NCBI GenBank assembly: GCA_018433765.1
Contig: JAHDQO010000002.1
Coordinates: forward strand, 62,001 to 126,000
Source of the DNA: Tissierellales bacterium
Lineage (GTDB): Bacteria > Bacillota > Clostridia > Tissierellales > Sedimentibacteraceae
DNA length: 64,000 nucleotides
Reading direction: 5' to 3'
This document shows positions 1 to 64,000 of this stretch, piece after piece. The translations under genes and the position numbers were made by a program. The notes beneath the pieces were generated by a model. The model worked only from the letters and a program-made list of their open reading frames with translations, was not told where the DNA came from and ran no database searches. The first letter of the stretch is position 1; every line of letters starts with the position of its first letter.

Positions 1-1
1 G

Positions 2-685
2 AAACTTGAACATATGAGATCTGATTTTGTTGCAAATGTTTCTCATGAGTTAAAAACTCCTCTTACATCTATAAAAGGTTTTATTGAGACTTTAAAGAAT
101 CATAATGTAAAAGATGAAAAAACGAGAGAAAGATTTATAGAAATTATGGACATAGAAGCAGATAGATTAAAAACATTGATTGATGATTTATTGTTATTAT
201 CTAATATAGAAAATAATGATGGAAATAAAATTGAGTTTAATATAAACGATACAATTAATGAAGTGTTAGATTTAATGTCAAACATAGCTAAACAAAAGAA
301 TGTTAGTCTAATGACAATAAGTGATAATGATTATTCAATATACGGCAATAAAAATAGATTTAAGCAAATGCTTATTAACTTAATAGACAATGGTATAAAA
401 TACAATAAAGTAAATGGATATGTAAAAATAGAAATATCAAAAGTTTCTGAAAATTTAGAAATAATTATAGAAGATAACGGCATAGGTATAGAAAGTAAAC
501 ATCTCGACAGATTATTTGAGAGATTTTATAGAATTGATAAATCAAGAAGCAGATCACAAGGTGGAACAGGATTAGGGCTTGCAATTGTTAAACATATTGT
601 AAAAAATTTCAACGGTACAATAGAAGTACAAAGTGAATATGGAAAAGGAACAAAAATTATAATAATTTTACCTACAAAAAAATAA
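2..685 (+). CDS. Sensor histidine kinase, C-terminal part (PhoR/WalK type), cut by window edge
   Basis: This is the catalytic end of a membrane sensor kinase that autophosphorylates on histidine and passes the phosphate to a response regulator. The frame is open to the first bases of the window (Lys-Leu-Glu-His before the first Met), so the gene begins outside. The H-box SHELKTPLTS lies about 14 residues in. It is followed by the N-box around LINLIDNGIKYN, the G1 box DNGIGI and the G2 box GGTGLGLAIVKHIV, all intact. The sensing and membrane parts are not visible. The H-box type resembles PhoR or WalK, but the partner regulator and signal cannot be told from this fragment. A terminator follows directly. 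Confidence 0.93.
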   Translation, partial: KLEHMRSDFVANVSHELKTPLTSIKGFIETLKNHNVKDEKTRERFIEIMDIEADRLKTLIDDLLLLSNIENNDGNKIEFNINDTINEVLDLMSNIAKQKNVSLMTISDNDYSIYGNKNRFKQMLINLIDNGIKYNKVNGYVKIEISKVSENLEIIIEDNGIGIESKHLDRLFERFYRIDKSRSRSQGGTGLGLAIVKHIVKNFNGTIEVQSEYGKGTKIIIILPTKK

Positions 686-690
686 AATCC

Positions 691-728
691 AAAAGAACCT
701 AACTTAATAGAGCAGGTTCTTTTTTTGT
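691..728 (+). terminator. Terminator after the histidine kinase
   Basis: Positions 691-700 (AAAAGAACCT) pair perfectly with 714-723 (AGGTTCTTTT) around a 13-nt loop and run into a T tract. It separates the kinase operon from the DUF512-der operon. Confidence 0.85.
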
Positions 729-757
729 TGAATTACAAATCATCTTTTTCATTTTAA

Positions 758-787
758 TTGCAAGCTGTAGTTTTACTGTGGTATAAT
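758..787 (+). promoter_or_regulatory. Sigma-A-type promoter for the DUF512-der operon
   Basis: A TTGCAA -35 box at 758-763 and a perfect TATAAT -10 box at 782-787 are separated by 18 nt. They sit 28 nt upstream of the GTG start at 816. Confidence 0.65.
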
Positions 788-815
788 TAACAATACTTAA
801 GAAAATGGTGATAAA

Positions 816-2135
816 GTGAAAGGACAAAATAATAAAAACATAATTACTCAAATAATAGAGGAAAGTATAGCAAAAGAATTAAATTTAATACCCGGAGATG
901 AGCTTGTAAGTATAAATGATAATATAATTAAAGATTATATAGATTATAAGTTTCACATATCGAATGAATATATAATTCTAACTATTAAACACATAAATGG
1001 TGAAATTTGGGATTATGAAATTGAGAAAGAGTATGATGAAGATTTAGGTATTATTTTTGAAAATCCATTGATGGATTCTATAAAAACATGTAGAAATAAG
1101 TGCTTATTCTGTTTCATTGATCAACTGCCAAAAGGACTGAGAAAATCATTATATTTAAAAGACGATGATACAAGATTATCATTTCTTTATGGTAATTTTA
1201 TAACTCTAACAAATCTTTCAACAGAAGAAATAGATAGAATTATTAAGTATCATATTAGTCCTATTAAAGTTTCTGTACATACAACTAATGCAGAATTGAG
1301 AAAAAAAATGTTAGGTAATAATAAAGCAGGTAATATAATAGAAGTATTAAGGAAACTTTCAGATGCTAATATTACTATAGACTGTCAAATTGTACTCTGT
1401 AGAGGAATAAATGATAAGATTGAACTTGAGCGAACAATAGATGATTTATCAAAAATGTATCCTGCTGTTAGAAGTGTTGCGATAGTACCTGTAGGATTAA
1501 CAAAATATAGAGAAAATCTAGTTAAATTAGAGAAATTTGATAGCAAAAGTTCGTTAGAATTAATTGAACAGGTAACTAAAAAACAGCAAGAATTGTACAA
1601 GAAGATTGGAACAAGATTTGTATTTGCTTCAGATGAATTTTATGTATTATGCAAAAAAAAATTACCTCCTGTTAATGAATATGAAGGATTTAATCTTTTG
1701 GAAAATGGCGTAGGTATGTTCAGACTTTTTGAGCAAGAAATAAAAGAAGCTTTAAATAAAATTTCTTTAGATGATTTTTCAAAAGAAATTAAAGAATATA
1801 CTGTAGTTACAGGTGTTGCTGCTTATGATTTTATGAATCAAATAGCAAAAATTATTAGCAATAGAATTGGGATAATAATAAATGTAATAGCAATAAAAAA
1901 TAATTTCTTTGGGGAAGATATTACAGTCGCAGGATTAATAACTGGTAAAGATATAATAGATCAATTAAAAGATAGAAAATATAAGAATATTATTATACCT
2001 AATAGTATGTTAAAATATGATGAAAATATTTTTTTAGATGATATAACTATAGAAAAATTAGAAGATGCATTAAAAACAAAAGTTTATGTATGTGAAGTAA
2101 ATGGAGAAAAATTTATAAAATTATTAAGTAAATGA
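816..2135 (+). CDS. DUF512 family radical SAM / PDZ protein
   Basis: A 439-residue conserved protein of unknown function, common in Clostridia directly upstream of der. The N-terminal ~80 residues resemble a PDZ domain. Cysteines 92, 96 and 99 form a CX3CX2C motif (CRNKCLFC) like the [4Fe-4S] site of radical SAM enzymes, and the C-terminal half is the DUF512 region. The start is a GTG at 816 behind a weak GGTGA-like site. Der begins 9 nt downstream, so the two are co-transcribed. A redox or RNA/protein modification role is only an inference from the family fold. Confidence 0.88.
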   Translation: MKGQNNKNIITQIIEESIAKELNLIPGDELVSINDNIIKDYIDYKFHISNEYIILTIKHINGEIWDYEIEKEYDEDLGIIFENPLMDSIKTCRNKCLFCFIDQLPKGLRKSLYLKDDDTRLSFLYGNFITLTNLSTEEIDRIIKYHISPIKVSVHTTNAELRKKMLGNNKAGNIIEVLRKLSDANITIDCQIVLCRGINDKIELERTIDDLSKMYPAVRSVAIVPVGLTKYRENLVKLEKFDSKSSLELIEQVTKKQQELYKKIGTRFVFASDEFYVLCKKKLPPVNEYEGFNLLENGVGMFRLFEQEIKEALNKISLDDFSKEIKEYTVVTGVAAYDFMNQIAKIISNRIGIIINVIAIKNNFFGEDITVAGLITGKDIIDQLKDRKYKNIIIPNSMLKYDENIFLDDITIEKLEDALKTKVYVCEVNGEKFIKLLSK

Positions 2136-2144
2136 GGTGCTGAT

Positions 2145-3461
2145 ATGGGAAGACCAGTAGTAGCAATAGTAGGACGTCCAAATGTTGGAAAATCAACTCT
2201 TTTTAATAGATTAGCAGGAAAGAGAATTGCTATAATTGAAGATACACCGGGAGTAACAAGAGATAGAATTTATGCTGAATGTGAGTGGCTAAATAAATAT
2301 TATACATTAATAGATACAGGTGGAATTGAACCTAATAGTACAGATGTAATATTATCTCAAATGAGATATCAAGCTGAAATAGCTATAGATACAGCAGATG
2401 TAATACTATTTATGGTTGACGGAAAAAAAGGAATTACATCAGCTGATAGAGAAGTGGCTGAAATGCTTAGAAAATCTTTTAAAGAAGTAATAGTTGTATG
2501 TAACAAAATTGATAAGCATGTAAATGAAGGAAATATTTATGAATTTTATGAATTAGGATTAGGAGATCCCTTGTCAATTTCAGCATCCGAAGGACTTGGA
2601 ATTGGAGATTTGTTAGATGTTGTAGTATCTAAGTTTAATGATGAACAAGATACTGAATATGATGAGTCAACAATTAAAATAGCTGTAATAGGAAAACCAA
2701 ATGCTGGAAAATCTTCGCTGATAAATAAGATTATTGGAGAGGAAAGAGTAATAGTTAGTAACATTCCTGGTACTACAAGAGATGCTATAGATACTTATTT
2801 CGAAAAAGATAATCAAAGATATATGTTTATAGACACAGCAGGTATTAGAAGAAAAAGTAAGGTGAATGAAAATATAGAAAGATATAGTGTTATAAGGTCT
2901 TTAACAGCAATAGAAAGGTCTGATATATGCTTATTAATAATAGATGCCGTAGATGGTGTAACAGAGCAAGATACAAAAATTGCTGGATTTGCTCATGATA
3001 ATGGTAAAGGTATGATAATTGTAATAAATAAATGGGATTTAATAGATAAAGACAATAAAACATTTAAAGATTTTATTGAAAATACAATGAAAAAATTACC
3101 ATTTTTAATGTATGCACCTGTCATAGCAATATCAGCTTTAACTGGACAAAGAACTCAAAAAATACTTGAAACAGTGAATGAAGTATCAGACAGTAGAAAT
3201 TTAAGAATAGCAACAGGAGTATTAAATGATATAATAACTGAGGCAGTATTGATGAATCAGCCTAGAGCAGTTAAAGGAAAACGACTTAAAATATTTTATG
3301 CGGTTCAAGGTGCTATAAAACCACCTAAATTTATTATATTTGTAAACAATAAGGAGTTAGTACATTTTTCATATAAAAGATATTTGGAAAACAAGATAAG
3401 AGAATCATTTATTTATAAAGGAACGCCTATTATAATAGAATTTAGAAATAGAAGTGGATAA
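2145..3461 (+). CDS. der: Ribosome-assembly GTPase Der (EngA)
   Basis: Der is an essential double GTPase that matures the 50S ribosomal subunit. Both GTP-binding domains are visible. The first has the P-loop GRPNVGKST at residues 10-18, DTGG near 57-60 and NKID near 120-123. The second has GKPNAGKSS at 183-191, DTAGIR near 231 and NKWD near 297. The C-terminal KH-like domain ends the 438-residue protein, the usual length. The start follows a GAGGTG site at 2134-2139 that overlaps the end of the DUF512 gene. Confidence 0.97.
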
Positions 3462-3581
3462 ATAGGATTAAAAGATAAAAGTTAAAAGTTATGGTAAATA
3501 TATGCTTAAAAGCAAATTAAAAAAAGTTATTTAAATATTAAATAATTTAATTTTTATAGAAGTTAGAAGGGAGTGGATTGA

Positions 3582-4166
3582 ATGAAGGTCTATGCATTAA
3601 TCATTATTATATCATATTTATTAGGTAACATTTCATTTGCTTATATATTAGGTAAATTAATTATGAAAAAAGACGTAAGAAAATATGGAAGTGGAAATTC
3701 TGGAGCTACAAATGCATTAAGAGTCTTTGGACCTAAAATAGCAATTATTGCATTTATTGGTGACTTGCTAAAGGGAATAATTGCAGTATACATAGGAAGA
3801 AAAATAGGTGCTGAGATAGGTGCATATATTGCAGGTATTACTGTTATTATAGGGCACAATTGGCCTGTACTATTGAAATTCAAAGGTGGTAAAGGCATCA
3901 CTACTTCTATAGGAGTTATGCTTATGATAAATCCTATAGTATCTATAATTTGTTTTGGTATAGGATTTCCAATAGCTTTTTTTACTCGGACAGTGTCACT
4001 AGGTTCGCTAATAGGTATGATTTTAGCTGTTTTTGTAGTAGGGTTATTTATAAGACCGTTTAATGTGGAATTATTTATTTTTACTTTAATAATTGTAATT
4101 ATGGCTATATATATGCATAGAGGCAATATTTCAAGGTTACTAAAGGGTGAAGAAAACAAACTATAA
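3582..4166 (+). CDS. plsY: Acyl-phosphate:glycerol-3-phosphate acyltransferase PlsY
   Basis: This membrane enzyme transfers the acyl group from acyl-phosphate (made by PlsX) to sn-glycerol-3-phosphate, the first step of phospholipid synthesis. The 194-residue protein has about five hydrophobic segments. Its conserved loop SGNSGATNALR is at residues 37-47 and the Gly-rich GGKG loop is at 102-105. The start is preceded by GAAGGGAG. GpsA, which makes the glycerol-3-phosphate substrate, lies 13 nt downstream, and plsX is elsewhere in this window at 43.9 kb. Confidence 0.96.
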   Translation: MKVYALIIIISYLLGNISFAYILGKLIMKKDVRKYGSGNSGATNALRVFGPKIAIIAFIGDLLKGIIAVYIGRKIGAEIGAYIAGITVIIGHNWPVLLKFKGGKGITTSIGVMLMINPIVSIICFGIGFPIAFFTRTVSLGSLIGMILAVFVVGLFIRPFNVELFIFTLIIVIMAIYMHRGNISRLLKGEENKL

Positions 4167-4179
4167 AATGGAGGATATA

Positions 4180-5184
4180 ATGAATAATGTAGTTAGTATT
4201 TTAGGAGGAGGAAGTTGGGGAACTGCTCTGGCTAAAGTATTATATGATAATAATAATGATGTAAAGATATGGGTAAGAGATAAACTGCAAGCTGAAAAAA
4301 TCAAACAAACTAGAATAAATAGCAAATACTTACCTAATATTAAATTGCATGAAGAAATAATTATATCATCAGATGTTGAAGAAGTATTATATGGTAGTAA
4401 TACTATATTATTAGCTGTTCCCAGCCAGAAAGTTAGAGAAGTTTTGAAACGTGTAAAAGGAAAATTAAATGAGGATACATTAATAATTAATGCAGTAAAA
4501 GGAATAGAAAAAGGATCGTTAAATACAATATCTGAAGTAGTAGAGCAAGAGACAGTAAGTAGAAACTATGTTATGTTATCAGGCCCATCACATGCAGAAG
4601 AAGTTGCTTTAAAAATGCCTACAGTAGTTGTAGCAGCTTCAGAACATGAAAAACTAGCCAAGCACGTTCAAGAAATTTTTATGCTTCCATACTTTAGAGT
4701 ATATACCAATGAAGATGTTAGAGGAGTAGAACTTGGAGGAGCTCTAAAAAATGTAATAGCTCTAGGTGCAGGAATATCAGATGGTATTGGATATGGTGAT
4801 AATGCTAAAGCTGCTTTAATGAATAGAGGCATAATTGAAATTTCTAGATTAGGAGAGAGACTTGGTGCAGCAAGAAATACATTTTTTGGATTAACGGGTA
4901 TAGGAGATTTAATAGTGACCTGTACAAGCAAACATAGTAGAAATAGAAGGGCTGGTTATTTAATAGGGCAAGGGTATAATAAGGATGAAGCTGTAAAAGA
5001 AGTTGGAATGGTCGTTGAAGGCATAACAACTACATATGCGGCATATGAATTATCAAGAAAGAATAATGTATTAATGCCTATTGTGGAAGAACTCTATGGT
5101 ATTTTAGAAAATAACAATGATGTCAAAGAATCAGTAATCAATTTAATGCTTAGAAAGAAAAAAGGAGAACTAGAATTTAGATAA
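4180..5184 (+). CDS. gpsA: Glycerol-3-phosphate dehydrogenase [NAD(P)+]
   Basis: It reduces dihydroxyacetone phosphate to sn-glycerol-3-phosphate for lipid synthesis in the cytoplasm. The N-terminal Rossmann motif GGGSWGTALA starts about residue 9, and the C-terminal helical domain carries the conserved stretch ELGGALKNVIALGAGI. I chose the ATG at 4180 because a GGAGG site (4170-4174) precedes it. An in-frame ATG at 4147 would add 11 residues inside the end of plsY without a good ribosome site. The product is 334 residues, normal for the family. Confidence 0.96.
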   Translation: MNNVVSILGGGSWGTALAKVLYDNNNDVKIWVRDKLQAEKIKQTRINSKYLPNIKLHEEIIISSDVEEVLYGSNTILLAVPSQKVREVLKRVKGKLNEDTLIINAVKGIEKGSLNTISEVVEQETVSRNYVMLSGPSHAEEVALKMPTVVVAASEHEKLAKHVQEIFMLPYFRVYTNEDVRGVELGGALKNVIALGAGISDGIGYGDNAKAALMNRGIIEISRLGERLGAARNTFFGLTGIGDLIVTCTSKHSRNRRAGYLIGQGYNKDEAVKEVGMVVEGITTTYAAYELSRKNNVLMPIVEELYGILENNNDVKESVINLMLRKKKGELEFR

Positions 5185-5196
5185 ATTTTTAAAAGA

Positions 5197-5232
5197 TGAA
5201 CCTTATTAATATACTAAAGGTTCACTTTTTTT
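5197..5232 (+). terminator. Terminator after gpsA
   Basis: TGAACCTT at 5197-5204 pairs with AAGGTTCA at 5217-5224, followed by a C and a run of seven T. It suggests spoIVA has its own promoter. Confidence 0.8.
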
Positions 5233-5286
5233 ATTTTGTAATAAAAATAATATTCCAAGCATATAAATTAAGTGTACATATACAAT

Positions 5287-5303
5287 AGGAGGGGATTGTT
5301 ATT
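5287..5303 (+). promoter_or_regulatory. Ribosome binding site and ATT start of spoIVA
   Basis: AGGAGG at 5287-5292 lies 8 nt before the in-frame ATT at 5301. The spoIVA frame has a TAG stop at 5286-5288 and no ATG, GTG or TTG between that stop and the P-loop. The nearby TTG at 5296 is in another frame and reaches a stop within six codons. ATT is therefore the best start candidate. Confidence 0.7.
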
Positions 5304-6779
5304 ACCAATATAGATATATATAAAGATATAGCTAAAAGGACAAAAGGAGAGATATATATAGGAGTTGTTGGACCTGTAAGAACAGGAAAATCAACTTTTA
5401 TTAGGAAGTTTTCAGAAGCTGTTATGCTTCCAAATATTAAAAATGAATTTATTAAACAAAGAACTAGAGACGAAATGCCGCAAAGTGGTACAGGAAAGAC
5501 AATAACTACTACAGAACCAAAATTTGTTCCAGGTAGTGCTGTAGAAGTTGTAATTAGAGATAAAATTAGTGCTAATTTTAAGTTAATTGATTGCGTAGGC
5601 TATATGGTTTCTGGAGCTATAGGTCATCTTGAAGGTGAAAGTCAGAGATACGTTAATACACCTTGGCACAGAGAGCCAATACCATTTGTTGAAGCTGCAG
5701 AAATAGGTACTAAAAAAGTGATTAACGAACATTCAACTATTGGTCTTTTAGTTACTACAGATGGAAGTATCACTGAAATCAATAGGGACAATTATATTAT
5801 TGCAGAAGAAAGAGTAGTTAAAGAACTAAAAGAAATAAATAAGCCATTTATTATTTTATTAAACTCTTCAAATCCTAAAAATGAAAATACTATAGAGCTT
5901 AGTAAACAGTTGTCAGAAAAATATGGAGTACCTGTTCAGGTAGTAGATTGCTTAAATATTACAGATGAAGATATTGAATCACTTTTAGAAAAAGTGCTGC
6001 ATGAATTTCCAATAAAAGAAATAAACATTAATTTACCTAAGTGGTTTGAAGGACTAAATTATGGACATTGGTTGAAAAAGCAGTTAATACAAACATTAAG
6101 AGATAATCTAGAAGCTAGTAACAAAATTAATGATTTTAGCGGTAATAGTATTTTTACTGAAGATGATGAATATATTAAAGAATGCTATGTTGAGAATATA
6201 GAATTAGGAACAGGAAGTATAAATGTAAGGATAGACATAGATAAAAGCCATTACTATAAAGTTATTAGTGACTTAACTGGAACAGAAATTGTAGGGGAAC
6301 ATCAAATCTTAAAATTGATTGATGAGCTTGCAAAAGCTAAAAAAGAATACAGCAGAGTTGAAAAAGCTCTTAAAGAGGCAAAAGAAAACGGATATGGATA
6401 TGTTTCACCTGGAATTGAAGACATGATAATAGAAGAACCTGAAATATTTAAACAAGGCAGCAGATATGGAATAAAAATTAAAGCTAAGGCACCTTCGCTG
6501 CATATAATAAATGCAAATTTATCTACAGAACTTTCTCCATTAATTGGAAGTGAGAGCCAAAGTAATGATTTGATACAGTATTTAACAAATCAAATAGATG
6601 AAAATCCTCTAAATATATGGCAGGCACAGATATTTGGTAAATCATTGTACAGTTTAATTGAAGAACAGCTTGAAGGTAAATTAACTGCAATGCCAGATTA
6701 TGCAAGAAGAAAGATAAAAAGAACAATAGAAAGAATAGTTAATGATGGAAGTGGAGGTATAATCTGCATTATAATATAG
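5301..6779 (+). CDS. spoIVA: Stage IV sporulation protein A (spore coat ATPase), ATT start
   Basis: SpoIVA polymerises on the forespore surface using ATP hydrolysis and forms the platform for the spore coat. The first ATG (5424) would remove the Walker A motif. Reading from ATT at 5301 adds 41 residues and gives 492 residues, the length of the Bacillus subtilis protein. It places the P-loop GPVRTGKST at 24-32 with Lys30, the residue number of the known catalytic lysine in B. subtilis. The C terminus GGIICIII also matches the family. AUU initiation would be rare and could limit translation, but a sequencing error at the start codon is the alternative. No convincing promoter was found. Confidence 0.93.
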   Translation: MTNIDIYKDIAKRTKGEIYIGVVGPVRTGKSTFIRKFSEAVMLPNIKNEFIKQRTRDEMPQSGTGKTITTTEPKFVPGSAVEVVIRDKISANFKLIDCVGYMVSGAIGHLEGESQRYVNTPWHREPIPFVEAAEIGTKKVINEHSTIGLLVTTDGSITEINRDNYIIAEERVVKELKEINKPFIILLNSSNPKNENTIELSKQLSEKYGVPVQVVDCLNITDEDIESLLEKVLHEFPIKEININLPKWFEGLNYGHWLKKQLIQTLRDNLEASNKINDFSGNSIFTEDDEYIKECYVENIELGTGSINVRIDIDKSHYYKVISDLTGTEIVGEHQILKLIDELAKAKKEYSRVEKALKEAKENGYGYVSPGIEDMIIEEPEIFKQGSRYGIKIKAKAPSLHIINANLSTELSPLIGSESQSNDLIQYLTNQIDENPLNIWQAQIFGKSLYSLIEEQLEGKLTAMPDYARRKIKRTIERIVNDGSGGIICIII

Positions 6780-6864
6780 CATAATGTTTGTAATTGTGTT
6801 CAGGAAAAGAAAGTAAAATTAAAAAAGTTATTTTATAAATATTTAAAAATGAAAAATAAAAAAC

Positions 6865-6900
6865 AATGCCTAATCTTAAGTAAAATTATGATTAGGTATT
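6865..6900. other. Stem-loop downstream of spoIVA without T tract
   Basis: AATGCCTAATC at 6865-6875 pairs with GATTAGGTATT at 6890-6900 (11 bp with one G-U pair). No clear T run follows, so it may protect the mRNA 3' end rather than terminate transcription. Confidence 0.5.
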
Positions 6901-7007
6901 ACTTAATTAAATCACTTTAAAATTTTATAAAAAAAATGAAATTGCAAAATTCATTGTTAATAATATATAGCTTATAAATTTTATTGTACTAAAACTTCTA
7001 AATTTAC

Positions 7008-7057
7008 AAACCCTATGTATATTTTAAGCATTTACATAGGGTTTTAACTTTTTTATT
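7008..7057 (+). terminator. Terminator between spoIVA and tRNA-Pro
   Basis: A perfect 12-bp stem (7008-7019 with 7033-7044) has a 13-nt loop. It is followed by TTAACTTTTTT, ending the spoIVA transcript just before the convergent tRNA gene. Confidence 0.8.
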
Positions 7058-7058
7058 T

Positions 7059-7136
7059 TGGTCGGGATGATAGGATTTGAACCTACGACCCCAAGTCCCC
7101 CAGACTTGTGCGCTAACCAAACTGCGCTACATCCCG
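7059..7136 (-). tRNA. tRNA-Pro (anticodon GGG)
   Basis: Read on the minus strand, a complete cloverleaf is seen. The acceptor stem is CGGGATG/CATCCCG, the D arm contains AGCGC...GCGC, the anticodon stem is CAAGT/ACTTG, and the 7-nt loop is CTGGGGG. Position 33 is T, the anticodon is GGG, and position 37 is G as expected for proline. The T arm holds GGTTCAAATCC. The discriminator base is A, and the CCA end is encoded (7061-7059). It would read CCC and CCU codons. Confidence 0.95.
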
Positions 7137-7144
7137 ATAATAGT

Positions 7145-7173
7145 ATTATATTATAATAACTCAGTTTAATCAA
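7145..7173 (-). promoter_or_regulatory. Promoter of tRNA-Pro
   Basis: On the minus strand TTGATT (7173-7168) and TATAAT (7150-7145) are 17 nt apart. The -10 box ends 8 nt before the first tRNA base. Confidence 0.65.
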
Positions 7174-7346
7174 TCTTAATTTCTTGAAATAGTAAATAGT
7201 GTGTTGGTAATAAGAGAGCAGTTTAGAAAGATAGTTCTATATGAAGTTAAAGTGAAATTTGTGTAGAAAAATGTTATTTTTACTTGAAAAAAAAGAGCAT
7301 TTGTTAAAATTCAAGGTTATTACATAGTAAGACTATTTATTTTCAA

Positions 7347-7376
7347 TTGCATGGTATACTTGAGATGTGTTATAAT
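7347..7376 (+). promoter_or_regulatory. Promoter of the HlyD-like/yggS/sepF operon
   Basis: TTGCAT at 7347-7352 and TATAAT at 7371-7376 have an 18-nt spacer and lie about 35 nt before the ATG at 7412. Confidence 0.65.
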
Positions 7377-7411
7377 TTAAGCTGTAAACACTATAGTTTA
7401 TGGGGTGACTA

Positions 7412-8665
7412 ATGTCAAGTAAAAATGGTAAAAGGAAATTAATAAATTTTGTCATATTTTTAATATTGTTATCTTGTATAATATATATTGTAGATAATTT
7501 TAATAGTAAAGTAAAAGTAAGCACTGTGCAAGAGGGTCAAATAGAAAATAAAATTAAAGTTAATGGTATTGTTTTTAAGAATGAGACTATTATAAAGTCA
7601 AACACAGATGGTAAAATTAAATTTTATCGTGACGAGGGTGATAGAATAAAGAATGGTATCTTGATTATGGATATTTATACTGATGCAAATTCTCAAGAAT
7701 TAAATAAAGAAATAACTGAGATAGATGAAGCTATAGTAAAGTTGAAAAATCCAAATTATGAAGTGGGAGTAAAAGAAGAAACTATAGAAAAAACTGAAGC
7801 TGATATACAAAGTGCAGTTTTTTCAGAAAATATAGATAATTTATATAGTATAATTAGTAAGGTAGAAAATGAAAATAACGAAGTTTTTGATATAAATGAA
7901 TATGAAAATTATAGTTTGGACGATTTATATAAATTAAAAAAAAGTGTTTCTAATAGTGCAAAAAGCAATAAGATAACATATTATGCAAGCACTTCAGGAT
8001 TAGTTAGTTACAAATTTGATGGACTAGAAGATGTATATTCTTATGATAAAATGAGATCTTTTTCTGCTGATGATATGAATATATTGGATACAAAAAAATC
8101 AGATATAAACAATAATGATAATGTTAATAATAATCAGGCAGTGATGAAGATAATAAATAATTTTGAATATTATATACTAATTAAAGTTAATAATGATAAA
8201 ATAGATGGTATAAAAGAAAATACATTTGTTAAAACAAGAATAAACAATTCTGAATTACAAGATATTGCTTATGCTTATGTAGAAAAAATTAATTTTGGAA
8301 GTGAAGAATCTGTAATTATATTAAAATATGATGATTATTTTTATAAATATTATGAGTATAGATATTTAGATGTTGAAATAATTTATAATACATATGATGG
8401 TATTATTTTAAATTCAAAGGCTGTTATTACTAAAGACGATATTACAGGTGTATATGTAAAAGATATAAGTAATATAGTTAAATTCTTTCCTATTAAAATA
8501 ATAGGTGAGCAGAATGAAGTTGTAATAGTGTCTGAGGGGAATAAAATAAATGAAGGGGCAAGAGGTGCTATAGACATAGATGGTGTAAGCTATTATACTG
8601 TTAAAAATTATGATAAAATAATATTACAGCCTGAAAAAGTATATGAAGGACAAATTTTAGAATAG
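7412..8665 (+). CDS. HlyD-like membrane-anchored protein of the sepF cluster
   Basis: A 417-residue protein with a short basic N terminus, one hydrophobic segment at about residues 10-27, and a large extracytoplasmic part. The region after the anchor (IENKIKVNGIVFKNE... EGDRIKNG) looks like the lipoyl/barrel-sandwich part of HlyD-type periplasmic adaptors. A GG-poor linker with Asn runs is near residues 230-245. No transporter gene is next to it, unlike true adaptors. It is followed 9 nt later by yggS and then sepF, so an envelope or division role is a plausible inference. I would not assign secretion. Confidence 0.75.
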   Translation: MSSKNGKRKLINFVIFLILLSCIIYIVDNFNSKVKVSTVQEGQIENKIKVNGIVFKNETIIKSNTDGKIKFYRDEGDRIKNGILIMDIYTDANSQELNKEITEIDEAIVKLKNPNYEVGVKEETIEKTEADIQSAVFSENIDNLYSIISKVENENNEVFDINEYENYSLDDLYKLKKSVSNSAKSNKITYYASTSGLVSYKFDGLEDVYSYDKMRSFSADDMNILDTKKSDINNNDNVNNNQAVMKIINNFEYYILIKVNNDKIDGIKENTFVKTRINNSELQDIAYAYVEKINFGSEESVIILKYDDYFYKYYEYRYLDVEIIYNTYDGIILNSKAVITKDDITGVYVKDISNIVKFFPIKIIGEQNEVVIVSEGNKINEGARGAIDIDGVSYYTVKNYDKIILQPEKVYEGQILE

Positions 8666-8674
8666 GAGGATAAG

Positions 8675-9367
8675 ATGACTATTAAGGAAAAAACTGAAGA
8701 TGTATTATTAAGGGTTAGTAATGCTGCTGAAAAATCTGGTAGAAGTTTAAATGATATTACAGTTGTTGCTGTGACTAAAACTGTTGGTGTTGACAAAATA
8801 AATGAAGTAGTTAGCAGTGGAATTATCAATTTAGGAGAAAATAGGGTTCAAGAATTTAATAATAAATACAATCAATTAATAAATAATGATGTTAAATGGC
8901 ATATGATTGGTCATTTGCAGACTAATAAAGTTAAGTATATAATAGATAAAGTAGAGTTAATACACTCTGTTGAGAGTATTAAATTAGCTAAAGAAATAGA
9001 CAAGAAGGCTGAGAAGAATAATATTATTGCTAAAATATTAATAGAATTAAATATTGGTCAAGAATATAGTAAATTTGGAGTAAGTGAAGATGATATAATT
9101 GATTTATTAAAGGAACTTGAACAATTTAATAATATTAAAATTTGTGGATTAATGACTGTTGCACCATATTGTAATAATCCTGAGGATATAAGATGGGTAT
9201 TCAAAAAAATGAAAGAAAAATATGACAATATATCTACTTTACATTTTAAAAATGTAGAGATGAAATATTTATCTATGGGTATGACTAATGATTTTGAAAT
9301 AGCTATAGAAGAAGGGGCTAATATAGTTAGAATTGGGACAGGATTTTTTGGAGAAAGAAACTATTAG
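8675..9367 (+). CDS. YggS family PLP homeostasis protein
   Basis: A single-domain alanine racemase-fold protein that binds pyridoxal 5'-phosphate and influences vitamin B6 and amino acid homeostasis. The PLP lysine is Lys35 in VAVTKTV, and the conserved GENRVQE, WHMIGHLQTNKVK and SMGMTNDFEIAIEEGANIVRIG blocks (given here in pieces) are all present. At 230 residues it has the normal length. It lies 9 nt after the HlyD-like gene and 11 nt before sepF, as in many Gram-positive division clusters (B. subtilis YlmE). Confidence 0.95.
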   Translation: MTIKEKTEDVLLRVSNAAEKSGRSLNDITVVAVTKTVGVDKINEVVSSGIINLGENRVQEFNNKYNQLINNDVKWHMIGHLQTNKVKYIIDKVELIHSVESIKLAKEIDKKAEKNNIIAKILIELNIGQEYSKFGVSEDDIIDLLKELEQFNNIKICGLMTVAPYCNNPEDIRWVFKKMKEKYDNISTLHFKNVEMKYLSMGMTNDFEIAIEEGANIVRIGTGFFGERNY

Positions 9368-9378
9368 GAGGATAAGGT

Positions 9379-9819
9379 ATGAAAATATTTGATAAGATGA
9401 AAGATGTAATAGGACTTGCTGATTATGAGGAAGATGAGATGTATGAAGATGAATATGACCAAGAAGATAATGATTCATCTGTAAAAGAAAGATCTAGTTA
9501 TTACAAAAGAAAAAATAATATTATTAATGTACATTCAAATATTGATATGAAGTTATTTATATGTGAACCAAAAAGATATGAAGATTGTACTAGAGCAGTA
9601 GATGAATTAAAAAACAGAAAGCCTGTCGTATTAAACTTAGAAAACATGGACACCGATATAAAAAAACAAATATTTGAATTTATTAAGGGTTCAGTGTATG
9701 CCTTAGAAGCAAGTATACAAAAAGTATCTAGGGAGATTTTTGTTATAGCACCAAGTAATGTTCAAATTGATGGACAATTAAAAGAGAAACTAGAAAAAAA
9801 TTATTTCCCATGGAAATAG
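9379..9819 (+). CDS. sepF: Cell division protein SepF
   Basis: SepF binds FtsZ and the membrane and helps form the division septum. The N-terminal amphipathic membrane-binding helix (MKIFDKMKDVIGL) is followed by an acidic linker rich in Asp and Glu to about residue 35. The compact C-terminal SepF domain starts near residue 55 (IDMKLFICEPKRYED). Length 146 is typical. It has its own AGGAGG site and belongs to the operon with yggS upstream and yggT downstream. Confidence 0.95.
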   Translation: MKIFDKMKDVIGLADYEEDEMYEDEYDQEDNDSSVKERSSYYKRKNNIINVHSNIDMKLFICEPKRYEDCTRAVDELKNRKPVVLNLENMDTDIKKQIFEFIKGSVYALEASIQKVSREIFVIAPSNVQIDGQLKEKLEKNYFPWK

Positions 9820-9832
9820 CTAGGAGGCTGAC

Positions 9833-10093
9833 ATGTATTTTAAATTTGCTTTTAGTAAGTTTATGGATATATTAGAGTTACTAATATTAATAAGAGTATT
9901 ATTATCCTATATACCAAGTATAAGAAACAACAACATAGTTAGACTAATATATCAGCTTACAGAGCCAATACTTACACCTGTAAGAGAATTATTGTTTAGA
10001 ATAGGTTTAAATAGGGGAATGATTGATTTTTCACCAATTTTTGCGTTCTTGTTGTTAGGTGTTATTAGAACTATTGTATTAAGTATATTTTAA
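9833..10093 (+). CDS. YggT family membrane protein
   Basis: A small 86-residue integral membrane protein with two hydrophobic segments (about residues 12-28 and 63-85) separated by a loop containing the family motif LTEPILTPVRELL. It is the B. subtilis YlmG relative, always found near sepF. A role in envelope or division site function is suspected for the family but not defined. It is preceded by an AGGAGG site, and 48 nt separate it from ylmH. Confidence 0.88.
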   Translation: MYFKFAFSKFMDILELLILIRVLLSYIPSIRNNNIVRLIYQLTEPILTPVRELLFRIGLNRGMIDFSPIFAFLLLGVIRTIVLSIF

Positions 10094-10141
10094 TAAATTA
10101 TTATTATAAATATATTATCAACATCACGAAAGGAAGCTAAT

Positions 10142-10948
10142 GTGAAAAATATTAATAAGTATATTGAACATATCGAAGACCAAGAGTCTAAAATTACTGT
10201 AAAGAAGCTTATTGATAAAATTAATTATGTAAAAAAAAATTATAATTACGTTGTTACTGATTTTATGAATCCATATGAAGTTAGTATCTGCTTGCCTATA
10301 CTTAAAAACAATACAATTAAGCATTTGATTTATCCAGAATATAAAGAATGTGAGAGAAAGGTATTTATAATATACCCAGATTTTTTTAATGAAATTAATG
10401 TTGATGATTATATTTGTGGAATTAGAATAAAAAATAAATCTAAATATAAATCACTCACTCATAAAGATTATTTAGGATCAATAATGTCTCAAGGAATAGA
10501 AAGAGCGAAAATAGGAGACATCTATGTTCATGAAGAGTATGCAGATATTGTTGTTCAAAAAGAAATAACTGATTATCTAATATACAATATAAACAAAATA
10601 GGAAGAAATAAAATAGAAATTGAAGAAATAAAAACAAGTGAGATAAATTATAAAGAAAATGATTATAATATTTTAAATATTTCCATTTCATCATTAAGAT
10701 TAGACAATATTGTAAGGGCATTGATTAATAAATCTAGGGATTTTAGTGTTAATAAGATAAAAAGCGGAGACATCAAAGTAAACTGGAAAGAAATAACCAA
10801 AATTTCATATAACGTAAGTACAGCAGATGTGATATCAATAAGATATTATGGAAGGTATAAGATTGATGAAATAATGGGATTTACTAAAAGTGGCAGACAA
10901 AAAATAAGAATAAAATATTATATTGATAAAATTAATAAGGAGAACTAA
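10142..10948 (+). CDS. S4-domain RNA-binding protein YlmH
   Basis: A 268-residue protein related to B. subtilis YlmH, which has been linked to rescue of stalled ribosomes. The S4 RNA-binding domain is at about residues 180-245 (SLRLDNIVRALINKSR ... IKSGDIKVNWK). The upstream part has the usual YlmH alpha/beta fold. The start is GTG at 10142: the ATG two bases earlier is followed at once by TGA, and AAAGGA lies upstream. Its stop overlaps the start of mtnN by one base. In Bacillus the next gene would be divIVA, which is absent here. Confidence 0.9.
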   Translation: MKNINKYIEHIEDQESKITVKKLIDKINYVKKNYNYVVTDFMNPYEVSICLPILKNNTIKHLIYPEYKECERKVFIIYPDFFNEINVDDYICGIRIKNKSKYKSLTHKDYLGSIMSQGIERAKIGDIYVHEEYADIVVQKEITDYLIYNINKIGRNKIEIEEIKTSEINYKENDYNILNISISSLRLDNIVRALINKSRDFSVNKIKSGDIKVNWKEITKISYNVSTADVISIRYYGRYKIDEIMGFTKSGRQKIRIKYYIDKINKEN

Positions 10949-11643
10949 TGAAAACAATTGGAATTATTGGTGCAATGGAAGAAGAAGTTAGTGAGCTACT
11001 TAAAAAATATAAAGCTAAGGACAAAAAGAAAATATTGAATTATGAATACCATATTAGTGTACTAGAGAATAAAAAAATTATTGTTGTACAGTCTGGAATA
11101 GGTAAAGTAAATTCAGCTATTTGTGCTCAAATATTAATAGATAGATTTAATGTAGACTATGTAATTAATACAGGTGTAGCAGGAGCAATTTCAAATGAAC
11201 TAGAAATAGGTGACGTTGTTTTTTCGGATGAAACAATGCAGTATGATGTGGATGTAACGGCTTTTGGATATAAATTAGGGCAAATACCTAGAATGGGTGA
11301 AAACTATAGATTTAAAAGTAGTGAGTTATTAATCAGCAAATCTGAGAATATTGTAAAAGAAAAAGGATATAAGTATTATATTGGACAAATTGTATCAGGT
11401 GATTGTTTTGTTGGAACTGATGAGAAGAAAAAATGGATTTCAGGAAATTTTGATGCAATGTGTGTAGATATGGAAAGCGGTTCAATAGGGCACGTATGTG
11501 ATATGAACGGTATTCCATATATTGCTGTGAGATGTATATCAGATACATCAGATGATAGTGCTAAAATGAAATATGAAGACTTTATACCTATAGCTTTAGA
11601 AAAATGTTTTATAATAACAAGTTACTTGATAGAGGAGCTTTAA
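10948..11643 (+). CDS. mtnN: 5'-methylthioadenosine/S-adenosylhomocysteine nucleosidase
   Basis: It hydrolyses MTA and SAH to adenine and the ribosyl product, removing inhibitors of SAM-dependent enzymes and feeding the activated methyl cycle. The N-terminal MKTIGIIGAMEEEV, the central INTGVAGAI and the C-terminal VDMESGSIGHVC followed by RCISDTSDD are diagnostic. Catalytic Glu12 and the late Asp (in SDTSDD) are present. The 231-residue length is normal. It is tightly packed between ylmH (1-nt overlap) and lspA (3 nt), an unusual position compared with Bacillus. Confidence 0.95.
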   Translation: MKTIGIIGAMEEEVSELLKKYKAKDKKKILNYEYHISVLENKKIIVVQSGIGKVNSAICAQILIDRFNVDYVINTGVAGAISNELEIGDVVFSDETMQYDVDVTAFGYKLGQIPRMGENYRFKSSELLISKSENIVKEKGYKYYIGQIVSGDCFVGTDEKKKWISGNFDAMCVDMESGSIGHVCDMNGIPYIAVRCISDTSDDSAKMKYEDFIPIALEKCFIITSYLIEEL

Positions 11644-11646
11644 ATT

Positions 11647-12111
11647 ATGATATTTATATATACTGTTATTTTTATTAGTATTATTATAATTGATCAAATA
11701 ACTAAATATTGGGCGGTATATTTAAAAAGTAATCCTCCAATTGTATTAATTGATAATTTTTTACAATTAAATTATACAGAAAACCATGGAGCTGCATTTG
11801 GAATGCTTCAAGGAAAGCAAACTTTTTTTATTATAGTAACAATTGTAATACTTGTAGTCATTATATATACTTTAATAAAAAATAATAAATTAAGCAATAT
11901 TTCAAGAATATCTTTAATATTAATATCAGGTGGAGCTGTAGGTAATCTTATAGATAGGATTAGATTGCATTATGTTGTTGATTTTATTGATGTCAATTTT
12001 GGTAAAATTTACGATTTCCCTATATTTAATGCAGCTGATAGTTTTGTAGTTATAGGTACCTTTATTTTAATTTATTTAATTGGTTTCGACAAATTTGAGA
12101 AGAGTGAATGA
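11647..12111 (+). CDS. lspA: Lipoprotein signal peptidase (signal peptidase II)
   Basis: This aspartyl membrane protease removes signal peptides from prolipoproteins after lipid attachment. Four hydrophobic segments are visible in the 154 residues. The motifs ENHGAAFGML (45-54), GGAVGNLIDR (95-104), VVDF with catalytic Asp112 and FNAADS with Asp131 are intact, and the Asp pair has the family spacing of 19. The gene sits 3 nt after mtnN and 1 nt before the RluD-type gene, the common lspA-rluD pair. Confidence 0.96.
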   Translation: MIFIYTVIFISIIIIDQITKYWAVYLKSNPPIVLIDNFLQLNYTENHGAAFGMLQGKQTFFIIVTIVILVVIIYTLIKNNKLSNISRISLILISGGAVGNLIDRIRLHYVVDFIDVNFGKIYDFPIFNAADSFVVIGTFILIYLIGFDKFEKSE

Positions 12112-12112
12112 A

Positions 12113-13590
<1,478 letters not shown>

Positions 13591-13600
<10 letters not shown>

Positions 13601-15348
13601 ACTTTAATATCATTTATATTTGGATTTACAATGACTGTGTAATAATTTTCATAAATAACAAATCCGGGTTTTGAACCATTGGGTTTCTTTACATTAATTC
13701 TTTTTGTATAGTCAATTTCTACATTGTCAGAATTTCTAGCCTTACTATAGTATGCAGCAAGTCGTGCTGCTTCTAATAATTCACTATCATCAATATCATC
13801 ACCATTAGTTCGCAGTATTACATGAGAACCTGGAATATTTTTTGTGTGAAGCCATAGATCATCTTTTCTTGATATTTTGAAGGTTAATAAGTCGTTTTGT
13901 TTATTGTTCTTACCTACTAATATCTCATGACCTTTTGAAGAAACAAAAGATAAAGGTTTAGAACCTTTTGTACTGCTTTTTTTTGAAACTTTCTTTTTCT
14001 TAATGAATCCCTGTGCAGATAATTCTTCTCTTATTTCTTCTATTTCATTAATATTGCTGCATTGTTCAATATTATAAATGATATTTTCCAAATAAAATAT
14101 TTCGTTTTCGGTATATTGTATAAGTTTTACAAGTTCCTCTTCTGCCTTCTTAAGCTTATTATATTTTTTGTAGTGTTTTTGAGCATTTTGAGAAGGATTT
14201 AGTCTTGGGTCTAAAGGTATAGTTATTGTACTTGTTCCTTCTTCGTCATAATAATTTTGAACAGTAATATTGGTGCTGGATTTATTAATCATATGAATAT
14301 TTGATATTATCAGGTCACCATAAATTCTATATTTTTCTCTATCTTCTGCACTAAATAAATCTTGCTTTTGCTTGGCTAATTTTTTTATATTTCTATCAAG
14401 TTTTGTGTTTATTGTTTTTAACATATTGGCAGATTTTTGTTTTAATCTGTTAATGTTATCTCTTTTGAAATAGAAAACATCTAGTAATTCATTTATAGAA
14501 GTATAATTAATTTTATCATCCATTTCAATATGATTTAAATCTAAGCAGTGAAAATCATAATAAGTATTATTATTGATATAAATTGAAGGTGAAAAATTAT
14601 TTTGATTAACCTTATCAAACATAATATTAAAATTTAGCCAAAGTCTATTAGATATATTTTCATCGATTTCAGCTAAAGTAATACTTTCGTCAACTTGTGA
14701 AAGAAAACAAATTTCTTTACTTATAAGAGGACTTATACCATTAAACGTTTGGTAAAAATATTTATATAAAACTATTCCTTGCCGAGTTTTATTTAGTAGA
14801 TTCATAAAATCTTTTTTATTTATATTTAATGGATTGTATTTTGGTTTAGAAGGTGGAGCACTATAAACTAAACCTGGATAAATTTGCCTTTTACTGCTTA
14901 TATTTTGACTAATTCTTTTTATAGAATCTATAATATTTCTTGATTCTGTATTTATTAAAATAATATTACTGTGTTTGCCCATTATTTCAATAATAAAAGA
15001 CTTATAATGTATTGATTCTAATTCATCTTTTGTTTCAAAAACTATCTCAACAATTCTATCAAAATTCAATTGTTTAATCTCACGTATTCGTGAACCTGTT
15101 AAATGTTTCCTTAAAAGCATACAAAATACTGGGGGCTTTATTGGATTGCTTTTAATATTTTTTGTTACATGAATTCTAGGGTAGTTACTGCTTGCTGTTA
15201 TTAGTAATTTATAGTTTTTGCCATTATTTCTTACAGTAAAAAACAATTCATCTTTTTCAGTCTGATGAATTTTATCAACTCTTCCATTTATTAAAGTTTC
15301 ATTTAATGTATTTGTGATACAATTAAGTACTATTCCATCTAGTGGCAT
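13591..15348 (-). CDS. rqcH: RqcH (Rqc2/NFACT family) ribosome quality control protein
   Basis: RqcH binds stalled 50S subunits with peptidyl-tRNA and directs addition of C-terminal alanine tails, marking nascent chains for degradation. The N-terminal NFACT-N domain begins MPLDGIVLNCI, a long helical coiled-coil middle is at about 280-430, and the NFACT-R domain near 470-560 carries DDLWLHTKNIPGSHVIL. The older name FbpA reflects fibronectin-binding claims. I chose the ATG at 15348 because GGAGG precedes it; a TTG at 15360 would lie before that site. The product is 585 residues. Confidence 0.94.
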
Positions 15349-15519
15349 GTTAACCTCCAACTGTCTTATAGCTAATTTAAATATTATAATTTTTAATAAT
15401 ATTTAATACCTGTATAAGTATAACACTAAAAAATAATATAATAAAGTAATTTTTATGTTTACTATTTGTCAAATAATGATATAATATAATGATAGTATTT
15501 CAACAATGGAGATGATGCA

Positions 15520-16407
15520 ATGAATAATATTAGAAGTATGACGGGTTATGGAAAAGGTGAATACAGCGATGGAAATAGATGCTTTATAACAGAAATAAAA
15601 ACTGTAAACAATAGATACAGTGATGTTATAATTAAAACCCCTAAGCATCTTAGATTTTTCGAGGAAAGTATTAGAAAAATTGTTAAAAAAAATATAAGCA
15701 GGGGTAGAGTAGAAGTATACATAACTACTGAATATTATAATGATTTGGAAATGGAGATTATTCCCAATATAGAACTAGCTAAATCATACAATAAAGCTAT
15801 AAGTGAAATTAGAGAAGTTTTAAATATAGACAAAGAACCTGTTATAGATACTATATTAAAATTGCAAGACGTATTAACTATGAGAAAGAAAGAAGAAGAT
15901 GAAGATCAACTTAGTTTATCTTTAGAGAATTCCATAAACAATGCAATTGAAAAGTTAATAGCTATGAGATCTAGAGAGGGAAACGAACTTAAAAAGGATA
16001 TAGCTGAAAAGGTATTAGATATAGATAAGCTTATTGACGAGATAGAAAAACATTCACAAAATTTAGTTGAAGAATATAAAGAAAGATTAGAACTTAGAGT
16101 TAAAGATTTCTTTAGTGATAAATGTGATTTGGATGAAAATAGATTATATAATGAGATTGTATTTTATGCCGATAAAAGTGACATAAATGAAGAAATTGTT
16201 AGGTTAAGAAGTCATGTTGAGCAAATAAATCAAACTTTAGAGAATGGTGGAGTTATTGGAAGAAAACTTGATTTTATCATACAAGAAGCTAATAGAGAAA
16301 TTAACACTATAGGCTCAAAAGTTGGGAATTTATCTATTACTAAGTTTGTTGTTGAAATTAAAAATTTACTGGAGAAAATACGAGAGCAAATTCAAAACAT
16401 AGAATAA
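15520..16407 (+). CDS. YicC/YloC family endoribonuclease-like protein
   Basis: A 295-residue YicC/YloC protein. Members have been reported as endoribonucleases or adaptors in RNA decay. The N terminus MNNIRSMTGYGKGEY and the C terminus (FIIQEANREINTIGSK, then IKNLLEKIREQIQNIE) are the two conserved blocks (YicC_N and DUF1527). The start has GGAGATG upstream. It leads the conserved remA-gmk-rpoZ cluster, 25 nt before remA. TATAAT-like boxes at 15480-15490 suggest a promoter, but I see no good -35. Confidence 0.93.
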   Translation: MNNIRSMTGYGKGEYSDGNRCFITEIKTVNNRYSDVIIKTPKHLRFFEESIRKIVKKNISRGRVEVYITTEYYNDLEMEIIPNIELAKSYNKAISEIREVLNIDKEPVIDTILKLQDVLTMRKKEEDEDQLSLSLENSINNAIEKLIAMRSREGNELKKDIAEKVLDIDKLIDEIEKHSQNLVEEYKERLELRVKDFFSDKCDLDENRLYNEIVFYADKSDINEEIVRLRSHVEQINQTLENGGVIGRKLDFIIQEANREINTIGSKVGNLSITKFVVEIKNLLEKIREQIQNIE

Positions 16408-16432
16408 TAACATTTGAAAGGAATGAATTTTA

Positions 16433-16684
16433 ATGGCGAATAAAACAATTAATATAGGTTTTGGTAATATAGTTGTTGCTGAACGTATTATTGCTATTGT
16501 GAGTCCTGAATCTGCTCCAATAAAGCGTATAATACAAGAAGCAAGAGATTCACATAAATTAGTCGATGCAACATATGGTAGAAGAACAAGAGCTGTAATT
16601 ATTACTGATAGTAATCATGTGGTTTTGTCGGCTATTCAGCCAGACACAATGGCTCAAAGGTTTGAAACAGTTATAAAAGAATAA
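16433..16684 (+). CDS. remA: RemA (DUF370) DNA-binding regulator
   Basis: RemA is a small oligomeric DNA-binding protein that activates biofilm matrix and osmoprotection genes in B. subtilis. In many Firmicutes it is always linked to gmk. The 83-residue sequence is highly conserved ([22 protein letters not shown], abbreviated, then [19 protein letters not shown]). It lacks a classical HTH. It sits 11 nt before gmk with an AAAGGA ribosome site. Confidence 0.93.
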
Positions 16685-16695
16685 AGGATGAGATA

Positions 16696-17301
16696 ATGGA
16701 GAAGGGATTATTAATAGTAGTTTCTGGACCTTCTGGTGCTGGAAAAGGGACAATCTGTAAAAAATTAATTAAATTAGATTCAAACTTAAAAATGTCTATT
16801 TCTGCAACTACTCGTAAACCTAGAAAAGGAGAGATAGAAGGAATTAATTATTTCTTTATTGAAGAAAAACAATTTGAAAATATGATATTGAATAAAGAGT
16901 TCATTGAACATGCTTTAGTTTATGGTAACTATTACGGTACACCTAAAAGTAATGTAATGAATGAAATAAACGCAGGTAAGGATATTATTTTAGAAATTGA
17001 TATACAAGGAGCTTTAGAAGTTAAAGAAAAATATCCAGAAGCGACATTTATATTTATTTTACCACCTTCTATAAAAGAGTTAGAAAGAAGAATAGTCGGA
17101 CGAGGTACTGATTCAAAAGAAACTATTTTGAAAAGAATGAAATGTGTATACGAAGAGTTAAATTTTGCATTTAAATATGATTATGTAGTTGTAAATGATA
17201 TCGTAGACAATGCAGCAGAAAAAATAAAATGTATCATTACTGCTGAAAAAAATAAAGTTAACAGAAAGCATAGATTAATACAAAAGATTAGGGAGGAATA
17301 A
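16696..17301 (+). CDS. gmk: Guanylate kinase
   Basis: It phosphorylates GMP to GDP with ATP, supplying guanine nucleotides. The P-loop GPSGAGKGT is at residues 11-19, SATTRKPRKGEIEGINYFF forms the GMP-binding region, and the lid arginines RRIVGRGTD follow. Length 201 is normal. It ends 1 nt before rpoZ, so the two are translationally linked. Confidence 0.97.
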   Translation: MEKGLLIVVSGPSGAGKGTICKKLIKLDSNLKMSISATTRKPRKGEIEGINYFFIEEKQFENMILNKEFIEHALVYGNYYGTPKSNVMNEINAGKDIILEIDIQGALEVKEKYPEATFIFILPPSIKELERRIVGRGTDSKETILKRMKCVYEELNFAFKYDYVVVNDIVDNAAEKIKCIITAEKNKVNRKHRLIQKIREE

Positions 17302-17302
17302 T

Positions 17303-17515
17303 ATGTTAAATCCATCAATAGATGATTTAGTAAAAAAAGTTGATAGTAAATATACTCTTGTTACTATAATTTCAAAAAGAGCAAGACAATTAATAACTGG
17401 AGATGAGCCTTTGGTTTATGCTAAATCAAATAAACCTGTTTCTATTGCAATAGAGGAATTTAATGATGATAAGATAAGTGCAGTATATGAAGAGGACATA
17501 GAAGAAGAAGCTTGA
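17303..17515 (+). CDS. rpoZ: DNA-directed RNA polymerase omega subunit
   Basis: Omega helps assemble and stabilise RNA polymerase by binding beta'. This 70-residue copy has the typical N-terminal LNPSIDDLVKKVDSKYTLVTIISKRARQL (abbreviated) core and an acidic C-terminal tail. It has GGGAGG upstream and follows gmk by one base. A terminator stem includes its stop codon. In B. subtilis coaBC would come next, but here priA follows directly. Confidence 0.95.
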   Translation: MLNPSIDDLVKKVDSKYTLVTIISKRARQLITGDEPLVYAKSNKPVSIAIEEFNDDKISAVYEEDIEEEA

Positions 17516-17536
17516 TATAATATCAAGCTTTTATTA
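17508..17536 (+). terminator. Terminator overlapping the rpoZ stop
   Basis: AAGCTTGAT (17508-17516) pairs with ATCAAGCTT (17522-17530), followed by TTATTAATT. The TGA stop of rpoZ lies in the 5' arm. The T tract is short, so termination may be partial. Confidence 0.6.
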
Positions 17537-17559
17537 ATTAAGTAAGTGGAAGTGTAATT

Positions 17560-19986
17560 ATGTATAGCAAATATGTACAAATAGTTATTAATAATAACTC
17601 AAAAAGTACTGATAGACTATATACATACGGAGTATTAGAACAATTAGAGGAAAAAGTTGCTGTAGGAAAAAGGGCTAAGATTGAATTTGGAAGAAATAGA
17701 AAAACTTTAGAAGGAATAATTTTAAATGTAAGTTATCAGAATAGCTTGGAAGATAAAAAAATTAAGCCTGTTATAGATGTTCTAGATGATGAGCCTATAA
17801 TTAAAAAAGAATTAATAAAGCTTGCTTTTTGGATTAGAGAAAGATATGTATGCCGCTACATAGAAGCTGTAAAACTTATGTTTCCTTCTAATTTAAAATA
17901 TGAGCAAAAGATAATTATTAAATTAAACGATAATGTTAGTAGATTGAATTTGACTAAAAAAGAGCTTAAAGTAATAGATATTATAGATAATAAGTCAATA
18001 GATATAAATATTATAAAGAAACAATATAAAAGTAATGACTTATATTCTATAATAGATAAATTAGAAAATAAAAACATTATAAATGTTAATATTATAGAAA
18101 CTACAGGTAAAAATAAAAGAACAATTAAAGTTGTAGAATTAGTAGATGTAAGAAATTGTATAGAAGATTATAAACTAAATAATGCAAGAAAACAATTTGA
18201 AATAATAAAATACTTGTTGGATAATAAAAAAGCTAAATTAAGTGATATAATGCAAAATTTAAATGCATCTTTATCGTCTTTTAAATCTTTGGAAAAAAAA
18301 GGATTCATACAAATTTTTGAAAAATCTATTATAAATTATAAACCAAAAAAAATTGTACTAGATACAAAAAAAGTTTTAAATACAGAACAATTAGAGTGCT
18401 TTAAAAACATTATTGATAGTAAGGAAAAAGCATTTTTACTTCACGGCGTAACTGGAAGTGGAAAAACAGAAATTTATATGCAGTTAATAGAGAAATATTT
18501 AAATATAAATATGCAAGCAATTGTTTTAGTACCTGAAATATCACTAACTCCCCAGACAATAGAAAGATTCGAAGCACGGTTTGGAAACAGAATAGCAGTT
18601 TATCATAGTAAACTTACTCCTAGAGAAAAATATGAGCAGTGGGAAAGAGTATTACAAGGTAAAGCAGATATTGTCATAGGAGCCCGATCGGCTTTGTTTG
18701 CACCTGTTAAGAATTTAGGAATTATTATTATTGACGAAGAACATGAAGAAAGTTATAAATCTTCTTCAACACCTAAGTATGATGCTGTAGAAGTGGCTAT
18801 AAAAAGAGCTTATATTGAAAATTGTAAAGTAGTTTTAGGATCAGCTACACCCTCAGTTAGAACCTATTATCTGGCTAAACGGGGATATTTAAAATTATTA
18901 GAAATAAAAAATCGAGTAAGAGAAATTTCCATGCCAGAAATTAAAATAATTGATATGAGAGAAGAATTATCTTTCGGCAATAAAAGTTTTATAAGTAAGC
19001 AGTTATATAACGATTTGTGCAATGTACTAAATAGAAAAGAACAAGCTATTTTGTTCTTAAATAGGAGAGGATATTCAAATTTTGTTTTATGTAAAGAATG
19101 TGGTAATGTTATTAAATGCAGCAAATGCGATATTTCTATGACATATCATGCAGATAAAAAACTTTTAATTTGCCATTATTGTGGGAGAACACAAAAAATA
19201 GCATCAACTTGTTCAAACTGTGGAAGTAGCAGTATTAAACAATTAGGAATAGGTACTCAACAAGTGGAAATATTAATAAAGAAGCTTTTTCCACAAGCTA
19301 ATGTTAGGAGAATGGATTTTGATACTATGACTGAAAAAGATAGTTATAGTAAAATATATAAAGATTTTAAAAAACAGAAGATTGATATATTAATAGGTAC
19401 ACAAATGCTTGCAAAAGGATTAGATTTTCCTAATGTTACATTAGTAGGTGTTATATCTGCTGATACTTCATTGAATTTGCCATTTTATAATGCAAATGAA
19501 AAAACTTATCAATTATTAACACAAGTAAGTGGAAGAGCTGGAAGAGGGAATAAAAAAGGACGGGTATACATTCAAACATATGAGCCGGAACATTTTACTA
19601 TAGAAGCTGTTAAAGATAATTCATATGATTTTTTTATAAATAAAGAAATTATACTAAGAAAAGAATTTGCATATCCTCCATTTATTGATATTATTAATAT
19701 AAGTACTATTTCAAAATATGAAGATAGTTTAAAAAAGATAAGTACTGAAAAGTATTTTAAAATAAAAAATATATTAAAAAATTTAATTGAAAAAAGAATG
19801 GTATTATTGTATAAACCTATTCCTAATAGTGTTTATAAAATTAATGATGAATATAGAATGAATGTTTATATTAAATCGTCTAAGAAAAGTACATTGAATG
19901 TGAAAAAGGCAGTTAGGGAAGTTTATTTAAATGAAGATATTAAAAATATAAAGATTAGTATTAATTTTAATAATATACTTTTATAG
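17560..19986 (+). CDS. priA: Primosomal replication restart helicase PriA
   Basis: PriA reloads the replisome at stalled forks. The N-terminal DNA-binding part is followed by a superfamily 2 helicase with Walker A GVTGSGKTE near 296-304 and a DEEH box. A zinc-binding domain with paired CX2C motifs lies near 512-555 (CKECG, CSKCD, CHYCG, CSNCG), and the C-terminal helicase domain has QMLAKGLDFP. At 808 residues it is slightly longer than the E. coli protein, as in Firmicutes. The start ATG at 17560 follows AAGTGGAAG, a modest site. Confidence 0.96.
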   Translation: MYSKYVQIVINNNSKSTDRLYTYGVLEQLEEKVAVGKRAKIEFGRNRKTLEGIILNVSYQNSLEDKKIKPVIDVLDDEPIIKKELIKLAFWIRERYVCRYIEAVKLMFPSNLKYEQKIIIKLNDNVSRLNLTKKELKVIDIIDNKSIDINIIKKQYKSNDLYSIIDKLENKNIINVNIIETTGKNKRTIKVVELVDVRNCIEDYKLNNARKQFEIIKYLLDNKKAKLSDIMQNLNASLSSFKSLEKKGFIQIFEKSIINYKPKKIVLDTKKVLNTEQLECFKNIIDSKEKAFLLHGVTGSGKTEIYMQLIEKYLNINMQAIVLVPEISLTPQTIERFEARFGNRIAVYHSKLTPREKYEQWERVLQGKADIVIGARSALFAPVKNLGIIIIDEEHEESYKSSSTPKYDAVEVAIKRAYIENCKVVLGSATPSVRTYYLAKRGYLKLLEIKNRVREISMPEIKIIDMREELSFGNKSFISKQLYNDLCNVLNRKEQAILFLNRRGYSNFVLCKECGNVIKCSKCDISMTYHADKKLLICHYCGRTQKIASTCSNCGSSSIKQLGIGTQQVEILIKKLFPQANVRRMDFDTMTEKDSYSKIYKDFKKQKIDILIGTQMLAKGLDFPNVTLVGVISADTSLNLPFYNANEKTYQLLTQVSGRAGRGNKKGRVYIQTYEPEHFTIEAVKDNSYDFFINKEIILRKEFAYPPFIDIINISTISKYEDSLKKISTEKYFKIKNILKNLIEKRMVLLYKPIPNSVYKINDEYRMNVYIKSSKKSTLNVKKAVREVYLNEDIKNIKISINFNNILL

Positions 19987-20030
19987 TTATGAAATATATT
20001 TATTTTTAGTTATGCTTTAGGGAGGGTAAG

Positions 20031-20468
20031 ATGGCATTAAGAAATATTAGATTTGAAGATGATGAAATATTAAGAAAGACAAGTAGAAATGTTATGAAAA
20101 TAAATAAAAGAATACAAATTATACTTGATGATATGGTAGAAACTATGCATGCTGAAGATGGTGTAGGATTAGCAGCACCTCAAATTGGAATTCTAAAAAG
20201 ATTAGTAGTAATAGACATAGGTTCAGGTCCTATAAGAATGATAAATCCTGAAATAATACACCAAGAGGGTGAACAAATAGATGAAGAAGGATGTTTAAGT
20301 ATTCCAAATAAAAGAGGATTAGTTAAAAGGCCAAAGAAAGTAAAAGCAATATATTATGATGAAGAAGGAGTAAAAAAGCAAATAGAAGCTGAAGATTTAT
20401 TAGCAAGGTGTATTTGTCATGAAGTTGATCATTTAAATGGTATTCTATTTATTGATAAAGTTATTTAA
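20031..20468 (+). CDS. def: Peptide deformylase
   Basis: It removes the N-formyl group from nascent proteins with a metal ion. The three motifs are present: GVGLAAPQIG (44-53), EGCLSIP with metal Cys88, and HEVDH with metal His130 and His134. The usual HEIDH is HEVDH here, a conservative change. At 145 residues it is a short type 1-like enzyme. It precedes fmt by 33 nt, the classic def-fmt pair. Confidence 0.96.
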   Translation: MALRNIRFEDDEILRKTSRNVMKINKRIQIILDDMVETMHAEDGVGLAAPQIGILKRLVVIDIGSGPIRMINPEIIHQEGEQIDEEGCLSIPNKRGLVKRPKKVKAIYYDEEGVKKQIEAEDLLARCICHEVDHLNGILFIDKVI

Positions 20469-20501
20469 AATTTAAGAAAAATGAAAGGAATATGATGTAA
20501 T

Positions 20502-21428
20502 ATGGAAGTAGTATTTATGGGAACACCTGAATTTGCAGTTCCATCATTAGATGAATTGTTTAATAACGGTTATAATATTAGATTAGTTATTACTCAACCA
20601 GATAGACCAAGTGGTAGAGGAAAAAAGTTAAAAAAGTCTGCTGTTAAGAAAAGAGCTGAAGAGTTGGGATTAAATGTTTATCAGCCTAATAAGATTAAAA
20701 GTGAAGAAGCAGTTAGTGTAATAAAAGAAATTAATCCTGATGTTATTATTGTAATAGCATTTGGACAAATATTAAGTAAAGAGATATTAGAGATACCTAA
20801 ATATGGTTGTATAAATGTACATGCTTCTCTGCTTCCAGAATTAAGAGGTGCTGCCCCAATTAATTGGTCTATTATTAATGGTTTGAAGAAGACAGGAATT
20901 ACTACGATGTTTATGAACCAAGGATTAGATACAGGTGATATGTTGCTGCAAGAAGAAATTCCTATTACTAAATACTTAAATGCAGGTGATCTTCATGATA
21001 TGCTCATGAATAAAGGAGCTAAATTACTTAATGCTACACTAGAAAAAATAAAAAAGAATGATATACAGCAGATAAAGCAAAATAATGATGCTGCAACATA
21101 TGCTCCAATGATTAACAAAAAGATGGGACTAATTAATTGGAATGATAAAGCCGAAAATGTTCATAATAAAATTAGAGGTATGTATCCATGGCCTGGTGCG
21201 TATTTTAAATATGAAGATAAAGTTATTAAAATTTTCAATTCAGATTATTATTTAGATCAAACACAAGAAAAGCCAGGAAAAGTTATAAGAGTTAATTCAG
21301 AGGGTATATACGTATCTACCGTAGATGGTGTAGTAATTATTAAAGAAATACAAGTTTCGGGTAAAAAAAGAATGACAGTAAGAGATTTTCTAATAGGTAA
21401 TAAGTTTAAAGAAAATATTATATTATAA
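20502..21428 (+). CDS. fmt: Methionyl-tRNA formyltransferase
   Basis: It formylates initiator Met-tRNA with 10-formyl-tetrahydrofolate. The N-terminal FMGTPEFAVPSL is followed by the active-site block INVHASLLPELRGAAPI with the catalytic Asn-His pair and the Asp in GLDTGDML. The C-terminal OB domain carries YPWPGAYF. Length 308 is normal. It lies downstream of def and 12 nt before a zinc metallopeptidase gene. Confidence 0.97.
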   Translation: MEVVFMGTPEFAVPSLDELFNNGYNIRLVITQPDRPSGRGKKLKKSAVKKRAEELGLNVYQPNKIKSEEAVSVIKEINPDVIIVIAFGQILSKEILEIPKYGCINVHASLLPELRGAAPINWSIINGLKKTGITTMFMNQGLDTGDMLLQEEIPITKYLNAGDLHDMLMNKGAKLLNATLEKIKKNDIQQIKQNNDAATYAPMINKKMGLINWNDKAENVHNKIRGMYPWPGAYFKYEDKVIKIFNSDYYLDQTQEKPGKVIRVNSEGIYVSTVDGVVIIKEIQVSGKKRMTVRDFLIGNKFKENIIL

Positions 21429-21440
21429 TGAGGTGGTTAA

Positions 21441-22127
21441 ATGTTATTCTATGATCCAACTTTTGTGTTATTAATACCCGCTATAATAATAGCAATGTAT
21501 GCTCAAAGCAAAATAAAGACAACATACAATAAATATTCTAAAATAGGTGCAAGAAGAGGATATACAGGTTCACAAATTGCAAGAACACTTTTAGATAGAA
21601 ATGGATTAAACGAAATTGATATAGAACTAGTTAGAGGTAATCTTACAGATCATTATGATCCAAGGAAAAAAGTTTTAAGATTATCAAATGGTATTTATAA
21701 TGGTCATTCTATTGCAGCTTATGGTATAGCAGCACATGAGGTAGGTCATGCAATACAACATTCAAAGCATTATGTGCCATTACAAATAAGAAATCTTATA
21801 GCTCCTGTAGCGAGTATTGGAGCAAAATTTGTTTGGGTTTTTATAATTTTAGGCTTCTTTATGCAAAATAATAATATGATACAATATGGTATACTCCTTT
21901 ACATTGGAGTGGTAATTTTTCAAGTTATAACTCTGCCAGTTGAGTTTAATGCAAGTAGTAGGGCAATTAAACAGTTGGATGCAAATAATTTACTGTATGC
22001 AGAAGAAATTCCTAAAGCTAAAAAAGTTTTGAGTGCGGCAGCTTTAACTTATGTAGCTGCAACACTTGTTGCTGTTGCACAGCTATTGAGGCTATTAGTA
22101 ATCACAGGATACGGAAGAAGAGATTAA
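21441..22127 (+). CDS. Membrane zinc metallopeptidase, YugP family
   Basis: A 228-residue integral membrane protein of the DUF1043/YugP neutral zinc metallopeptidase family. The HEXXH zinc motif is at 99-103 (HEVGH in AAHEVGHAIQH). Hydrophobic segments flank it near residues 5-20, 125-170 and 195-220. The Asn/Glu in VEFNAS downstream fits the third ligand region. The substrate is not known. It is often found between fmt and rsmB in Clostridia, as here. The gene ends inside the arm of a terminator. Confidence 0.9.
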   Translation: MLFYDPTFVLLIPAIIIAMYAQSKIKTTYNKYSKIGARRGYTGSQIARTLLDRNGLNEIDIELVRGNLTDHYDPRKKVLRLSNGIYNGHSIAAYGIAAHEVGHAIQHSKHYVPLQIRNLIAPVASIGAKFVWVFIILGFFMQNNNMIQYGILLYIGVVIFQVITLPVEFNASSRAIKQLDANNLLYAEEIPKAKKVLSAAALTYVAATLVAVAQLLRLLVITGYGRRD

Positions 22128-22156
22128 AAGCTGATTTTCAATCAGCTTTTTTAATT
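22126..22156 (+). terminator. Terminator after the YugP-type protease
   Basis: AAAAGCTGATT at 22126-22136 pairs perfectly with AATCAGCTTTT at 22140-22150 around a TTC loop, followed by TTTAATTT. It shares bases with the protease stop codon. Confidence 0.85.
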
Positions 22157-22177
22157 TATTAATTTTGGAGGCAAATT

Positions 22178-23515
22178 TTGATAGCAAATTATCGCAATAC
22201 CACAGTAGAGTCATTAAAAAAAATAGATATAAATAAGGCGTATTCAAATATAGTTGTAAATAATGATATTAAAAAAATAAAAAATGAATCTTATCATGGA
22301 TTATATAGAATAACAGTTTTAGGTGTAATAGAAAACAAGATCTTTATAGATTGGGTAATAGACCAATATTCAAAAATAAAGTCAAAAAAAATGCAGATTG
22401 AATTATTAGAAATATTGAGAATTGCAGTGTTTCAATTGTTCTTTCTTAATAAAGTCAATGAAAGAAAAGTAGTCAATGAAAGTGTAGAAATTACTAAAAA
22501 AAGGATTGGAGATAAAGCTTCTAAATTTTCCAATGCAGTTATAAGAAATATAATAAGAAATAAAAAATTAATAGTTGACAAATTAGAAAATCTTGATAAA
22601 ATGAATTACTATTCAATAAAATATTCATATCCTTTATGGATAATCAACAAATGGATAGATCAATATGGAATAAATAATATACAAAATGTACTAGAAGCAA
22701 ATAATTCTAAACCATTATTAAATATAAGAATAAATACTTTAAAAACCACAAAACAAGAGTTATTAGAAAGACTAACAAAAAAGGGCTTTATATTAGAAGA
22801 AACAAAATATTCAAATATGGGGCTGTGCATTAAAAATCCACATAATATTGAACAATTAAATGAATATAAAGATGGTTTGTTTTCTATTCAAAGTGAAAGT
22901 TCTATGTTAGTAGCTAAAATACTGAATCCTATGAAAGGAAGCTATTTAATTGATATTTGTTCTGCTCCGGGTGGAAAATCTTTTCATGCAGCAGAAATAA
23001 TGCAAAATTGTGGACATATTTTAAGTAGAGATTTATATAAACAAAAAATTAATATGATAGAAAAAGGGAAAAAAAGACTAGGAATAAATATTATTAAAGC
23101 TGAGATGTTTAATGCTTTAGAGTTAGATAAGAGATTATTAAATAAGGCAGATTATTGTATTGTTGATGTTCCATGTACAGGCTTTGGAATAATTAGAAGG
23201 AAACCTGAAATAAAGTATCAAAAAACATATAATGATATAATAAAAATAGCTGAAATTCAGTATAAAATTTTGGAAAATGCGTCAAAATACTTGAAAAAAG
23301 GCGGAGAATTAGTATATTCAACATGTACTACTAATAAAGAGGAAAATATAAATATAATTAGTAAGTTTATAGAAAATAACCACAATTTAGATTTGGTAAA
23401 TATAGACAAAGAAACAAATCAAATGTTCTCAACCGCTAAAAATGGATATATTGAGATATATCCACATATACATAATATAGATGGTTTTTTTATTGCAAAA
23501 TTAAGAAAAAATTAG
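22178..23515 (+). CDS. rsmB: 16S rRNA (cytosine-967-C5)-methyltransferase RsmB
   Basis: RsmB methylates C967 of 16S rRNA with SAM. The N-terminal NusB-like RNA-binding domain covers about residues 1-130. The methyltransferase domain has CSAPGGKSFHAAE as SAM loop and the two catalytic cysteines in VPCTGFG (near 328) and YSTCTTNKEEN (near 379). The start is TTG at 22178 with GGAG at 22167-22170. Length 445 is typical. The gene follows the strong terminator at 22126, so a promoter should lie in the 50-nt gap, but none is clear. Confidence 0.95.
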   Translation: MIANYRNTTVESLKKIDINKAYSNIVVNNDIKKIKNESYHGLYRITVLGVIENKIFIDWVIDQYSKIKSKKMQIELLEILRIAVFQLFFLNKVNERKVVNESVEITKKRIGDKASKFSNAVIRNIIRNKKLIVDKLENLDKMNYYSIKYSYPLWIINKWIDQYGINNIQNVLEANNSKPLLNIRINTLKTTKQELLERLTKKGFILEETKYSNMGLCIKNPHNIEQLNEYKDGLFSIQSESSMLVAKILNPMKGSYLIDICSAPGGKSFHAAEIMQNCGHILSRDLYKQKINMIEKGKKRLGINIIKAEMFNALELDKRLLNKADYCIVDVPCTGFGIIRRKPEIKYQKTYNDIIKIAEIQYKILENASKYLKKGGELVYSTCTTNKEENINIISKFIENNHNLDLVNIDKETNQMFSTAKNGYIEIYPHIHNIDGFFIAKLRKN

Positions 23516-23582
23516 TGGTATTTTAAAATATAATTTAATGTGTTATAATAATTAGTAGTTTTTTTATAATAGAAGGGTTGAC

Positions 23583-24605
23583 ATGAAGAAAATAGATAAT
23601 TTGACATATGATTTATTAGAAAAGCAATTAATAAATATTGTTGAGAAAAAATACAATATCAAGCAAATATTTGAGTGGATTCATAAAAAAAATGTATTAA
23701 ATTTCAAAGAAATGACTAATATATCATTAGAAAAGAGAAAAGAACTAGAATCAATATATGAATTTACAAAGTTTGAGTTAATAAAAAGATTTGATTCTAA
23801 ACTAGATGAGACAAAAAAATATTTATTTATGTTAGAAGATAATAATATAATTGAAAGTGTCTTTCTAAAATATAGTTATGGAAATACAGCATGTATTTCT
23901 TCTCAAGTTGGTTGTAAAATGGGATGTAAATTTTGTGCGTCTACAAAGAATGGTTTGATTAGAAATTTGTCAGTTGGTGAAATGCTAGGACAGATTTATA
24001 GAATTCAGACTGATACTAACGAAAAGATAAACAATATTGTTATTATGGGTACAGGGGAGCCTTTAGAAAACTATGATAATGTTATTAATTTTATAAGAAT
24101 AGTTAATAGTGAAATGGGGCAAAACATTAGCCTTAGAAAAATTACTTTATCTACTTGCGGCGTCATTAAAGGTATATATAAACTTGCTAAAGAAGGTCTA
24201 CCTATAACTTTAGCAATATCGCTGCATGCAGCAGAACAAGAAAAAAGAGAAAAAATTATACCAAGTGCTAAAAAATTTAAATTACCTGAACTCATAAAAG
24301 CTTGCGATTATTACGTTGAGGAAACTAATAGAAGAATGACTTTTGAATATATAATGATAGAAAATTTTAATGATACGTTACAAGATGCATATGCATTAAG
24401 TAAATTGTTAAAAAATAAGTTATGTAATATAAATCTAATACCTTATAATTTTGTTAAAGAAAATGATATGAAGCCTTCACAAAATTATAATATAAATAGA
24501 TTTAAAAAAATACTTCTTAAAAATGGATTAAATGCAACAGTTAGAAGAGAATTAGGTAGCGATATAAATGCCGCATGTGGACAGTTGCGTAATGATTTCC
24601 TTTAA
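23583..24605 (+). CDS. rlmN: Dual-specificity RNA methyltransferase RlmN
   Basis: A radical SAM enzyme that methylates C2 of A2503 in 23S rRNA and of A37 in some tRNAs. The cluster cysteines 111, 115 and 118 form CKMGCKFC. The catalytic C-terminal cysteine is Cys332 in AACGQL, and MGTGEPLENYDN is the usual GEP motif. Length 340 is normal. A TATAAT at 23544-23549 in the 67-nt gap after rsmB may be part of a promoter. The Cfr resistance homologue is excluded by this core location. Confidence 0.96.
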   Translation: MKKIDNLTYDLLEKQLINIVEKKYNIKQIFEWIHKKNVLNFKEMTNISLEKRKELESIYEFTKFELIKRFDSKLDETKKYLFMLEDNNIIESVFLKYSYGNTACISSQVGCKMGCKFCASTKNGLIRNLSVGEMLGQIYRIQTDTNEKINNIVIMGTGEPLENYDNVINFIRIVNSEMGQNISLRKITLSTCGVIKGIYKLAKEGLPITLAISLHAAEQEKREKIIPSAKKFKLPELIKACDYYVEETNRRMTFEYIMIENFNDTLQDAYALSKLLKNKLCNINLIPYNFVKENDMKPSQNYNINRFKKILLKNGLNATVRRELGSDINAACGQLRNDFL

Positions 24606-24620
24606 AAAATGAGGTGCTTT

Positions 24621-25343
24621 ATGAAAGTATATTTTGGTACAAATAAAGGGAAAGTTAGGGATATTAATGAAGATAATTATTTATTAACTGAAAATGATAG
24701 CTATATACTATATGCAGTAGCTGATGGTATGGGTGGACATAATGCTGGAGAAATAGCAAGTGAAATAGCAGTTAATTCTTTAAAAGAATTATTTGATGAT
24801 CAGCATGTAAAATTACAAGTTCCAGCTTTCATTAATAAAAGTATTATTTATGCAAACGAGAAAATTATAGAGCAAGCAGATAAAAATGATAATTATTTAG
24901 GTATGGGAACTACATTAACAATGGCAGTTATAGATAAAATAGAAAATATTCTATATGTAGGTAATGTAGGAGATAGCAGAGTTTACTTAATATCAGAAGA
25001 TAAAATTAGGCAGATAACTAGTGATCATAGTTTGGTGGCTGAATTTGTTAAACAGGGCAAAATCACACAAAAGGAAGCAGAATCACATCCTAAGAAAAAT
25101 ATAATTACTAGAGCTTTAGGAACTAATTACGAAGTATCAGCTGATATATTTGAGATAGATATAGAGAGAAATTTTAAGTTAATGTTATGTTCTGATGGTC
25201 TAACTAATCATTTGAACAATGAAGAAATTTTGAGAATAATTAATAACAATACAGAAAACTGTGCTGAAAAGCTAATAGATATGGCAAATAAAAAAGGTGG
25301 AACTGATAATATTACTGTTATAATTGCTGAAATTGGAGAATAA
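24621..25343 (+). CDS. stp: PP2C-type serine/threonine phosphatase (Stp/PrpC)
   Basis: It dephosphorylates targets of the neighbouring PrkC kinase. Metal-binding motifs are present: DINEDNYLL near the N terminus, ADGMGGHNAGE, GNVGDSRVYLI, SDHSLV and CSDGLTNHL with a C-terminal TDNITVII. I chose the ATG at 24621, which follows GAGGTG. The in-frame ATG at 24609 would place that ribosome site inside the gene. The product is 240 residues, and prkC starts 12 nt downstream. Confidence 0.95.
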   Translation: MKVYFGTNKGKVRDINEDNYLLTENDSYILYAVADGMGGHNAGEIASEIAVNSLKELFDDQHVKLQVPAFINKSIIYANEKIIEQADKNDNYLGMGTTLTMAVIDKIENILYVGNVGDSRVYLISEDKIRQITSDHSLVAEFVKQGKITQKEAESHPKKNIITRALGTNYEVSADIFEIDIERNFKLMLCSDGLTNHLNNEEILRIINNNTENCAEKLIDMANKKGGTDNITVIIAEIGE

Positions 25344-25355
25344 GAGGTGAAAAAT

Positions 25356-27386
25356 ATGAATGGAAAAATTTTAGGAAATAGATATGAAATAATAGAAAAA
25401 ATCGGCGGCGGTGGGATGGCCATTGTTTATAAAGCAAAGGATAAATTATTAAATAGATATGTAGCTATAAAAGTGTTAAGACATGAATTTACTAATGATC
25501 AAGATTTTATTGAGAAATTTAGACAAGAGTCATTATCAGCAGCAAGCTTAACACATCCTAATATAGTGAGTATTTATGATACAGGAGTCGATGAAAATAT
25601 TTATTATATTGTTATGGAATATGTAAAAGGAATGACATTAAAAAAGTATATTAATAAAAAGGGAAAGATTGAAGAAAATGAAGCTATAAAAATAACAAGA
25701 CAAATTGCAGAAGCTCTCAAACATGCCCATAATAATAAAGTAATACACAGGGATATAAAACCACATAATATTTTGATGACAGATGAAAATGTTGCAAAAG
25801 TTGCTGATTTTGGCATAGCTAGAGCAGCAAATTCTTCAACTATCATTAATACATCAAATGTAATAGGCTCTGTTCATTATTTCTCACCTGAACAGGCACG
25901 AGGTGGATATGTTGATGAAAAGTCTGATATTTATTCATTAGGAATTGTAATGTATGAGATGGTTACAGGAGAAGTACCTTTTGATGCAGATAATCATATA
26001 ACGGTTGCTATGAAACATGTAAATGAAGAAGTAATTCCACCTACAAGTAAGAACGATAATATTTCTAAAAATTACGAGAAAATTATTTTAAAGTGTTTAA
26101 ATAAACAGCAAAGCTATAGATATCAAAGTATAAGTGAATTACTTGATGATTTAAATAAAGTTTCTTTAAATAAAGAATATGCTGTTGCCAACTATCAAGA
26201 TAAATTAAAAAGTTCTCCTACTATCATAGTTCCCAAAGTAGAGGAAGTTTTATCAGAAAAAGATTATGAAAAAGAAAATGCCTTACAGAGATTTTTTTCT
26301 AATAATGATGATGTACAAGTAGCTGAAGATATTGATCATAGCGTAAGAAAAAAGGGTAAAATAAAAACTACAATATTAGCTACATTGCTAGCATTAGTAA
26401 TTACAGCTTTAATTGCAACTTTTGTTTTTAGATATATTAAAAACTATTTGACAGTTCAAGAAGTTCCCGTTCCATATTTAGTTGGTTTAACAGAAGAATT
26501 AGCTAAAAAAACAGCTGAAGATTTAGAATTAGGCTTTGAAGTAAAAGATAGATTATATAGCTCTGATTATGAAGAAGGAATAGTAATGAATCAAAATATA
26601 GAAAATGGAGAGTTCTTAAAAAAAGGATTTCCTATAAGTGTAATTATTAGTAAGGGACAAAAGAATACTATTGTACCTGATCTTTATAAAGAAATATCAA
26701 ATGAGATAAGTATAATATTGAGTGATGCTGAATTGGGAGAAGGGGATATTACACATGAGTACAGTGATGTAATACCATTAGGAATAGTTATTAGTCAGAG
26801 TCCAAAAGCAGGACAAGAAGTGGCAGTTGGAACAAAAGTAAATTATGTAATTAGTAAAGGACCTAAGGTAGTATATAAAATAGTACCTAATTTATTAGGT
26901 CTTGATATTGAAGAAGCAAAGACGAGAATTAAAGAAAAGGGTTTTTCTGTTGGTGAGGTAACAAAAGATTATAGTGAAGAACATGAAGTCAATAAAGTAA
27001 TATATCAAAGTTATCCAGCAGATCAAGAAGTAGAAGAAAATTCGTCCATAAATTTAATTGTAAGCAAAGGAAAAAAATCAGAAGATGATAATACAACAGA
27101 GTCTGGCATAGGAACAGATGTTGATGAGGATGGCAATACATCAAATGAATTAGTAACTAAAACAATACATGTTGAACTACCTGATGAAAGAGAAAGTGTC
27201 ATGGTAACAATAGAAAGAGTTGATGATGATGGCAATAGTCAAAATGTATATCAGAAGAGACATAAAACATCAGAAGAAAGTATTGAGGTTAGTGTGCAGG
27301 GAAGAGGAGAACAGAAGTATGAAGTATTTATTGACAGTGAATTATATGATAGCGTAGATGTTAATTTTATAAAGGAGAATGAATGA
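25356..27386 (+). CDS. prkC: PASTA-domain serine/threonine protein kinase PrkC (Stk)
   Basis: A membrane kinase that senses cell-wall muropeptides or lipid II and controls growth and spore germination. The kinase domain (about 1-270) has the Gly loop IGGGGMAIVYKA, AIKVL lysine, catalytic HRDIKPHN and DFGIA. A single membrane segment near 342-362 follows. The outer part has three PASTA repeats starting near VPVPYLVG, IVPDLYKE and IVPNLLGL. A charged C-terminal domain of about 100 residues after the PASTA repeats ends the 676-residue protein. The ATG at 25356 follows AGAGGTG. The gene overlaps rsgA by 4 nt. Confidence 0.96.
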   Translation: MNGKILGNRYEIIEKIGGGGMAIVYKAKDKLLNRYVAIKVLRHEFTNDQDFIEKFRQESLSAASLTHPNIVSIYDTGVDENIYYIVMEYVKGMTLKKYINKKGKIEENEAIKITRQIAEALKHAHNNKVIHRDIKPHNILMTDENVAKVADFGIARAANSSTIINTSNVIGSVHYFSPEQARGGYVDEKSDIYSLGIVMYEMVTGEVPFDADNHITVAMKHVNEEVIPPTSKNDNISKNYEKIILKCLNKQQSYRYQSISELLDDLNKVSLNKEYAVANYQDKLKSSPTIIVPKVEEVLSEKDYEKENALQRFFSNNDDVQVAEDIDHSVRKKGKIKTTILATLLALVITALIATFVFRYIKNYLTVQEVPVPYLVGLTEELAKKTAEDLELGFEVKDRLYSSDYEEGIVMNQNIENGEFLKKGFPISVIISKGQKNTIVPDLYKEISNEISIILSDAELGEGDITHEYSDVIPLGIVISQSPKAGQEVAVGTKVNYVISKGPKVVYKIVPNLLGLDIEEAKTRIKEKGFSVGEVTKDYSEEHEVNKVIYQSYPADQEVEENSSINLIVSKGKKSEDDNTTESGIGTDVDEDGNTSNELVTKTIHVELPDERESVMVTIERVDDDGNSQNVYQKRHKTSEESIEVSVQGRGEQKYEVFIDSELYDSVDVNFIKENE

Positions 27387-28264
27387 TAGAAGGTATAATA
27401 ATTAAGGGAATAGGCGGATTTTATTATGTTGATACACAAGTTGGATTAATAGAATGCAGAGCTAGAGGTGTCTTTAGGAAAAATAAAATCAAACCTTTAG
27501 TTGGAGATTATGTATTAATTAGAATAACTAAAGAAGATGAAAAAACAGGATATATAGAAGAAATTAAAGAGCGTAAAAATGAAGTTAAACGTCCAGCTGT
27601 AGCAAATATTGATCAATTAGTCATAGTTTTTTCAGTAAAAAATCCAAATCCAAATTTCCTTTTACTGGATAAGCTTATTATAGCATCAGAAGTTAATTTA
27701 TTAGAACCTGTTATTTGTTTTAATAAAATAGATTTAGTAGATGATGAAGAATGTATTAAGTATAAAGACATGTACAAAAATACTGGATATGATATGATTT
27801 TCACATCAAAATATAATGAAGAAAGTATAAATCAATTAAGAAAAATTCTAGAGAATAAAACAACTGTATTTTCAGGACCTTCAGGAGTTGGAAAGTCATC
27901 ATTAATGAATGCTGTACAACCAAATTTTAGTCTTAAGACAGGTGAAATTAGTGAGAAATTAAAGAGAGGTAAGCATACAACTAGACATGCAGAAATAATG
28001 AAATTAGATTTTGGTGGATGGGTTGTTGATACTCCCGGATTTAGCTCTTATAATCTTGAAAATATTGATTATCATGATTTATACAATTATTTCAAAGATA
28101 TAAAAAAATTTAGTAATCATTGCAAATATAGAACATGTTTACATTATAAAGAACCAGATTGCAGTGTAAAAGATGCTCTAAATAATGAATTAATAAGTTA
28201 TAATAGATATAACAATTATATTAAATTACTTGAAGAAATTAAAAATGGAGGTAAAAATGTATAA
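27383..28264 (+). CDS. rsgA: Small-ribosomal-subunit biogenesis GTPase RsgA
   Basis: RsgA checks late 30S assembly. An N-terminal OB domain (about 1-70) is followed by a circularly permuted GTPase with G4 NKID near 113, G1 GPSGVGKSS near 163-171 and G3 DTPGF near 218. A C-terminal zinc site includes CKYRTCLHYKEPDC. Length 293 is normal. It overlaps prkC by 4 nt and rpe by 8 nt, so the run prkC-rsgA-rpe-thiN is one transcript. Confidence 0.97.
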   Translation: MIEGIIIKGIGGFYYVDTQVGLIECRARGVFRKNKIKPLVGDYVLIRITKEDEKTGYIEEIKERKNEVKRPAVANIDQLVIVFSVKNPNPNFLLLDKLIIASEVNLLEPVICFNKIDLVDDEECIKYKDMYKNTGYDMIFTSKYNEESINQLRKILENKTTVFSGPSGVGKSSLMNAVQPNFSLKTGEISEKLKRGKHTTRHAEIMKLDFGGWVVDTPGFSSYNLENIDYHDLYNYFKDIKKFSNHCKYRTCLHYKEPDCSVKDALNNELISYNRYNNYIKLLEEIKNGGKNV

Positions 28265-28916
28265 ATTAGCCCCTTCAATATTATCGGCAGATTTTTCTAA
28301 TTTAGCTGAAGAAATAAAAAAGGTAGAAAATGGTGGAGCAGATTATATACACATTGATGTAATGGATGGTAAATTTGTACCAAATATTACTTTAGGACCA
28401 CCAATAATTAAATCAATACGAAGAACTACAGATTTAATTTTTGATGTTCACTTAATGATATCAAATCCAGATATTTATATAGAAGACTTTTATAACTCTG
28501 GAGCAGATATTATAACTGTTCATCAAGAGACATGTCAACATTTACATAGAACTATACAAAAAATAAAGTCATATGGAATAAAAGCAGGTGTTGCGTTAAA
28601 TCCTGCTACAGATATTGACACTCTCAAATATGTTTTAGATGATTTGGATATGGTACTAATTATGTCTGTTAATCCAGGATTTGGAGGACAAAAACTTATT
28701 AAAAATGTAAAAAATAAATTTACAGAATTAAAAAAGATTGCAAATGAAAGAAATTTAAATATAGATTTAGAAATAGATGGTGGAGTAAATAGAAAAAACA
28801 TTAAAGAAGTGATATCTTGGGGTGCTAATATAATAGTTGCGGGTTCTGCTATATATAAATCTAGCAATATAGAAGAAGAAACATCATATTTTAAGAGTAT
28901 AATGATGGAGAAATAA
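28257..28916 (+). CDS. rpe: Ribulose-phosphate 3-epimerase
   Basis: It interconverts ribulose 5-phosphate and xylulose 5-phosphate in the pentose phosphate pathway. A TIM barrel starting YKLAPSILSADFSNL has the metal ligands in HIDVMDGKFVPN and FDVHLMI. The phosphate site is GFGGQKL, with DGGVN and AGSAIYKS after it. I chose the ATG at 28257 because GGAGG lies just before it; the earlier in-frame ATG at 28230 is inside rsgA. Length is 219 residues. Confidence 0.96.
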   Translation: MYKLAPSILSADFSNLAEEIKKVENGGADYIHIDVMDGKFVPNITLGPPIIKSIRRTTDLIFDVHLMISNPDIYIEDFYNSGADIITVHQETCQHLHRTIQKIKSYGIKAGVALNPATDIDTLKYVLDDLDMVLIMSVNPGFGGQKLIKNVKNKFTELKKIANERNLNIDLEIDGGVNRKNIKEVISWGANIIVAGSAIYKSSNIEEETSYFKSIMMEK

Positions 28917-28917
28917 A

Positions 28918-29553
28918 TTGGGTGCATTAATTATTGCTAGTGGAACTGAGCTGAATAAAGATATCTTACTTCAATTGTTAAAAATAAATGATTTCATAAT
29001 ATGTGCAGATGGCGGATTGAATTATATAGAGAAATATAATGTTATTCCTGATGCAATATTAGGTGATTTTGATTCTGTAAAAGAAGATACGTTAAAGAAA
29101 TATAAAAAACTATGTAAAAACATTGTACAATTTGAAAAAGAAAAAGATTTGACAGATACTGAAATTGCAATTGATTATGCTGTACAAAATGACTATTATG
29201 ATGTTACACTTATTTGTGCGTCAGGCTCTAGATTAGATCATACTATAGCAAACATTATGCTTATGGAAAAATACAATGAAGTAGGTGTTAACATTAAAAT
29301 TATTGATAATAATAATGAAATACAATTAATAAGAGAAAAATTAGTTCTTAAAAATAAAAAAAAATACTTTACTTCAATAGTTCCTATAACTAAAATAGTA
29401 AAAGGGATAAATCTTAAAGGATTTAAATACAAATTAATAGATAAAGACGTTAGCAGAGGTTCTACTTTATGCATAAGTAATTATATTGTAGATGATTTTG
29501 CTGAAATATCTATAAAAGAAGGTACTGCCTTAGTTTTTACATCTAAAGATTAG
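28918..29553 (+). CDS. thiN: Thiamine pyrophosphokinase
   Basis: It transfers pyrophosphate from ATP to thiamine, giving thiamine diphosphate. The motifs CADGGLNYI, ILGDFDSV, KDLTDTEIAID and GSRLDHTIANI mark the catalytic domain, and the smaller beta-sheet thiamine-binding domain follows to residue 211. The start is TTG at 28918 with GGAG 7 nt upstream and only one base after the rpe stop. Position after rsgA-rpe matches Bacillus. Confidence 0.94.
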   Translation: MGALIIASGTELNKDILLQLLKINDFIICADGGLNYIEKYNVIPDAILGDFDSVKEDTLKKYKKLCKNIVQFEKEKDLTDTEIAIDYAVQNDYYDVTLICASGSRLDHTIANIMLMEKYNEVGVNIKIIDNNNEIQLIREKLVLKNKKKYFTSIVPITKIVKGINLKGFKYKLIDKDVSRGSTLCISNYIVDDFAEISIKEGTALVFTSKD

Positions 29554-29562
29554 GAGGAAAAG

Positions 29563-30951
29563 ATGAAAGCAATAGATATTAAAAATTTATATAACAATAG
29601 TAGTGAATATTATGATAAAACTATAAAAATTAATGGTTGGATAAGAACTCTTAGAGCATCTAAAAATTTTGGTTTTATTGAGGTTAATGATGGAACTTTT
29701 TTTAATAATATTCAAGTAGTTTTTGAGGATAGTTTAAATAACTTTGAAGATTTAAGCAAGTTACCAACTGGAAGTGCTATAGAAGTAGTAGGCAAATTTA
29801 TTGAAACTCCAAATGCAAAACAAAATTTTGAAATTAAAGCTTCTGAAATAAATATTTTAGCAGATTCAAATAGAGATTATCCCTTACAGAAAAAAAGACA
29901 TACTTTTGAGTATTTAAGAAAAATAGCCCACTTAAGACCTAGAAGTAATACTTTTTCAGCTGTCTTTAGAGTAAGATCTTCAGCTGCTTATGCAATACAC
30001 AAATTTTTTAATGAAAGAGGATTTGTATATGTACATACTCCAATTATAACTGCAAGTGATGCAGAGGGCGCAGGAGAAATGTTTAATGTTACAACTTTAG
30101 ACTTAAATAATATAAAAAAAACCGATGGTAACATGGACTATTCTAAAGATTTTTTTGGTAAGCATACTAATTTAACAGTTAGTGGACAGTTAGAAGCAGA
30201 AACTTTTGCATTAGCATATAAGAATGTATATACATTTGGTCCTACATTTAGAGCTGAAAATTCAAATACAACACGTCATGCGGCTGAATTTTGGATGATT
30301 GAACCTGAAATAGCATTTGCTAATCTAGAAGATGATATGGATTTGGCAGAAAGCATGATTAAATATGTAATAGATTATGTTATGAAAGATGCGAAAGAAG
30401 AAATGGAGTTCTTTAATAAGTTTATTGATAAGGGATTGTTTGATAGATTAAACAATGTGGTAAACTCAGAATTCGTTAGAATTGATTATACTGATGCTAT
30501 TGACAAATTAATAAACAGTAAAGAAGAATTTCAATATCCAGTAAGTTGGGGTATAGACTTACAAACAGAGCATGAAAGATATTTAACAGAAAAGATATAT
30601 GGTAAACCTGTATTTGTAATTAATTATCCTAAAGATATTAAAGCTTTTTATATGAGACTAAATGATGACAATAAAACAGTTGCAGCTATGGACTTGTTAG
30701 CACCAGGAGTGGGTGAAATAATAGGTGGAAGTCAAAGAGAAGAAAGATTAGATGTACTTATCAAGAGAATGGATGAAATGAATATCCCTAAAGAAGATAT
30801 GTGGTGGTATTTAGATCTAAGAAAATACGGCGGAGTTGAACATGCTGGATATGGTCTTGGATTTGAAAGACTTATTATGTATTTAACTGGAATGGGTAAT
30901 ATAAGAGATGTTATTCCATTTCCGAGAACTACAAAAAATGCAGAATTTTAA
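29563..30951 (+). CDS. asnS: Asparaginyl-tRNA synthetase
   Basis: A class II synthetase that charges tRNA-Asn. An N-terminal OB anticodon-binding domain (to about residue 100) is followed by the catalytic core with motif 2 [21 protein letters not shown] (abbreviated) and motif 3 [13 protein letters not shown]. The inserted stretch around [18 protein letters not shown] is typical of AsnS. Length 462 is normal. It is 9 nt after thiN with AGGAGG. There is no room for a T-box leader, so it is expressed with the upstream operon. Confidence 0.96.
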
Positions 30952-30983
30952 TAACGGCAAAGCTAAGCCGTTATTTTTTTTGT
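30950..30983 (+). terminator. Terminator after asnS
   Basis: AATAACGGC (30950-30958) pairs with GCCGTTATT (30967-30975), loop of 8 nt, followed by seven T. It overlaps the last base of the asnS stop codon. Confidence 0.88.
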
Positions 30984-31034
30984 ATCTTTTTAACAGTAAT
31001 CGAATAATATATTATAAGAGTATGAGGTGATTTT

Positions 31035-31217
31035 TTGAATATATTAAAAAATTTTAGAAAACGATGTAAAAAATTTTTATTTACAGAAATAATAGGATGT
31101 ATGATAGCAATAATTGGAGCTTTAATCATTATACAAGTACTACCAATTCAAATATGGTTATTAATATTAGGAATATTACTAGTCTTATTAGGATGTGCAC
31201 TTATTAAATTTATATAA
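31035..31217 (+). CDS. Small membrane protein, unknown function
   Basis: I do not recognise this 60-residue protein. It has a basic N terminus (NFRKRCKKFLF) followed by two closely spaced hydrophobic segments at about 16-34 and 37-58, forming a likely hairpin in the membrane. The start is TTG at 31035, 4 nt after GAGGTGA at 31024-31030, which supports translation. It is a single gene between the asnS terminator and a convergent terminator with rpmB. In B. subtilis the sporulation peptide gene spoVM lies between thiN and rpmB. This protein is in that position but does not resemble SpoVM. Confidence 0.62.
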   Translation: MNILKNFRKRCKKFLFTEIIGCMIAIIGALIIIQVLPIQIWLLILGILLVLLGCALIKFI

Positions 31218-31261
31218 ATTACATTTTTGAGTTATATGCTGATAAATATTTCTCTATAAAA

Positions 31262-31285
31262 AAATAATGGCGTTAGCCATTATTT
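31262..31285. terminator. Bidirectional terminator between the small membrane gene and rpmB
   Basis: AAATAATGGC (31262-31271) and GCCATTATTT (31276-31285) form a perfect 10-bp stem with a GTTA loop. A-rich and T-rich flanks serve both strands. Confidence 0.8.
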
Positions 31286-31292
31286 ATTAAGC

Positions 31293-31484
31293 TTAAATAA
31301 CTCGTTCAACTTTACCAGATCTTATGCATCTAGTGCAAACAAATTTCTTTTTTGGAGTACCATTTTCCATAACTTTTATTCTTCTAACATTTGGTTTCCA
31401 AATTCTTTTTATTTTCTTATCAGAGTGAGTTATTCTGTGACCAGAAATTTTGCCTTTTCCACATATCTCACAATATTTTGCCAT
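31293..31484 (-). CDS. rpmB: 50S ribosomal protein L28
   Basis: L28 is a small basic protein of the large subunit. The 63-residue copy keeps two CX2C pairs (CEICGKG and CTRCIRSG), so it is the zinc-binding C+ form. The start ATG at 31484 has GGAGGTG upstream. It is transcribed alone on the minus strand, divergent from the asp23-like gene, the same arrangement as in Bacillus. Confidence 0.95.
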   Translation of the reverse strand: MAKYCEICGKGKISGHRITHSDKKIKRIWKPNVRRIKVMENGTPKKKFVCTRCIRSGKVERVI

Positions 31485-31649
31485 GTTTACACCTCCTATT
31501 AAACAAAATGTATTATAATTATGATAATATCAAAATTCAACTTTTTAATTTTACCATTAAAAGATATATATTGCAATAATAAATTTAAATTAGTATAATA
31601 ATTTCTATAGTAACTATGATATAATATAAAAGAGTTAGGAGGGAAAAGT

Positions 31650-32006
31650 ATGTCAGTAAAAATAATAAACGAAAATGGTAGCTTATTAATAGATGATCAG
31701 GTAATCGCTACAATAGCAGGTGTATCTGCAATGGAGTGTTATGGTATTGTAGGTATGGCAAGTAAAAATGCTACAGAAGGTTTTTTTGAACTTGTAAAAA
31801 AAGAGCAATTGACTAGAGGAATAAAAGTGAATGTAAAGGAAAATAAAGTCATATTAGATTTACATGTTATTGTTCAATTTGGTGTAAAAGTATCTGTAGT
31901 AGCAGAGAACATAATTTCAAAAGTAAAATATAATGTCGAGAATTTTACTGGCCTCGAAGTAGAAAAAGTTAATATATATGTTCAAGGAGTAAGAGTGCAA
32001 AAGTAG
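31650..32006 (+). CDS. Asp23/Gls24 family envelope stress protein
   Basis: A 118-residue protein of the Asp23/Gls24 family (B. subtilis YloU), thought to link to membrane or lipid metabolism. The family core is visible in ATIAGVSAMECYGIVGMA, GIKVNVKENKVILDLHVIV (abbreviated) and VEKVNIYVQGVRV. It has AGGAGGG upstream. It precedes the FakA-like gene by 16 nt, as in most Firmicutes, suggesting a shared function. A TATAAT at 31620-31625 may be its -10 box. Confidence 0.92.
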   Translation: MSVKIINENGSLLIDDQVIATIAGVSAMECYGIVGMASKNATEGFFELVKKEQLTRGIKVNVKENKVILDLHVIVQFGVKVSVVAENIISKVKYNVENFTGLEVEKVNIYVQGVRVQK

Positions 32007-32022
32007 CTGAAGGAGGATTATC

Positions 32023-33633
32023 ATGAAGTATATTGATAATAAGATGTTAAAGAAAATATTTTTAGGTGCAGCTACGTACTTGGAAAACAATAAAAGTACA
32101 GTTGATGCATTGAATGTATTTCCAGTTCCTGATGGAGACACGGGAACTAATATGAATTTGACAGTACAATCTGCAATAAAAGAAATAAATAATCTAAGCG
32201 AAAGTAGTATAGAAAAAATTGCACTAGCCGCAGCAAATGGATCTTTAATGGGTGCGAGAGGAAATTCAGGTGTTATCTTATCTCAGTTATTTAGAGGATT
32301 AGCTAAGGAGCTTAGAGGTAAAGATAAAATTGACACTAGGATAATGGCTGAATCTTTTAAATCTGCAACAGATACAGCATATAAAGCAGTTATGAAGCCT
32401 GTAGAAGGAACAATCTTAACTGTGGCAAGAGAAAGTGCTGAAAAATCAATTGAAATAAGTGAGAATGAAGATAATGTAGTTATATTTCTTGAGGATGTAA
32501 TTAAAAAAGCAAAGAAAACTCTAGAAAAAACTCCTGAAATGTTAGAAGTACTAAAACAAGCTGGAGTTGTTGATGCTGGTGGTAAAGGATTAATATATTT
32601 GTTAGAAGGTGCTTTGCTAAGCCTTAAGGGAATAGAAATTAAGAAAGAAGAAGCATCAGATTATGAAATTCAAAACACTGATAAAGAAATTTTAGATTTT
32701 GTTAGTGAAGATGAAATTTTATTTACATACTGTACAGAATTTATTATTAATAATACAACACGAAACTATAAAGAATTTCTAAGTATTATTGAAGATAAAG
32801 GAGATTCAATAGTTTGTGTTGGTGGAGAGGGCATTATCAAAGTTCACATACATACTAATGACCCGGGATTAATATTGAGCAAAGCTGTTAAATTTGGTGA
32901 ATTAATTAATTTGAAAATAGAAAATATGAAAGCTCAATATAGAGAGTTAAGTAAAAAACCTGTATCTACACAAAAGAAAAAATACGGTTTTGTTGCTGTA
33001 GGTATGGGAGATGGTATAAAAAAAGTATTTAAGGATTTAAAAGTAGATACATTTATAACTGGTGGTCAAACTATGAATCCTAGTACTGAAGATATTTTGA
33101 GTGCTACTAAAGAAATAAATGCAGAACATATAATTATATTACCTAATAATAGTAACATAATTTTAACAGCAAACCAGGCTAAAGAAATTTCTGAAAAAGA
33201 TATAAATGTAATTAATACAAAGACTATACCTCAAGGTATAGCTTCAATGCTTGCGTTTAATGAAGAATTAAGCATTGATGAGAATGTTTCAAATATGGAA
33301 GAAGCAATTAAAGATATAAAAACAGGTCAAGTTACATTTGCAGTGAGAGATACAGTAATTAATGATTTAGAAATAAAAAAAGATAATATAATATCACTTT
33401 TTGATGGTCAAATTGTAGCTCATGGAGATAAAATTGAAGAGCAGACACTTGAATTAATTGAAAAGATGATAGATGAAGACAGTTATTTAATAACAATCTT
33501 CTATGGTAAAGATATTGATAAAGAAGAAGTTACTAGGCTAACAGAAAAAGTTGAAGAGATAGCAGAAGATTGCGATATAGAATTTATATATGGTGGTCAG
33601 CCTCTATATTATTACATTATTTCTGTAGAATAA
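32023..33633 (+). CDS. DAK2-domain fatty acid kinase-like protein (FakA/YloV)
   Basis: FakA is the ATP-binding subunit that phosphorylates fatty acids bound to FakB partners. The N-terminal DAK2/DhaL domain has the Mg-ATP motif FPVPDGDTGTNM and GARGNSGVILSQ. The middle domain and the C-terminal DegV-like DUF1949-type part complete 536 residues, as in B. subtilis YloV. No fakB is visible here. It follows the Asp23-like gene and precedes recG, the conserved order. PlsX elsewhere in this window would use the acyl-phosphate product. Confidence 0.92.
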   Translation: MKYIDNKMLKKIFLGAATYLENNKSTVDALNVFPVPDGDTGTNMNLTVQSAIKEINNLSESSIEKIALAAANGSLMGARGNSGVILSQLFRGLAKELRGKDKIDTRIMAESFKSATDTAYKAVMKPVEGTILTVARESAEKSIEISENEDNVVIFLEDVIKKAKKTLEKTPEMLEVLKQAGVVDAGGKGLIYLLEGALLSLKGIEIKKEEASDYEIQNTDKEILDFVSEDEILFTYCTEFIINNTTRNYKEFLSIIEDKGDSIVCVGGEGIIKVHIHTNDPGLILSKAVKFGELINLKIENMKAQYRELSKKPVSTQKKKYGFVAVGMGDGIKKVFKDLKVDTFITGGQTMNPSTEDILSATKEINAEHIIILPNNSNIILTANQAKEISEKDINVINTKTIPQGIASMLAFNEELSIDENVSNMEEAIKDIKTGQVTFAVRDTVINDLEIKKDNIISLFDGQIVAHGDKIEEQTLELIEKMIDEDSYLITIFYGKDIDKEEVTRLTEKVEEIAEDCDIEFIYGGQPLYYYIISVE

Positions 33634-33670
33634 TTATATATTTTAAGCAGTTCTTTTTCAGGGGGTAAAC

Positions 33671-35722
33671 ATGCTTAATGATATTAATGTACAATATTTA
33701 AAAGGAGTAGGACCAAAGAGGGTAGAGAAATTAAATAAATTGGGGATATTTACAATTGATGATTTGTTAGAATATTATCCAAGAAAATATGAAGATAGGC
33801 GTAAAACAAGAAAAATTTCTGATGTTACAGATGGTGAAAAAGTCTTATTAAAAGTAAAGATTGTAAATTATCCTAGTATATTTAAACCTAAAAGAAAGTT
33901 AAGTATTTTAAAAGTTGATGCAAAAGATGAAACTGGTTTTGTTTTAATAACATGGTTTAACAAAGATTATTTGAAAGATAAAATAAAAATAAATGAATAT
34001 TATAATATCTTTGGAAAGATAAAAATAAGCTATGGTAAAATTGAAATTATTAATCCTGATATAGAATTAGCTAATGATATGACCATTGCAGGAAAAATAA
34101 TGCCTATATATCCATTAACATATAATTTGACAAACAATGAATTAATTAAAATAATTAATAATGCAATAAAGTTTCATAAACATGACATAATTAATGTGAT
34201 ACCAGAAAGTATAATTAATAAATATTCTCTTTTAAATAAGAGAGAGGCTGTTGAGTTTATTCATTTTCCTTTAGACAGAATTACGTATTTAAAAGCAAAA
34301 AAGACATTAGCTTTCGAAAAATTATTGATTTTGCAATTGGGTCTTTTAACCATCAAGAGTAGATTAAGCAATAACATGGATGGTATTTCATTTAGTGATA
34401 AAGGATTATCTGAAGAATTTATTAAAAATTTACCATTTACATTGACTAATGCACAAATTAAGGTTATAAAGGAAATAAAGAAAGATATGACCAATAGCAA
34501 GCCTATGAATAGACTTATCCAAGGTGATGTAGGTTCAGGAAAGACAATAGTAGCTGTTGTTGCAATGTTAAATGCAGTAAGTTCAGGATATCAAACAGCT
34601 ATGATGGCACCTACAGAAATATTGGCTATGCAGCATTACAAAACTATTACAAGCTATACTAATGAATTGGGTTTAAAAGTTGAATTTTTATCAGGGTCTA
34701 CGAAGCAAAATAAAAGAAAAGAAATATTAGAAAATTTGAAATCTGGTCTTATAAATATATTAATAGGAACTCATGCAATAATTGAAAAAGATGTAATATT
34801 TAAAAATATAGGAGTAGTTGTAACTGATGAACAGCATAGATTTGGAGTAAGGCAAAGAGCTTTATTGTCAAGTAAAGGTTTAAACCCGGACATATTAGTA
34901 ATGACAGCAACACCAATACCAAGAACATTAGCCTTGATGTTTTATGGTGACTTAGATATATCCATAATAGATGAACTACCACCAGGTAGGCAAGTTATTA
35001 AAACATATTCAGTTGGAGAAAGTAAGAAGGAAGATGTATTTAAGTTTGTAAAGGATAGAATTTGTGAAGGAAGGCAAGCTTATATTGTTGCTCCTTTAAT
35101 TGAAGAATCAGATAAAATGGAACTAGATTCAGCGGTAGAAATATATGAGAAATTGTCAAAATCATATTTTAATGAATATAATATAGATCTTTTACATGGA
35201 AAAATGAAAAATAATGAAAAAGAAGAAGTAATGAAAAAATTTTATAATGGAATTACTGACATTTTGGTGTCAACAACTGTAATAGAAGTAGGAGTAAATG
35301 TTCCTAATGCCGTTGTTATGCTTATTTTAAATTCTGAAAGATTCGGTCTTGCACAATTACATCAATTAAGAGGAAGAGTAGGAAGAGGCAGACATCAATC
35401 TTATTGTATTTTGGTTAACGAAAGTAAATCTAAAAAATCTAAAGAACGAATGAATATTTTAACACAGACTAATAACGGTTTTATTATATCTGAGAAAGAT
35501 TTAGAATTAAGAGGACCGGGAGAGTTTTTTGGTACAAAGCAGCATGGAATTCCAGAATATGATATAAGTGGTATAGTTAGTGATGTTAAAGTTATTCAAG
35601 AAGTGCAAATGCTGTCCAAGCAGCTATTAAAATGCAATCCTAAATTAGAAGGAAAAGAATTTGAAGTTTTAAAAACTAAAATAAAAAATCTCTTTAAGAA
35701 TGAAGAAATAGCGTTTAATTAA
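33671..35722 (+). CDS. recG: ATP-dependent DNA helicase RecG
   Basis: RecG remodels stalled forks and Holliday junctions. An N-terminal wedge/OB domain begins with the HhH-like YLKGVGPKRVEKLNKLG and spans to about residue 240. The helicase core has Walker A QGDVGSGKT near 288, the DEQH box and the C-terminal motifs LHGKMKNNEKEEVM and QLRGRVGRGRHQSYC. Length 683 is normal. It follows the FakA-like gene by 37 nt and precedes rsmD. Confidence 0.96.
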   Translation: MLNDINVQYLKGVGPKRVEKLNKLGIFTIDDLLEYYPRKYEDRRKTRKISDVTDGEKVLLKVKIVNYPSIFKPKRKLSILKVDAKDETGFVLITWFNKDYLKDKIKINEYYNIFGKIKISYGKIEIINPDIELANDMTIAGKIMPIYPLTYNLTNNELIKIINNAIKFHKHDIINVIPESIINKYSLLNKREAVEFIHFPLDRITYLKAKKTLAFEKLLILQLGLLTIKSRLSNNMDGISFSDKGLSEEFIKNLPFTLTNAQIKVIKEIKKDMTNSKPMNRLIQGDVGSGKTIVAVVAMLNAVSSGYQTAMMAPTEILAMQHYKTITSYTNELGLKVEFLSGSTKQNKRKEILENLKSGLINILIGTHAIIEKDVIFKNIGVVVTDEQHRFGVRQRALLSSKGLNPDILVMTATPIPRTLALMFYGDLDISIIDELPPGRQVIKTYSVGESKKEDVFKFVKDRICEGRQAYIVAPLIEESDKMELDSAVEIYEKLSKSYFNEYNIDLLHGKMKNNEKEEVMKKFYNGITDILVSTTVIEVGVNVPNAVVMLILNSERFGLAQLHQLRGRVGRGRHQSYCILVNESKSKKSKERMNILTQTNNGFIISEKDLELRGPGEFFGTKQHGIPEYDISGIVSDVKVIQEVQMLSKQLLKCNPKLEGKEFEVLKTKIKNLFKNEEIAFN

Positions 35723-35740
35723 AATGAAAGAGAGTGAAAC

Positions 35741-36307
35741 ATGAGAGTTATATCAGGTAATAACAAAGGGAAAACACTTTATTCACCTAATAATATGGCT
35801 ATACGACCGACAACTGATAGGATAAAAGAGACTCTTTTTAATATCATAAGTCCTATAAAAAATAATGCTGTAGTTTTAGATATATTCACTGGTACGGGTA
35901 GTATTGGAATAGAATTTTTAAGTAGAGGTTCTAAGGAATGTTACTTTATTGATGATAGTTATAAAAGTATAAAGCTAGCAAAGAGAAATATTGAAGCATG
36001 TAAATTAGAAAATAAATCAAAAGTTTATATAAATGATTTTGAAAAAGCAATAAATATATTAGGTAAAAAAAATATTAAGTTTGATTATATTTATGCGGAT
36101 CCACCATATAACAAAATTTTTGGTCAAAAAATTCTGGACAACATTATTAATGAAAGCATTCTAAAAGAAGACGGTTTATTGATAATAGAATGCGAAGAAT
36201 CAGAAAAAATTAGTATTAAAAAATATGAACTTATGTTAAAATATGAAGAAAGAAAGTATGGAAGAACAAAACTAAATTTTTTTAAGTATACTGGAGGACA
36301 AATATGA
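35741..36307 (+). CDS. rsmD: 16S rRNA (guanine-966-N2)-methyltransferase RsmD
   Basis: It methylates G966 in 16S rRNA. The Rossmann-like fold shows IRPTTDRIKETLFNI, the SAM loop LDIFTGTGSIGIEFLSRG (abbreviated) and catalytic DPPY (YADPPYNKIF). Length 188 is normal. Its stop overlaps the coaD ATG by 4 nt, a pairing conserved across Firmicutes. Confidence 0.95.
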   Translation: MRVISGNNKGKTLYSPNNMAIRPTTDRIKETLFNIISPIKNNAVVLDIFTGTGSIGIEFLSRGSKECYFIDDSYKSIKLAKRNIEACKLENKSKVYINDFEKAINILGKKNIKFDYIYADPPYNKIFGQKILDNIINESILKEDGLLIIECEESEKISIKKYELMLKYEERKYGRTKLNFFKYTGGQI

Positions 36308-36792
36308 GAGTTATGTATTCGGGTAGTTTTGATCCTATTACATACGGACATTTAGATTTAATTAAAAGGTGTTCAGAAAAATTTGATGAAGTAATAGTAA
36401 CTGTATTTGATAATAATTCAAAAAAACATTTGTTTAGTGCTCATGAAAGGAAAAAATTAGTTGAGGGCGCTGTTGAAAGTGTAGTGAAAAACAAAAATAT
36501 AAAGGTTGATTTAACTAGTGGAATGTTAGTTGAATATGCTAGAAAAAATTGTATTAATCTTGTAATTAGAGGATTAAGAGCGGTTTCAGATTATGAATAT
36601 GAATTAAAAATAGCTTCAATTAATAAGCATTTATATCCCGAACTAGAAACAATATTTATGGTAGCATCTGCAGAGTATTCTTTTATAAGTTCAAGTATTG
36701 TAAAAGAAGTTGCTATGTTAGGCGGTGATATCTCAAAACTGGTTCCGCTAAATGTTTTGCAAGAAATAAATAAAAAATTTGGGAGGAATTGA
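36304..36792 (+). CDS. coaD: Phosphopantetheine adenylyltransferase
   Basis: It joins ATP and 4'-phosphopantetheine to form dephospho-CoA, the penultimate step of CoA synthesis. The nucleotidyltransferase motif GSFDPITYGHLDLI has the HxGH-type TYGH, and the C-terminal YSFISSSIVKEVA is the second motif. Length 162 is normal. GGAGG lies just upstream in rsmD. The product is needed for acyl carrier protein modification (acpP is in this window). Confidence 0.97.
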   Translation: MRVMYSGSFDPITYGHLDLIKRCSEKFDEVIVTVFDNNSKKHLFSAHERKKLVEGAVESVVKNKNIKVDLTSGMLVEYARKNCINLVIRGLRAVSDYEYELKIASINKHLYPELETIFMVASAEYSFISSSIVKEVAMLGGDISKLVPLNVLQEINKKFGRN

Positions 36793-36794
36793 TT

Positions 36795-37238
36795 ATGGAG
36801 ATAATAACTCTTATAGAAAAAATAGAAGACATAGTGGAAGAAGCTTCAAAAATACCTATGTCAAATAAAGTTGTCGTTGATAAAGAAGAAATTTTAGATC
36901 TTATCAAAGATATTAGAATTAAATTACCAGATGAAATAAAACAAGCTTCATGGATAAAGGAAGAAAGACAGAGAATATTGTCTGAAACAAAAAATGAAGC
37001 AAACAATATAATAACTGATGCGAGAAGTCAACAAGAAAATTTAATTAATGAACATGAATTAACAAAAATAGCAGAGCTTAAAGCAGAAGAAATTATTGAA
37101 ACTGCAAAAAGTAATGCATATGAAGTTAAAAGTGGGACGCTTGAGTATTGTGATGATTTATTAAAAAAAGTTCAAAATGATCTTCAGACCATAGTAACCA
37201 CATTAGATGAAAATAGAAATGAGTTGAGAGAACTTTAA
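36795..37238 (+). CDS. Coiled-coil protein resembling ATPase stalk subunits, function unknown
   Basis: A 147-residue, highly charged, mainly helical protein. The region from about residue 55 to 120 has the Ala/Glu-rich heptad-like pattern (TKNEANNIITDARSQQ, AEEIIETAKSNAYEV) also seen in DivIVA-type and V-ATPase subunit H/F0 b proteins. There is no membrane segment. I chose the ATG at 36795, 8 nt after GGGAGG, over a TTG at 36789. It follows coaD by 2 nt, as often in Clostridia, and ends at a convergent terminator. A scaffold role is only an inference. Confidence 0.8.
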   Translation: MEIITLIEKIEDIVEEASKIPMSNKVVVDKEEILDLIKDIRIKLPDEIKQASWIKEERQRILSETKNEANNIITDARSQQENLINEHELTKIAELKAEEIIETAKSNAYEVKSGTLEYCDDLLKKVQNDLQTIVTTLDENRNELREL

Positions 37239-37250
37239 TACATATTTTTT

Positions 37251-37285
37251 AAAGTAGGTTTTTTATAAAATCTACTTTCTTTATA
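37251..37285. terminator. Convergent terminator between the coiled-coil gene and ylbJ
   Basis: AAAGTAGGTTTT (37251-37262) pairs with AAAATCTACTTT (37267-37278) with one G-U pair and a TTAT loop, followed by CTTTAT. It can serve both strands. Confidence 0.72.
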
Positions 37286-38243
37286 TTGGAAATAAAATTA
37301 GACAAAACAGACAAATAATAATAGAAATTAATCCTAATAGGAATCTATATTTAATATATTTGCCTAAATCAAAATTAAAATCATTTGTTACCGCTATAGT
37401 TTGAAAAATGATGCAAAAACCAGAAAAACTTATCAAAAAATTAATAATTAATAATTTGATTTGAACAGGAACACTTGAAGTACAAATCATGTTACATCCA
37501 TTAGTTATTTCAAAAATACCAACTATTAAAGATGAGATTATTTCATGAGTTTTTGAGTTTAAGAATAATGGATTAATTCTAGATAGAATAAGAAAATTAA
37601 TAAATTCAGAAAAAATTGAAAAAATTATTATTACTCCTCCAACAGTTAATATACTTTTTATTGATTTGTAAATCGAATTGCTAAATATTTTATCGAAAGT
37701 TAATGTATTATTTGATACAATACCTTTTGAATGCTTATAGTCACGAAAATCTTCTTTTTTACTTAAAATACCTAGAAGTAAAGCTCCAAAATAATGTGGA
37801 AGTGCAATATATTTTAACAATGAAAAATCATTAAGCATTGAAAAAACAATTACTGATGAAATAAACTGATAACTGCAGTTATTAGTAAAAGTAGTCAAAT
37901 AGTTTGCTTCAGTTGTGCTTACTTTATTATTTTTTGACATCAAATTAACTGCTAAAGCACCTGAAGGATAACCAGCTACAATACTAATAAAAAAAGGAAT
38001 AAAAGTTAAGTTACTTAAAGACAGTTTTTTTGTTAAAATTGATGAGTTTTCTAAAACTGAATACAAGAAATTATATTGAAGCAGAATGTTTGATAGTATA
38101 AACATAGGAAATAAAAAGGGTAAAATCTTGCTATACCATAAAGTAATTCCATTTATTGCTCCATTATATACTGTTTGAGGACAAATAAAAAAAGCAGTTA
38201 TAATTATAAGTATTAATATTGGAATATAATTTTTTTTAAACAT
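37281..38243 (-). CDS. ylbJ: Sporulation integral membrane protein YlbJ
   Basis: A 320-residue polytopic membrane protein with about eight hydrophobic segments, similar to YlbJ, which is made in the B. subtilis mother cell and is needed for heat-resistant spores. Typical features are the N-terminal ILPFLFPMFILSNILL and SIVAGYPSGALAVNLM, a nucleoside-transporter-like gate motif. It is preceded on the minus strand by AAGGAG. Its upstream neighbour is tmcAL, 40 nt away. A role in dipicolinate or small-molecule transport during sporulation has been suggested but is unproven. Confidence 0.87.
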   Translation of the reverse strand: MFKKNYIPILILIIITAFFICPQTVYNGAINGITLWYSKILPFLFPMFILSNILLQYNFLYSVLENSSILTKKLSLSNLTFIPFFISIVAGYPSGALAVNLMSKNNKVSTTEANYLTTFTNNCSYQFISSVIVFSMLNDFSLLKYIALPHYFGALLLGILSKKEDFRDYKHSKGIVSNNTLTFDKIFSNSIYKSIKSILTVGGVIIIFSIFSEFINFLILSRINPLFLNSKTHEIISSLIVGIFEITNGCNMICTSSVPVQIKLLIINFLISFSGFCIIFQTIAVTNDFNFDLGKYIKYRFLLGLISIIICLFCLILFPI

Positions 38244-38282
38244 AAAAAAACTCCTTATTAACTTATATTTAATAAAGAGTAT

Positions 38283-39509
38283 TTATATGTCAATGAAATT
38301 CATAGATTTTTTAAATTCTATATTTATTATTTTATTATTATTAGCAAAAGGCAGATAATAAATATTTGTTGATTTACTTGTAAGTTTAAATATAGTATTA
38401 CTGTTTATATCTATACCATATCTTTTGTAATCCGATGTTTTTGTAATTATCTTAATATTATTTTTCTTCATTTGTTTCATTACTTGCTGGCCCTTTTTAT
38501 TTGAAGCTAGAATACGTACATAATTAAGACTTTCTTGTTTTGATTTTTCTATAGTCTGCTTATTTATATTTAAAAGAATATTAAGAAGTATTCTTCTAAT
38601 ACGTGCATATGTGTACCTTTTTGACTTTAATGAAAGAATAAAATCATTGGAAGTTTTATATGCTAGTATATTTTTATATATCTTATTTTCAAGTCCTTCA
38701 CTTATATCGTAAATTTTTCTCAAACTTTCTATATCATTAGAAATAACTGCATAATAAATAGTATCTATATAATTTTCTAAAGAGTTAAAGGATTTATTAT
38801 TTGTATAAAAGTTATTAATTAGTTCGAAACTTTTTTTTGGCAGTGTATTTTCAATTAACTTAAAATCATTGTTTAAAAGAGCCTTTCGTATTGATGAAGC
38901 ACTTGCAAAAGAATTATTAATAGTAGTATCATTGTAATCAGATCCTAATCTTAAAATAGGTAAAATATCAATATCTACTGAAGAACTAATTATGTTCTTT
39001 ATATATTCTAACGCAAGTATATTATTAGGTGTTTTTATTTGGTTTGCCGAGTTATTATCTAACAATAAATTAATTGTATTACTAACAGCTTCAGGATAAG
39101 AATAACCTAAGTTTAAAAAGTATCTTATTGAGTTGTCGTATTCAATTTTTCTATTCAACTGTAAATCAGCAATATTATACAATATATTAGTATTATTAGT
39201 TTCACAGCCAAAGCTAAGCAAATCAATAGGAATTTTTTCTAAGGTTTTGAAAGCAGATTTAGCAAACATTTCTGCATTTTGACATGCAAAAGGTAACGGG
39301 ATCTCAATAACTAAGTCAGCACCGCCATAAATAGCTGATTCAGCTCTTCTCCATTTATCAATTATTGCAGGTTCACCTCTTTGAACAAAATTACCACTCA
39401 TTGCTACTATAACAGCATCACAATTAGATTTATGCTTTGCTGTATTAATATGATAAGCATGCCCATTATGAAAAGGATTATATTCTGCAATTATGCCTAA
39501 AATTTTCAT
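38283..39509 (-). CDS. tmcAL: tRNA(Met) cytidine acetate ligase TmcAL (YlbM)
   Basis: TmcAL activates acetate with ATP and forms N4-acetylcytidine at the wobble base of elongator tRNA-Met. The N-terminal nucleotidyltransferase motif GIIAEYNPFHNGHAYH includes the HxGH-like HNGH. SGNFVQRGEPAI and FASASSIRKAL are further conserved blocks. I chose the ATG at 39509, 7 nt after AGGTG, over a TTG at 39515. The product is 408 residues. The close ackA linkage seen in other Firmicutes is interrupted here by cobUSC. Confidence 0.93.
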   Translation of the reverse strand: MKILGIIAEYNPFHNGHAYHINTAKHKSNCDAVIVAMSGNFVQRGEPAIIDKWRRAESAIYGGADLVIEIPLPFACQNAEMFAKSAFKTLEKIPIDLLSFGCETNNTNILYNIADLQLNRKIEYDNSIRYFLNLGYSYPEAVSNTINLLLDNNSANQIKTPNNILALEYIKNIISSSVDIDILPILRLGSDYNDTTINNSFASASSIRKALLNNDFKLIENTLPKKSFELINNFYTNNKSFNSLENYIDTIYYAVISNDIESLRKIYDISEGLENKIYKNILAYKTSNDFILSLKSKRYTYARIRRILLNILLNINKQTIEKSKQESLNYVRILASNKKGQQVMKQMKKNNIKIITKTSDYKRYGIDINSNTIFKLTSKSTNIYYLPFANNNKIINIEFKKSMNFIDI

Positions 39510-39618
39510 TAACAATCACCTAACATTAGTATATACTAAAGCCTATAATATAACAATATAATAAACATTTTATAAATACATTTAATAATAATTTGAAAAA
39601 ACTATTGAAACTAACTTG

Positions 39619-39646
39619 TTGATTTTTTATTGTCAGATGTTATAAT
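39619..39646 (+). promoter_or_regulatory. Promoter of the cobUSC operon
   Basis: TTGATT (39619-39624) and TATAAT (39641-39646) are 16 nt apart in the divergent region between tmcAL and cobU. Transcription would start near 39653. Confidence 0.6.
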
Positions 39647-39659
39647 TGTTTTAGGTTAG

Positions 39660-39687
39660 TCTCTTTTACTTGTGTAAAAGAGATTTT
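39660..39687 (+). promoter_or_regulatory. Leader hairpin before cobU
   Basis: TCTCTTTTAC (39660-39669) and GTAAAAGAGA (39674-39683) form a perfect 10-bp stem with a TTGT loop, followed by TTTT. It would sit at the very 5' end of the cobU mRNA, about 30 nt before the ATG. It may be an attenuator, an mRNA-stabilising stem, or a protein operator as DNA. Confidence 0.6.
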
Positions 39688-39714
39688 ATAAAGTTTGAAT
39701 GATTGAGGTTAAAT

Positions 39715-40308
39715 ATGAATAGTTATTTTATTATTGGTGGTGCAAGAAGTGGTAAAAGTAGTTATGCTGAGCAAATAGCAAAAGAAAAGTATGCTGATGT
39801 TACTTATATAGCTACAGCTAAAGTTACTGATAAAGGTATGGAGGAAAGAATACGCCTTCACAGACAACAGCGTCCAAACCATTGGAAGACAATAGAAAGA
39901 TATAAAAATTTTGAAGAGCTAAAAGATAATGAAGATTTTATTAATTCACAGGTAATATTACTAGATTGTATTACTGTACTAATTACAAATTTAATGATTG
40001 ATAGTAAGATTAATTTTGATAAATGTAATATTAGCGAATTAAAGCAATTAGAAGAAGAAATACATAGTCATGTAACAAAACTTTTTGATATGTGTAAAAA
40101 GTATGAGAAAGATATTATAATTGTATCAAATGAAACAGGTCTAGGAATTGTCCCTGCTTTTTATATGGGAAATTATTTCAGAGATATTAGTGGTAGAGTT
40201 AATAGAAATATTGCATCAATAGTTAAGGATGTTTATTTTATGATTGCTGGTATTCCAATTAAAATAAAACACGAAGGGAAAAATATAAATTGGGTAAAGG
40301 ATTTTTAA
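39715..40308 (+). CDS. cobU: Adenosylcobinamide kinase / adenosylcobinamide-phosphate guanylyltransferase CobU
   Basis: CobU phosphorylates adenosylcobinamide and transfers GMP to it in the late steps of cobalamin nucleotide-loop assembly. The P-loop GGARSGKS is at residues 8-15. The guanylylated histidine is probably His49 in RIRLHRQQRP. Length 197 is slightly longer than the Salmonella enzyme. I chose the ATG at 39715, 6 nt after GAGG; a TTG at 39703 would start before that site. It overlaps cobS by 19 nt. Confidence 0.94.
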   Translation: MNSYFIIGGARSGKSSYAEQIAKEKYADVTYIATAKVTDKGMEERIRLHRQQRPNHWKTIERYKNFEELKDNEDFINSQVILLDCITVLITNLMIDSKINFDKCNISELKQLEEEIHSHVTKLFDMCKKYEKDIIIVSNETGLGIVPAFYMGNYFRDISGRVNRNIASIVKDVYFMIAGIPIKIKHEGKNINWVKDF

Positions 40309-41030
40309 TTTTAATAAGTTTTTTCACAAGAATTCCATTAGGTAATATGGTAAAATATGATGAAGAGTCATTAAGAAAGTCTATTGGATTATATTCAATA
40401 GTTGGATTAATAATAGGGTGCATTTTAGTTCCTGTATATTTTCTTGGAGCATATTCTAACATTAGATTTATAAAAGGTATTATATTATTAGGAACATACA
40501 TAATTGTTACTGGGGCAATACATTTTGATGGTGCGGCTGATACAGTTGATGGATTATTTTCAGGAAGAAAAGGAAATAGAATATTTGAAATTATGAGTGA
40601 TAGTCATATAGGTGCATTTGGAGTAATATGTATAGTATTTTTATTACTTTTTGATTTCATTTTGTTATCTTATTCTAGTTTATGGACATGTCTGCTTTTT
40701 CCAGTTGTAGGTAGAGCAAGTATAGTTATAGGATGTTCATTTTGTGAATATGCAAAAAAAGAAAAAGGTATGGGTACTTTATTTATAGAAAATATGGGTT
40801 TAAAAGAAACTATATTAACTATATTAATATTAATTATATTATGCTTTATATTACCAGTAACAAAAATCATGTTACTTTCTGTAGGCATTTCAATTATTAT
40901 TGCATGTATTATTACATTAGGTATAAGAAATAAAATTGGTGGAATGACTGGTGATACTTGTGGTTTCTTATTAGAAATTACACAAGCAGTATTTATGATA
41001 ACAACTCTTTATATAGAAAGGATTATATAA
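40290..41030 (+). CDS. cobS: Adenosylcobinamide-GDP ribazoletransferase (cobalamin synthase) CobS
   Basis: This membrane enzyme joins adenosylcobinamide-GDP with alpha-ribazole, giving adenosylcobalamin. The 246-residue protein is largely hydrophobic, with about six membrane segments. It has the conserved HFDGAADTVDGLFSGR (abbreviated) metal-binding motif and GMTGDTCGFLLEITQ. The start is TTG at 40290 within the end of cobU, with GAAGGGA about 10 nt upstream. The stop is directly followed by the ATG of the phosphatase gene. Confidence 0.94.
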   Translation: MGKGFLILISFFTRIPLGNMVKYDEESLRKSIGLYSIVGLIIGCILVPVYFLGAYSNIRFIKGIILLGTYIIVTGAIHFDGAADTVDGLFSGRKGNRIFEIMSDSHIGAFGVICIVFLLLFDFILLSYSSLWTCLLFPVVGRASIVIGCSFCEYAKKEKGMGTLFIENMGLKETILTILILIILCFILPVTKIMLLSVGISIIIACIITLGIRNKIGGMTGDTCGFLLEITQAVFMITTLYIERII

Positions 41031-41600
41031 ATGGGTATTTATTTAGTTAGGCATGGACAAACAGAAGCAAACTTGAAAAAAATATATAGTGGAAATAAAA
41101 CAGATACGCCTCTAACTTTAAAAGGCAGAAAACAAGCACAAAGAGCTGCTAGCTATTTTAAAAATAAGAGGGTAACTAAAATATATTCTAGTTCTTTAGG
41201 AAGAGCATTAGAAACAGCTAAAGCAATTTCAAATATTACAGGAATAGAAATAATAATAGATGAAAAACTTTCGGAAATAGATTTTGGCATATATGAAGGT
41301 TTAACTTGGAAAGAGTCATTGCAGAAATATCCTAAAGAAACAGATGAATGGACAAAAAAAGGTTTATCATATAAATTTCCCAATGGAGAATCATTTAAAG
41401 ATTTATTAGAAAGAATAAAAGAGTTTTTTTGGGATAAAAATGATGAGGATATTATTGTAATATGTCATGAAGGAGTAATAAGAGCTGCAATTATATGCAT
41501 ATGTAAAATTGATATTAACAGTGTATGGGACTATGAAGTGAAGAATGGTAGCATTATTTATGTTGAAACTAATAAGAATATAGTTGTTAATTTATTGTAA
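41031..41600 (+). CDS. cobC: Histidine phosphatase, probable alpha-ribazole phosphatase CobC
   Basis: It likely dephosphorylates alpha-ribazole 5'-phosphate (or adenosylcobalamin phosphate) in cobalamin assembly. The phosphoglycerate-mutase-like fold shows the RHG motif LVRHGQTEAN with catalytic His8 and the second histidine in CHEGVIRAA near 151. The family has many roles. The assignment to CobC rests on its position directly after cobS with no gap. Length is 189 residues. Confidence 0.85.
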   Translation: MGIYLVRHGQTEANLKKIYSGNKTDTPLTLKGRKQAQRAASYFKNKRVTKIYSSSLGRALETAKAISNITGIEIIIDEKLSEIDFGIYEGLTWKESLQKYPKETDEWTKKGLSYKFPNGESFKDLLERIKEFFWDKNDEDIIVICHEGVIRAAIICICKIDINSVWDYEVKNGSIIYVETNKNIVVNLL

Positions 41601-41822
41601 TAATTGTATAACTTTAACTTAAATAAACAAAGATAATTTTTTATTCTGAATATGTAATATTAAATAGTATAAACATAATTTTATTATTTAATTCTAACTA
41701 TTTAAATAATAGAAATGTGTTTATTAATTTGTTTTTACTGAGAATAAAAGTATATTTTGTTGATTTTTTAGAAAGAATATATTAATATATACTGTAGCAA
41801 ACTATTAGGAGGGTTAAACAAT

Positions 41823-43016
41823 ATGAATATTTTAGTTATTAATTGTGGTAGTTCATCATTGAAATATCAATTAATTGACATGAATGATGAAATAGTTTTA
41901 GCTAAAGGATTGGCAGAAAGAATAGGAATTGAAGGAAGCAGAGTTAAGCATGAAGCAAAAGGCAAAGATAAATTAGTAGTGGAAGAACCTATGACAAGCC
42001 ATAAAGAAGCCATTAATATAGTACTTAAATCGCTAGTAGATAAAACATATGGTGCAATTAGCTCTTTAGAGGAGATAGATGCAATTGGACATAGAGTAGT
42101 TCATGGAGGAGAAAAATTTGCAAGTTCCGTAGTTATTGATAAAGATGTTATAGATGCTATGAAGGAATGTATAGATTTAGCACCATTACACAATCCTCCA
42201 AACATTATAGGTATTGAAGCTTGTAAAGAATTATTACCAGATGTACCAATGGTAGCAGTATTTGATACAGCTTTTCATCAATCTATGCCTGAAAAAGCTT
42301 ATATATATCCACTACCATATGAATTGTACAAAGAGCTTGGTATAAGAAGATATGGTTTCCATGGTACTTCTCATAGATATGTATCTCAAAAAGTTGCAGA
42401 ATTAACTAATGATGATATAAAAAATCTTAAGATAATAACATGTCACTTAGGTAATGGTGCAAGTGTAGCAGCTATAGAGAATGGTAAATCTGTAGATACA
42501 AGTATGGGTTTAACACCATTAGAAGGATTAGTGATGGGAACAAGATGTGGAGATATTGATCCTGCAATAGTTTCTTTCTTAATGAATAAGAAAAAAATGT
42601 CTATAGCAGAAGTAAATAATATAATGAACAAAAAATCAGGTGTGCTAGGTATCTCAGGAGTAAGCAGTGATTTTAGAGATATAGAAGAAGCAGTTAAAGA
42701 TGGCGACTGTAGAGCGAAACTTGCTTTAGATAAATTTTATTATGTAGTTAAAAAATATATAGGTTCTTATGCAGCTGCAATGGGCGGAGTTGATGTAATA
42801 GTATTTACTGCAGGATTAGGTGAAAATTCAATATCTGCAAGAGAAGAAATTTGTAAAGGTCTTGAATTCTTAGGTATAGAAATTGACTCTGATAAGAATA
42901 ATACTAGAGGTAAGGACGCTGTAATTTCAAAAGATAATTCAAAAGTTAAAGTATTTGTTATTCCTACAAACGAAGAGCTAATGATAGCAAGAGATACAAA
43001 AGAACTAGTAAAATAA
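41823..43016 (+). CDS. ackA: Acetate kinase
   Basis: It interconverts acetate plus ATP and acetyl phosphate plus ADP, giving ATP in fermentation. The signatures [13 protein letters not shown] at the N terminus and [14 protein letters not shown] in the middle are intact, as are [12 protein letters not shown] and FTAGLGENS. Length 397 is normal. The start follows AGGAGG. No pta gene is adjacent. A 222-nt gap upstream has a possible TTGATT (41760-41765) / TAATAT promoter, and the next operon has its own promoter. Confidence 0.97.
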
Positions 43017-43022
43017 AAATTC

Positions 43023-43051
43023 TTGACAAAATGTTTTTATTTACATATAAT
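43023..43051 (+). promoter_or_regulatory. Consensus sigma-A promoter of yceD-rpmF
   Basis: TTGACA (43023-43028) and TATAAT (43046-43051) match the consensus exactly with a 17-nt spacer. This is the best promoter in the window, directly before the yceD ATG at 43080. Confidence 0.9.
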
Positions 43052-43079
43052 TTATTTTGCGAGCCTTGAGGGTGATTAA

Positions 43080-43580
43080 ATGATAATAAATTTAACTGGT
43101 TTTTTAAATTCTGATAAATTAACTTATAGCATTGAAAATAAGTTAACAATAACAGATTTAGAATTCTTAATGAAAAATAAAATAGAAAAGGACATAGTTT
43201 TCAAAGGTGATTTCTTTAAGGTAGATGAATGTATTGAAATAAATGCTGTAATAAGATATACTTATAAAGAAATTTGTGCAAGATGCCTAAAAGAGTTTAT
43301 GAATACTATTGAAACCCAATTTACTGCTTGTATTACTGATAAAGAAGTTGAAGATGAAAGTGAAGAAATAAATATTGTTTTGAAAGATAGCAGTGTAAAT
43401 CTTGAAGAAGCTGTAAAACAAGTGATACTTATTTCTATGCCTATGAAAGCTTTATGTAGTGAGGACTGTAAGGGAATATGTCCTAAGTGCGGTGCTAATT
43501 TAAATATTGAGAAATGTAATTGCGAAAATATTTCAATAGATCCTAGGCTTGAAGAACTAAAGAAATTGCTAAAAGATTAA
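43080..43580 (+). CDS. YceD (DUF177) family protein
   Basis: A 166-residue DUF177 protein. In plants and bacteria the family is needed for 23S rRNA accumulation. It contains CARCL near residue 67 and a C-terminal cysteine cluster (CSEDCKGICPKCG ... CNCE) that probably binds zinc. It precedes rpmF by 12 nt, a universal pairing that supports a role in large-subunit assembly. The precise biochemistry is unknown. Confidence 0.92.
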   Translation: MIINLTGFLNSDKLTYSIENKLTITDLEFLMKNKIEKDIVFKGDFFKVDECIEINAVIRYTYKEICARCLKEFMNTIETQFTACITDKEVEDESEEINIVLKDSSVNLEEAVKQVILISMPMKALCSEDCKGICPKCGANLNIEKCNCENISIDPRLEELKKLLKD

Positions 43581-43592
43581 GGAGGTGGAACA

Positions 43593-43772
43593 ATGGCAGT
43601 ACCTAAGAGAAAAACTTCTAAAGCAAGAAGAGATAAAAGAAGAACAGCAAAAGAAAGAATAAGCAGACCTAATTTAATGGAATGTCCACAATGTCATGAA
43701 CCTAAATTACCACATAGAGTGTGTAAAGAATGTGGTTATTATAATGGAAAAGAGGCTGTTTCAGTAGAATAG
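43593..43772 (+). CDS. rpmF: 50S ribosomal protein L32
   Basis: A 59-residue basic protein of the large subunit. The N terminus [17 protein letters not shown] is diagnostic. Four cysteines in CPQC and CKEC (residues 31, 34, 44, 47) form the zinc-binding C+ version. It has the strong AAGGAGGTGG site. It lies between yceD and plsX and is followed by a terminator. Confidence 0.96.
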
Positions 43773-43773
43773 A

Positions 43774-43811
43774 AAAGGTAGTGTATATACACTATCTTTT
43801 TTTGTTTTTTG
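43774..43811 (+). terminator. Terminator after rpmF
   Basis: AAAGGTAGTG (43774-43783) pairs with CACTATCTTT (43790-43799) with one G-U pair, followed by a T-rich tract. It separates plsX from the ribosomal protein gene. Confidence 0.82.
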
Positions 43812-43844
43812 GACTATATGAAAACGTTAACTTCTACTTTTTTA

Positions 43845-43873
43845 TTGCATTTTCCGATTATCTAAGTTATACT
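43845..43873 (+). promoter_or_regulatory. Promoter of plsX-acpP
   Basis: TTGCAT (43845-43850) and TATACT (43868-43873) with a 17-nt spacer lie 37 nt before the plsX start. Confidence 0.65.
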
Positions 43874-43909
43874 AAAAAACAGATGTAAGGAAAGTGAGGT
43901 GAATAATAT

Positions 43910-44908
43910 TTGAAGATAGTTGTTGATGTAATGGGTGGCGATAAAGCACCACAAGAGATTATACAAGGGTGCTTATTAGCGAGAGATGAATATAATGTTG
44001 ATTTAGTATTAGTTGGACGTCAAAATGAAATTAAGGACGAATTAAATAAGAGCACTAATAATTTTAATAAAATAGATATTATAAATGCTGAAAATGTTAT
44101 AACAAATAATGATAAGGCAGCAATGGCCATTAGAAGGAAGAAAGATTCTTCTCTTGTAAAAGCATTAAATGCAGTAAAAAATAATGAGGGAGATGCTGTA
44201 GTGTCTGCTGGAAGCACAGGGGCAATTCTGAGCGGGGGATTATTTATATTAGGTAGAATACAAGGGATTGAGAGACCTGCTTTAGCACCAGTCATGCCAA
44301 CTATGAGAGACTTTTCTCTTTTAATTGATGCTGGAGCTAATGTTGACTGTAAGCCTGAATTTTTATATCAATTTGCTACTATGGGATCAATATACATGGA
44401 AAGAGTTCTTAATATAAAATCTCCTAGTGTTGGATTGGTAAATATAGGAACAGAAGAAGGAAAAGGTAATAAATTAGTAATTGATACATATAAGTTGTTA
44501 AAAGATTCTAACTTGAATTTTTATGGAAATTTAGAATGTAGAGATATACCTAAGGGATTAGTTGATATTATTGTATGCGATGGATTTGTAGGAAATACAA
44601 TTTTAAAATTAACTGAGGGTTTAGTCAAAGAAGTAATGACAGGATTAAAAGATGCTATTACAAGTTCTTTAAAATCAAAGGTTGGTGGTTTGTTGATAAA
44701 ATCTTCCTTATCAAATTTTAAAAGTAGATTTGATTATAAAGAATATGGAGGAGCACCTTTACTTGGAGTTAAAGCACCTGTTATTAAAGCCCACGGAACT
44801 TCAGATAGAGTAGCAGTTAAAAATGCTATAAGACAAGCAAAACTTTATATAGAAAATGATGTTAATAGATTGATTGAAGAAAGTGTTAACAAGGAGGTGA
44901 GAATGTAG
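43910..44908 (+). CDS. plsX: Phosphate acyltransferase PlsX
   Basis: PlsX converts acyl-ACP and phosphate to acyl-phosphate, the donor used by PlsY. The N terminus [13 protein letters not shown], then [18 protein letters not shown] and the conserved [15 protein letters not shown] are present. Length 332 is normal. The start is TTG at 43910 with GAGGTGA 6 nt upstream. The stop overlaps the acpP GTG by one base. The regulator gene fapR, often found before plsX, is not here. Confidence 0.95.
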
Positions 44909-45138
44909 TGTTTGAAAAAATCAGAGAAATAATATGTCAAAAACTTAATGTTAGCCCAGATAAAATAACTATGGATACATCATTTGTTGATGATTTAGAA
45001 GCTGATTCTCTAGATATAGTTGAATTAGTAATGTGTATTGAAGATGAATTTGATATAATAATAGAAGATGAACAGGCTGAAAAAATAAAAACTGTTGGAG
45101 ATACTGTTAAATATCTTGAAAAATATCTTAATGTTTAA
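44908..45138 (+). CDS. acpP: Acyl carrier protein
   Basis: ACP carries growing acyl chains on a 4'-phosphopantetheine arm attached to Ser34 in [10 protein letters not shown]. The 76-residue acidic four-helix sequence is typical. The start is GTG at 44908, overlapping the plsX stop, with the strong AAGGAGGTGAG site. The product is used by PlsX and the fatty acid synthase, whose genes are not in the window. Confidence 0.95.
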
Positions 45139-45162
45139 AAGTCCTATTCATAGGACTTTTCG
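45137..45162 (+). terminator. Terminator after acpP
   Basis: AAAAGTCCTA (45137-45146) and TAGGACTTTT (45151-45160) form a perfect 10-bp stem with a TTCA loop. It overlaps the acpP stop codon. The T run is short (four). Confidence 0.78.
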
Positions 45163-45232
45163 TATAATAATCATTAATTAGTATTATGAATATTATCATA
45201 TTAGTAATAAATGATTATGGATTGGAGGAAAT

Positions 45233-45949
45233 ATGGTAAAAAAAGAGCGTAAATTATCGGAACAAATATATTCAAATTTAGATTACAAATTTAAAAATAA
45301 AAAATTATTAATTAAGTCGTTAACGCATAGTTCATATTCAAATGAAAATAAAAAATATAATATTGGTAATAATGAACGTCTTGAATTTTTAGGAGATTCA
45401 ATATTAAGTTTAATAGTAAGTAAATTTATATTTACTCAGTATACTGAGTATCCTGAAGGTGAACTTACAAAATTACGAGCAAAAGTTGTATGTGAAGAAA
45501 TACTGAGTAAAGCGGCTAGAAAACTAGATATAGGAAATCATTTATTTCTAGGAAAAGGAGAAGAACAGACCGGAGGTAGAGAAAGAAAATCAATATTAGC
45601 TGATACTTTTGAAGCAATTATTGCAGCTATATATCTTGATGGTGGATTTGCTTGTGCACAGAAATTTGTCTTGTCAAATTTGAAAGTATATATAGAACTA
45701 GCAGTAAAAGGTAAAATAGTTCTAGATTATAAGTCACATTTACAAGAATATTATCAGAGCAAGGAAGAATTATATAAGATTAAATACATTGTTGAAAAAG
45801 AAGAAGGACCGGACCATAGCAAAGTTTTTTATGTTTCTGCATATGTGAATAAAGAAATCATTGGAAGAGGTATTGGAAAAAGTAAAAAAATAGCTGAACA
45901 AAGTGCAGCTAAAAATGCACTTAATAAAATAGGAGAATTAAATGGATAA
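45233..45949 (+). CDS. rnc: Ribonuclease III
   Basis: It cuts double-stranded RNA, including rRNA precursors. The catalytic motif NERLEFLGDS is at residues 47-56 with the metal acidic residues, and DTFEAIIAAIYLDGG supplies the rest of the active site. A dsRNA-binding domain follows from about residue 165. Length 238 is normal. It has a GGAGG site and overlaps the radical SAM gene by 8 nt. The rnc-smc-ftsY cluster is conserved. Confidence 0.96.
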   Translation: MVKKERKLSEQIYSNLDYKFKNKKLLIKSLTHSSYSNENKKYNIGNNERLEFLGDSILSLIVSKFIFTQYTEYPEGELTKLRAKVVCEEILSKAARKLDIGNHLFLGKGEEQTGGRERKSILADTFEAIIAAIYLDGGFACAQKFVLSNLKVYIELAVKGKIVLDYKSHLQEYYQSKEELYKIKYIVEKEEGPDHSKVFYVSAYVNKEIIGRGIGKSKKIAEQSAAKNALNKIGELNG

Positions 45950-47024
45950 AAAAAGAAAAATAATACCTATTTTTGTACCGCATATAGGATGTAAAAATAA
46001 TTGTATATTTTGTAATCAAAAAAGAATTACTGGACGAATAAACCCGAAAATTGATTCTAATTATGTTAATACAATTGTAAATGATTATTTAAAGACTATG
46101 GAAGAAGATATAATAAAAGAAATTGCTTTTTTTGGTGGCAGTTTTACAGCAATAAATATAGATATGCAGAAGGAATTACTTAATTCAGCATATAAATTTA
46201 AAAACAATGGTGTTATTAATAATATTAGAATTTCTACTAGACCGGATGCAATAAATAATGAAATACTTGAATTACAGAAAAAATATGGTGTTGATATTAT
46301 CGAGTTAGGTATACAAAGTTTAGATGAAGATGTTCTAAATACTGCTAAAAGAGGTCATTCAATAGATGATTGTAAAAAAGCAAGTAAACTAATAAAAGAA
46401 TATGAATTTATATTAGGCCATCAAATTATGCCAGGCCTTCCGAAAAGCAATAAAAATAAAGACGTAAAAACATGCAGAGAATCAGTTTTAATGAAACCTA
46501 AGATAGCTAGAATCTATCCAACACTTGTTATTAAAGATACTGAATTAGAGCAAATGTATAACGAAGGTATGTACGAACCCTTAAATATTAGTGAAGCAGT
46601 AGATATATGTGCTGAAATATATTCAATATATAAATCAAATGATATAAATGTAATTAGAATTGGACTTCAAAATACAGAAAATATAAACTTGGATAATGAT
46701 GTTGTTGCAGGTCCATTTCATCCTGCATTTAGGCAATTAGTCGAAGAAAAAATATTTTTAAATATATTAATTAAAGCTTTAACTGAAAATAAGATAAGTA
46801 ATTCAATAGTAACTATTAAGGCAAATGAAAAATTATTTAGCAAAATAATAGGACAAAAAAGAAATAATATTAAATTGATAAAAACTAAGTTTAAATTAAA
46901 AAAAGTCGAAATAGTAGATTGGGATGTTAAAAATCAGCTAATGTTATTTAATGACAACAAAAATATTAGCCATATTATGGTTGACGATGCGTATACAAAT
47001 TATGTAAAAACTTGTATTGGGTAG
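45942..47024 (+). CDS. Radical SAM protein, Elp3-like
   Basis: A 360-residue radical SAM enzyme. Cysteines 17, 21 and 24 form CKNNCIFC. The core carries FFGGSFTAI, the conserved GIQSLDEDVLNTAKRGH and GHQIMPGLP. A C-terminal extension after about residue 260 is typical of this family, which lies between rnc and smc in many Clostridia. It resembles the catalytic half of Elp3 without the acetyltransferase domain. The substrate is unknown. Confidence 0.9.
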   Translation: MDKKRKIIPIFVPHIGCKNNCIFCNQKRITGRINPKIDSNYVNTIVNDYLKTMEEDIIKEIAFFGGSFTAINIDMQKELLNSAYKFKNNGVINNIRISTRPDAINNEILELQKKYGVDIIELGIQSLDEDVLNTAKRGHSIDDCKKASKLIKEYEFILGHQIMPGLPKSNKNKDVKTCRESVLMKPKIARIYPTLVIKDTELEQMYNEGMYEPLNISEAVDICAEIYSIYKSNDINVIRIGLQNTENINLDNDVVAGPFHPAFRQLVEEKIFLNILIKALTENKISNSIVTIKANEKLFSKIIGQKRNNIKLIKTKFKLKKVEIVDWDVKNQLMLFNDNKNISHIMVDDAYTNYVKTCIG

Positions 47025-47039
47025 CAATGAGGTGAAAAG

Positions 47040-50000
47040 ATGTTTTTAAAAAAAATTGAATTAACTGGATTTAAATCTTTTGCTGAGAAAACAGAAATTA
47101 TTGTAGAGAATGGAATAACAGCAATTGTTGGACCTAATGGAAGTGGAAAAAGTAATATTTCAGATGCTGTAAAATGGGTATTGGGTGAACAAAGTGCAAA
47201 ATCTTTGCGTGGCACTAAAATGGAGGATGTTATTTTTGCAGGTACAGAAAAGAGAATGCCTGTAGGGTATGCTGAAGTTAATTTGGTTTTTGACAATAAA
47301 TTTGGAAATTTACCAATAGAATATAATGAAGTTAGCATAAAGAGAAGATTATTCAGAACAGGTGAAAGTGAGTATTCAATTAATAAGAAATTATGTAAGT
47401 TAAAAGATATAAAAGAATTATTTATGGATACTGGTATTGGTAAAGATGGATATTCTGTTATTGGACAAGGTAGAGTTGAAGATATTTTAAGCACTAAATC
47501 TGAGATAAGAAGAAATGTTTTTGAAGAAGCTGCGGGAATAGTAAAATATAAAACACGAAAAGAACAATCAATAAGAAAATTAGAAAAAACAACTAATAAT
47601 ATTGAGAGAGTTAACGATATAATACATGAACTTAAACAGAGAATAGAACCACTAAAAAATCAGAGTGTTAAGGCTAAAGAGTACCTAAGATATAAGAGCG
47701 ATTTAAAAAAGTTAGAAATAAATTTCCTTGTAAGAGAATACGAGAAATATAAATTGCAAGTAGAGCAATTGGATTCACAAAAAAAAGAAGTTGTAAAAGT
47801 AAAAGATACTATATATAAAGAAAGAGATGATGGTGAGTCCAAGGTCTTAGCAAAAAAAGAAAAAATAAAAGAAATTGAAGATTTGCTTACTGATAGTGAA
47901 AATAATAAAAATAAAATATTAAAAGAGTATGAAGGTGCTATTAATAATATTGAAATACATAAACAAAAAATAGGTTTATTGAATACTAATAGTAAAAATA
48001 TTAACAGTGAAGTTAATGAATATGAAAAAAGAAAAATTGAGTTAGAAAAAGAAATAGAAAATATTGTTTTAAGTAGAGAAAAGTTAATAAAAAACTTAGA
48101 AAATGAAAAGTTAAAAATGGAACAACATAATGAAAAATTTAATGAACATAAAAATATGTTTGACGATTCTACTAAAAAAATAGAATTAGAAAAAGAAAAA
48201 TTATATGAACTCTATAATAATCTGAATGAAAATAATAATAAAAAGAACACTTTAGAATCATTAAAAAAGAATATAGAAGATAGATTAGGACAACTAGATA
48301 GCGAAATTATATCTGTCAAAAGTGAAGTAGAAGAAAAGCAAAGTCGCAATAATGAATTATGTAATGAAAAAAATAAAATAAATAATAATATTAAGAGATT
48401 AACTAGTTTATATAAGGATACTAAACAGGAACTTATTACTTTAGAAACTAAGAAAAAGTCATTAGAATTAACATATAGCAACATGTCAAAAGTTCTCAAT
48501 AGCGTAACTACTAAATTGAATGTTTTGAATAATATGGAATTATATTATGATGGTTACTATAGAAGCGTTCAAAAACTTATGAAAGAATTTAAAAATAACA
48601 ATTTATTTGAAAATCGAATTATTGGAACAACTGCTGATTTAATTAAGACAAATAAAGAATATGAAATAGCTATAGAAACTGCATTAGGAAATTCGATACA
48701 GAATATTATTGTTAGAAACGAAGAAGATACAGAAAAATTAATTCAATATCTTAAATCAAATAAAATTGGAAGAGTAACTTTTTTACCTTTAACTACTGTT
48801 AAAGGTAGAAGTTTAAGACATGATGAAGAAAAAATTTTAAAAGCAGAAGGGGTAATAGGAACTGCAGATAAGCTTGTTGAAAATGTTAAAGAATATGATA
48901 ATGTTATTAAATATCTTTTAGGTAGGATTCTTATTGTTGATAATATTAAGAATGGATTTAAAGTTGCTAAGAAATTAGGTTATACTATAAGAATTGTTAG
49001 CTTAGATGGTGAAGTTATTAACCCTGGTGGAGCAGTAACTGGAGGTTATATAAATAAAAAAAGTCAGAACATACTTAGCAGAAAAAGACAGTTAGAAGAA
49101 TTAAAGGTAGAAAAAATCAGTATTACAAAAAAAACAGGTAAACTAAAAAATGAAATTGATACATTGTCAAGTAAAATTATTAAGCTTGTTAATGACACTA
49201 ACGCAATAATTAAAGAACAAAATGAAGAGAATCAAGCAATAACAGCTGTAATTACTAAAATAAAATTTAATGAAGAAGAAATAATAAAAACAAACAATAG
49301 GATAGTAAAATATGAAGAAGAAAAAAAATATTTAATAGAAGAGACAAATACATATTTAGTTAAAATTGAAGATATTGAAAAAGAAATTTTAAATAAAAAG
49401 GACGTTATCATATCTACTGAGAATAGCCTTAAAGAAGTTTCTAATATTAGTGATAAAAATAAAGATGAATATGAAAAAATAAATAATATTATAAAAGATA
49501 TAAAAATACAAACAACATCAATGAAGCAGAGAATAATGTTATTAGAAGAAAAAGAAAAAAATAATAAAAATGAAATATATAGGACAAACCAAGCTATTGA
49601 CATAAAAAAGAACAATATAAATGACATTGAAAAAGAAATTATTCAATCACAAGAACAAATAAATCAACAATCTCAAAGCAGTAAAACATTAAGTAGAGAA
49701 TTAGATTTAATAAAAGCTAAGTATAATAATTATAAAAAAGAGAAAAATGATATACAAGCTGATATTTATAAAAATCAAGACATAATCAATGAAATAAATA
49801 AAAGAATTACTAATATACTTGATGATGAAAACTTGATAAATGTGAAAATAGAACGGTATAAAACAAAAACAGAGGAAATTTCAAGTAGGTTATGGGATGA
49901 TTATGAAATGAATTATGCTATGGCTTTAGAGTTTAAAGATGAGAGTATAAGCTACACAAAAGTAAGTAGAGAAGTTAGTTCATTAAAGAAAAACATTAAG

Positions 50001-50618
50001 CAGCTAGGAGATGTTAATGTTAATTCTATAGAAGAGTATAAAGAAATAAAAGAAAGATATGAATTTTTATTAAGCCAAAGAACTGATTTGTTAAATGCTG
50101 AAATTGAGTTGAAAAAAGTAATCAAAGAACTTGAAAATAATATGAAAGAAAAGTTTATAAAAGAATTTAAAAATATAAAAATAAAATTCAATGAGGTATT
50201 TAAAAATTTATTTTATGGCGGTAAAGCAGACGTATACTTGGAAAATGAAGATGATGCTTTAAATAGTAATATAGAAATAGTAGCTCAACCACCAGGCAAA
50301 AAATTAAATAAAATAACATTGCTATCAGGTGGAGAAAAAGCATTAACTGCAATTGCTTTACTATTTGCTATATTAAAAACAAAACCGACTCCTTTTTGTA
50401 TACTAGATGAAATTGAAGCAGCATTAGATGATGCAAATGTATATAAATTTGCAAAATTCTTGCAAGAATATTCTAAAGAAACACAATTCTTAGTAATTAC
50501 ACATAGAAAAGGTACTATGGAATATGTGGATACTTTATATGGAACTACTATGGAGGAAAAAGGAGTTACTAAATTAGTATCAATAAAGCTATCTGATATA
50601 GAATTTGATAATAAATAA
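47040..50618 (+). CDS. smc: Chromosome segregation protein SMC
   Basis: SMC dimers with ScpA and ScpB compact and segregate chromosomes. The N-terminal head has Walker A GPNGSGKSNI (31-40). Two long coiled coils flank a hinge at about residues 510-660 that includes GEVINPGGAVTGG. The C-terminal head has the signature LSGGEKALTAIALLF near 1098 and Walker B FCILDEIEAALDD. Length 1192 is normal. scpA and scpB are not in the window. ftsY follows 39 nt after. Confidence 0.97.
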   Translation: MFLKKIELTGFKSFAEKTEIIVENGITAIVGPNGSGKSNISDAVKWVLGEQSAKSLRGTKMEDVIFAGTEKRMPVGYAEVNLVFDNKFGNLPIEYNEVSIKRRLFRTGESEYSINKKLCKLKDIKELFMDTGIGKDGYSVIGQGRVEDILSTKSEIRRNVFEEAAGIVKYKTRKEQSIRKLEKTTNNIERVNDIIHELKQRIEPLKNQSVKAKEYLRYKSDLKKLEINFLVREYEKYKLQVEQLDSQKKEVVKVKDTIYKERDDGESKVLAKKEKIKEIEDLLTDSENNKNKILKEYEGAINNIEIHKQKIGLLNTNSKNINSEVNEYEKRKIELEKEIENIVLSREKLIKNLENEKLKMEQHNEKFNEHKNMFDDSTKKIELEKEKLYELYNNLNENNNKKNTLESLKKNIEDRLGQLDSEIISVKSEVEEKQSRNNELCNEKNKINNNIKRLTSLYKDTKQELITLETKKKSLELTYSNMSKVLNSVTTKLNVLNNMELYYDGYYRSVQKLMKEFKNNNLFENRIIGTTADLIKTNKEYEIAIETALGNSIQNIIVRNEEDTEKLIQYLKSNKIGRVTFLPLTTVKGRSLRHDEEKILKAEGVIGTADKLVENVKEYDNVIKYLLGRILIVDNIKNGFKVAKKLGYTIRIVSLDGEVINPGGAVTGGYINKKSQNILSRKRQLEELKVEKISITKKTGKLKNEIDTLSSKIIKLVNDTNAIIKEQNEENQAITAVITKIKFNEEEIIKTNNRIVKYEEEKKYLIEETNTYLVKIEDIEKEILNKKDVIISTENSLKEVSNISDKNKDEYEKINNIIKDIKIQTTSMKQRIMLLEEKEKNNKNEIYRTNQAIDIKKNNINDIEKEIIQSQEQINQQSQSSKTLSRELDLIKAKYNNYKKEKNDIQADIYKNQDIINEINKRITNILDDENLINVKIERYKTKTEEISSRLWDDYEMNYAMALEFKDESISYTKVSREVSSLKKNIKQLGDVNVNSIEEYKEIKERYEFLLSQRTDLLNAEIELKKVIKELENNMKEKFIKEFKNIKIKFNEVFKNLFYGGKADVYLENEDDALNSNIEIVAQPPGKKLNKITLLSGGEKALTAIALLFAILKTKPTPFCILDEIEAALDDANVYKFAKFLQEYSKETQFLVITHRKGTMEYVDTLYGTTMEEKGVTKLVSIKLSDIEFDNK

Positions 50619-50657
50619 AAACAGACTTGCTAATCATAAAACGAAAGGATGAATAGA

Positions 50658-51578
50658 ATGGCAGAAAATAAAATAGGAATATTTAAAAAATTTAAAATTG
50701 GATTAGAGAAAACAAAGAAAAACTTAAATACGCAAATTGAAAAAGTATTTAGTTCATACAAAAAAATAGATGATGATATGTTAGAAGAAATAGAAGAAAT
50801 ATTGATAGGTGCTGATATTGGTGTTAATACAACTATAGAAATTATTGAATATGTTAAAGAGGAAGTAAAAAAGAATAAAATATCAGATCCAAATGAAATT
50901 AAAAATATAATTAAACAATATATGTTAGATGCTTTAAGTGAAGAAGAAGATATAGAAAACAAAGCAAATCAAAAGGTTATTTTAATTATTGGTGTAAATG
51001 GAGTTGGAAAAACTACGTCCATTGGTAAATTAGCATATAGACTTAAAAACGAAGGTCAAAGTGTAATAGTTGCTGCAGGTGATACTTTTAGAGCAGCAGC
51101 AGTAGAACAATTGGCTGAATGGTGCAGTAGAGCTAAAGTTGATTTGATTTCTAATATAGAAGGATCTGACCCTGCATCAGTAATATATGATTCCGTTCAA
51201 GCGGCAAAAGCAAGGAAATCAGATATTCTTATATGTGATACTGCTGGTAGATTACATAATAAAAAGAATTTGATGAATGAATTAAATAAAATATCTAGAA
51301 TTATAGAAAGAGAATATTCCGAAGCAAAAAAAGAAGTTCTATTAGTTATAGATGCAACAACAGGACAAAATGGTATTATTCAAGCTAAAATGTTTAAAGA
51401 AGTGTGTCAAATTGATGGTATTATTCTTACTAAATTAGATGGTACAGCTAAAGGAGGAATTGTAATACCAGTTCAGAAAGAATTAGGAGTGCCAGTAAAA
51501 TATATTGGTATAGGTGAAAAAGTTGATGATTTACAAGTATTTAATGCTGAAGCATTTGTAGACGCAATTTTTTCTTAA
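50658..51578 (+). CDS. ftsY: Signal recognition particle receptor FtsY
   Basis: FtsY is the membrane-associated GTPase that docks the SRP-ribosome complex. A short charged N terminus is followed by the NG domain with P-loop GVNGVGKTT, DTAGRLHNK, TKLDGTAKGG and the C-terminal GIGEKVDDLQVF. Length 306 lacks the long acidic A domain of E. coli, as in Gram-positives. I chose the ATG at 50658 because AAAGG lies 9 nt upstream; the ATG at 50649 directly abuts that site. Confidence 0.96.
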   Translation: MAENKIGIFKKFKIGLEKTKKNLNTQIEKVFSSYKKIDDDMLEEIEEILIGADIGVNTTIEIIEYVKEEVKKNKISDPNEIKNIIKQYMLDALSEEEDIENKANQKVILIIGVNGVGKTTSIGKLAYRLKNEGQSVIVAAGDTFRAAAVEQLAEWCSRAKVDLISNIEGSDPASVIYDSVQAAKARKSDILICDTAGRLHNKKNLMNELNKISRIIEREYSEAKKEVLLVIDATTGQNGIIQAKMFKEVCQIDGIILTKLDGTAKGGIVIPVQKELGVPVKYIGIGEKVDDLQVFNAEAFVDAIFS

Positions 51579-51585
51579 AAATATG

Positions 51586-51614
51586 TTGACAAAGTGAAGT
51601 CTTTATTATAAAAT
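51586..51614 (+). promoter_or_regulatory. Promoter of ylxM-ffh
   Basis: TTGACA (51586-51591) and TAAAAT (51609-51614) with a 17-nt spacer lie just after ftsY. Transcription would start near 51621, within the following dyad. Confidence 0.6.
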
Positions 51615-51615
51615 T

Positions 51616-51644
51616 CTACTGTCAAGTTTTTAACTTTACAGTAG
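51616..51644 (+). promoter_or_regulatory. Leader hairpin overlapping the ylxM ribosome site
   Basis: CTACTGT (51616-51622) pairs with ACAGTAG (51638-51644) and AAGTT (51624-51628) with AACTT (51632-51636), with one C/T mismatch and a TTT loop. The likely ribosome site AGGCGG (51643-51648) begins inside the stem, so the hairpin may restrict translation. Confidence 0.55.
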
Positions 51645-51652
51645 GCGGTTTT

Positions 51653-51997
51653 ATGTTTGAAAAATTAATTAAAATTAGTATATTATTTGATTATTATGGT
51701 AAACTTCTAAATGAAAAACAAGCTTCAGTAATAGATTTTTATTATAATCAAGATTTTAGCTTAGGAGAAATATCTGAAATATTAAAAATAAGCAGACAAG
51801 GTGTTTACGATATTCTAAAACGTGCTGAAAATAAATTATTTGAATATGAAAATAATTTAGGATTAGTTGAGAAATTTAATGATTATTCAAATTATGCTAA
51901 AAAAATAATAGAAATAACTAATGGAATAAAAGATGATAAATATAAAAATATTGTTAATGATATAGTTAGTGAAGCAAATAAAATATTGAGAGAATAA
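51653..51997 (+). CDS. ylxM: YlxM family putative HTH regulator of SRP pathway
   Basis: A 114-residue protein with a sigma-70 region 4-like HTH at about residues 20-70 (EKQASVIDFYYNQDFSLGEI, abbreviated, then SRQGVYDILKRAE). The family is linked to ffh and ftsY and was shown in streptococci to interact with SRP components. Its start ATG at 51653 follows AGGCGG. ffh starts 12 nt downstream. Confidence 0.92.
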   Translation: MFEKLIKISILFDYYGKLLNEKQASVIDFYYNQDFSLGEISEILKISRQGVYDILKRAENKLFEYENNLGLVEKFNDYSNYAKKIIEITNGIKDDKYKNIVNDIVSEANKILRE

Positions 51998-52009
51998 TAG
52001 GAGGAGACA

Positions 52010-53353
52010 ATGGTATTTGGAAATTTGTCTGAAAAGCTCCAAAATACACTTAAAAAATTAAAAGGAAAAGGGAAACTTTCTGAAAAAGATATAAATGAAG
52101 CTATGAGAGAAGTTAAACTTTCTTTGCTCGAAGCTGATGTTAATTATAAAGTAGTAAGACAATTTATAAAGAATGTTAAAGAAAGATCTATTGGATCAGA
52201 GGTTATGGAGAGCCTAACTCCTGGTCAACAAGTTATAAAAATTGTTCATGAAGAATTAATCAAAATCATGGGTGAGCAAGAAAGCAAAATTAATTACTCT
52301 AGCAATGATATTACCTATATAATGATGTGTGGACTTCAAGGTGCAGGAAAAACAACTACCACAGGTAAATTAGCTATGAAATTAAAAAAAGAAGGAAAGC
52401 GACCTTTATTAGTAGCTTGCGATATATATAGACCAGCTGCAATAAAACAGCTTGAAGTTGTTGGAAAAAGTGTTGATGTGCCAGTTTTTGCAATTAATGA
52501 TAAAACTAATCCAGTAATTATAACAAAAAAAGCATCAGAATTTGCAAGAAAAAACAATAGAGATGTAGTTATCATTGATACAGCAGGAAGACTTCACATT
52601 GATACTGAAATGATGGATGAATTAGTTGATATTAAAAAAGAGATGAAACCAAATGAAATATTGTTAGTCTTAGATTCAATGACAGGTCAGGATGCTGTAA
52701 AAGTAGCAGATACTTTTAATAATTTTCTAGATGTGTCAGGTGTTATATTAACTAAGATTGATGGAGATGCAAGAGGTGGAGCGGCTTTATCTATTAGATC
52801 AGTAGTTGAAAAACCTATAAAATTTGTAGGTATGGGAGAAAAAATGGATCAATTTGAGTCATTTCATCCTGACAGAATGGCATCAAGAATACTAGGTATG
52901 GGTGATGTATTATCTTTAATAGAGAAAGCACAAGATGCATTTGATGCAAAAAAAGCAGCTGAATTAGAGCAGAAACTGAGAAAACAGCAATTTACATTTG
53001 AAGATTTTTTAGATCAAATGCAGCAAATGAAGAATTTAGGTCCACTCGATCAGTTTATTGAGATGATACCTGGGCTAAATAGTAAACAATTAAAAAATGT
53101 TAAAGTAAATGAAAAAGATTTTAATCAGATAGAAGCAATTATCCAGTCTATGACGAAAAATGAAAGATTAAATCCTACAATTATTGATGGCAGTAGAAGA
53201 AAAAGAATTGCTAAAGGAAGTGGTACATCAGTATCACAAGTTAATAGACTGTTAAAACAATATAATGAAATGAAAAAAATGATGAAAAAATTTAGCAGTA
53301 TGGAAAAAATGATGAAAAAGAAAGGCAATAGATTTAAATTTCCATTTTCTTGA
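52010..53353 (+). CDS. ffh: Signal recognition particle protein Ffh
   Basis: Ffh binds signal sequences and 4.5S/6S RNA and delivers ribosomes to FtsY. The N domain (about 1-95) precedes the GTPase domain with P-loop GLQGAGKTTT near 106-115, DTAGRLHID and TKIDGDARGG. The C-terminal M domain (about 300-447) is rich in methionine and Gly/Lys and has SGTSVSQVNRLLKQY for RNA binding. The SRP RNA gene itself is not seen nearby. Length is normal. Confidence 0.97.
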   Translation: MVFGNLSEKLQNTLKKLKGKGKLSEKDINEAMREVKLSLLEADVNYKVVRQFIKNVKERSIGSEVMESLTPGQQVIKIVHEELIKIMGEQESKINYSSNDITYIMMCGLQGAGKTTTTGKLAMKLKKEGKRPLLVACDIYRPAAIKQLEVVGKSVDVPVFAINDKTNPVIITKKASEFARKNNRDVVIIDTAGRLHIDTEMMDELVDIKKEMKPNEILLVLDSMTGQDAVKVADTFNNFLDVSGVILTKIDGDARGGAALSIRSVVEKPIKFVGMGEKMDQFESFHPDRMASRILGMGDVLSLIEKAQDAFDAKKAAELEQKLRKQQFTFEDFLDQMQQMKNLGPLDQFIEMIPGLNSKQLKNVKVNEKDFNQIEAIIQSMTKNERLNPTIIDGSRRKRIAKGSGTSVSQVNRLLKQYNEMKKMMKKFSSMEKMMKKKGNRFKFPFS

Positions 53354-53354
53354 T

Positions 53355-53387
53355 TAAAGGGATAAATTCCTTTATTATATATTTTTT
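53355..53387 (+). terminator. Weak terminator-like hairpin after ffh
   Basis: TAAAGG (53355-53360) pairs with CCTTTA (53369-53374). A T tract comes only about ten bases later, so termination is likely partial and rpsP may be read through. Confidence 0.4.
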
Positions 53388-53413
53388 AAACACTTATAAG
53401 GAGGTGACAAATA

Positions 53414-53677
53414 ATGGCTGTTAAAATTAGATTAAAAAGAATGGGTTCTAAAAAGAAACCTTTTTACAGAATAGTAGTAGCAGATTCACGTTCTCCTAGA
53501 GATGGACGTTTTATTGAAGAGATAGGTTATTATAATCCTGTAGTTGAGCCAAAAGTTGTTAAAATAGACGATGAAAAAGCTATAAAATGGTTAAATAATG
53601 GAGCTAAGCCAACAGATACAGTTAGTATGTTATTAAAAACAAATGGTATATATGAAAAAAGAGATCAAAACAAATAA
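53414..53677 (+). CDS. rpsP: 30S ribosomal protein S16
   Basis: S16 is needed for 30S assembly. The 87-residue sequence starts [31 protein letters not shown] (given in part) and ends with the usual Lys-rich tail. It has AAGGAGGTGAC as ribosome site. It leads the conserved rpsP-khpA-rimM-trmD-rplS group. Confidence 0.97.
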
Positions 53678-53689
53678 GAGGTGATAGCA

Positions 53690-53920
53690 ATGGGTGAATT
53701 AGTAGAATACATAGCAAAAGCACTAGTAGATTTTCCAGAAGAAGTAAGAGTTAACGAAGTAGAAGGAAGCCAATCGCTTATAATTGAACTTAAAGTAGCT
53801 CCAGATGATATGGGTAAAGTAATAGGTAAACAAGGAAGGATAGCAAAAGCTATAAGAACAGTAGTTAAAGCTGCAGCTACCAAAGATAATAAAAGAGTAA
53901 TTGTTGAAATAATTCAATAA
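53690..53920 (+). CDS. khpA: KH-domain RNA-binding protein KhpA
   Basis: KhpA is a small RNA-binding protein that pairs with KhpB (Jag) and affects cell elongation and mRNA stability in Gram-positive bacteria. The KH GxxG loop is visible in VIGKQGRIAKAIRTVV. Length is 76 residues. I chose the ATG at 53690, which has GAGGTG upstream; the GTG at 53681 overlaps that site. It is 12 nt after rpsP and 61 nt before rimM. Confidence 0.95.
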   Translation: MGELVEYIAKALVDFPEEVRVNEVEGSQSLIIELKVAPDDMGKVIGKQGRIAKAIRTVVKAAATKDNKRVIVEIIQ

Positions 53921-53935
53921 CTATAATTAACTTTG

Positions 53936-53962
53936 TAAGGGATTAGCATAACTAATCCCTTA
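53936..53962 (+). terminator. Stem-loop between khpA and rimM
   Basis: TAAGGGATTAG (53936-53946) and CTAATCCCTTA (53952-53962) form a perfect 11-bp stem with a 5-nt loop. It is followed by AATTATAT rather than a T run, so it may be an mRNA-processing or partial termination site. Confidence 0.5.
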
Positions 53963-53981
53963 AATTATATAGGAAGGATAT

Positions 53982-54482
53982 ATGTTGGATTATATTAGAG
54001 TTGGAAAAATAATAAATACACATGGTATTAAAGGATATGTAAAGTGTCTGCCTCTAACAGATGATATTAATAGATTCAATGATTTAGAATATATTTTTAC
54101 AGAACTAGATTCTTTTAAAAGAAAAATAAAGGAAGTATGGTTTGGTAAAGGTCTTGTATATTTAAAATTAGAAAATATAAACGATGTTAGTAGTGCAGAA
54201 AAATTTAAGAATACATATATTACAATAGAGAAAGATCAATTAAAAAAGTTGCCAGAAGATACATATTATATCTTTGATATTGAAGGGTTAAGCGTATATA
54301 ACGTAGAAGGAAAATTCTTAGGTGAAATAAAAAAAGTTCTTCAGACAGGTGCTAATGATGTATATGTTGTTGAAGATAGCAACAAACAGTATTTAATACC
54401 TGCTATTAAAAAAGTAATTAAAGAAATCAATATAAAAGAAAATAGAGTAGTAATACAACCATTGGATGGGTTAATAGAATGA
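53982..54482 (+). CDS. rimM: 16S rRNA maturation protein RimM
   Basis: RimM helps 30S head maturation, binding S19. The N-terminal RimM domain with the motif GKIINTHGIKGYVKC and the C-terminal PRC-barrel (YYIFDIEGLSVYNVEGKFLG, ending YLIPAIKKVIKEI) are present. Length 166 is normal. The stop overlaps trmD by 4 nt. Confidence 0.96.
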   Translation: MLDYIRVGKIINTHGIKGYVKCLPLTDDINRFNDLEYIFTELDSFKRKIKEVWFGKGLVYLKLENINDVSSAEKFKNTYITIEKDQLKKLPEDTYYIFDIEGLSVYNVEGKFLGEIKKVLQTGANDVYVVEDSNKQYLIPAIKKVIKEINIKENRVVIQPLDGLIE

Positions 54483-55195
54483 GAATAGATGTAATAACAC
54501 TTTTTCCAGAAATAATTGAAACCTATGTTAATACGGGCATAATAGGAAGAGCCCTTAAAAATAATTTACTTAAAGTAAATTATGTAAACCTAAGAGACTT
54601 TTCTAATGATAAACATAAAAGAGTAGATGATTATCCTTATGGTGGAGGACCAGGTATGTTAATAAAACCTGAGCCGCTGTATAATGCTATTAAAGAACTT
54701 AAAAATGACGATACTTATATAATATATTTGACACCAAAGGGTAATTTATTAAGTCAGAAAAAATCTAATAGTTTTATAAATAAGAAACATTTACTTTTAA
54801 TAGCAGGACATTATGAAGGAATAGATCAAAGAATAATTGATATGTACGTAGATGAAGAAATTTCTATAGGTGATTATGTTTTAACTGGAGGAGAATTACC
54901 TTGTTTAGTTATGCTTGATTCTATTGTAAGGCTAATTCCAGGAGTTCTGGGATCTAATGAATCTATTATTGAAGAATCTCATAATGATAATTTACTAGAA
55001 TATCCACAATATACACGTCCAGAAAAATTTATGGGTGCAGAAGTACCTAAAATACTTTTATCAGGTAATCATAAAAAGATAAAAGAATGGAGAAGATATA
55101 AATCTATTGAGAATACAATTATAAATAGAGCTGATTTGATAAAAGATAATAAGATTATAGAGGAGTTTATGAAACTTAAAAAAACTTATAAATAA
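54479..55195 (+). CDS. trmD: tRNA (guanine-37-N1)-methyltransferase TrmD
   Basis: TrmD methylates G37 next to the anticodon of several tRNAs, including proline tRNAs such as the tRNA-Pro(GGG) in this window, preventing frameshifts. The SPOUT trefoil knot motifs GHYEGIDQRII and SIGDYVLTGGELP are intact, and the N-terminal RIDVITLFPEII is typical. Length 238 is normal. Coupled to rimM by a 4-nt overlap. Confidence 0.97.
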   Translation: MRIDVITLFPEIIETYVNTGIIGRALKNNLLKVNYVNLRDFSNDKHKRVDDYPYGGGPGMLIKPEPLYNAIKELKNDDTYIIYLTPKGNLLSQKKSNSFINKKHLLLIAGHYEGIDQRIIDMYVDEEISIGDYVLTGGELPCLVMLDSIVRLIPGVLGSNESIIEESHNDNLLEYPQYTRPEKFMGAEVPKILLSGNHKKIKEWRRYKSIENTIINRADLIKDNKIIEEFMKLKKTYK

Positions 55196-55198
55196 TTG

Positions 55199-55227
55199 TT
55201 GTAAATAGAAAGCTCTTATGCTATAAT
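55199..55227 (+). promoter_or_regulatory. Promoter of rplS
   Basis: TTGTAA (55199-55204) and TATAAT (55222-55227) with a 17-nt spacer start just after trmD. Transcription would begin near 55234, before the leader. Confidence 0.65.
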
Positions 55228-55233
55228 ACGATG

Positions 55234-55293
55234 GAGTATACAGCGGTCCTCTGTTAATAAGGCAAGAACGCTAACAAAAAGGGAGGTATACGA
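55234..55293 (+). promoter_or_regulatory. Probable L19 leader RNA
   Basis: The leader between the promoter and rplS has AGCG (55242-55245) able to pair with CGCT (55269-55272) and an inner CCT/AGG pairing (55248-55250 with 55260-55262). The sequence GGTCCTCTGTTAATAAGGCA resembles the L19 protein-binding leader of Firmicutes, in which L19 represses its own synthesis. Identification is from memory of that motif. Confidence 0.55.
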
Positions 55294-55641
55294 ATGGACA
55301 TAATAAAAGCAATTGAAAATGAACAATTGAAAGAACAAATAGTTAACTTTGCTGTTGGTGATACTATTAAAGTACACTATAGAATTAAAGAGGGAACTAG
55401 AGAAAGAGTTCAAATATTTGAGGGAACAGTAATTAAAAAACAAGGCGGTAGTAATAGAGAAACATTTACTGTTAGAAGGATTTCTTATGGTGTAGGAGTA
55501 GAAAGAACATTCCCATTGCACTCACCAAAAATTGAAAAGATAGAAGTTTCAAGAAGAGGTAAAGTAAGAAGGTCTAGATTGTTCTACTTGAGAGAGAGAA
55601 CTGGTAAAGCTGCTAAAGTTAAAGAAAAGAAAAAGTATTAA
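55294..55641 (+). CDS. rplS: 50S ribosomal protein L19
   Basis: L19 lies at the 30S-50S interface. The 115-residue copy has [23 protein letters not shown] (given in part), [15 protein letters not shown] and [14 protein letters not shown]. The start has GGGAGGT upstream. It is expressed from its own promoter with an autoregulatory leader and ends with a terminator before rbgA. Confidence 0.97.
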
Positions 55642-55669
55642 TTGAGGGCATTGAAGTCCTCAATTTTTT
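55641..55669 (+). terminator. Terminator after rplS
   Basis: ATTGAGG (55641-55647) pairs with CCTCAAT (55658-55664), followed by five more T. The rplS stop codon overlaps the stem start. Confidence 0.75.
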
Positions 55670-55699
55670 CATTTATAATAGTATAGAGGTGGAAATATA

Positions 55700-56542
55700 A
55701 TGAATATAAACTGGTATCCAGGACATATGAAAAAAACTAAAGAATTATTAAAAGAAAACATAAAATTGGTAGATTTAGTTATTGAAGTAATAGATGCACG
55801 AATACCAAGAAGCAGTAAAAATCCTGATTTTGATGTATTGTTTAATAATAAAAAAAGGCTTATCGTTTTAAATAAATCTGATTTATCTAGTGAAACTCTT
55901 AATAATCAGTGGATTAACTATTATAAAGCAAAAGGCTATAATGCTGTATTATATAACGCATTAAACAATAAAGAAATTAAGAAACTTCAAAATGCTATCA
56001 GTTCTGTAACAAAAGACATAATTACTAAGTATAAAGAAAAAGGAATAAAGAATAAAACTGTAAAAGCTATGATTGTTGGCATACCTAATGCTGGTAAATC
56101 AACTTTAATTAATTCAATTGCTAGAAAGAAAAGTGCTAAAACTGGAAATAAGCCAGGAGTTACTAGAGGTAAACAATGGATAAGATTACAAGGTAACATT
56201 GATTTACTAGATACTCCAGGAATATTATGGCCTAAAATAACAACAGATGAAAGTGCTTTAAATTTAGCATTTACAGGTGCTATAAAAGATGAAGTTATTA
56301 ATTTAGAAGAAATAGCAATAGAATTAATTAAAAAGATAAATGATTTAGATAGTAATGCTTTAAAAAACAGATATGATGTTGATATTACAAAACAGCCAAC
56401 CGATATTATTTGTGATATAGCAGTTAAGAGAGGTTGTATTATAAGTGGTGGAGAAATAGATTTATTAAGGATAAGTAAAATGATAGTAGATGATTATAGA
56501 AAAGGTAAATTAGGTAGATTTACTTTGGAAAAAACATTATAG
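55700..56542 (+). CDS. rbgA: Ribosome biogenesis GTPase RbgA (YlqF)
   Basis: RbgA acts late in 50S assembly. The GTPase is circularly permuted: G4 NKSD (near 58) comes before G1 GIPNAGKST (near 131-139) and G3 DTPG near 174. The N terminus NINWYPGHMKK and the C-terminal helical ANTAR-like domain are typical. Length 280 is normal. It is followed 8 nt later by rnhB, as in Bacillus. Confidence 0.96.
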   Translation: MNINWYPGHMKKTKELLKENIKLVDLVIEVIDARIPRSSKNPDFDVLFNNKKRLIVLNKSDLSSETLNNQWINYYKAKGYNAVLYNALNNKEIKKLQNAISSVTKDIITKYKEKGIKNKTVKAMIVGIPNAGKSTLINSIARKKSAKTGNKPGVTRGKQWIRLQGNIDLLDTPGILWPKITTDESALNLAFTGAIKDEVINLEEIAIELIKKINDLDSNALKNRYDVDITKQPTDIICDIAVKRGCIISGGEIDLLRISKMIVDDYRKGKLGRFTLEKTL

Positions 56543-56550
56543 GAGTAAAC

Positions 56551-57198
56551 ATGTTAAAAATTGAAAAAGAACTTTGGAATAAAGGATATAAATATATTGC
56601 ATGCATAGATGAGGTTGGAAGAGGATGTTTAGCTGGCGATGTCACTGCATGTGCAGTAGTTATGCCTGAGGATTGTATTATTGAAGGGGTTAACGATTCT
56701 AAAAAATTGTCAGCAAAAAAAAGAGAAAAATTATTCGATGTAATAATTGAAAAATCTATAGCAGTAGGTATAGGTAATGTAAGCTGTGAAATTATAGATG
56801 AGATTAATATAAAAAATGCTACTCATTTAGCTATGAAATTTGCTATAAATAATCTTAAAAATAAATCTGGGGCAAAAATAACACCAAATATATTATTAAT
56901 AGATGCAGAAAAAATAAACGTTAATATTCCTCAAAAAAATATAATAAAGGGTGATAGTCTTTGTCATGGTATTGCAGCAGCTTCAATAATAGCAAAAGTA
57001 ACTAGAGATAGATATATAGAGAAGTATCAAGATATTTATCCTGAATATGGATTTATAAGGAATAAGGGTTATGGAACTAAAGAACACAGACAAGCAATAA
57101 AAAAATATGGACCTACACCTATACATAGAATGAGTTTTTTGAAAAAAATATTATCTGAATCTATACAACTTTCTTTATTAGAGGAAACTAATGAATAA
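56551..57198 (+). CDS. rnhB: Ribonuclease HII
   Basis: It removes ribonucleotides from DNA-RNA hybrids. The active-site acidic residues lie in CIDEVGRGCLAGD, DSKKLS, LIDAEK and HGIAAASIIAKVTRD. Length 215 is normal, without the N-terminal extension seen in Bacillus. It has GGAGT upstream and overlaps yraN by 8 nt. Confidence 0.96.
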   Translation: MLKIEKELWNKGYKYIACIDEVGRGCLAGDVTACAVVMPEDCIIEGVNDSKKLSAKKREKLFDVIIEKSIAVGIGNVSCEIIDEINIKNATHLAMKFAINNLKNKSGAKITPNILLIDAEKINVNIPQKNIIKGDSLCHGIAAASIIAKVTRDRYIEKYQDIYPEYGFIRNKGYGTKEHRQAIKKYGPTPIHRMSFLKKILSESIQLSLLEETNE

Positions 57199-57547
57199 TA
57201 CAAGAGAAACTGGTAGATTTTACGAATTACAAGCCCAGAAGTATTTAAAAAAAAAGAAATATAAAATTATTGATAAAAATTTTTTATGTAAATTTGGAGA
57301 AATAGATATTGTAGCAGCTAAAGATGATGTTCTAGTTTTTGTAGAAGTAAAGGCTAGAAAAAATACTAAATATGGATATCCAAGAGAGTTTGTTACCCTA
57401 TCAAAGCAAAGAAAAATTATTAAAACTGCTGAGTATTATTTAATGAAAAATAACTGTTATGATATACAATGTAGATTTGATGTTTTAGAAATAATAATTG
57501 AAGATGATATAATAAATCATATAGAAAATGCTTTTTGGATTGAGTAA
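57191..57547 (+). CDS. YraN family endonuclease-like protein
   Basis: A 118-residue UPF0102/YraN protein with a predicted restriction-endonuclease-like fold. Its acidic and lysine motif is FGEIDIVAAKDDVLVFVEVKAR, given in short form as GEIDIV...FVEVKAR. The family commonly follows rnhB. A DNA processing role is inferred from the fold only. It ends 39 nt before convergent gdhA, with no clear terminator between. Confidence 0.93.
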   Translation: MNNTRETGRFYELQAQKYLKKKKYKIIDKNFLCKFGEIDIVAAKDDVLVFVEVKARKNTKYGYPREFVTLSKQRKIIKTAEYYLMKNNCYDIQCRFDVLEIIIEDDIINHIENAFWIE

Positions 57548-57586
57548 AAATTGTCGGAATCAGTATATTTCCAAGAAAATAATATG

Positions 57587-58939
<1,353 letters not shown>

Positions 58940-58963
58940 CTAGACTTAGAATATTTTATACTT

Positions 58964-58979
58964 TAATGAACTGTCATTA
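58964..58979. promoter_or_regulatory. Palindrome upstream of gdhA
   Basis: TAATGA (58964-58969) and TCATTA (58974-58979) form perfect 6-nt arms around ACTG. It lies 34 nt upstream of the gdhA start and could be an operator of an unknown regulator. Confidence 0.4.
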
Positions 58980-59201
58980 TTTTGTTCTTAAATTAAAATA
59001 AAAATTCATTAATAAATAAATTAACAATATATACAAAACGTTAAAGCTTTTATTATTAAATTTCTTTTGATTGAATGTGACAAAGAATTAAAGTGGTTTT
59101 GTGATATCTTTTTTTAACATAACTTTTATGATTACAAAATTCTATCATGATATATTGAAAGGAATTTTAGTATATGATACCATTTATATATGGAATATAA
59201 T

Positions 59202-59229
59202 TAGTAATTAGTAACGAATAACGAGTAAC
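59202..59229. repeat. Four tandem heptamers (TAGTAAC-like)
   Basis: TAGTAAT, TAGTAAC, GAATAAC and GAGTAAC follow each other without gaps. The family consensus is KARTAAC-like. They lie 86 nt before the AraC-type start. Confidence 0.65.
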
Positions 59230-59314
59230 ATGGTAGCTTTAATTATAGTTGATTATCAAATGAAATTACAAATTTGAAAACCGTTTAATGTTAACTGTTG
59301 AAGGAGTGGAATAA

Positions 59315-60262
59315 ATGACTAACTTAAATAATTCACTGATGTATAGTGAATATGTATCAAGAATAAATAAAGTCCAAGACTATATTGAAGTAAATCTTGG
59401 AGGAGACCTTTCTGTTGATATCCTTGCAGATATTTCTGGTTTTTCAAAGTTCCATTTTTGTAGGATATTTAGAGGATTTATTAAAGAAACACCATTAAGT
59501 TATATAAATCGAATACGATTAGAGAGATCAGTAGATTTTCTTTTAAATAATCCTAGTATGAATATTACGGAAATTGCAATGCAATTAGGATTTTCTGATT
59601 CAGCAGTGTTTGCAAGATCTTTTAAAAAATACTATGGAATGAGTGCTTCTAAAGTAAGGGAAAAATACAGCAAGAATTGCAAAGTAGAAAGCAAGGATGG
59701 CAAAGCAAATATAACAATACCAAGATATAATAGAAGAGCATTAGATACATTAAGAAAGGATAATAATATTCAAGTAGAAGGTAATGTTGAAGTACGAATG
59801 ATTAAAGATATGAAAGCTATATATTTAAGACATATAGGTTCTTACGAAGAGTTGGCTGAAACATTTCAAGAAATATTAGGCAAATTAGTAAATTGGGCGA
59901 TGGCAAGAAATTTAATAGGTTGTAATGGAATTATACCTTTTGCAATATATCATGATAATCCAAACTTTACTGAAAAAGAAAATCTAAAAACGAGCATTTG
60001 TTTGCTAGTTTATCAAGATGTAGAAGTGAATGGTGAGATTGGAAAGTTAGACATTCCAGCAAGTAAATATGCAGTTGGTCACTTTGAGATTAATCGAAGT
60101 GAGTGCACTAGGACTTGGGACTATATTTACGGAGAATGGCTTCCAAAAAGTGGATTTCAACCTGATAAAGGTTATGTTTTTGAAATGTATATGAATGATC
60201 CTAATACACACCCTGAGAAAAAATGCATTATTGATATTTATTTACCTATAAAACCATTATAG
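59315..60262 (+). CDS. AraC family regulator with GyrI-like effector domain
   Basis: A 315-residue transcription factor. The N-terminal half (about 15-115) has two HTHs of the AraC/XylS type (LSVDILADISGFSKFHFCRIF, abbreviated, and ITEIAMQLGFSDSAVFARSFKKYYG). The C-terminal half (about 155-315) is a GyrI-like/Rob-type small-molecule-binding domain, with LRHIGSYEEL and a terminal DIYLPIKPL. Such proteins sense drugs or toxic compounds. It is upstream of the UvrA-like gene by 64 nt and probably controls it. It has AAGGAG upstream. Confidence 0.94.
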   Translation: MTNLNNSLMYSEYVSRINKVQDYIEVNLGGDLSVDILADISGFSKFHFCRIFRGFIKETPLSYINRIRLERSVDFLLNNPSMNITEIAMQLGFSDSAVFARSFKKYYGMSASKVREKYSKNCKVESKDGKANITIPRYNRRALDTLRKDNNIQVEGNVEVRMIKDMKAIYLRHIGSYEELAETFQEILGKLVNWAMARNLIGCNGIIPFAIYHDNPNFTEKENLKTSICLLVYQDVEVNGEIGKLDIPASKYAVGHFEINRSECTRTWDYIYGEWLPKSGFQPDKGYVFEMYMNDPNTHPEKKCIIDIYLPIKPL

Positions 60263-60326
60263 CTACCTTAAAGAATCTACATGAATAACAAACAATCTAA
60301 AAATTATAATTCTTAAGAGGTGATTT

Positions 60327-62726
60327 ATGAAAAATATAACAATAGAAGGTGCATGTATTCACAACCTTAAAGAAATTAATGTTTCAATACCAAAAAACAA
60401 ACTTATTGTAGTAACAGGTGTAAGCGGTTCAGGTAAATCTAGTCTTGCTTTTGATATTATATTTGAAGAGGGACGCAAACAGTATTTACAATCATTAGGT
60501 GTGTTTGCTCAAATCGACGAAGAAGACAAATTCAATAATATATCTGGCATAGGTCCAACAATAGCAGTACAGCAGAATATTATTCGTCAGAGTAATCAGC
60601 GTTCAACTATAGGCACTAAAACTAATATTTTAAAAATGCTTGCAATGCTTTATGCAGCGGAAGGAAAGATTTCTTGTTCGATATGTGGATCAATTGTTGA
60701 TGATGATCTGACATGCTCAAAATGTGGAAATACTGAAGAGCGTTTGCCTGCTAGCTATTTTTCATATAACAATTCAAATGGTATGTGTATGAAGTGCTCT
60801 GGAAAAGGATCATATTTTGAATTAAATATGAAAAAACTTGTTCCTGATAAACTCATGTCACTTGAAAAGGTTTTTGATAAAGTAAAGATAACACCTGGAC
60901 TTAAAAGGGTACTATATAGACATTTCAGCGATTACTTAAAAATGCCATTTTCACAAATTCCTGATGAAGTCAAAGAAGAGATAATATATGGACATTTCGT
61001 AAGTAATAATTCAGCAAATCGCAGTATTTGTTTGACAAGAATTTTTGAAGGCTTTGTCTACAAGTATGGTGAAGATCCTACCGGTATATACAAAATGGCT
61101 AAGTGCTCTGAATGTGGGGGATTTCGTATAGGTGAAGAAGCACGTAGAGTATTTTTAAATAGTAAGCATATAGGTGAACTTGGTACAATGACAATAACTG
61201 AATTACAAAACTTTCTTAATTCTTTTTCGAATAACAAGAATTTAACATTATTAGGAACTAATCTTCTTAATGATATATTGCATAAAACTAAGTGTTTAAT
61301 AAATTCTCGCCTTGGACATCTTTCTCTTTATAGACAAATGTCTACTTTGAGCGGCGGAGAACTTCAACGTCTTTTTCTTAATTCTCATCTTGAATCAAAA
61401 ATGGATTCTCTTATATATATTCTCGATGAACCTACGGCTGGCTTACATGAATCAGAAAAAACTGAACTACTGAAATCAATTAAGGCTCTTAAGGATTTAG
61501 GTAACACTGTCATTATTGTAGAACATGATAGAAGAACAATCGAAATGGCTGAGTATGTTATTGATATAGGACCAAAAGCGGGTATTGAGGGAGGACAGAT
61601 CATTTATCAGGGTGATGTAGGTGGTCTTCTACAATCTGATTTATCAATAACAGGTCAATATCTTTCACAAAAAATTGAAATGCCTGTAAGAAAAATAAAT
61701 AAAAATATTGAAGAAATGCCTAAAATTAAAATCAGGAATGCAAGAACAAATAATTTAAAGGATGTAACAGTTTCGTTTCCCTTAGGCGTACTTGTTGGAA
61801 TTGCAGGTGTATCTGGTAGCGGTAAGAGTTCTCTTATTTCAGATACTTTAATATCACTCCTCAAAGGTAATTTTTATGATAAGTCACATTATAATGAGAT
61901 GAATATTGAGGAAAAACTTGAAGGTATAGAGAATATTTCTGGATACGTTGAAGTATCACAAAATCCTATTGGTAGAAATATGAATTCTACTGTAGTGTCA
62001 TATATTGGCATTTGGGATAGAATACGTAAAATGTTTGCTAAACAGCCTGTAGCTATAAATCAAAATTTAACCCCTGGACATTTTTCATTCAATTCAAAAG
62101 GTGCCTGTTCTTTATGTGGAGGAAGTGGTCAGGAAAAAATATGGTTAGGTGGAAATTTCTTTCTTAATAATATTTGCAAAGAATGCCATGGAAAAAGGTA
62201 CAATGATGAAGCTTTATCGGTTAGTTACAAGGGCAAAAATATTACTCAGATTTTAGAAATGACTGTTTCTGAAGCCGTTACTTTTTTTGAAGATAATAGA
62301 GCAATTATATCTACCTTGACAGTTTTAGAGCGGGTTGGCATGGGATATATAAAACTTGGGCAGCCTACCCCAACTCTTAGTGGAGGTGAAGCACAAAGAA
62401 TTAAACTTGCGAAAGAGATTGGCAGACAACGAAAAGGAAATATTCTTTATGTTTTAGATGAGCCAACTGTTGGTCTTAGCCTTTATGATACTGCTAAGCT
62501 TATTGTGTTATTAGATGAATTGGTTGAAAAAGGAAATTCTGTAATTATAATTGAACATGATCCTGAAGTTATATCAGTCTGTGACTGGATTATCGAACTT
62601 GGTCCTAAGGGAGGATTAGATGGGGGAATGATTATCGCAGAAGGCTCGCCGCAAACATTAAAACAAAACCCTAATTCTATAACAGGGAGGTATTTAAAAA
62701 TAAATAATGAAAACATCAACAAATAA
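60327..62726 (+). CDS. UvrA-like ABC ATPase lacking the UvrB-binding domain (UvrA2/DrrC type)
   Basis: A 799-residue UvrA paralogue, about 140 residues shorter than repair UvrA. Both ABC domains are intact: Walker A GVSGSGKSS at 31-39 and again in the second half, with signatures STLSGGELQRL and PTLSGGEAQRI and Walker B ILDEPTAG and VLDEPTVG. After RSTIGTKTN a short zinc ribbon (Cys117, 120, 130, 133) replaces the ~115-residue UvrB-binding domain. Two further Cys-rich modules include CSLCGGSGQE. The last Walker B is followed by GLS rather than GLH. It is likely linked to drug resistance or DNA damage tolerance like DrrC, not classical excision. Confidence 0.9.
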   Translation: MKNITIEGACIHNLKEINVSIPKNKLIVVTGVSGSGKSSLAFDIIFEEGRKQYLQSLGVFAQIDEEDKFNNISGIGPTIAVQQNIIRQSNQRSTIGTKTNILKMLAMLYAAEGKISCSICGSIVDDDLTCSKCGNTEERLPASYFSYNNSNGMCMKCSGKGSYFELNMKKLVPDKLMSLEKVFDKVKITPGLKRVLYRHFSDYLKMPFSQIPDEVKEEIIYGHFVSNNSANRSICLTRIFEGFVYKYGEDPTGIYKMAKCSECGGFRIGEEARRVFLNSKHIGELGTMTITELQNFLNSFSNNKNLTLLGTNLLNDILHKTKCLINSRLGHLSLYRQMSTLSGGELQRLFLNSHLESKMDSLIYILDEPTAGLHESEKTELLKSIKALKDLGNTVIIVEHDRRTIEMAEYVIDIGPKAGIEGGQIIYQGDVGGLLQSDLSITGQYLSQKIEMPVRKINKNIEEMPKIKIRNARTNNLKDVTVSFPLGVLVGIAGVSGSGKSSLISDTLISLLKGNFYDKSHYNEMNIEEKLEGIENISGYVEVSQNPIGRNMNSTVVSYIGIWDRIRKMFAKQPVAINQNLTPGHFSFNSKGACSLCGGSGQEKIWLGGNFFLNNICKECHGKRYNDEALSVSYKGKNITQILEMTVSEAVTFFEDNRAIISTLTVLERVGMGYIKLGQPTPTLSGGEAQRIKLAKEIGRQRKGNILYVLDEPTVGLSLYDTAKLIVLLDELVEKGNSVIIIEHDPEVISVCDWIIELGPKGGLDGGMIIAEGSPQTLKQNPNSITGRYLKINNENINK

Positions 62727-63750
62727 AAGAGATTATTGGCCTACAAAAGAATGGAAAAAAGTTAAACCAATAGATGTTGGCATGGATTTAAGCTATTTAA
62801 AGGAATTTGAACGTGCGATAAATACTAAATATAAAAATATTAATGGCATAGTTATTGTTAGAAAAGGATATATAGCTTTTGAAAAATATTATAATGGATA
62901 TAGTATTTCCGATACGAATAATGTTACCTCTGTAACTAAAAGTTTCATTTCTTCACTAATCGGCATTGCTATAGATAAGGGATATATTAAGAGTGTTAAT
63001 CAAAAAGTATTAGATTTTTTTCCTGATTATGTTTGTAATCCTAGTGATATAAAAAAACGTACTATAACTATCAAGAATCTTCTCACCATGACTGCACCAA
63101 TTGCATCTAAAACAGTAGGTAATAAATGGGAGCCATTAGATAGACTTAGACGACAGCGAAACTGGGAGAAGTATATTCTTGATTTATTAGGAAAAGGTCA
63201 GATTGGTAAATTTCAATACAGCACTGCTGGTGCACATCTGCTTTCTGTAATTATAACATGTACTACGGGTATGTGTGCTCGTGAGTTTGCAAATAGGCAC
63301 TTATTTAAACCAATAGGTATTAGTGAAATACCTGATTATCCAATGAAATCATTTTTATTAGATGATGTTTTCGGAAAAAATGTTAAAGGATGGATTAATG
63401 ATCCACAAGGCAACACTACAGGAGGTTTTGGGCTAACAATAACCCCTAGGGATATGGCACGCCTTGGATTTCTATATCTGAATCATGGCATTTGGAATAA
63501 TAAACAAATTATTTCTGAAAAATGGATAGATGAATCAACCGCTATGAATTCCAATAAATATGGTTATCTTTGGTGGTTATTTGAAACAGAAAATACACCT
63601 GCATATATGGCAGCAGGTTCAGGCGGAAATCATATCTATTGTATTCCAAATAGAGACTTGATTGTAGTAATAACGTCTAAAATAACATTAAAACCTTTAG
63701 ATAGGTGGCCGCTTCTTGAGAAATATATTATTCCTTCTATTATAGATTAA
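62707..63750 (+). CDS. Beta-lactamase-fold serine hydrolase
   Basis: A 347-residue serine hydrolase of the class C beta-lactamase/esterase B fold. The nucleophile is Ser75 in SVTK (SxxK). The second motif is YST (Tyr171), where many relatives have YxN. GSGGNHIY near residue 315 replaces the KTG box. There is no signal peptide, so it is probably cytoplasmic. The ATG at 62707 overlaps the UvrA-like gene by 20 nt, with GGGAGG 16 nt upstream, a long spacing. Lactam hydrolysis cannot be assumed: an esterase or amidase is equally possible. Confidence 0.88.
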   Translation: MKTSTNKRDYWPTKEWKKVKPIDVGMDLSYLKEFERAINTKYKNINGIVIVRKGYIAFEKYYNGYSISDTNNVTSVTKSFISSLIGIAIDKGYIKSVNQKVLDFFPDYVCNPSDIKKRTITIKNLLTMTAPIASKTVGNKWEPLDRLRRQRNWEKYILDLLGKGQIGKFQYSTAGAHLLSVIITCTTGMCAREFANRHLFKPIGISEIPDYPMKSFLLDDVFGKNVKGWINDPQGNTTGGFGLTITPRDMARLGFLYLNHGIWNNKQIISEKWIDESTAMNSNKYGYLWWLFETENTPAYMAAGSGGNHIYCIPNRDLIVVITSKITLKPLDRWPLLEKYIIPSIID

Positions 63751-63774
63751 ATGTAAGTTTATATTTTATAGTAA

Positions 63775-63820
63775 AGCTTTTGATAATTACTTAATGATTA
63801 TCAAGAGCTATTTTTATTTT
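63775..63820 (+). terminator. Terminator after the serine hydrolase
   Basis: AGCTTTTGATAAT (63775-63787) pairs with ATTATCAAGAGCT (63797-63809) over 13 bp with one G-U pair, followed by ATTTTTATTTT. It ends the AraC/UvrA-like/hydrolase module. Confidence 0.85.
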
Positions 63821-63920
63821 AAAATCACTAAAATTTTAATTATCCTATTGTATTTAAAAGTGGTATGATGTTTAATATGAATTGTTTAGTTTATATATTT
63901 TATGATAGGGAGGTATAGAT

Positions 63921-64000
63921 TTGATTTCTATTAATAAAGCAACAGTAAAAGATATAAATGATATTTTAAGTACGAAAATTAGTGCATTTAAAGAAGATAA
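63921..64000 (+). CDS. N terminus of a possible GNAT acetyltransferase, cut by window edge
   Basis: A frame starting at TTG 63921, with GGGAGG at 63908-63913, is open to the window end. The 26 visible residues begin ISINKATVKDINDI, like the first strand and helix of GNAT N-acetyltransferases. The call is tentative because the catalytic part is outside the window. Confidence 0.5.
   Translation, partial: MISINKATVKDINDILSTKISAFKED

Follow-up and report, generated by a model that had tools for sequence, protein, structure and literature searches.

In Escherichia coli, the translationally limited gene pcnB starts at AUU. The AUH start (AUU, AUC or AUA) of infC is autoregulated in the same species (as cited in PMC13009471), and passages of PMC13009471 describe conserved AUU or AUA starts with extended Shine-Dalgarno (SD) sequences in the Staphylococcus aureus genes cvfC1, ccpN, citZ and infC. 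According to the same passages, such starts give about 10% of the output of AUG in poor medium, and ccpN reaches up to 30% in rich medium (PMC13009471). The Streptomyces gene sigR starts at GTC and is repressed by IF3, the SigR made from this start being lowered by IF3 over-expression and raised in IF3 fidelity mutants, in the sections of PMC5472188 that treat it. A sequence-only reading of the locus studied here had given infC and pcnB as the known AUU cases, a list that is too narrow in view of S. aureus cvfC1, ccpN and citZ (PMC13009471) and of the GTC start of sigR (PMC5472188). AUU mis-initiation in E. coli increases when methylation of 16S C1402 is lost (as cited in PMC13317604), and PMC13317604 connects this methylation and AUU mis-initiation with a SpoIVA checkpoint in Bacillus subtilis; the passages of that paper on these subjects make no mention of a non-canonical spoIVA start. 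We found no report of one in our searches of the open-licence literature.

The spoIVA gene of the family Sedimentibacteraceae appears to be a new member of this known class, a conserved AUH start with an extended SD, in an unexpected gene: in the window no canonical start would give the full protein, AUH is conserved at the start position in the family, and the predicted SD pairing is stronger than in the spoIVA genes of order-mates. Similar to S. aureus ccpN (AUA) and cvfC1 (AUU), the family spoIVA has kept AUH across a clade with an extended SD near the start; unlike these genes, which encode a metabolic repressor and a small protein and whose starts were shown by ribosome profiling and reporters (passages of PMC13009471), it encodes a spore morphogenetic ATPase and its start is read from sequence. 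The infC gene, in E. coli and also in this family, likewise joins an AUH start to a strong SD, but infC is controlled by its own product, whereas spoIVA would be a downstream target. The AUU start is shared with E. coli pcnB, a gene that belongs to another lineage and not to sporulation. Streptomyces sigR has in common with spoIVA a non-canonical start in a stress or developmental setting, although its codon is GTC and not AUH, and both a role as a control point and an effect of IF3 were shown for sigR (PMC5472188, in the sections on its start).

The window, a stretch of 64,000 nucleotides (positions 62,001 to 126,000 of the forward strand of contig JAHDQO010000002.1, assembly GCA_018433765.1) from a Tissierellales bacterium of the Sedimentibacteraceae, has the gene order der, plsY, gpsA, spoIVA (plsY assigned by eye, the other three by model). 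The features of the spoIVA region are listed in Table 1. The sole tRNA gene in the window, a tRNA-Pro (GGG), lies downstream of spoIVA on the minus strand (7059-7136).

Table 1. Features of the spoIVA region, in window coordinates
Feature	Position	Strand	Remarks
Likely terminator of gpsA	5197..5234	+	Stem TGAACCTT/AAGGTTCA, 12-base loop, T run; by eye
SigE-like promoter of spoIVA	5238..5268	+	GTAATAA 5238-5244, CATATAAAT 5260-5268; by eye
In-frame stop TAG before spoIVA	5286..5288	+	Five codons 5' of the ATT start
Extended Shine-Dalgarno of spoIVA	5286..5298	+	AGGAGG 5287-5292 running into GGATT; predicted -13.6 kcal/mol; ends two bases before ATT
spoIVA	5301..6779	+	492 codons from ATT 5301 plus stop TAG 6777-6779; coding 5301-6776
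AUU start codon (ATT) of spoIVA	5301..5303	+	AUH in 24/24 readable family genomes
ATA codon 20 of spoIVA	5358..5360	+	Rival internal AUH start; pairing -9.6 kcal/mol upstream
Walker A motif GPVRTGKS of SpoIVA	5370..5393	+	Residues 24-31, K30; lost with a start at 5424
First canonical in-frame codon of spoIVA, ATG	5424..5426	+	3' of the Walker A motif

Direct reading of the spoIVA frame finds zero ATG, GTG or TTG codons between the upstream TAG and ATG 5424. The codons following the TAG are GAG GGG ATT GTT ATT ACC AAT, and the 41 codons from 5301 to 5424 include those of the Walker A motif. This agrees with what the sequence-only reading had reported of the frame; its placing of AGGAGG 8 nt before ATT 5301 is also borne out, as is its protein of 492 residues with the catalytic lysine at position 30, as in B. 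subtilis. The further claim that the ATP-binding motif is hidden from gene callers holds as far as its basis extends, an open reading frame (ORF) list restricted to ATG, GTG and TTG, in which spoIVA appears as 5424-6779 (451 amino acids) and residues 1-41, with Walker A, are missing.

Against TIGR02836, the 492-residue protein is a full-length match above the curated cut-off (681 bits versus 460), with residues 3-492 aligned to positions 3-492 of the 492 in the profile. Three SpoIVA Pfam domains are also matched, the ATPase domain from residue 2 onward. This exact agreement with the N-terminus of the SpoIVA models counts in favor of a genuine AUH start. The match is the single one to SpoIVA in the whole genome (4.19 Mb, 38 contigs). 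In the part of PMC7549369 that numbers these residues, the Walker A lysine of B. subtilis SpoIVA is residue 30, the same as in the window, and that of Clostridioides difficile is residue 35, thus SpoIVA N-termini vary among Clostridia.

We searched 27 Sedimentibacteraceae genomes, including that of the window. A spoIVA match was obtained in 25 of them, and its start could be read in 24; no match was found in G005 and G019, and the match in G022 lies at the edge of a contig and covers the gene from codon 35 onward. Four loci (L030-L033) that repeat genomes already counted were excluded from the family count. Two genomes, that of the window and G026, are the sole representatives of their respective genera in the set searched. 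At the aligned start codon, all 24 genomes have AUH (14 ATT, 9 ATC and 1 ATA), a count limited in its weight for the AUH reading by the relatedness of these genomes, some of which are near-identical in the tree (G018 with G024; G003 with G009 and G023). Given that AUH is found at the aligned codon in 24 of 24, its presence is more than chance. The sequence-only reading had looked to sister genomes for a canonical codon at 5301 as evidence against its proposal, and none of those readable has one.

The picture is different in the rest of the order. Among 249 genomes searched, 91 have a spoIVA match (25 in the family and 66 outside it), and 65 of these 66 order-mates have a readable start, G203 retaining only a C-terminal piece. 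The same codon is canonical in every one of the 65 (36 GTG, 24 ATG, 5 TTG). We also examined 76 further clostridial spoIVA loci (80 taken from 486 confirmed ones, minus L030-L033). A canonical codon lies exactly at the aligned position in 46 of them, and 75 have a canonical codon with an SD somewhere between 20 codons upstream and 7 downstream of the aligned start; in the one remaining locus, L089, codon 1 is ATG and the SD is weak. These canonically started genes of order-mates and other Clostridia encode the same protein, with the same N-terminal codon position, as those of the family. The family departs from its order-mates in residue 2 as well, which is T in 23 of 24 family proteins versus E, D or K in 61 of 65. 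As judged from the alignments, the AUH start of spoIVA is confined to one family among the genomes searched.

Pairing energies were computed against the 16S tail. The predicted SD pairing of spoIVA averages -14.9 kcal/mol in the family (n = 24) versus -12.5 kcal/mol in order-mates (n = 65), a contrast between one clade and the rest of the order for which the Mann-Whitney p value of 1.5e-11 is overstated, related genomes being treated as independent. The pairing predicted for the window's own spoIVA is equalled or exceeded by 6.2% of 660 sampled ORFs. Mean local folding energy showed no difference between family (-6.8) and order (-6.9).

In four genomes (G000, which is that of the window, G014, G017 and G025), there is no canonical in-frame codon, upstream or downstream, that would spare Walker A. 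In the other 20 family genomes, the first downstream canonical codon is that of residue 20, 22 or 23 and precedes the motif by one to four residues; 15 of the 24 have no upstream in-frame canonical codon. Codons 2-26 show mostly synonymous variation in the family, and codon -1 varies between I, V, T and N. An internal start at codon 20 (ATA 5358 in the window) would retain Walker A, and this codon is TTG or ATG in 14 of the 24 genomes (13 TTG, 1 ATG), where it is preceded by an SD-like stretch (-4.6 to -9.1 kcal/mol); in the window, the corresponding stretch (-9.6 kcal/mol) stands before ATA with a 3-base gap. We nevertheless hold initiation at codon 20, the chief alternative for the start site, to be very unlikely, as 10 of the 24 genomes have no canonical codon there, and every one of the 24 shows stronger pairing at codon 1 (-12.1 to -15.6 kcal/mol) than at the first downstream canonical codon. 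Residues 2-19, moreover, show conservation at the protein level and fall within the Pfam ATPase domain. A similar stretch (mean -8.0 kcal/mol) is also found in the 65 order-mates, whose codon 1 is a canonical start, and therefore follows from the encoded residues. Use of ATT 5295, two codons before 5301, either alone or together with it, is very unlikely too. Codon -2 is ATT in 23 of the 24 genomes, as that alternative would have it, but it is GTT in G026, stands only two bases from AGGAGG in the window, and is followed by a codon at which the amino acid changes; pairing is also weaker from 5295 than from 5301 (-10.7 versus -13.6 kcal/mol). The conserved ATT at codon -2 is better read as a putative extension of the SD.

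Initiation at a canonical codon elsewhere, whether at an upstream in-frame start or at ATG 5424, we take to be extremely improbable. Nine of the 24 family genomes do have an upstream in-frame ATG, GTG or TTG, but the window has none, and in five of the nine that codon is, by position, 5' of the predicted -10 element. In G003, G004 and G009 it falls in or near the predicted leader, and in G026 at about the 5' end of the leader, with an SD that is weak or badly spaced; a start at 5424 would forfeit Walker A. Nothing was found in favor of a sequencing error, a pseudogene, or altered decoding through a special initiator tRNA, and we give these next to no weight, since the codon is consistent across 24 assemblies, of which three comprise just one or two contigs, and the frame is open over 492 codons. 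The draft of the window's genome shows just 16 tRNAs, and the tRNA check therefore rests on the closed relative G024, among whose 83 tRNA genes no odd initiator was found, the only NAT anticodons being CAT and GAT. The ATT 5301 start put forward by the sequence-only reading is thus well supported, by AUH throughout the family, by the canonical codon that the order-mates have at this position, and by four genomes, the window's among them, in which no canonical start would preserve Walker A.

Upstream of spoIVA, the elements GGAATAA and GGCATATAAATT are conserved among family leaders (17 of the 24 compared, by eye), with G026 departing from the pattern. They look like a promoter for SigE, which may control spoIVA in the mother cell; this promoter type lies outside the coverage of our sigma-70 scan. 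From the position of these elements, the spoIVA leader would be about 27 bases long. The terminator scan detected no terminator for gpsA, its loop limit being 8 bases versus the 12-base loop of the candidate in Table 1. RNAalifold, applied to 17 of the 24 family leaders, found no conserved pair. By eye, we rejected a leaderless spoIVA transcript from the promoter-like TATACAAT (5279-5286), which is absent in relatives and would place the conserved SD outside the RNA, and also a conserved overlapping upstream peptide, as the frames differ among species.

We built a FastTree phylogeny of SpoIVA from the 24 family sequences (three partial) and 6 of the 65 order-mates. The family is set apart with support 1.00, and the branch between it and the six order-mates has a length of 0.59. 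A branch this long indicates strong divergence of the entire SpoIVA protein where the AUH clade arose. Parsimony on the tree makes AUU ancestral in the family; over a tree length of 2.8, the codon later switched three times between AUU, AUC and AUA, and never to AUG. As reconstructed in this way, a single switch at the base of the family, with AUU as the ancestral codon, explains the distribution of start codons. Third-base statistics gave no significant sign of selection against AUG: in the 21 full-length family spoIVA genes compared, 18 of 85 conserved fourfold sites are also without G throughout, and the absence of AUG is for this reason weak evidence of selection.

These observations are best read as a genuine AUH start in a spore morphogenetic gene, belonging to the weak and IF3-sensitive kind found in infC, pcnB, sigR and S. 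aureus ccpN and cvfC1. We consider it likely that the family spoIVA is translated from AUU (AUC or AUA in some species) by the ordinary initiator tRNA with the help of an extended SD, at a lowered, IF3-sensitive efficiency that the SD would partly offset. The start codon would be held in place by an SD helix running through AGGAGG into the following GATT, and the ordinary fMet initiator tRNA would begin SpoIVA at AUH. By analogy with other systems, AUH would initiate poorly and be discriminated against by IF3, giving less SpoIVA per mRNA than AUG, and SpoIVA output would be expected to move with IF3 activity, with the strong SD making up part of the loss. The sequence-only reading had proposed that weak initiation may limit SpoIVA synthesis in the mother cell. 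SpoIVA production is probably weak or specially controlled, and we infer that the AUH start may limit or time SpoIVA synthesis; the stronger SD of the family could fit compensation, with output held up, equally well.

It is also possible, though we incline against it, that the AUH start is genuine yet close to neutral, the strong, extended SD having made the start codon dispensable so that AUU was fixed by drift with an output close to that of AUG. The stronger SD pairing in the family would agree with this, as would the interchange of AUU, AUC and AUA and a third base at which G is not significantly avoided. Set against these points are the zero reversions to NUG in 24 readable genomes over the tree length of 2.8 and the S. 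aureus case, in which, according to passages of PMC13009471, an extended SD failed to restore AUG-level output. A more elaborate proposal, which we regard as rather unlikely, would put SpoIVA, the protein on which the spore coat is founded, under IF3 and P-site fidelity control, with good translation only upon a change in mother-cell ribosomes or IF3 late in sporulation or at low 16S C1402 methylation; the start codon would then act as a timer of coat assembly, with infC and perhaps rny as fellow members of a small AUH regulon.

Under the preferred reading, a weak AUH start with a partly compensating SD, it is unexpected that such a start, apparently gained once, has been kept family-wide in a spore morphogenetic gene. 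Annotation of such genomes based on ATG, GTG and TTG would yield a SpoIVA that lacks the ATP-binding site, and surveys of sporulation genes could be misled by it. The canonically started relatives are natural controls, such that a role of AUH starts as control points in bacterial development is directly testable.

Other genes in these genomes also have AUH at or near the expected start. Of the 27 family genomes searched, 25 have an infC match, and all 25 have AUH at the expected codon (13 ATA, 11 ATT, 1 ATC), which speaks for the AUH reading of spoIVA. A stop lies two codons upstream of this codon in 18 of the 25, and an in-frame canonical codon within 12 codons upstream is present in two genomes, G005 (TTG at -9) and that of the window. 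The infC gene of the latter (L184 / L217:12434, G000 C36:32434) has an ATC start, and its in-frame ATG at -2 is three bases from AGGAGG.

With a general relaxation of start codons in this genome in view, a reading that we set aside, we screened 864 kb of the window's genome (the window and 40 further stretches) for SD sequences, keeping 675 ORFs of at least 130 codons, of which 476 have a canonical start carrying an SD. Where an SD was present with no nearby canonical start, the codon at the site was ATA in 10 cases, ATT in 3, ATC in 1 and TTA in 6, with 3 each for GGA, AAA, TTT, GAG, GGT, TCA and CAG, among others. Most of these non-canonical sites look like internal chance sites, and because of this the 864-kb screen does not on its own show AUH enrichment. 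The candidates that it returned are infC, rny, an M20 peptidase and a CBS protein.

The rny gene, encoding RNase Y, appears to have an ATA start in the window's genome (L220:15807, G000 C36:161807), with a very strong SD of -18.4 kcal/mol. Matches to rny were found in 78 of 80 genomes, and the best 30 loci were read. Outside the family, 15 of the 20 loci among these best 30 show ATT or ATC, and no canonical codon, at SD distance (L309, L317, L318 and L320-L331). By eye, an in-frame canonical codon precedes the SD or falls inside it in L323, L324 and L326, and one follows a few codons later in L317, L318, L320 and L331. In the nine other family members among the same 30 loci, the codon is TTG. 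These loci suggest that RNase Y has an AUU-type start in much of the order.

The CBS-domain protein (L251:16993, G000 C30:316993) has ATA in the window's genome at the codon that is TTG or ATG in 16 of the 16 family relatives read (L333-L348), which are about 38-44% identical and of unsure orthology. An M20 amidohydrolase (L235:9713, G000 C13:149713) may start at an ATA that follows a strong SD (-15.0 kcal/mol).
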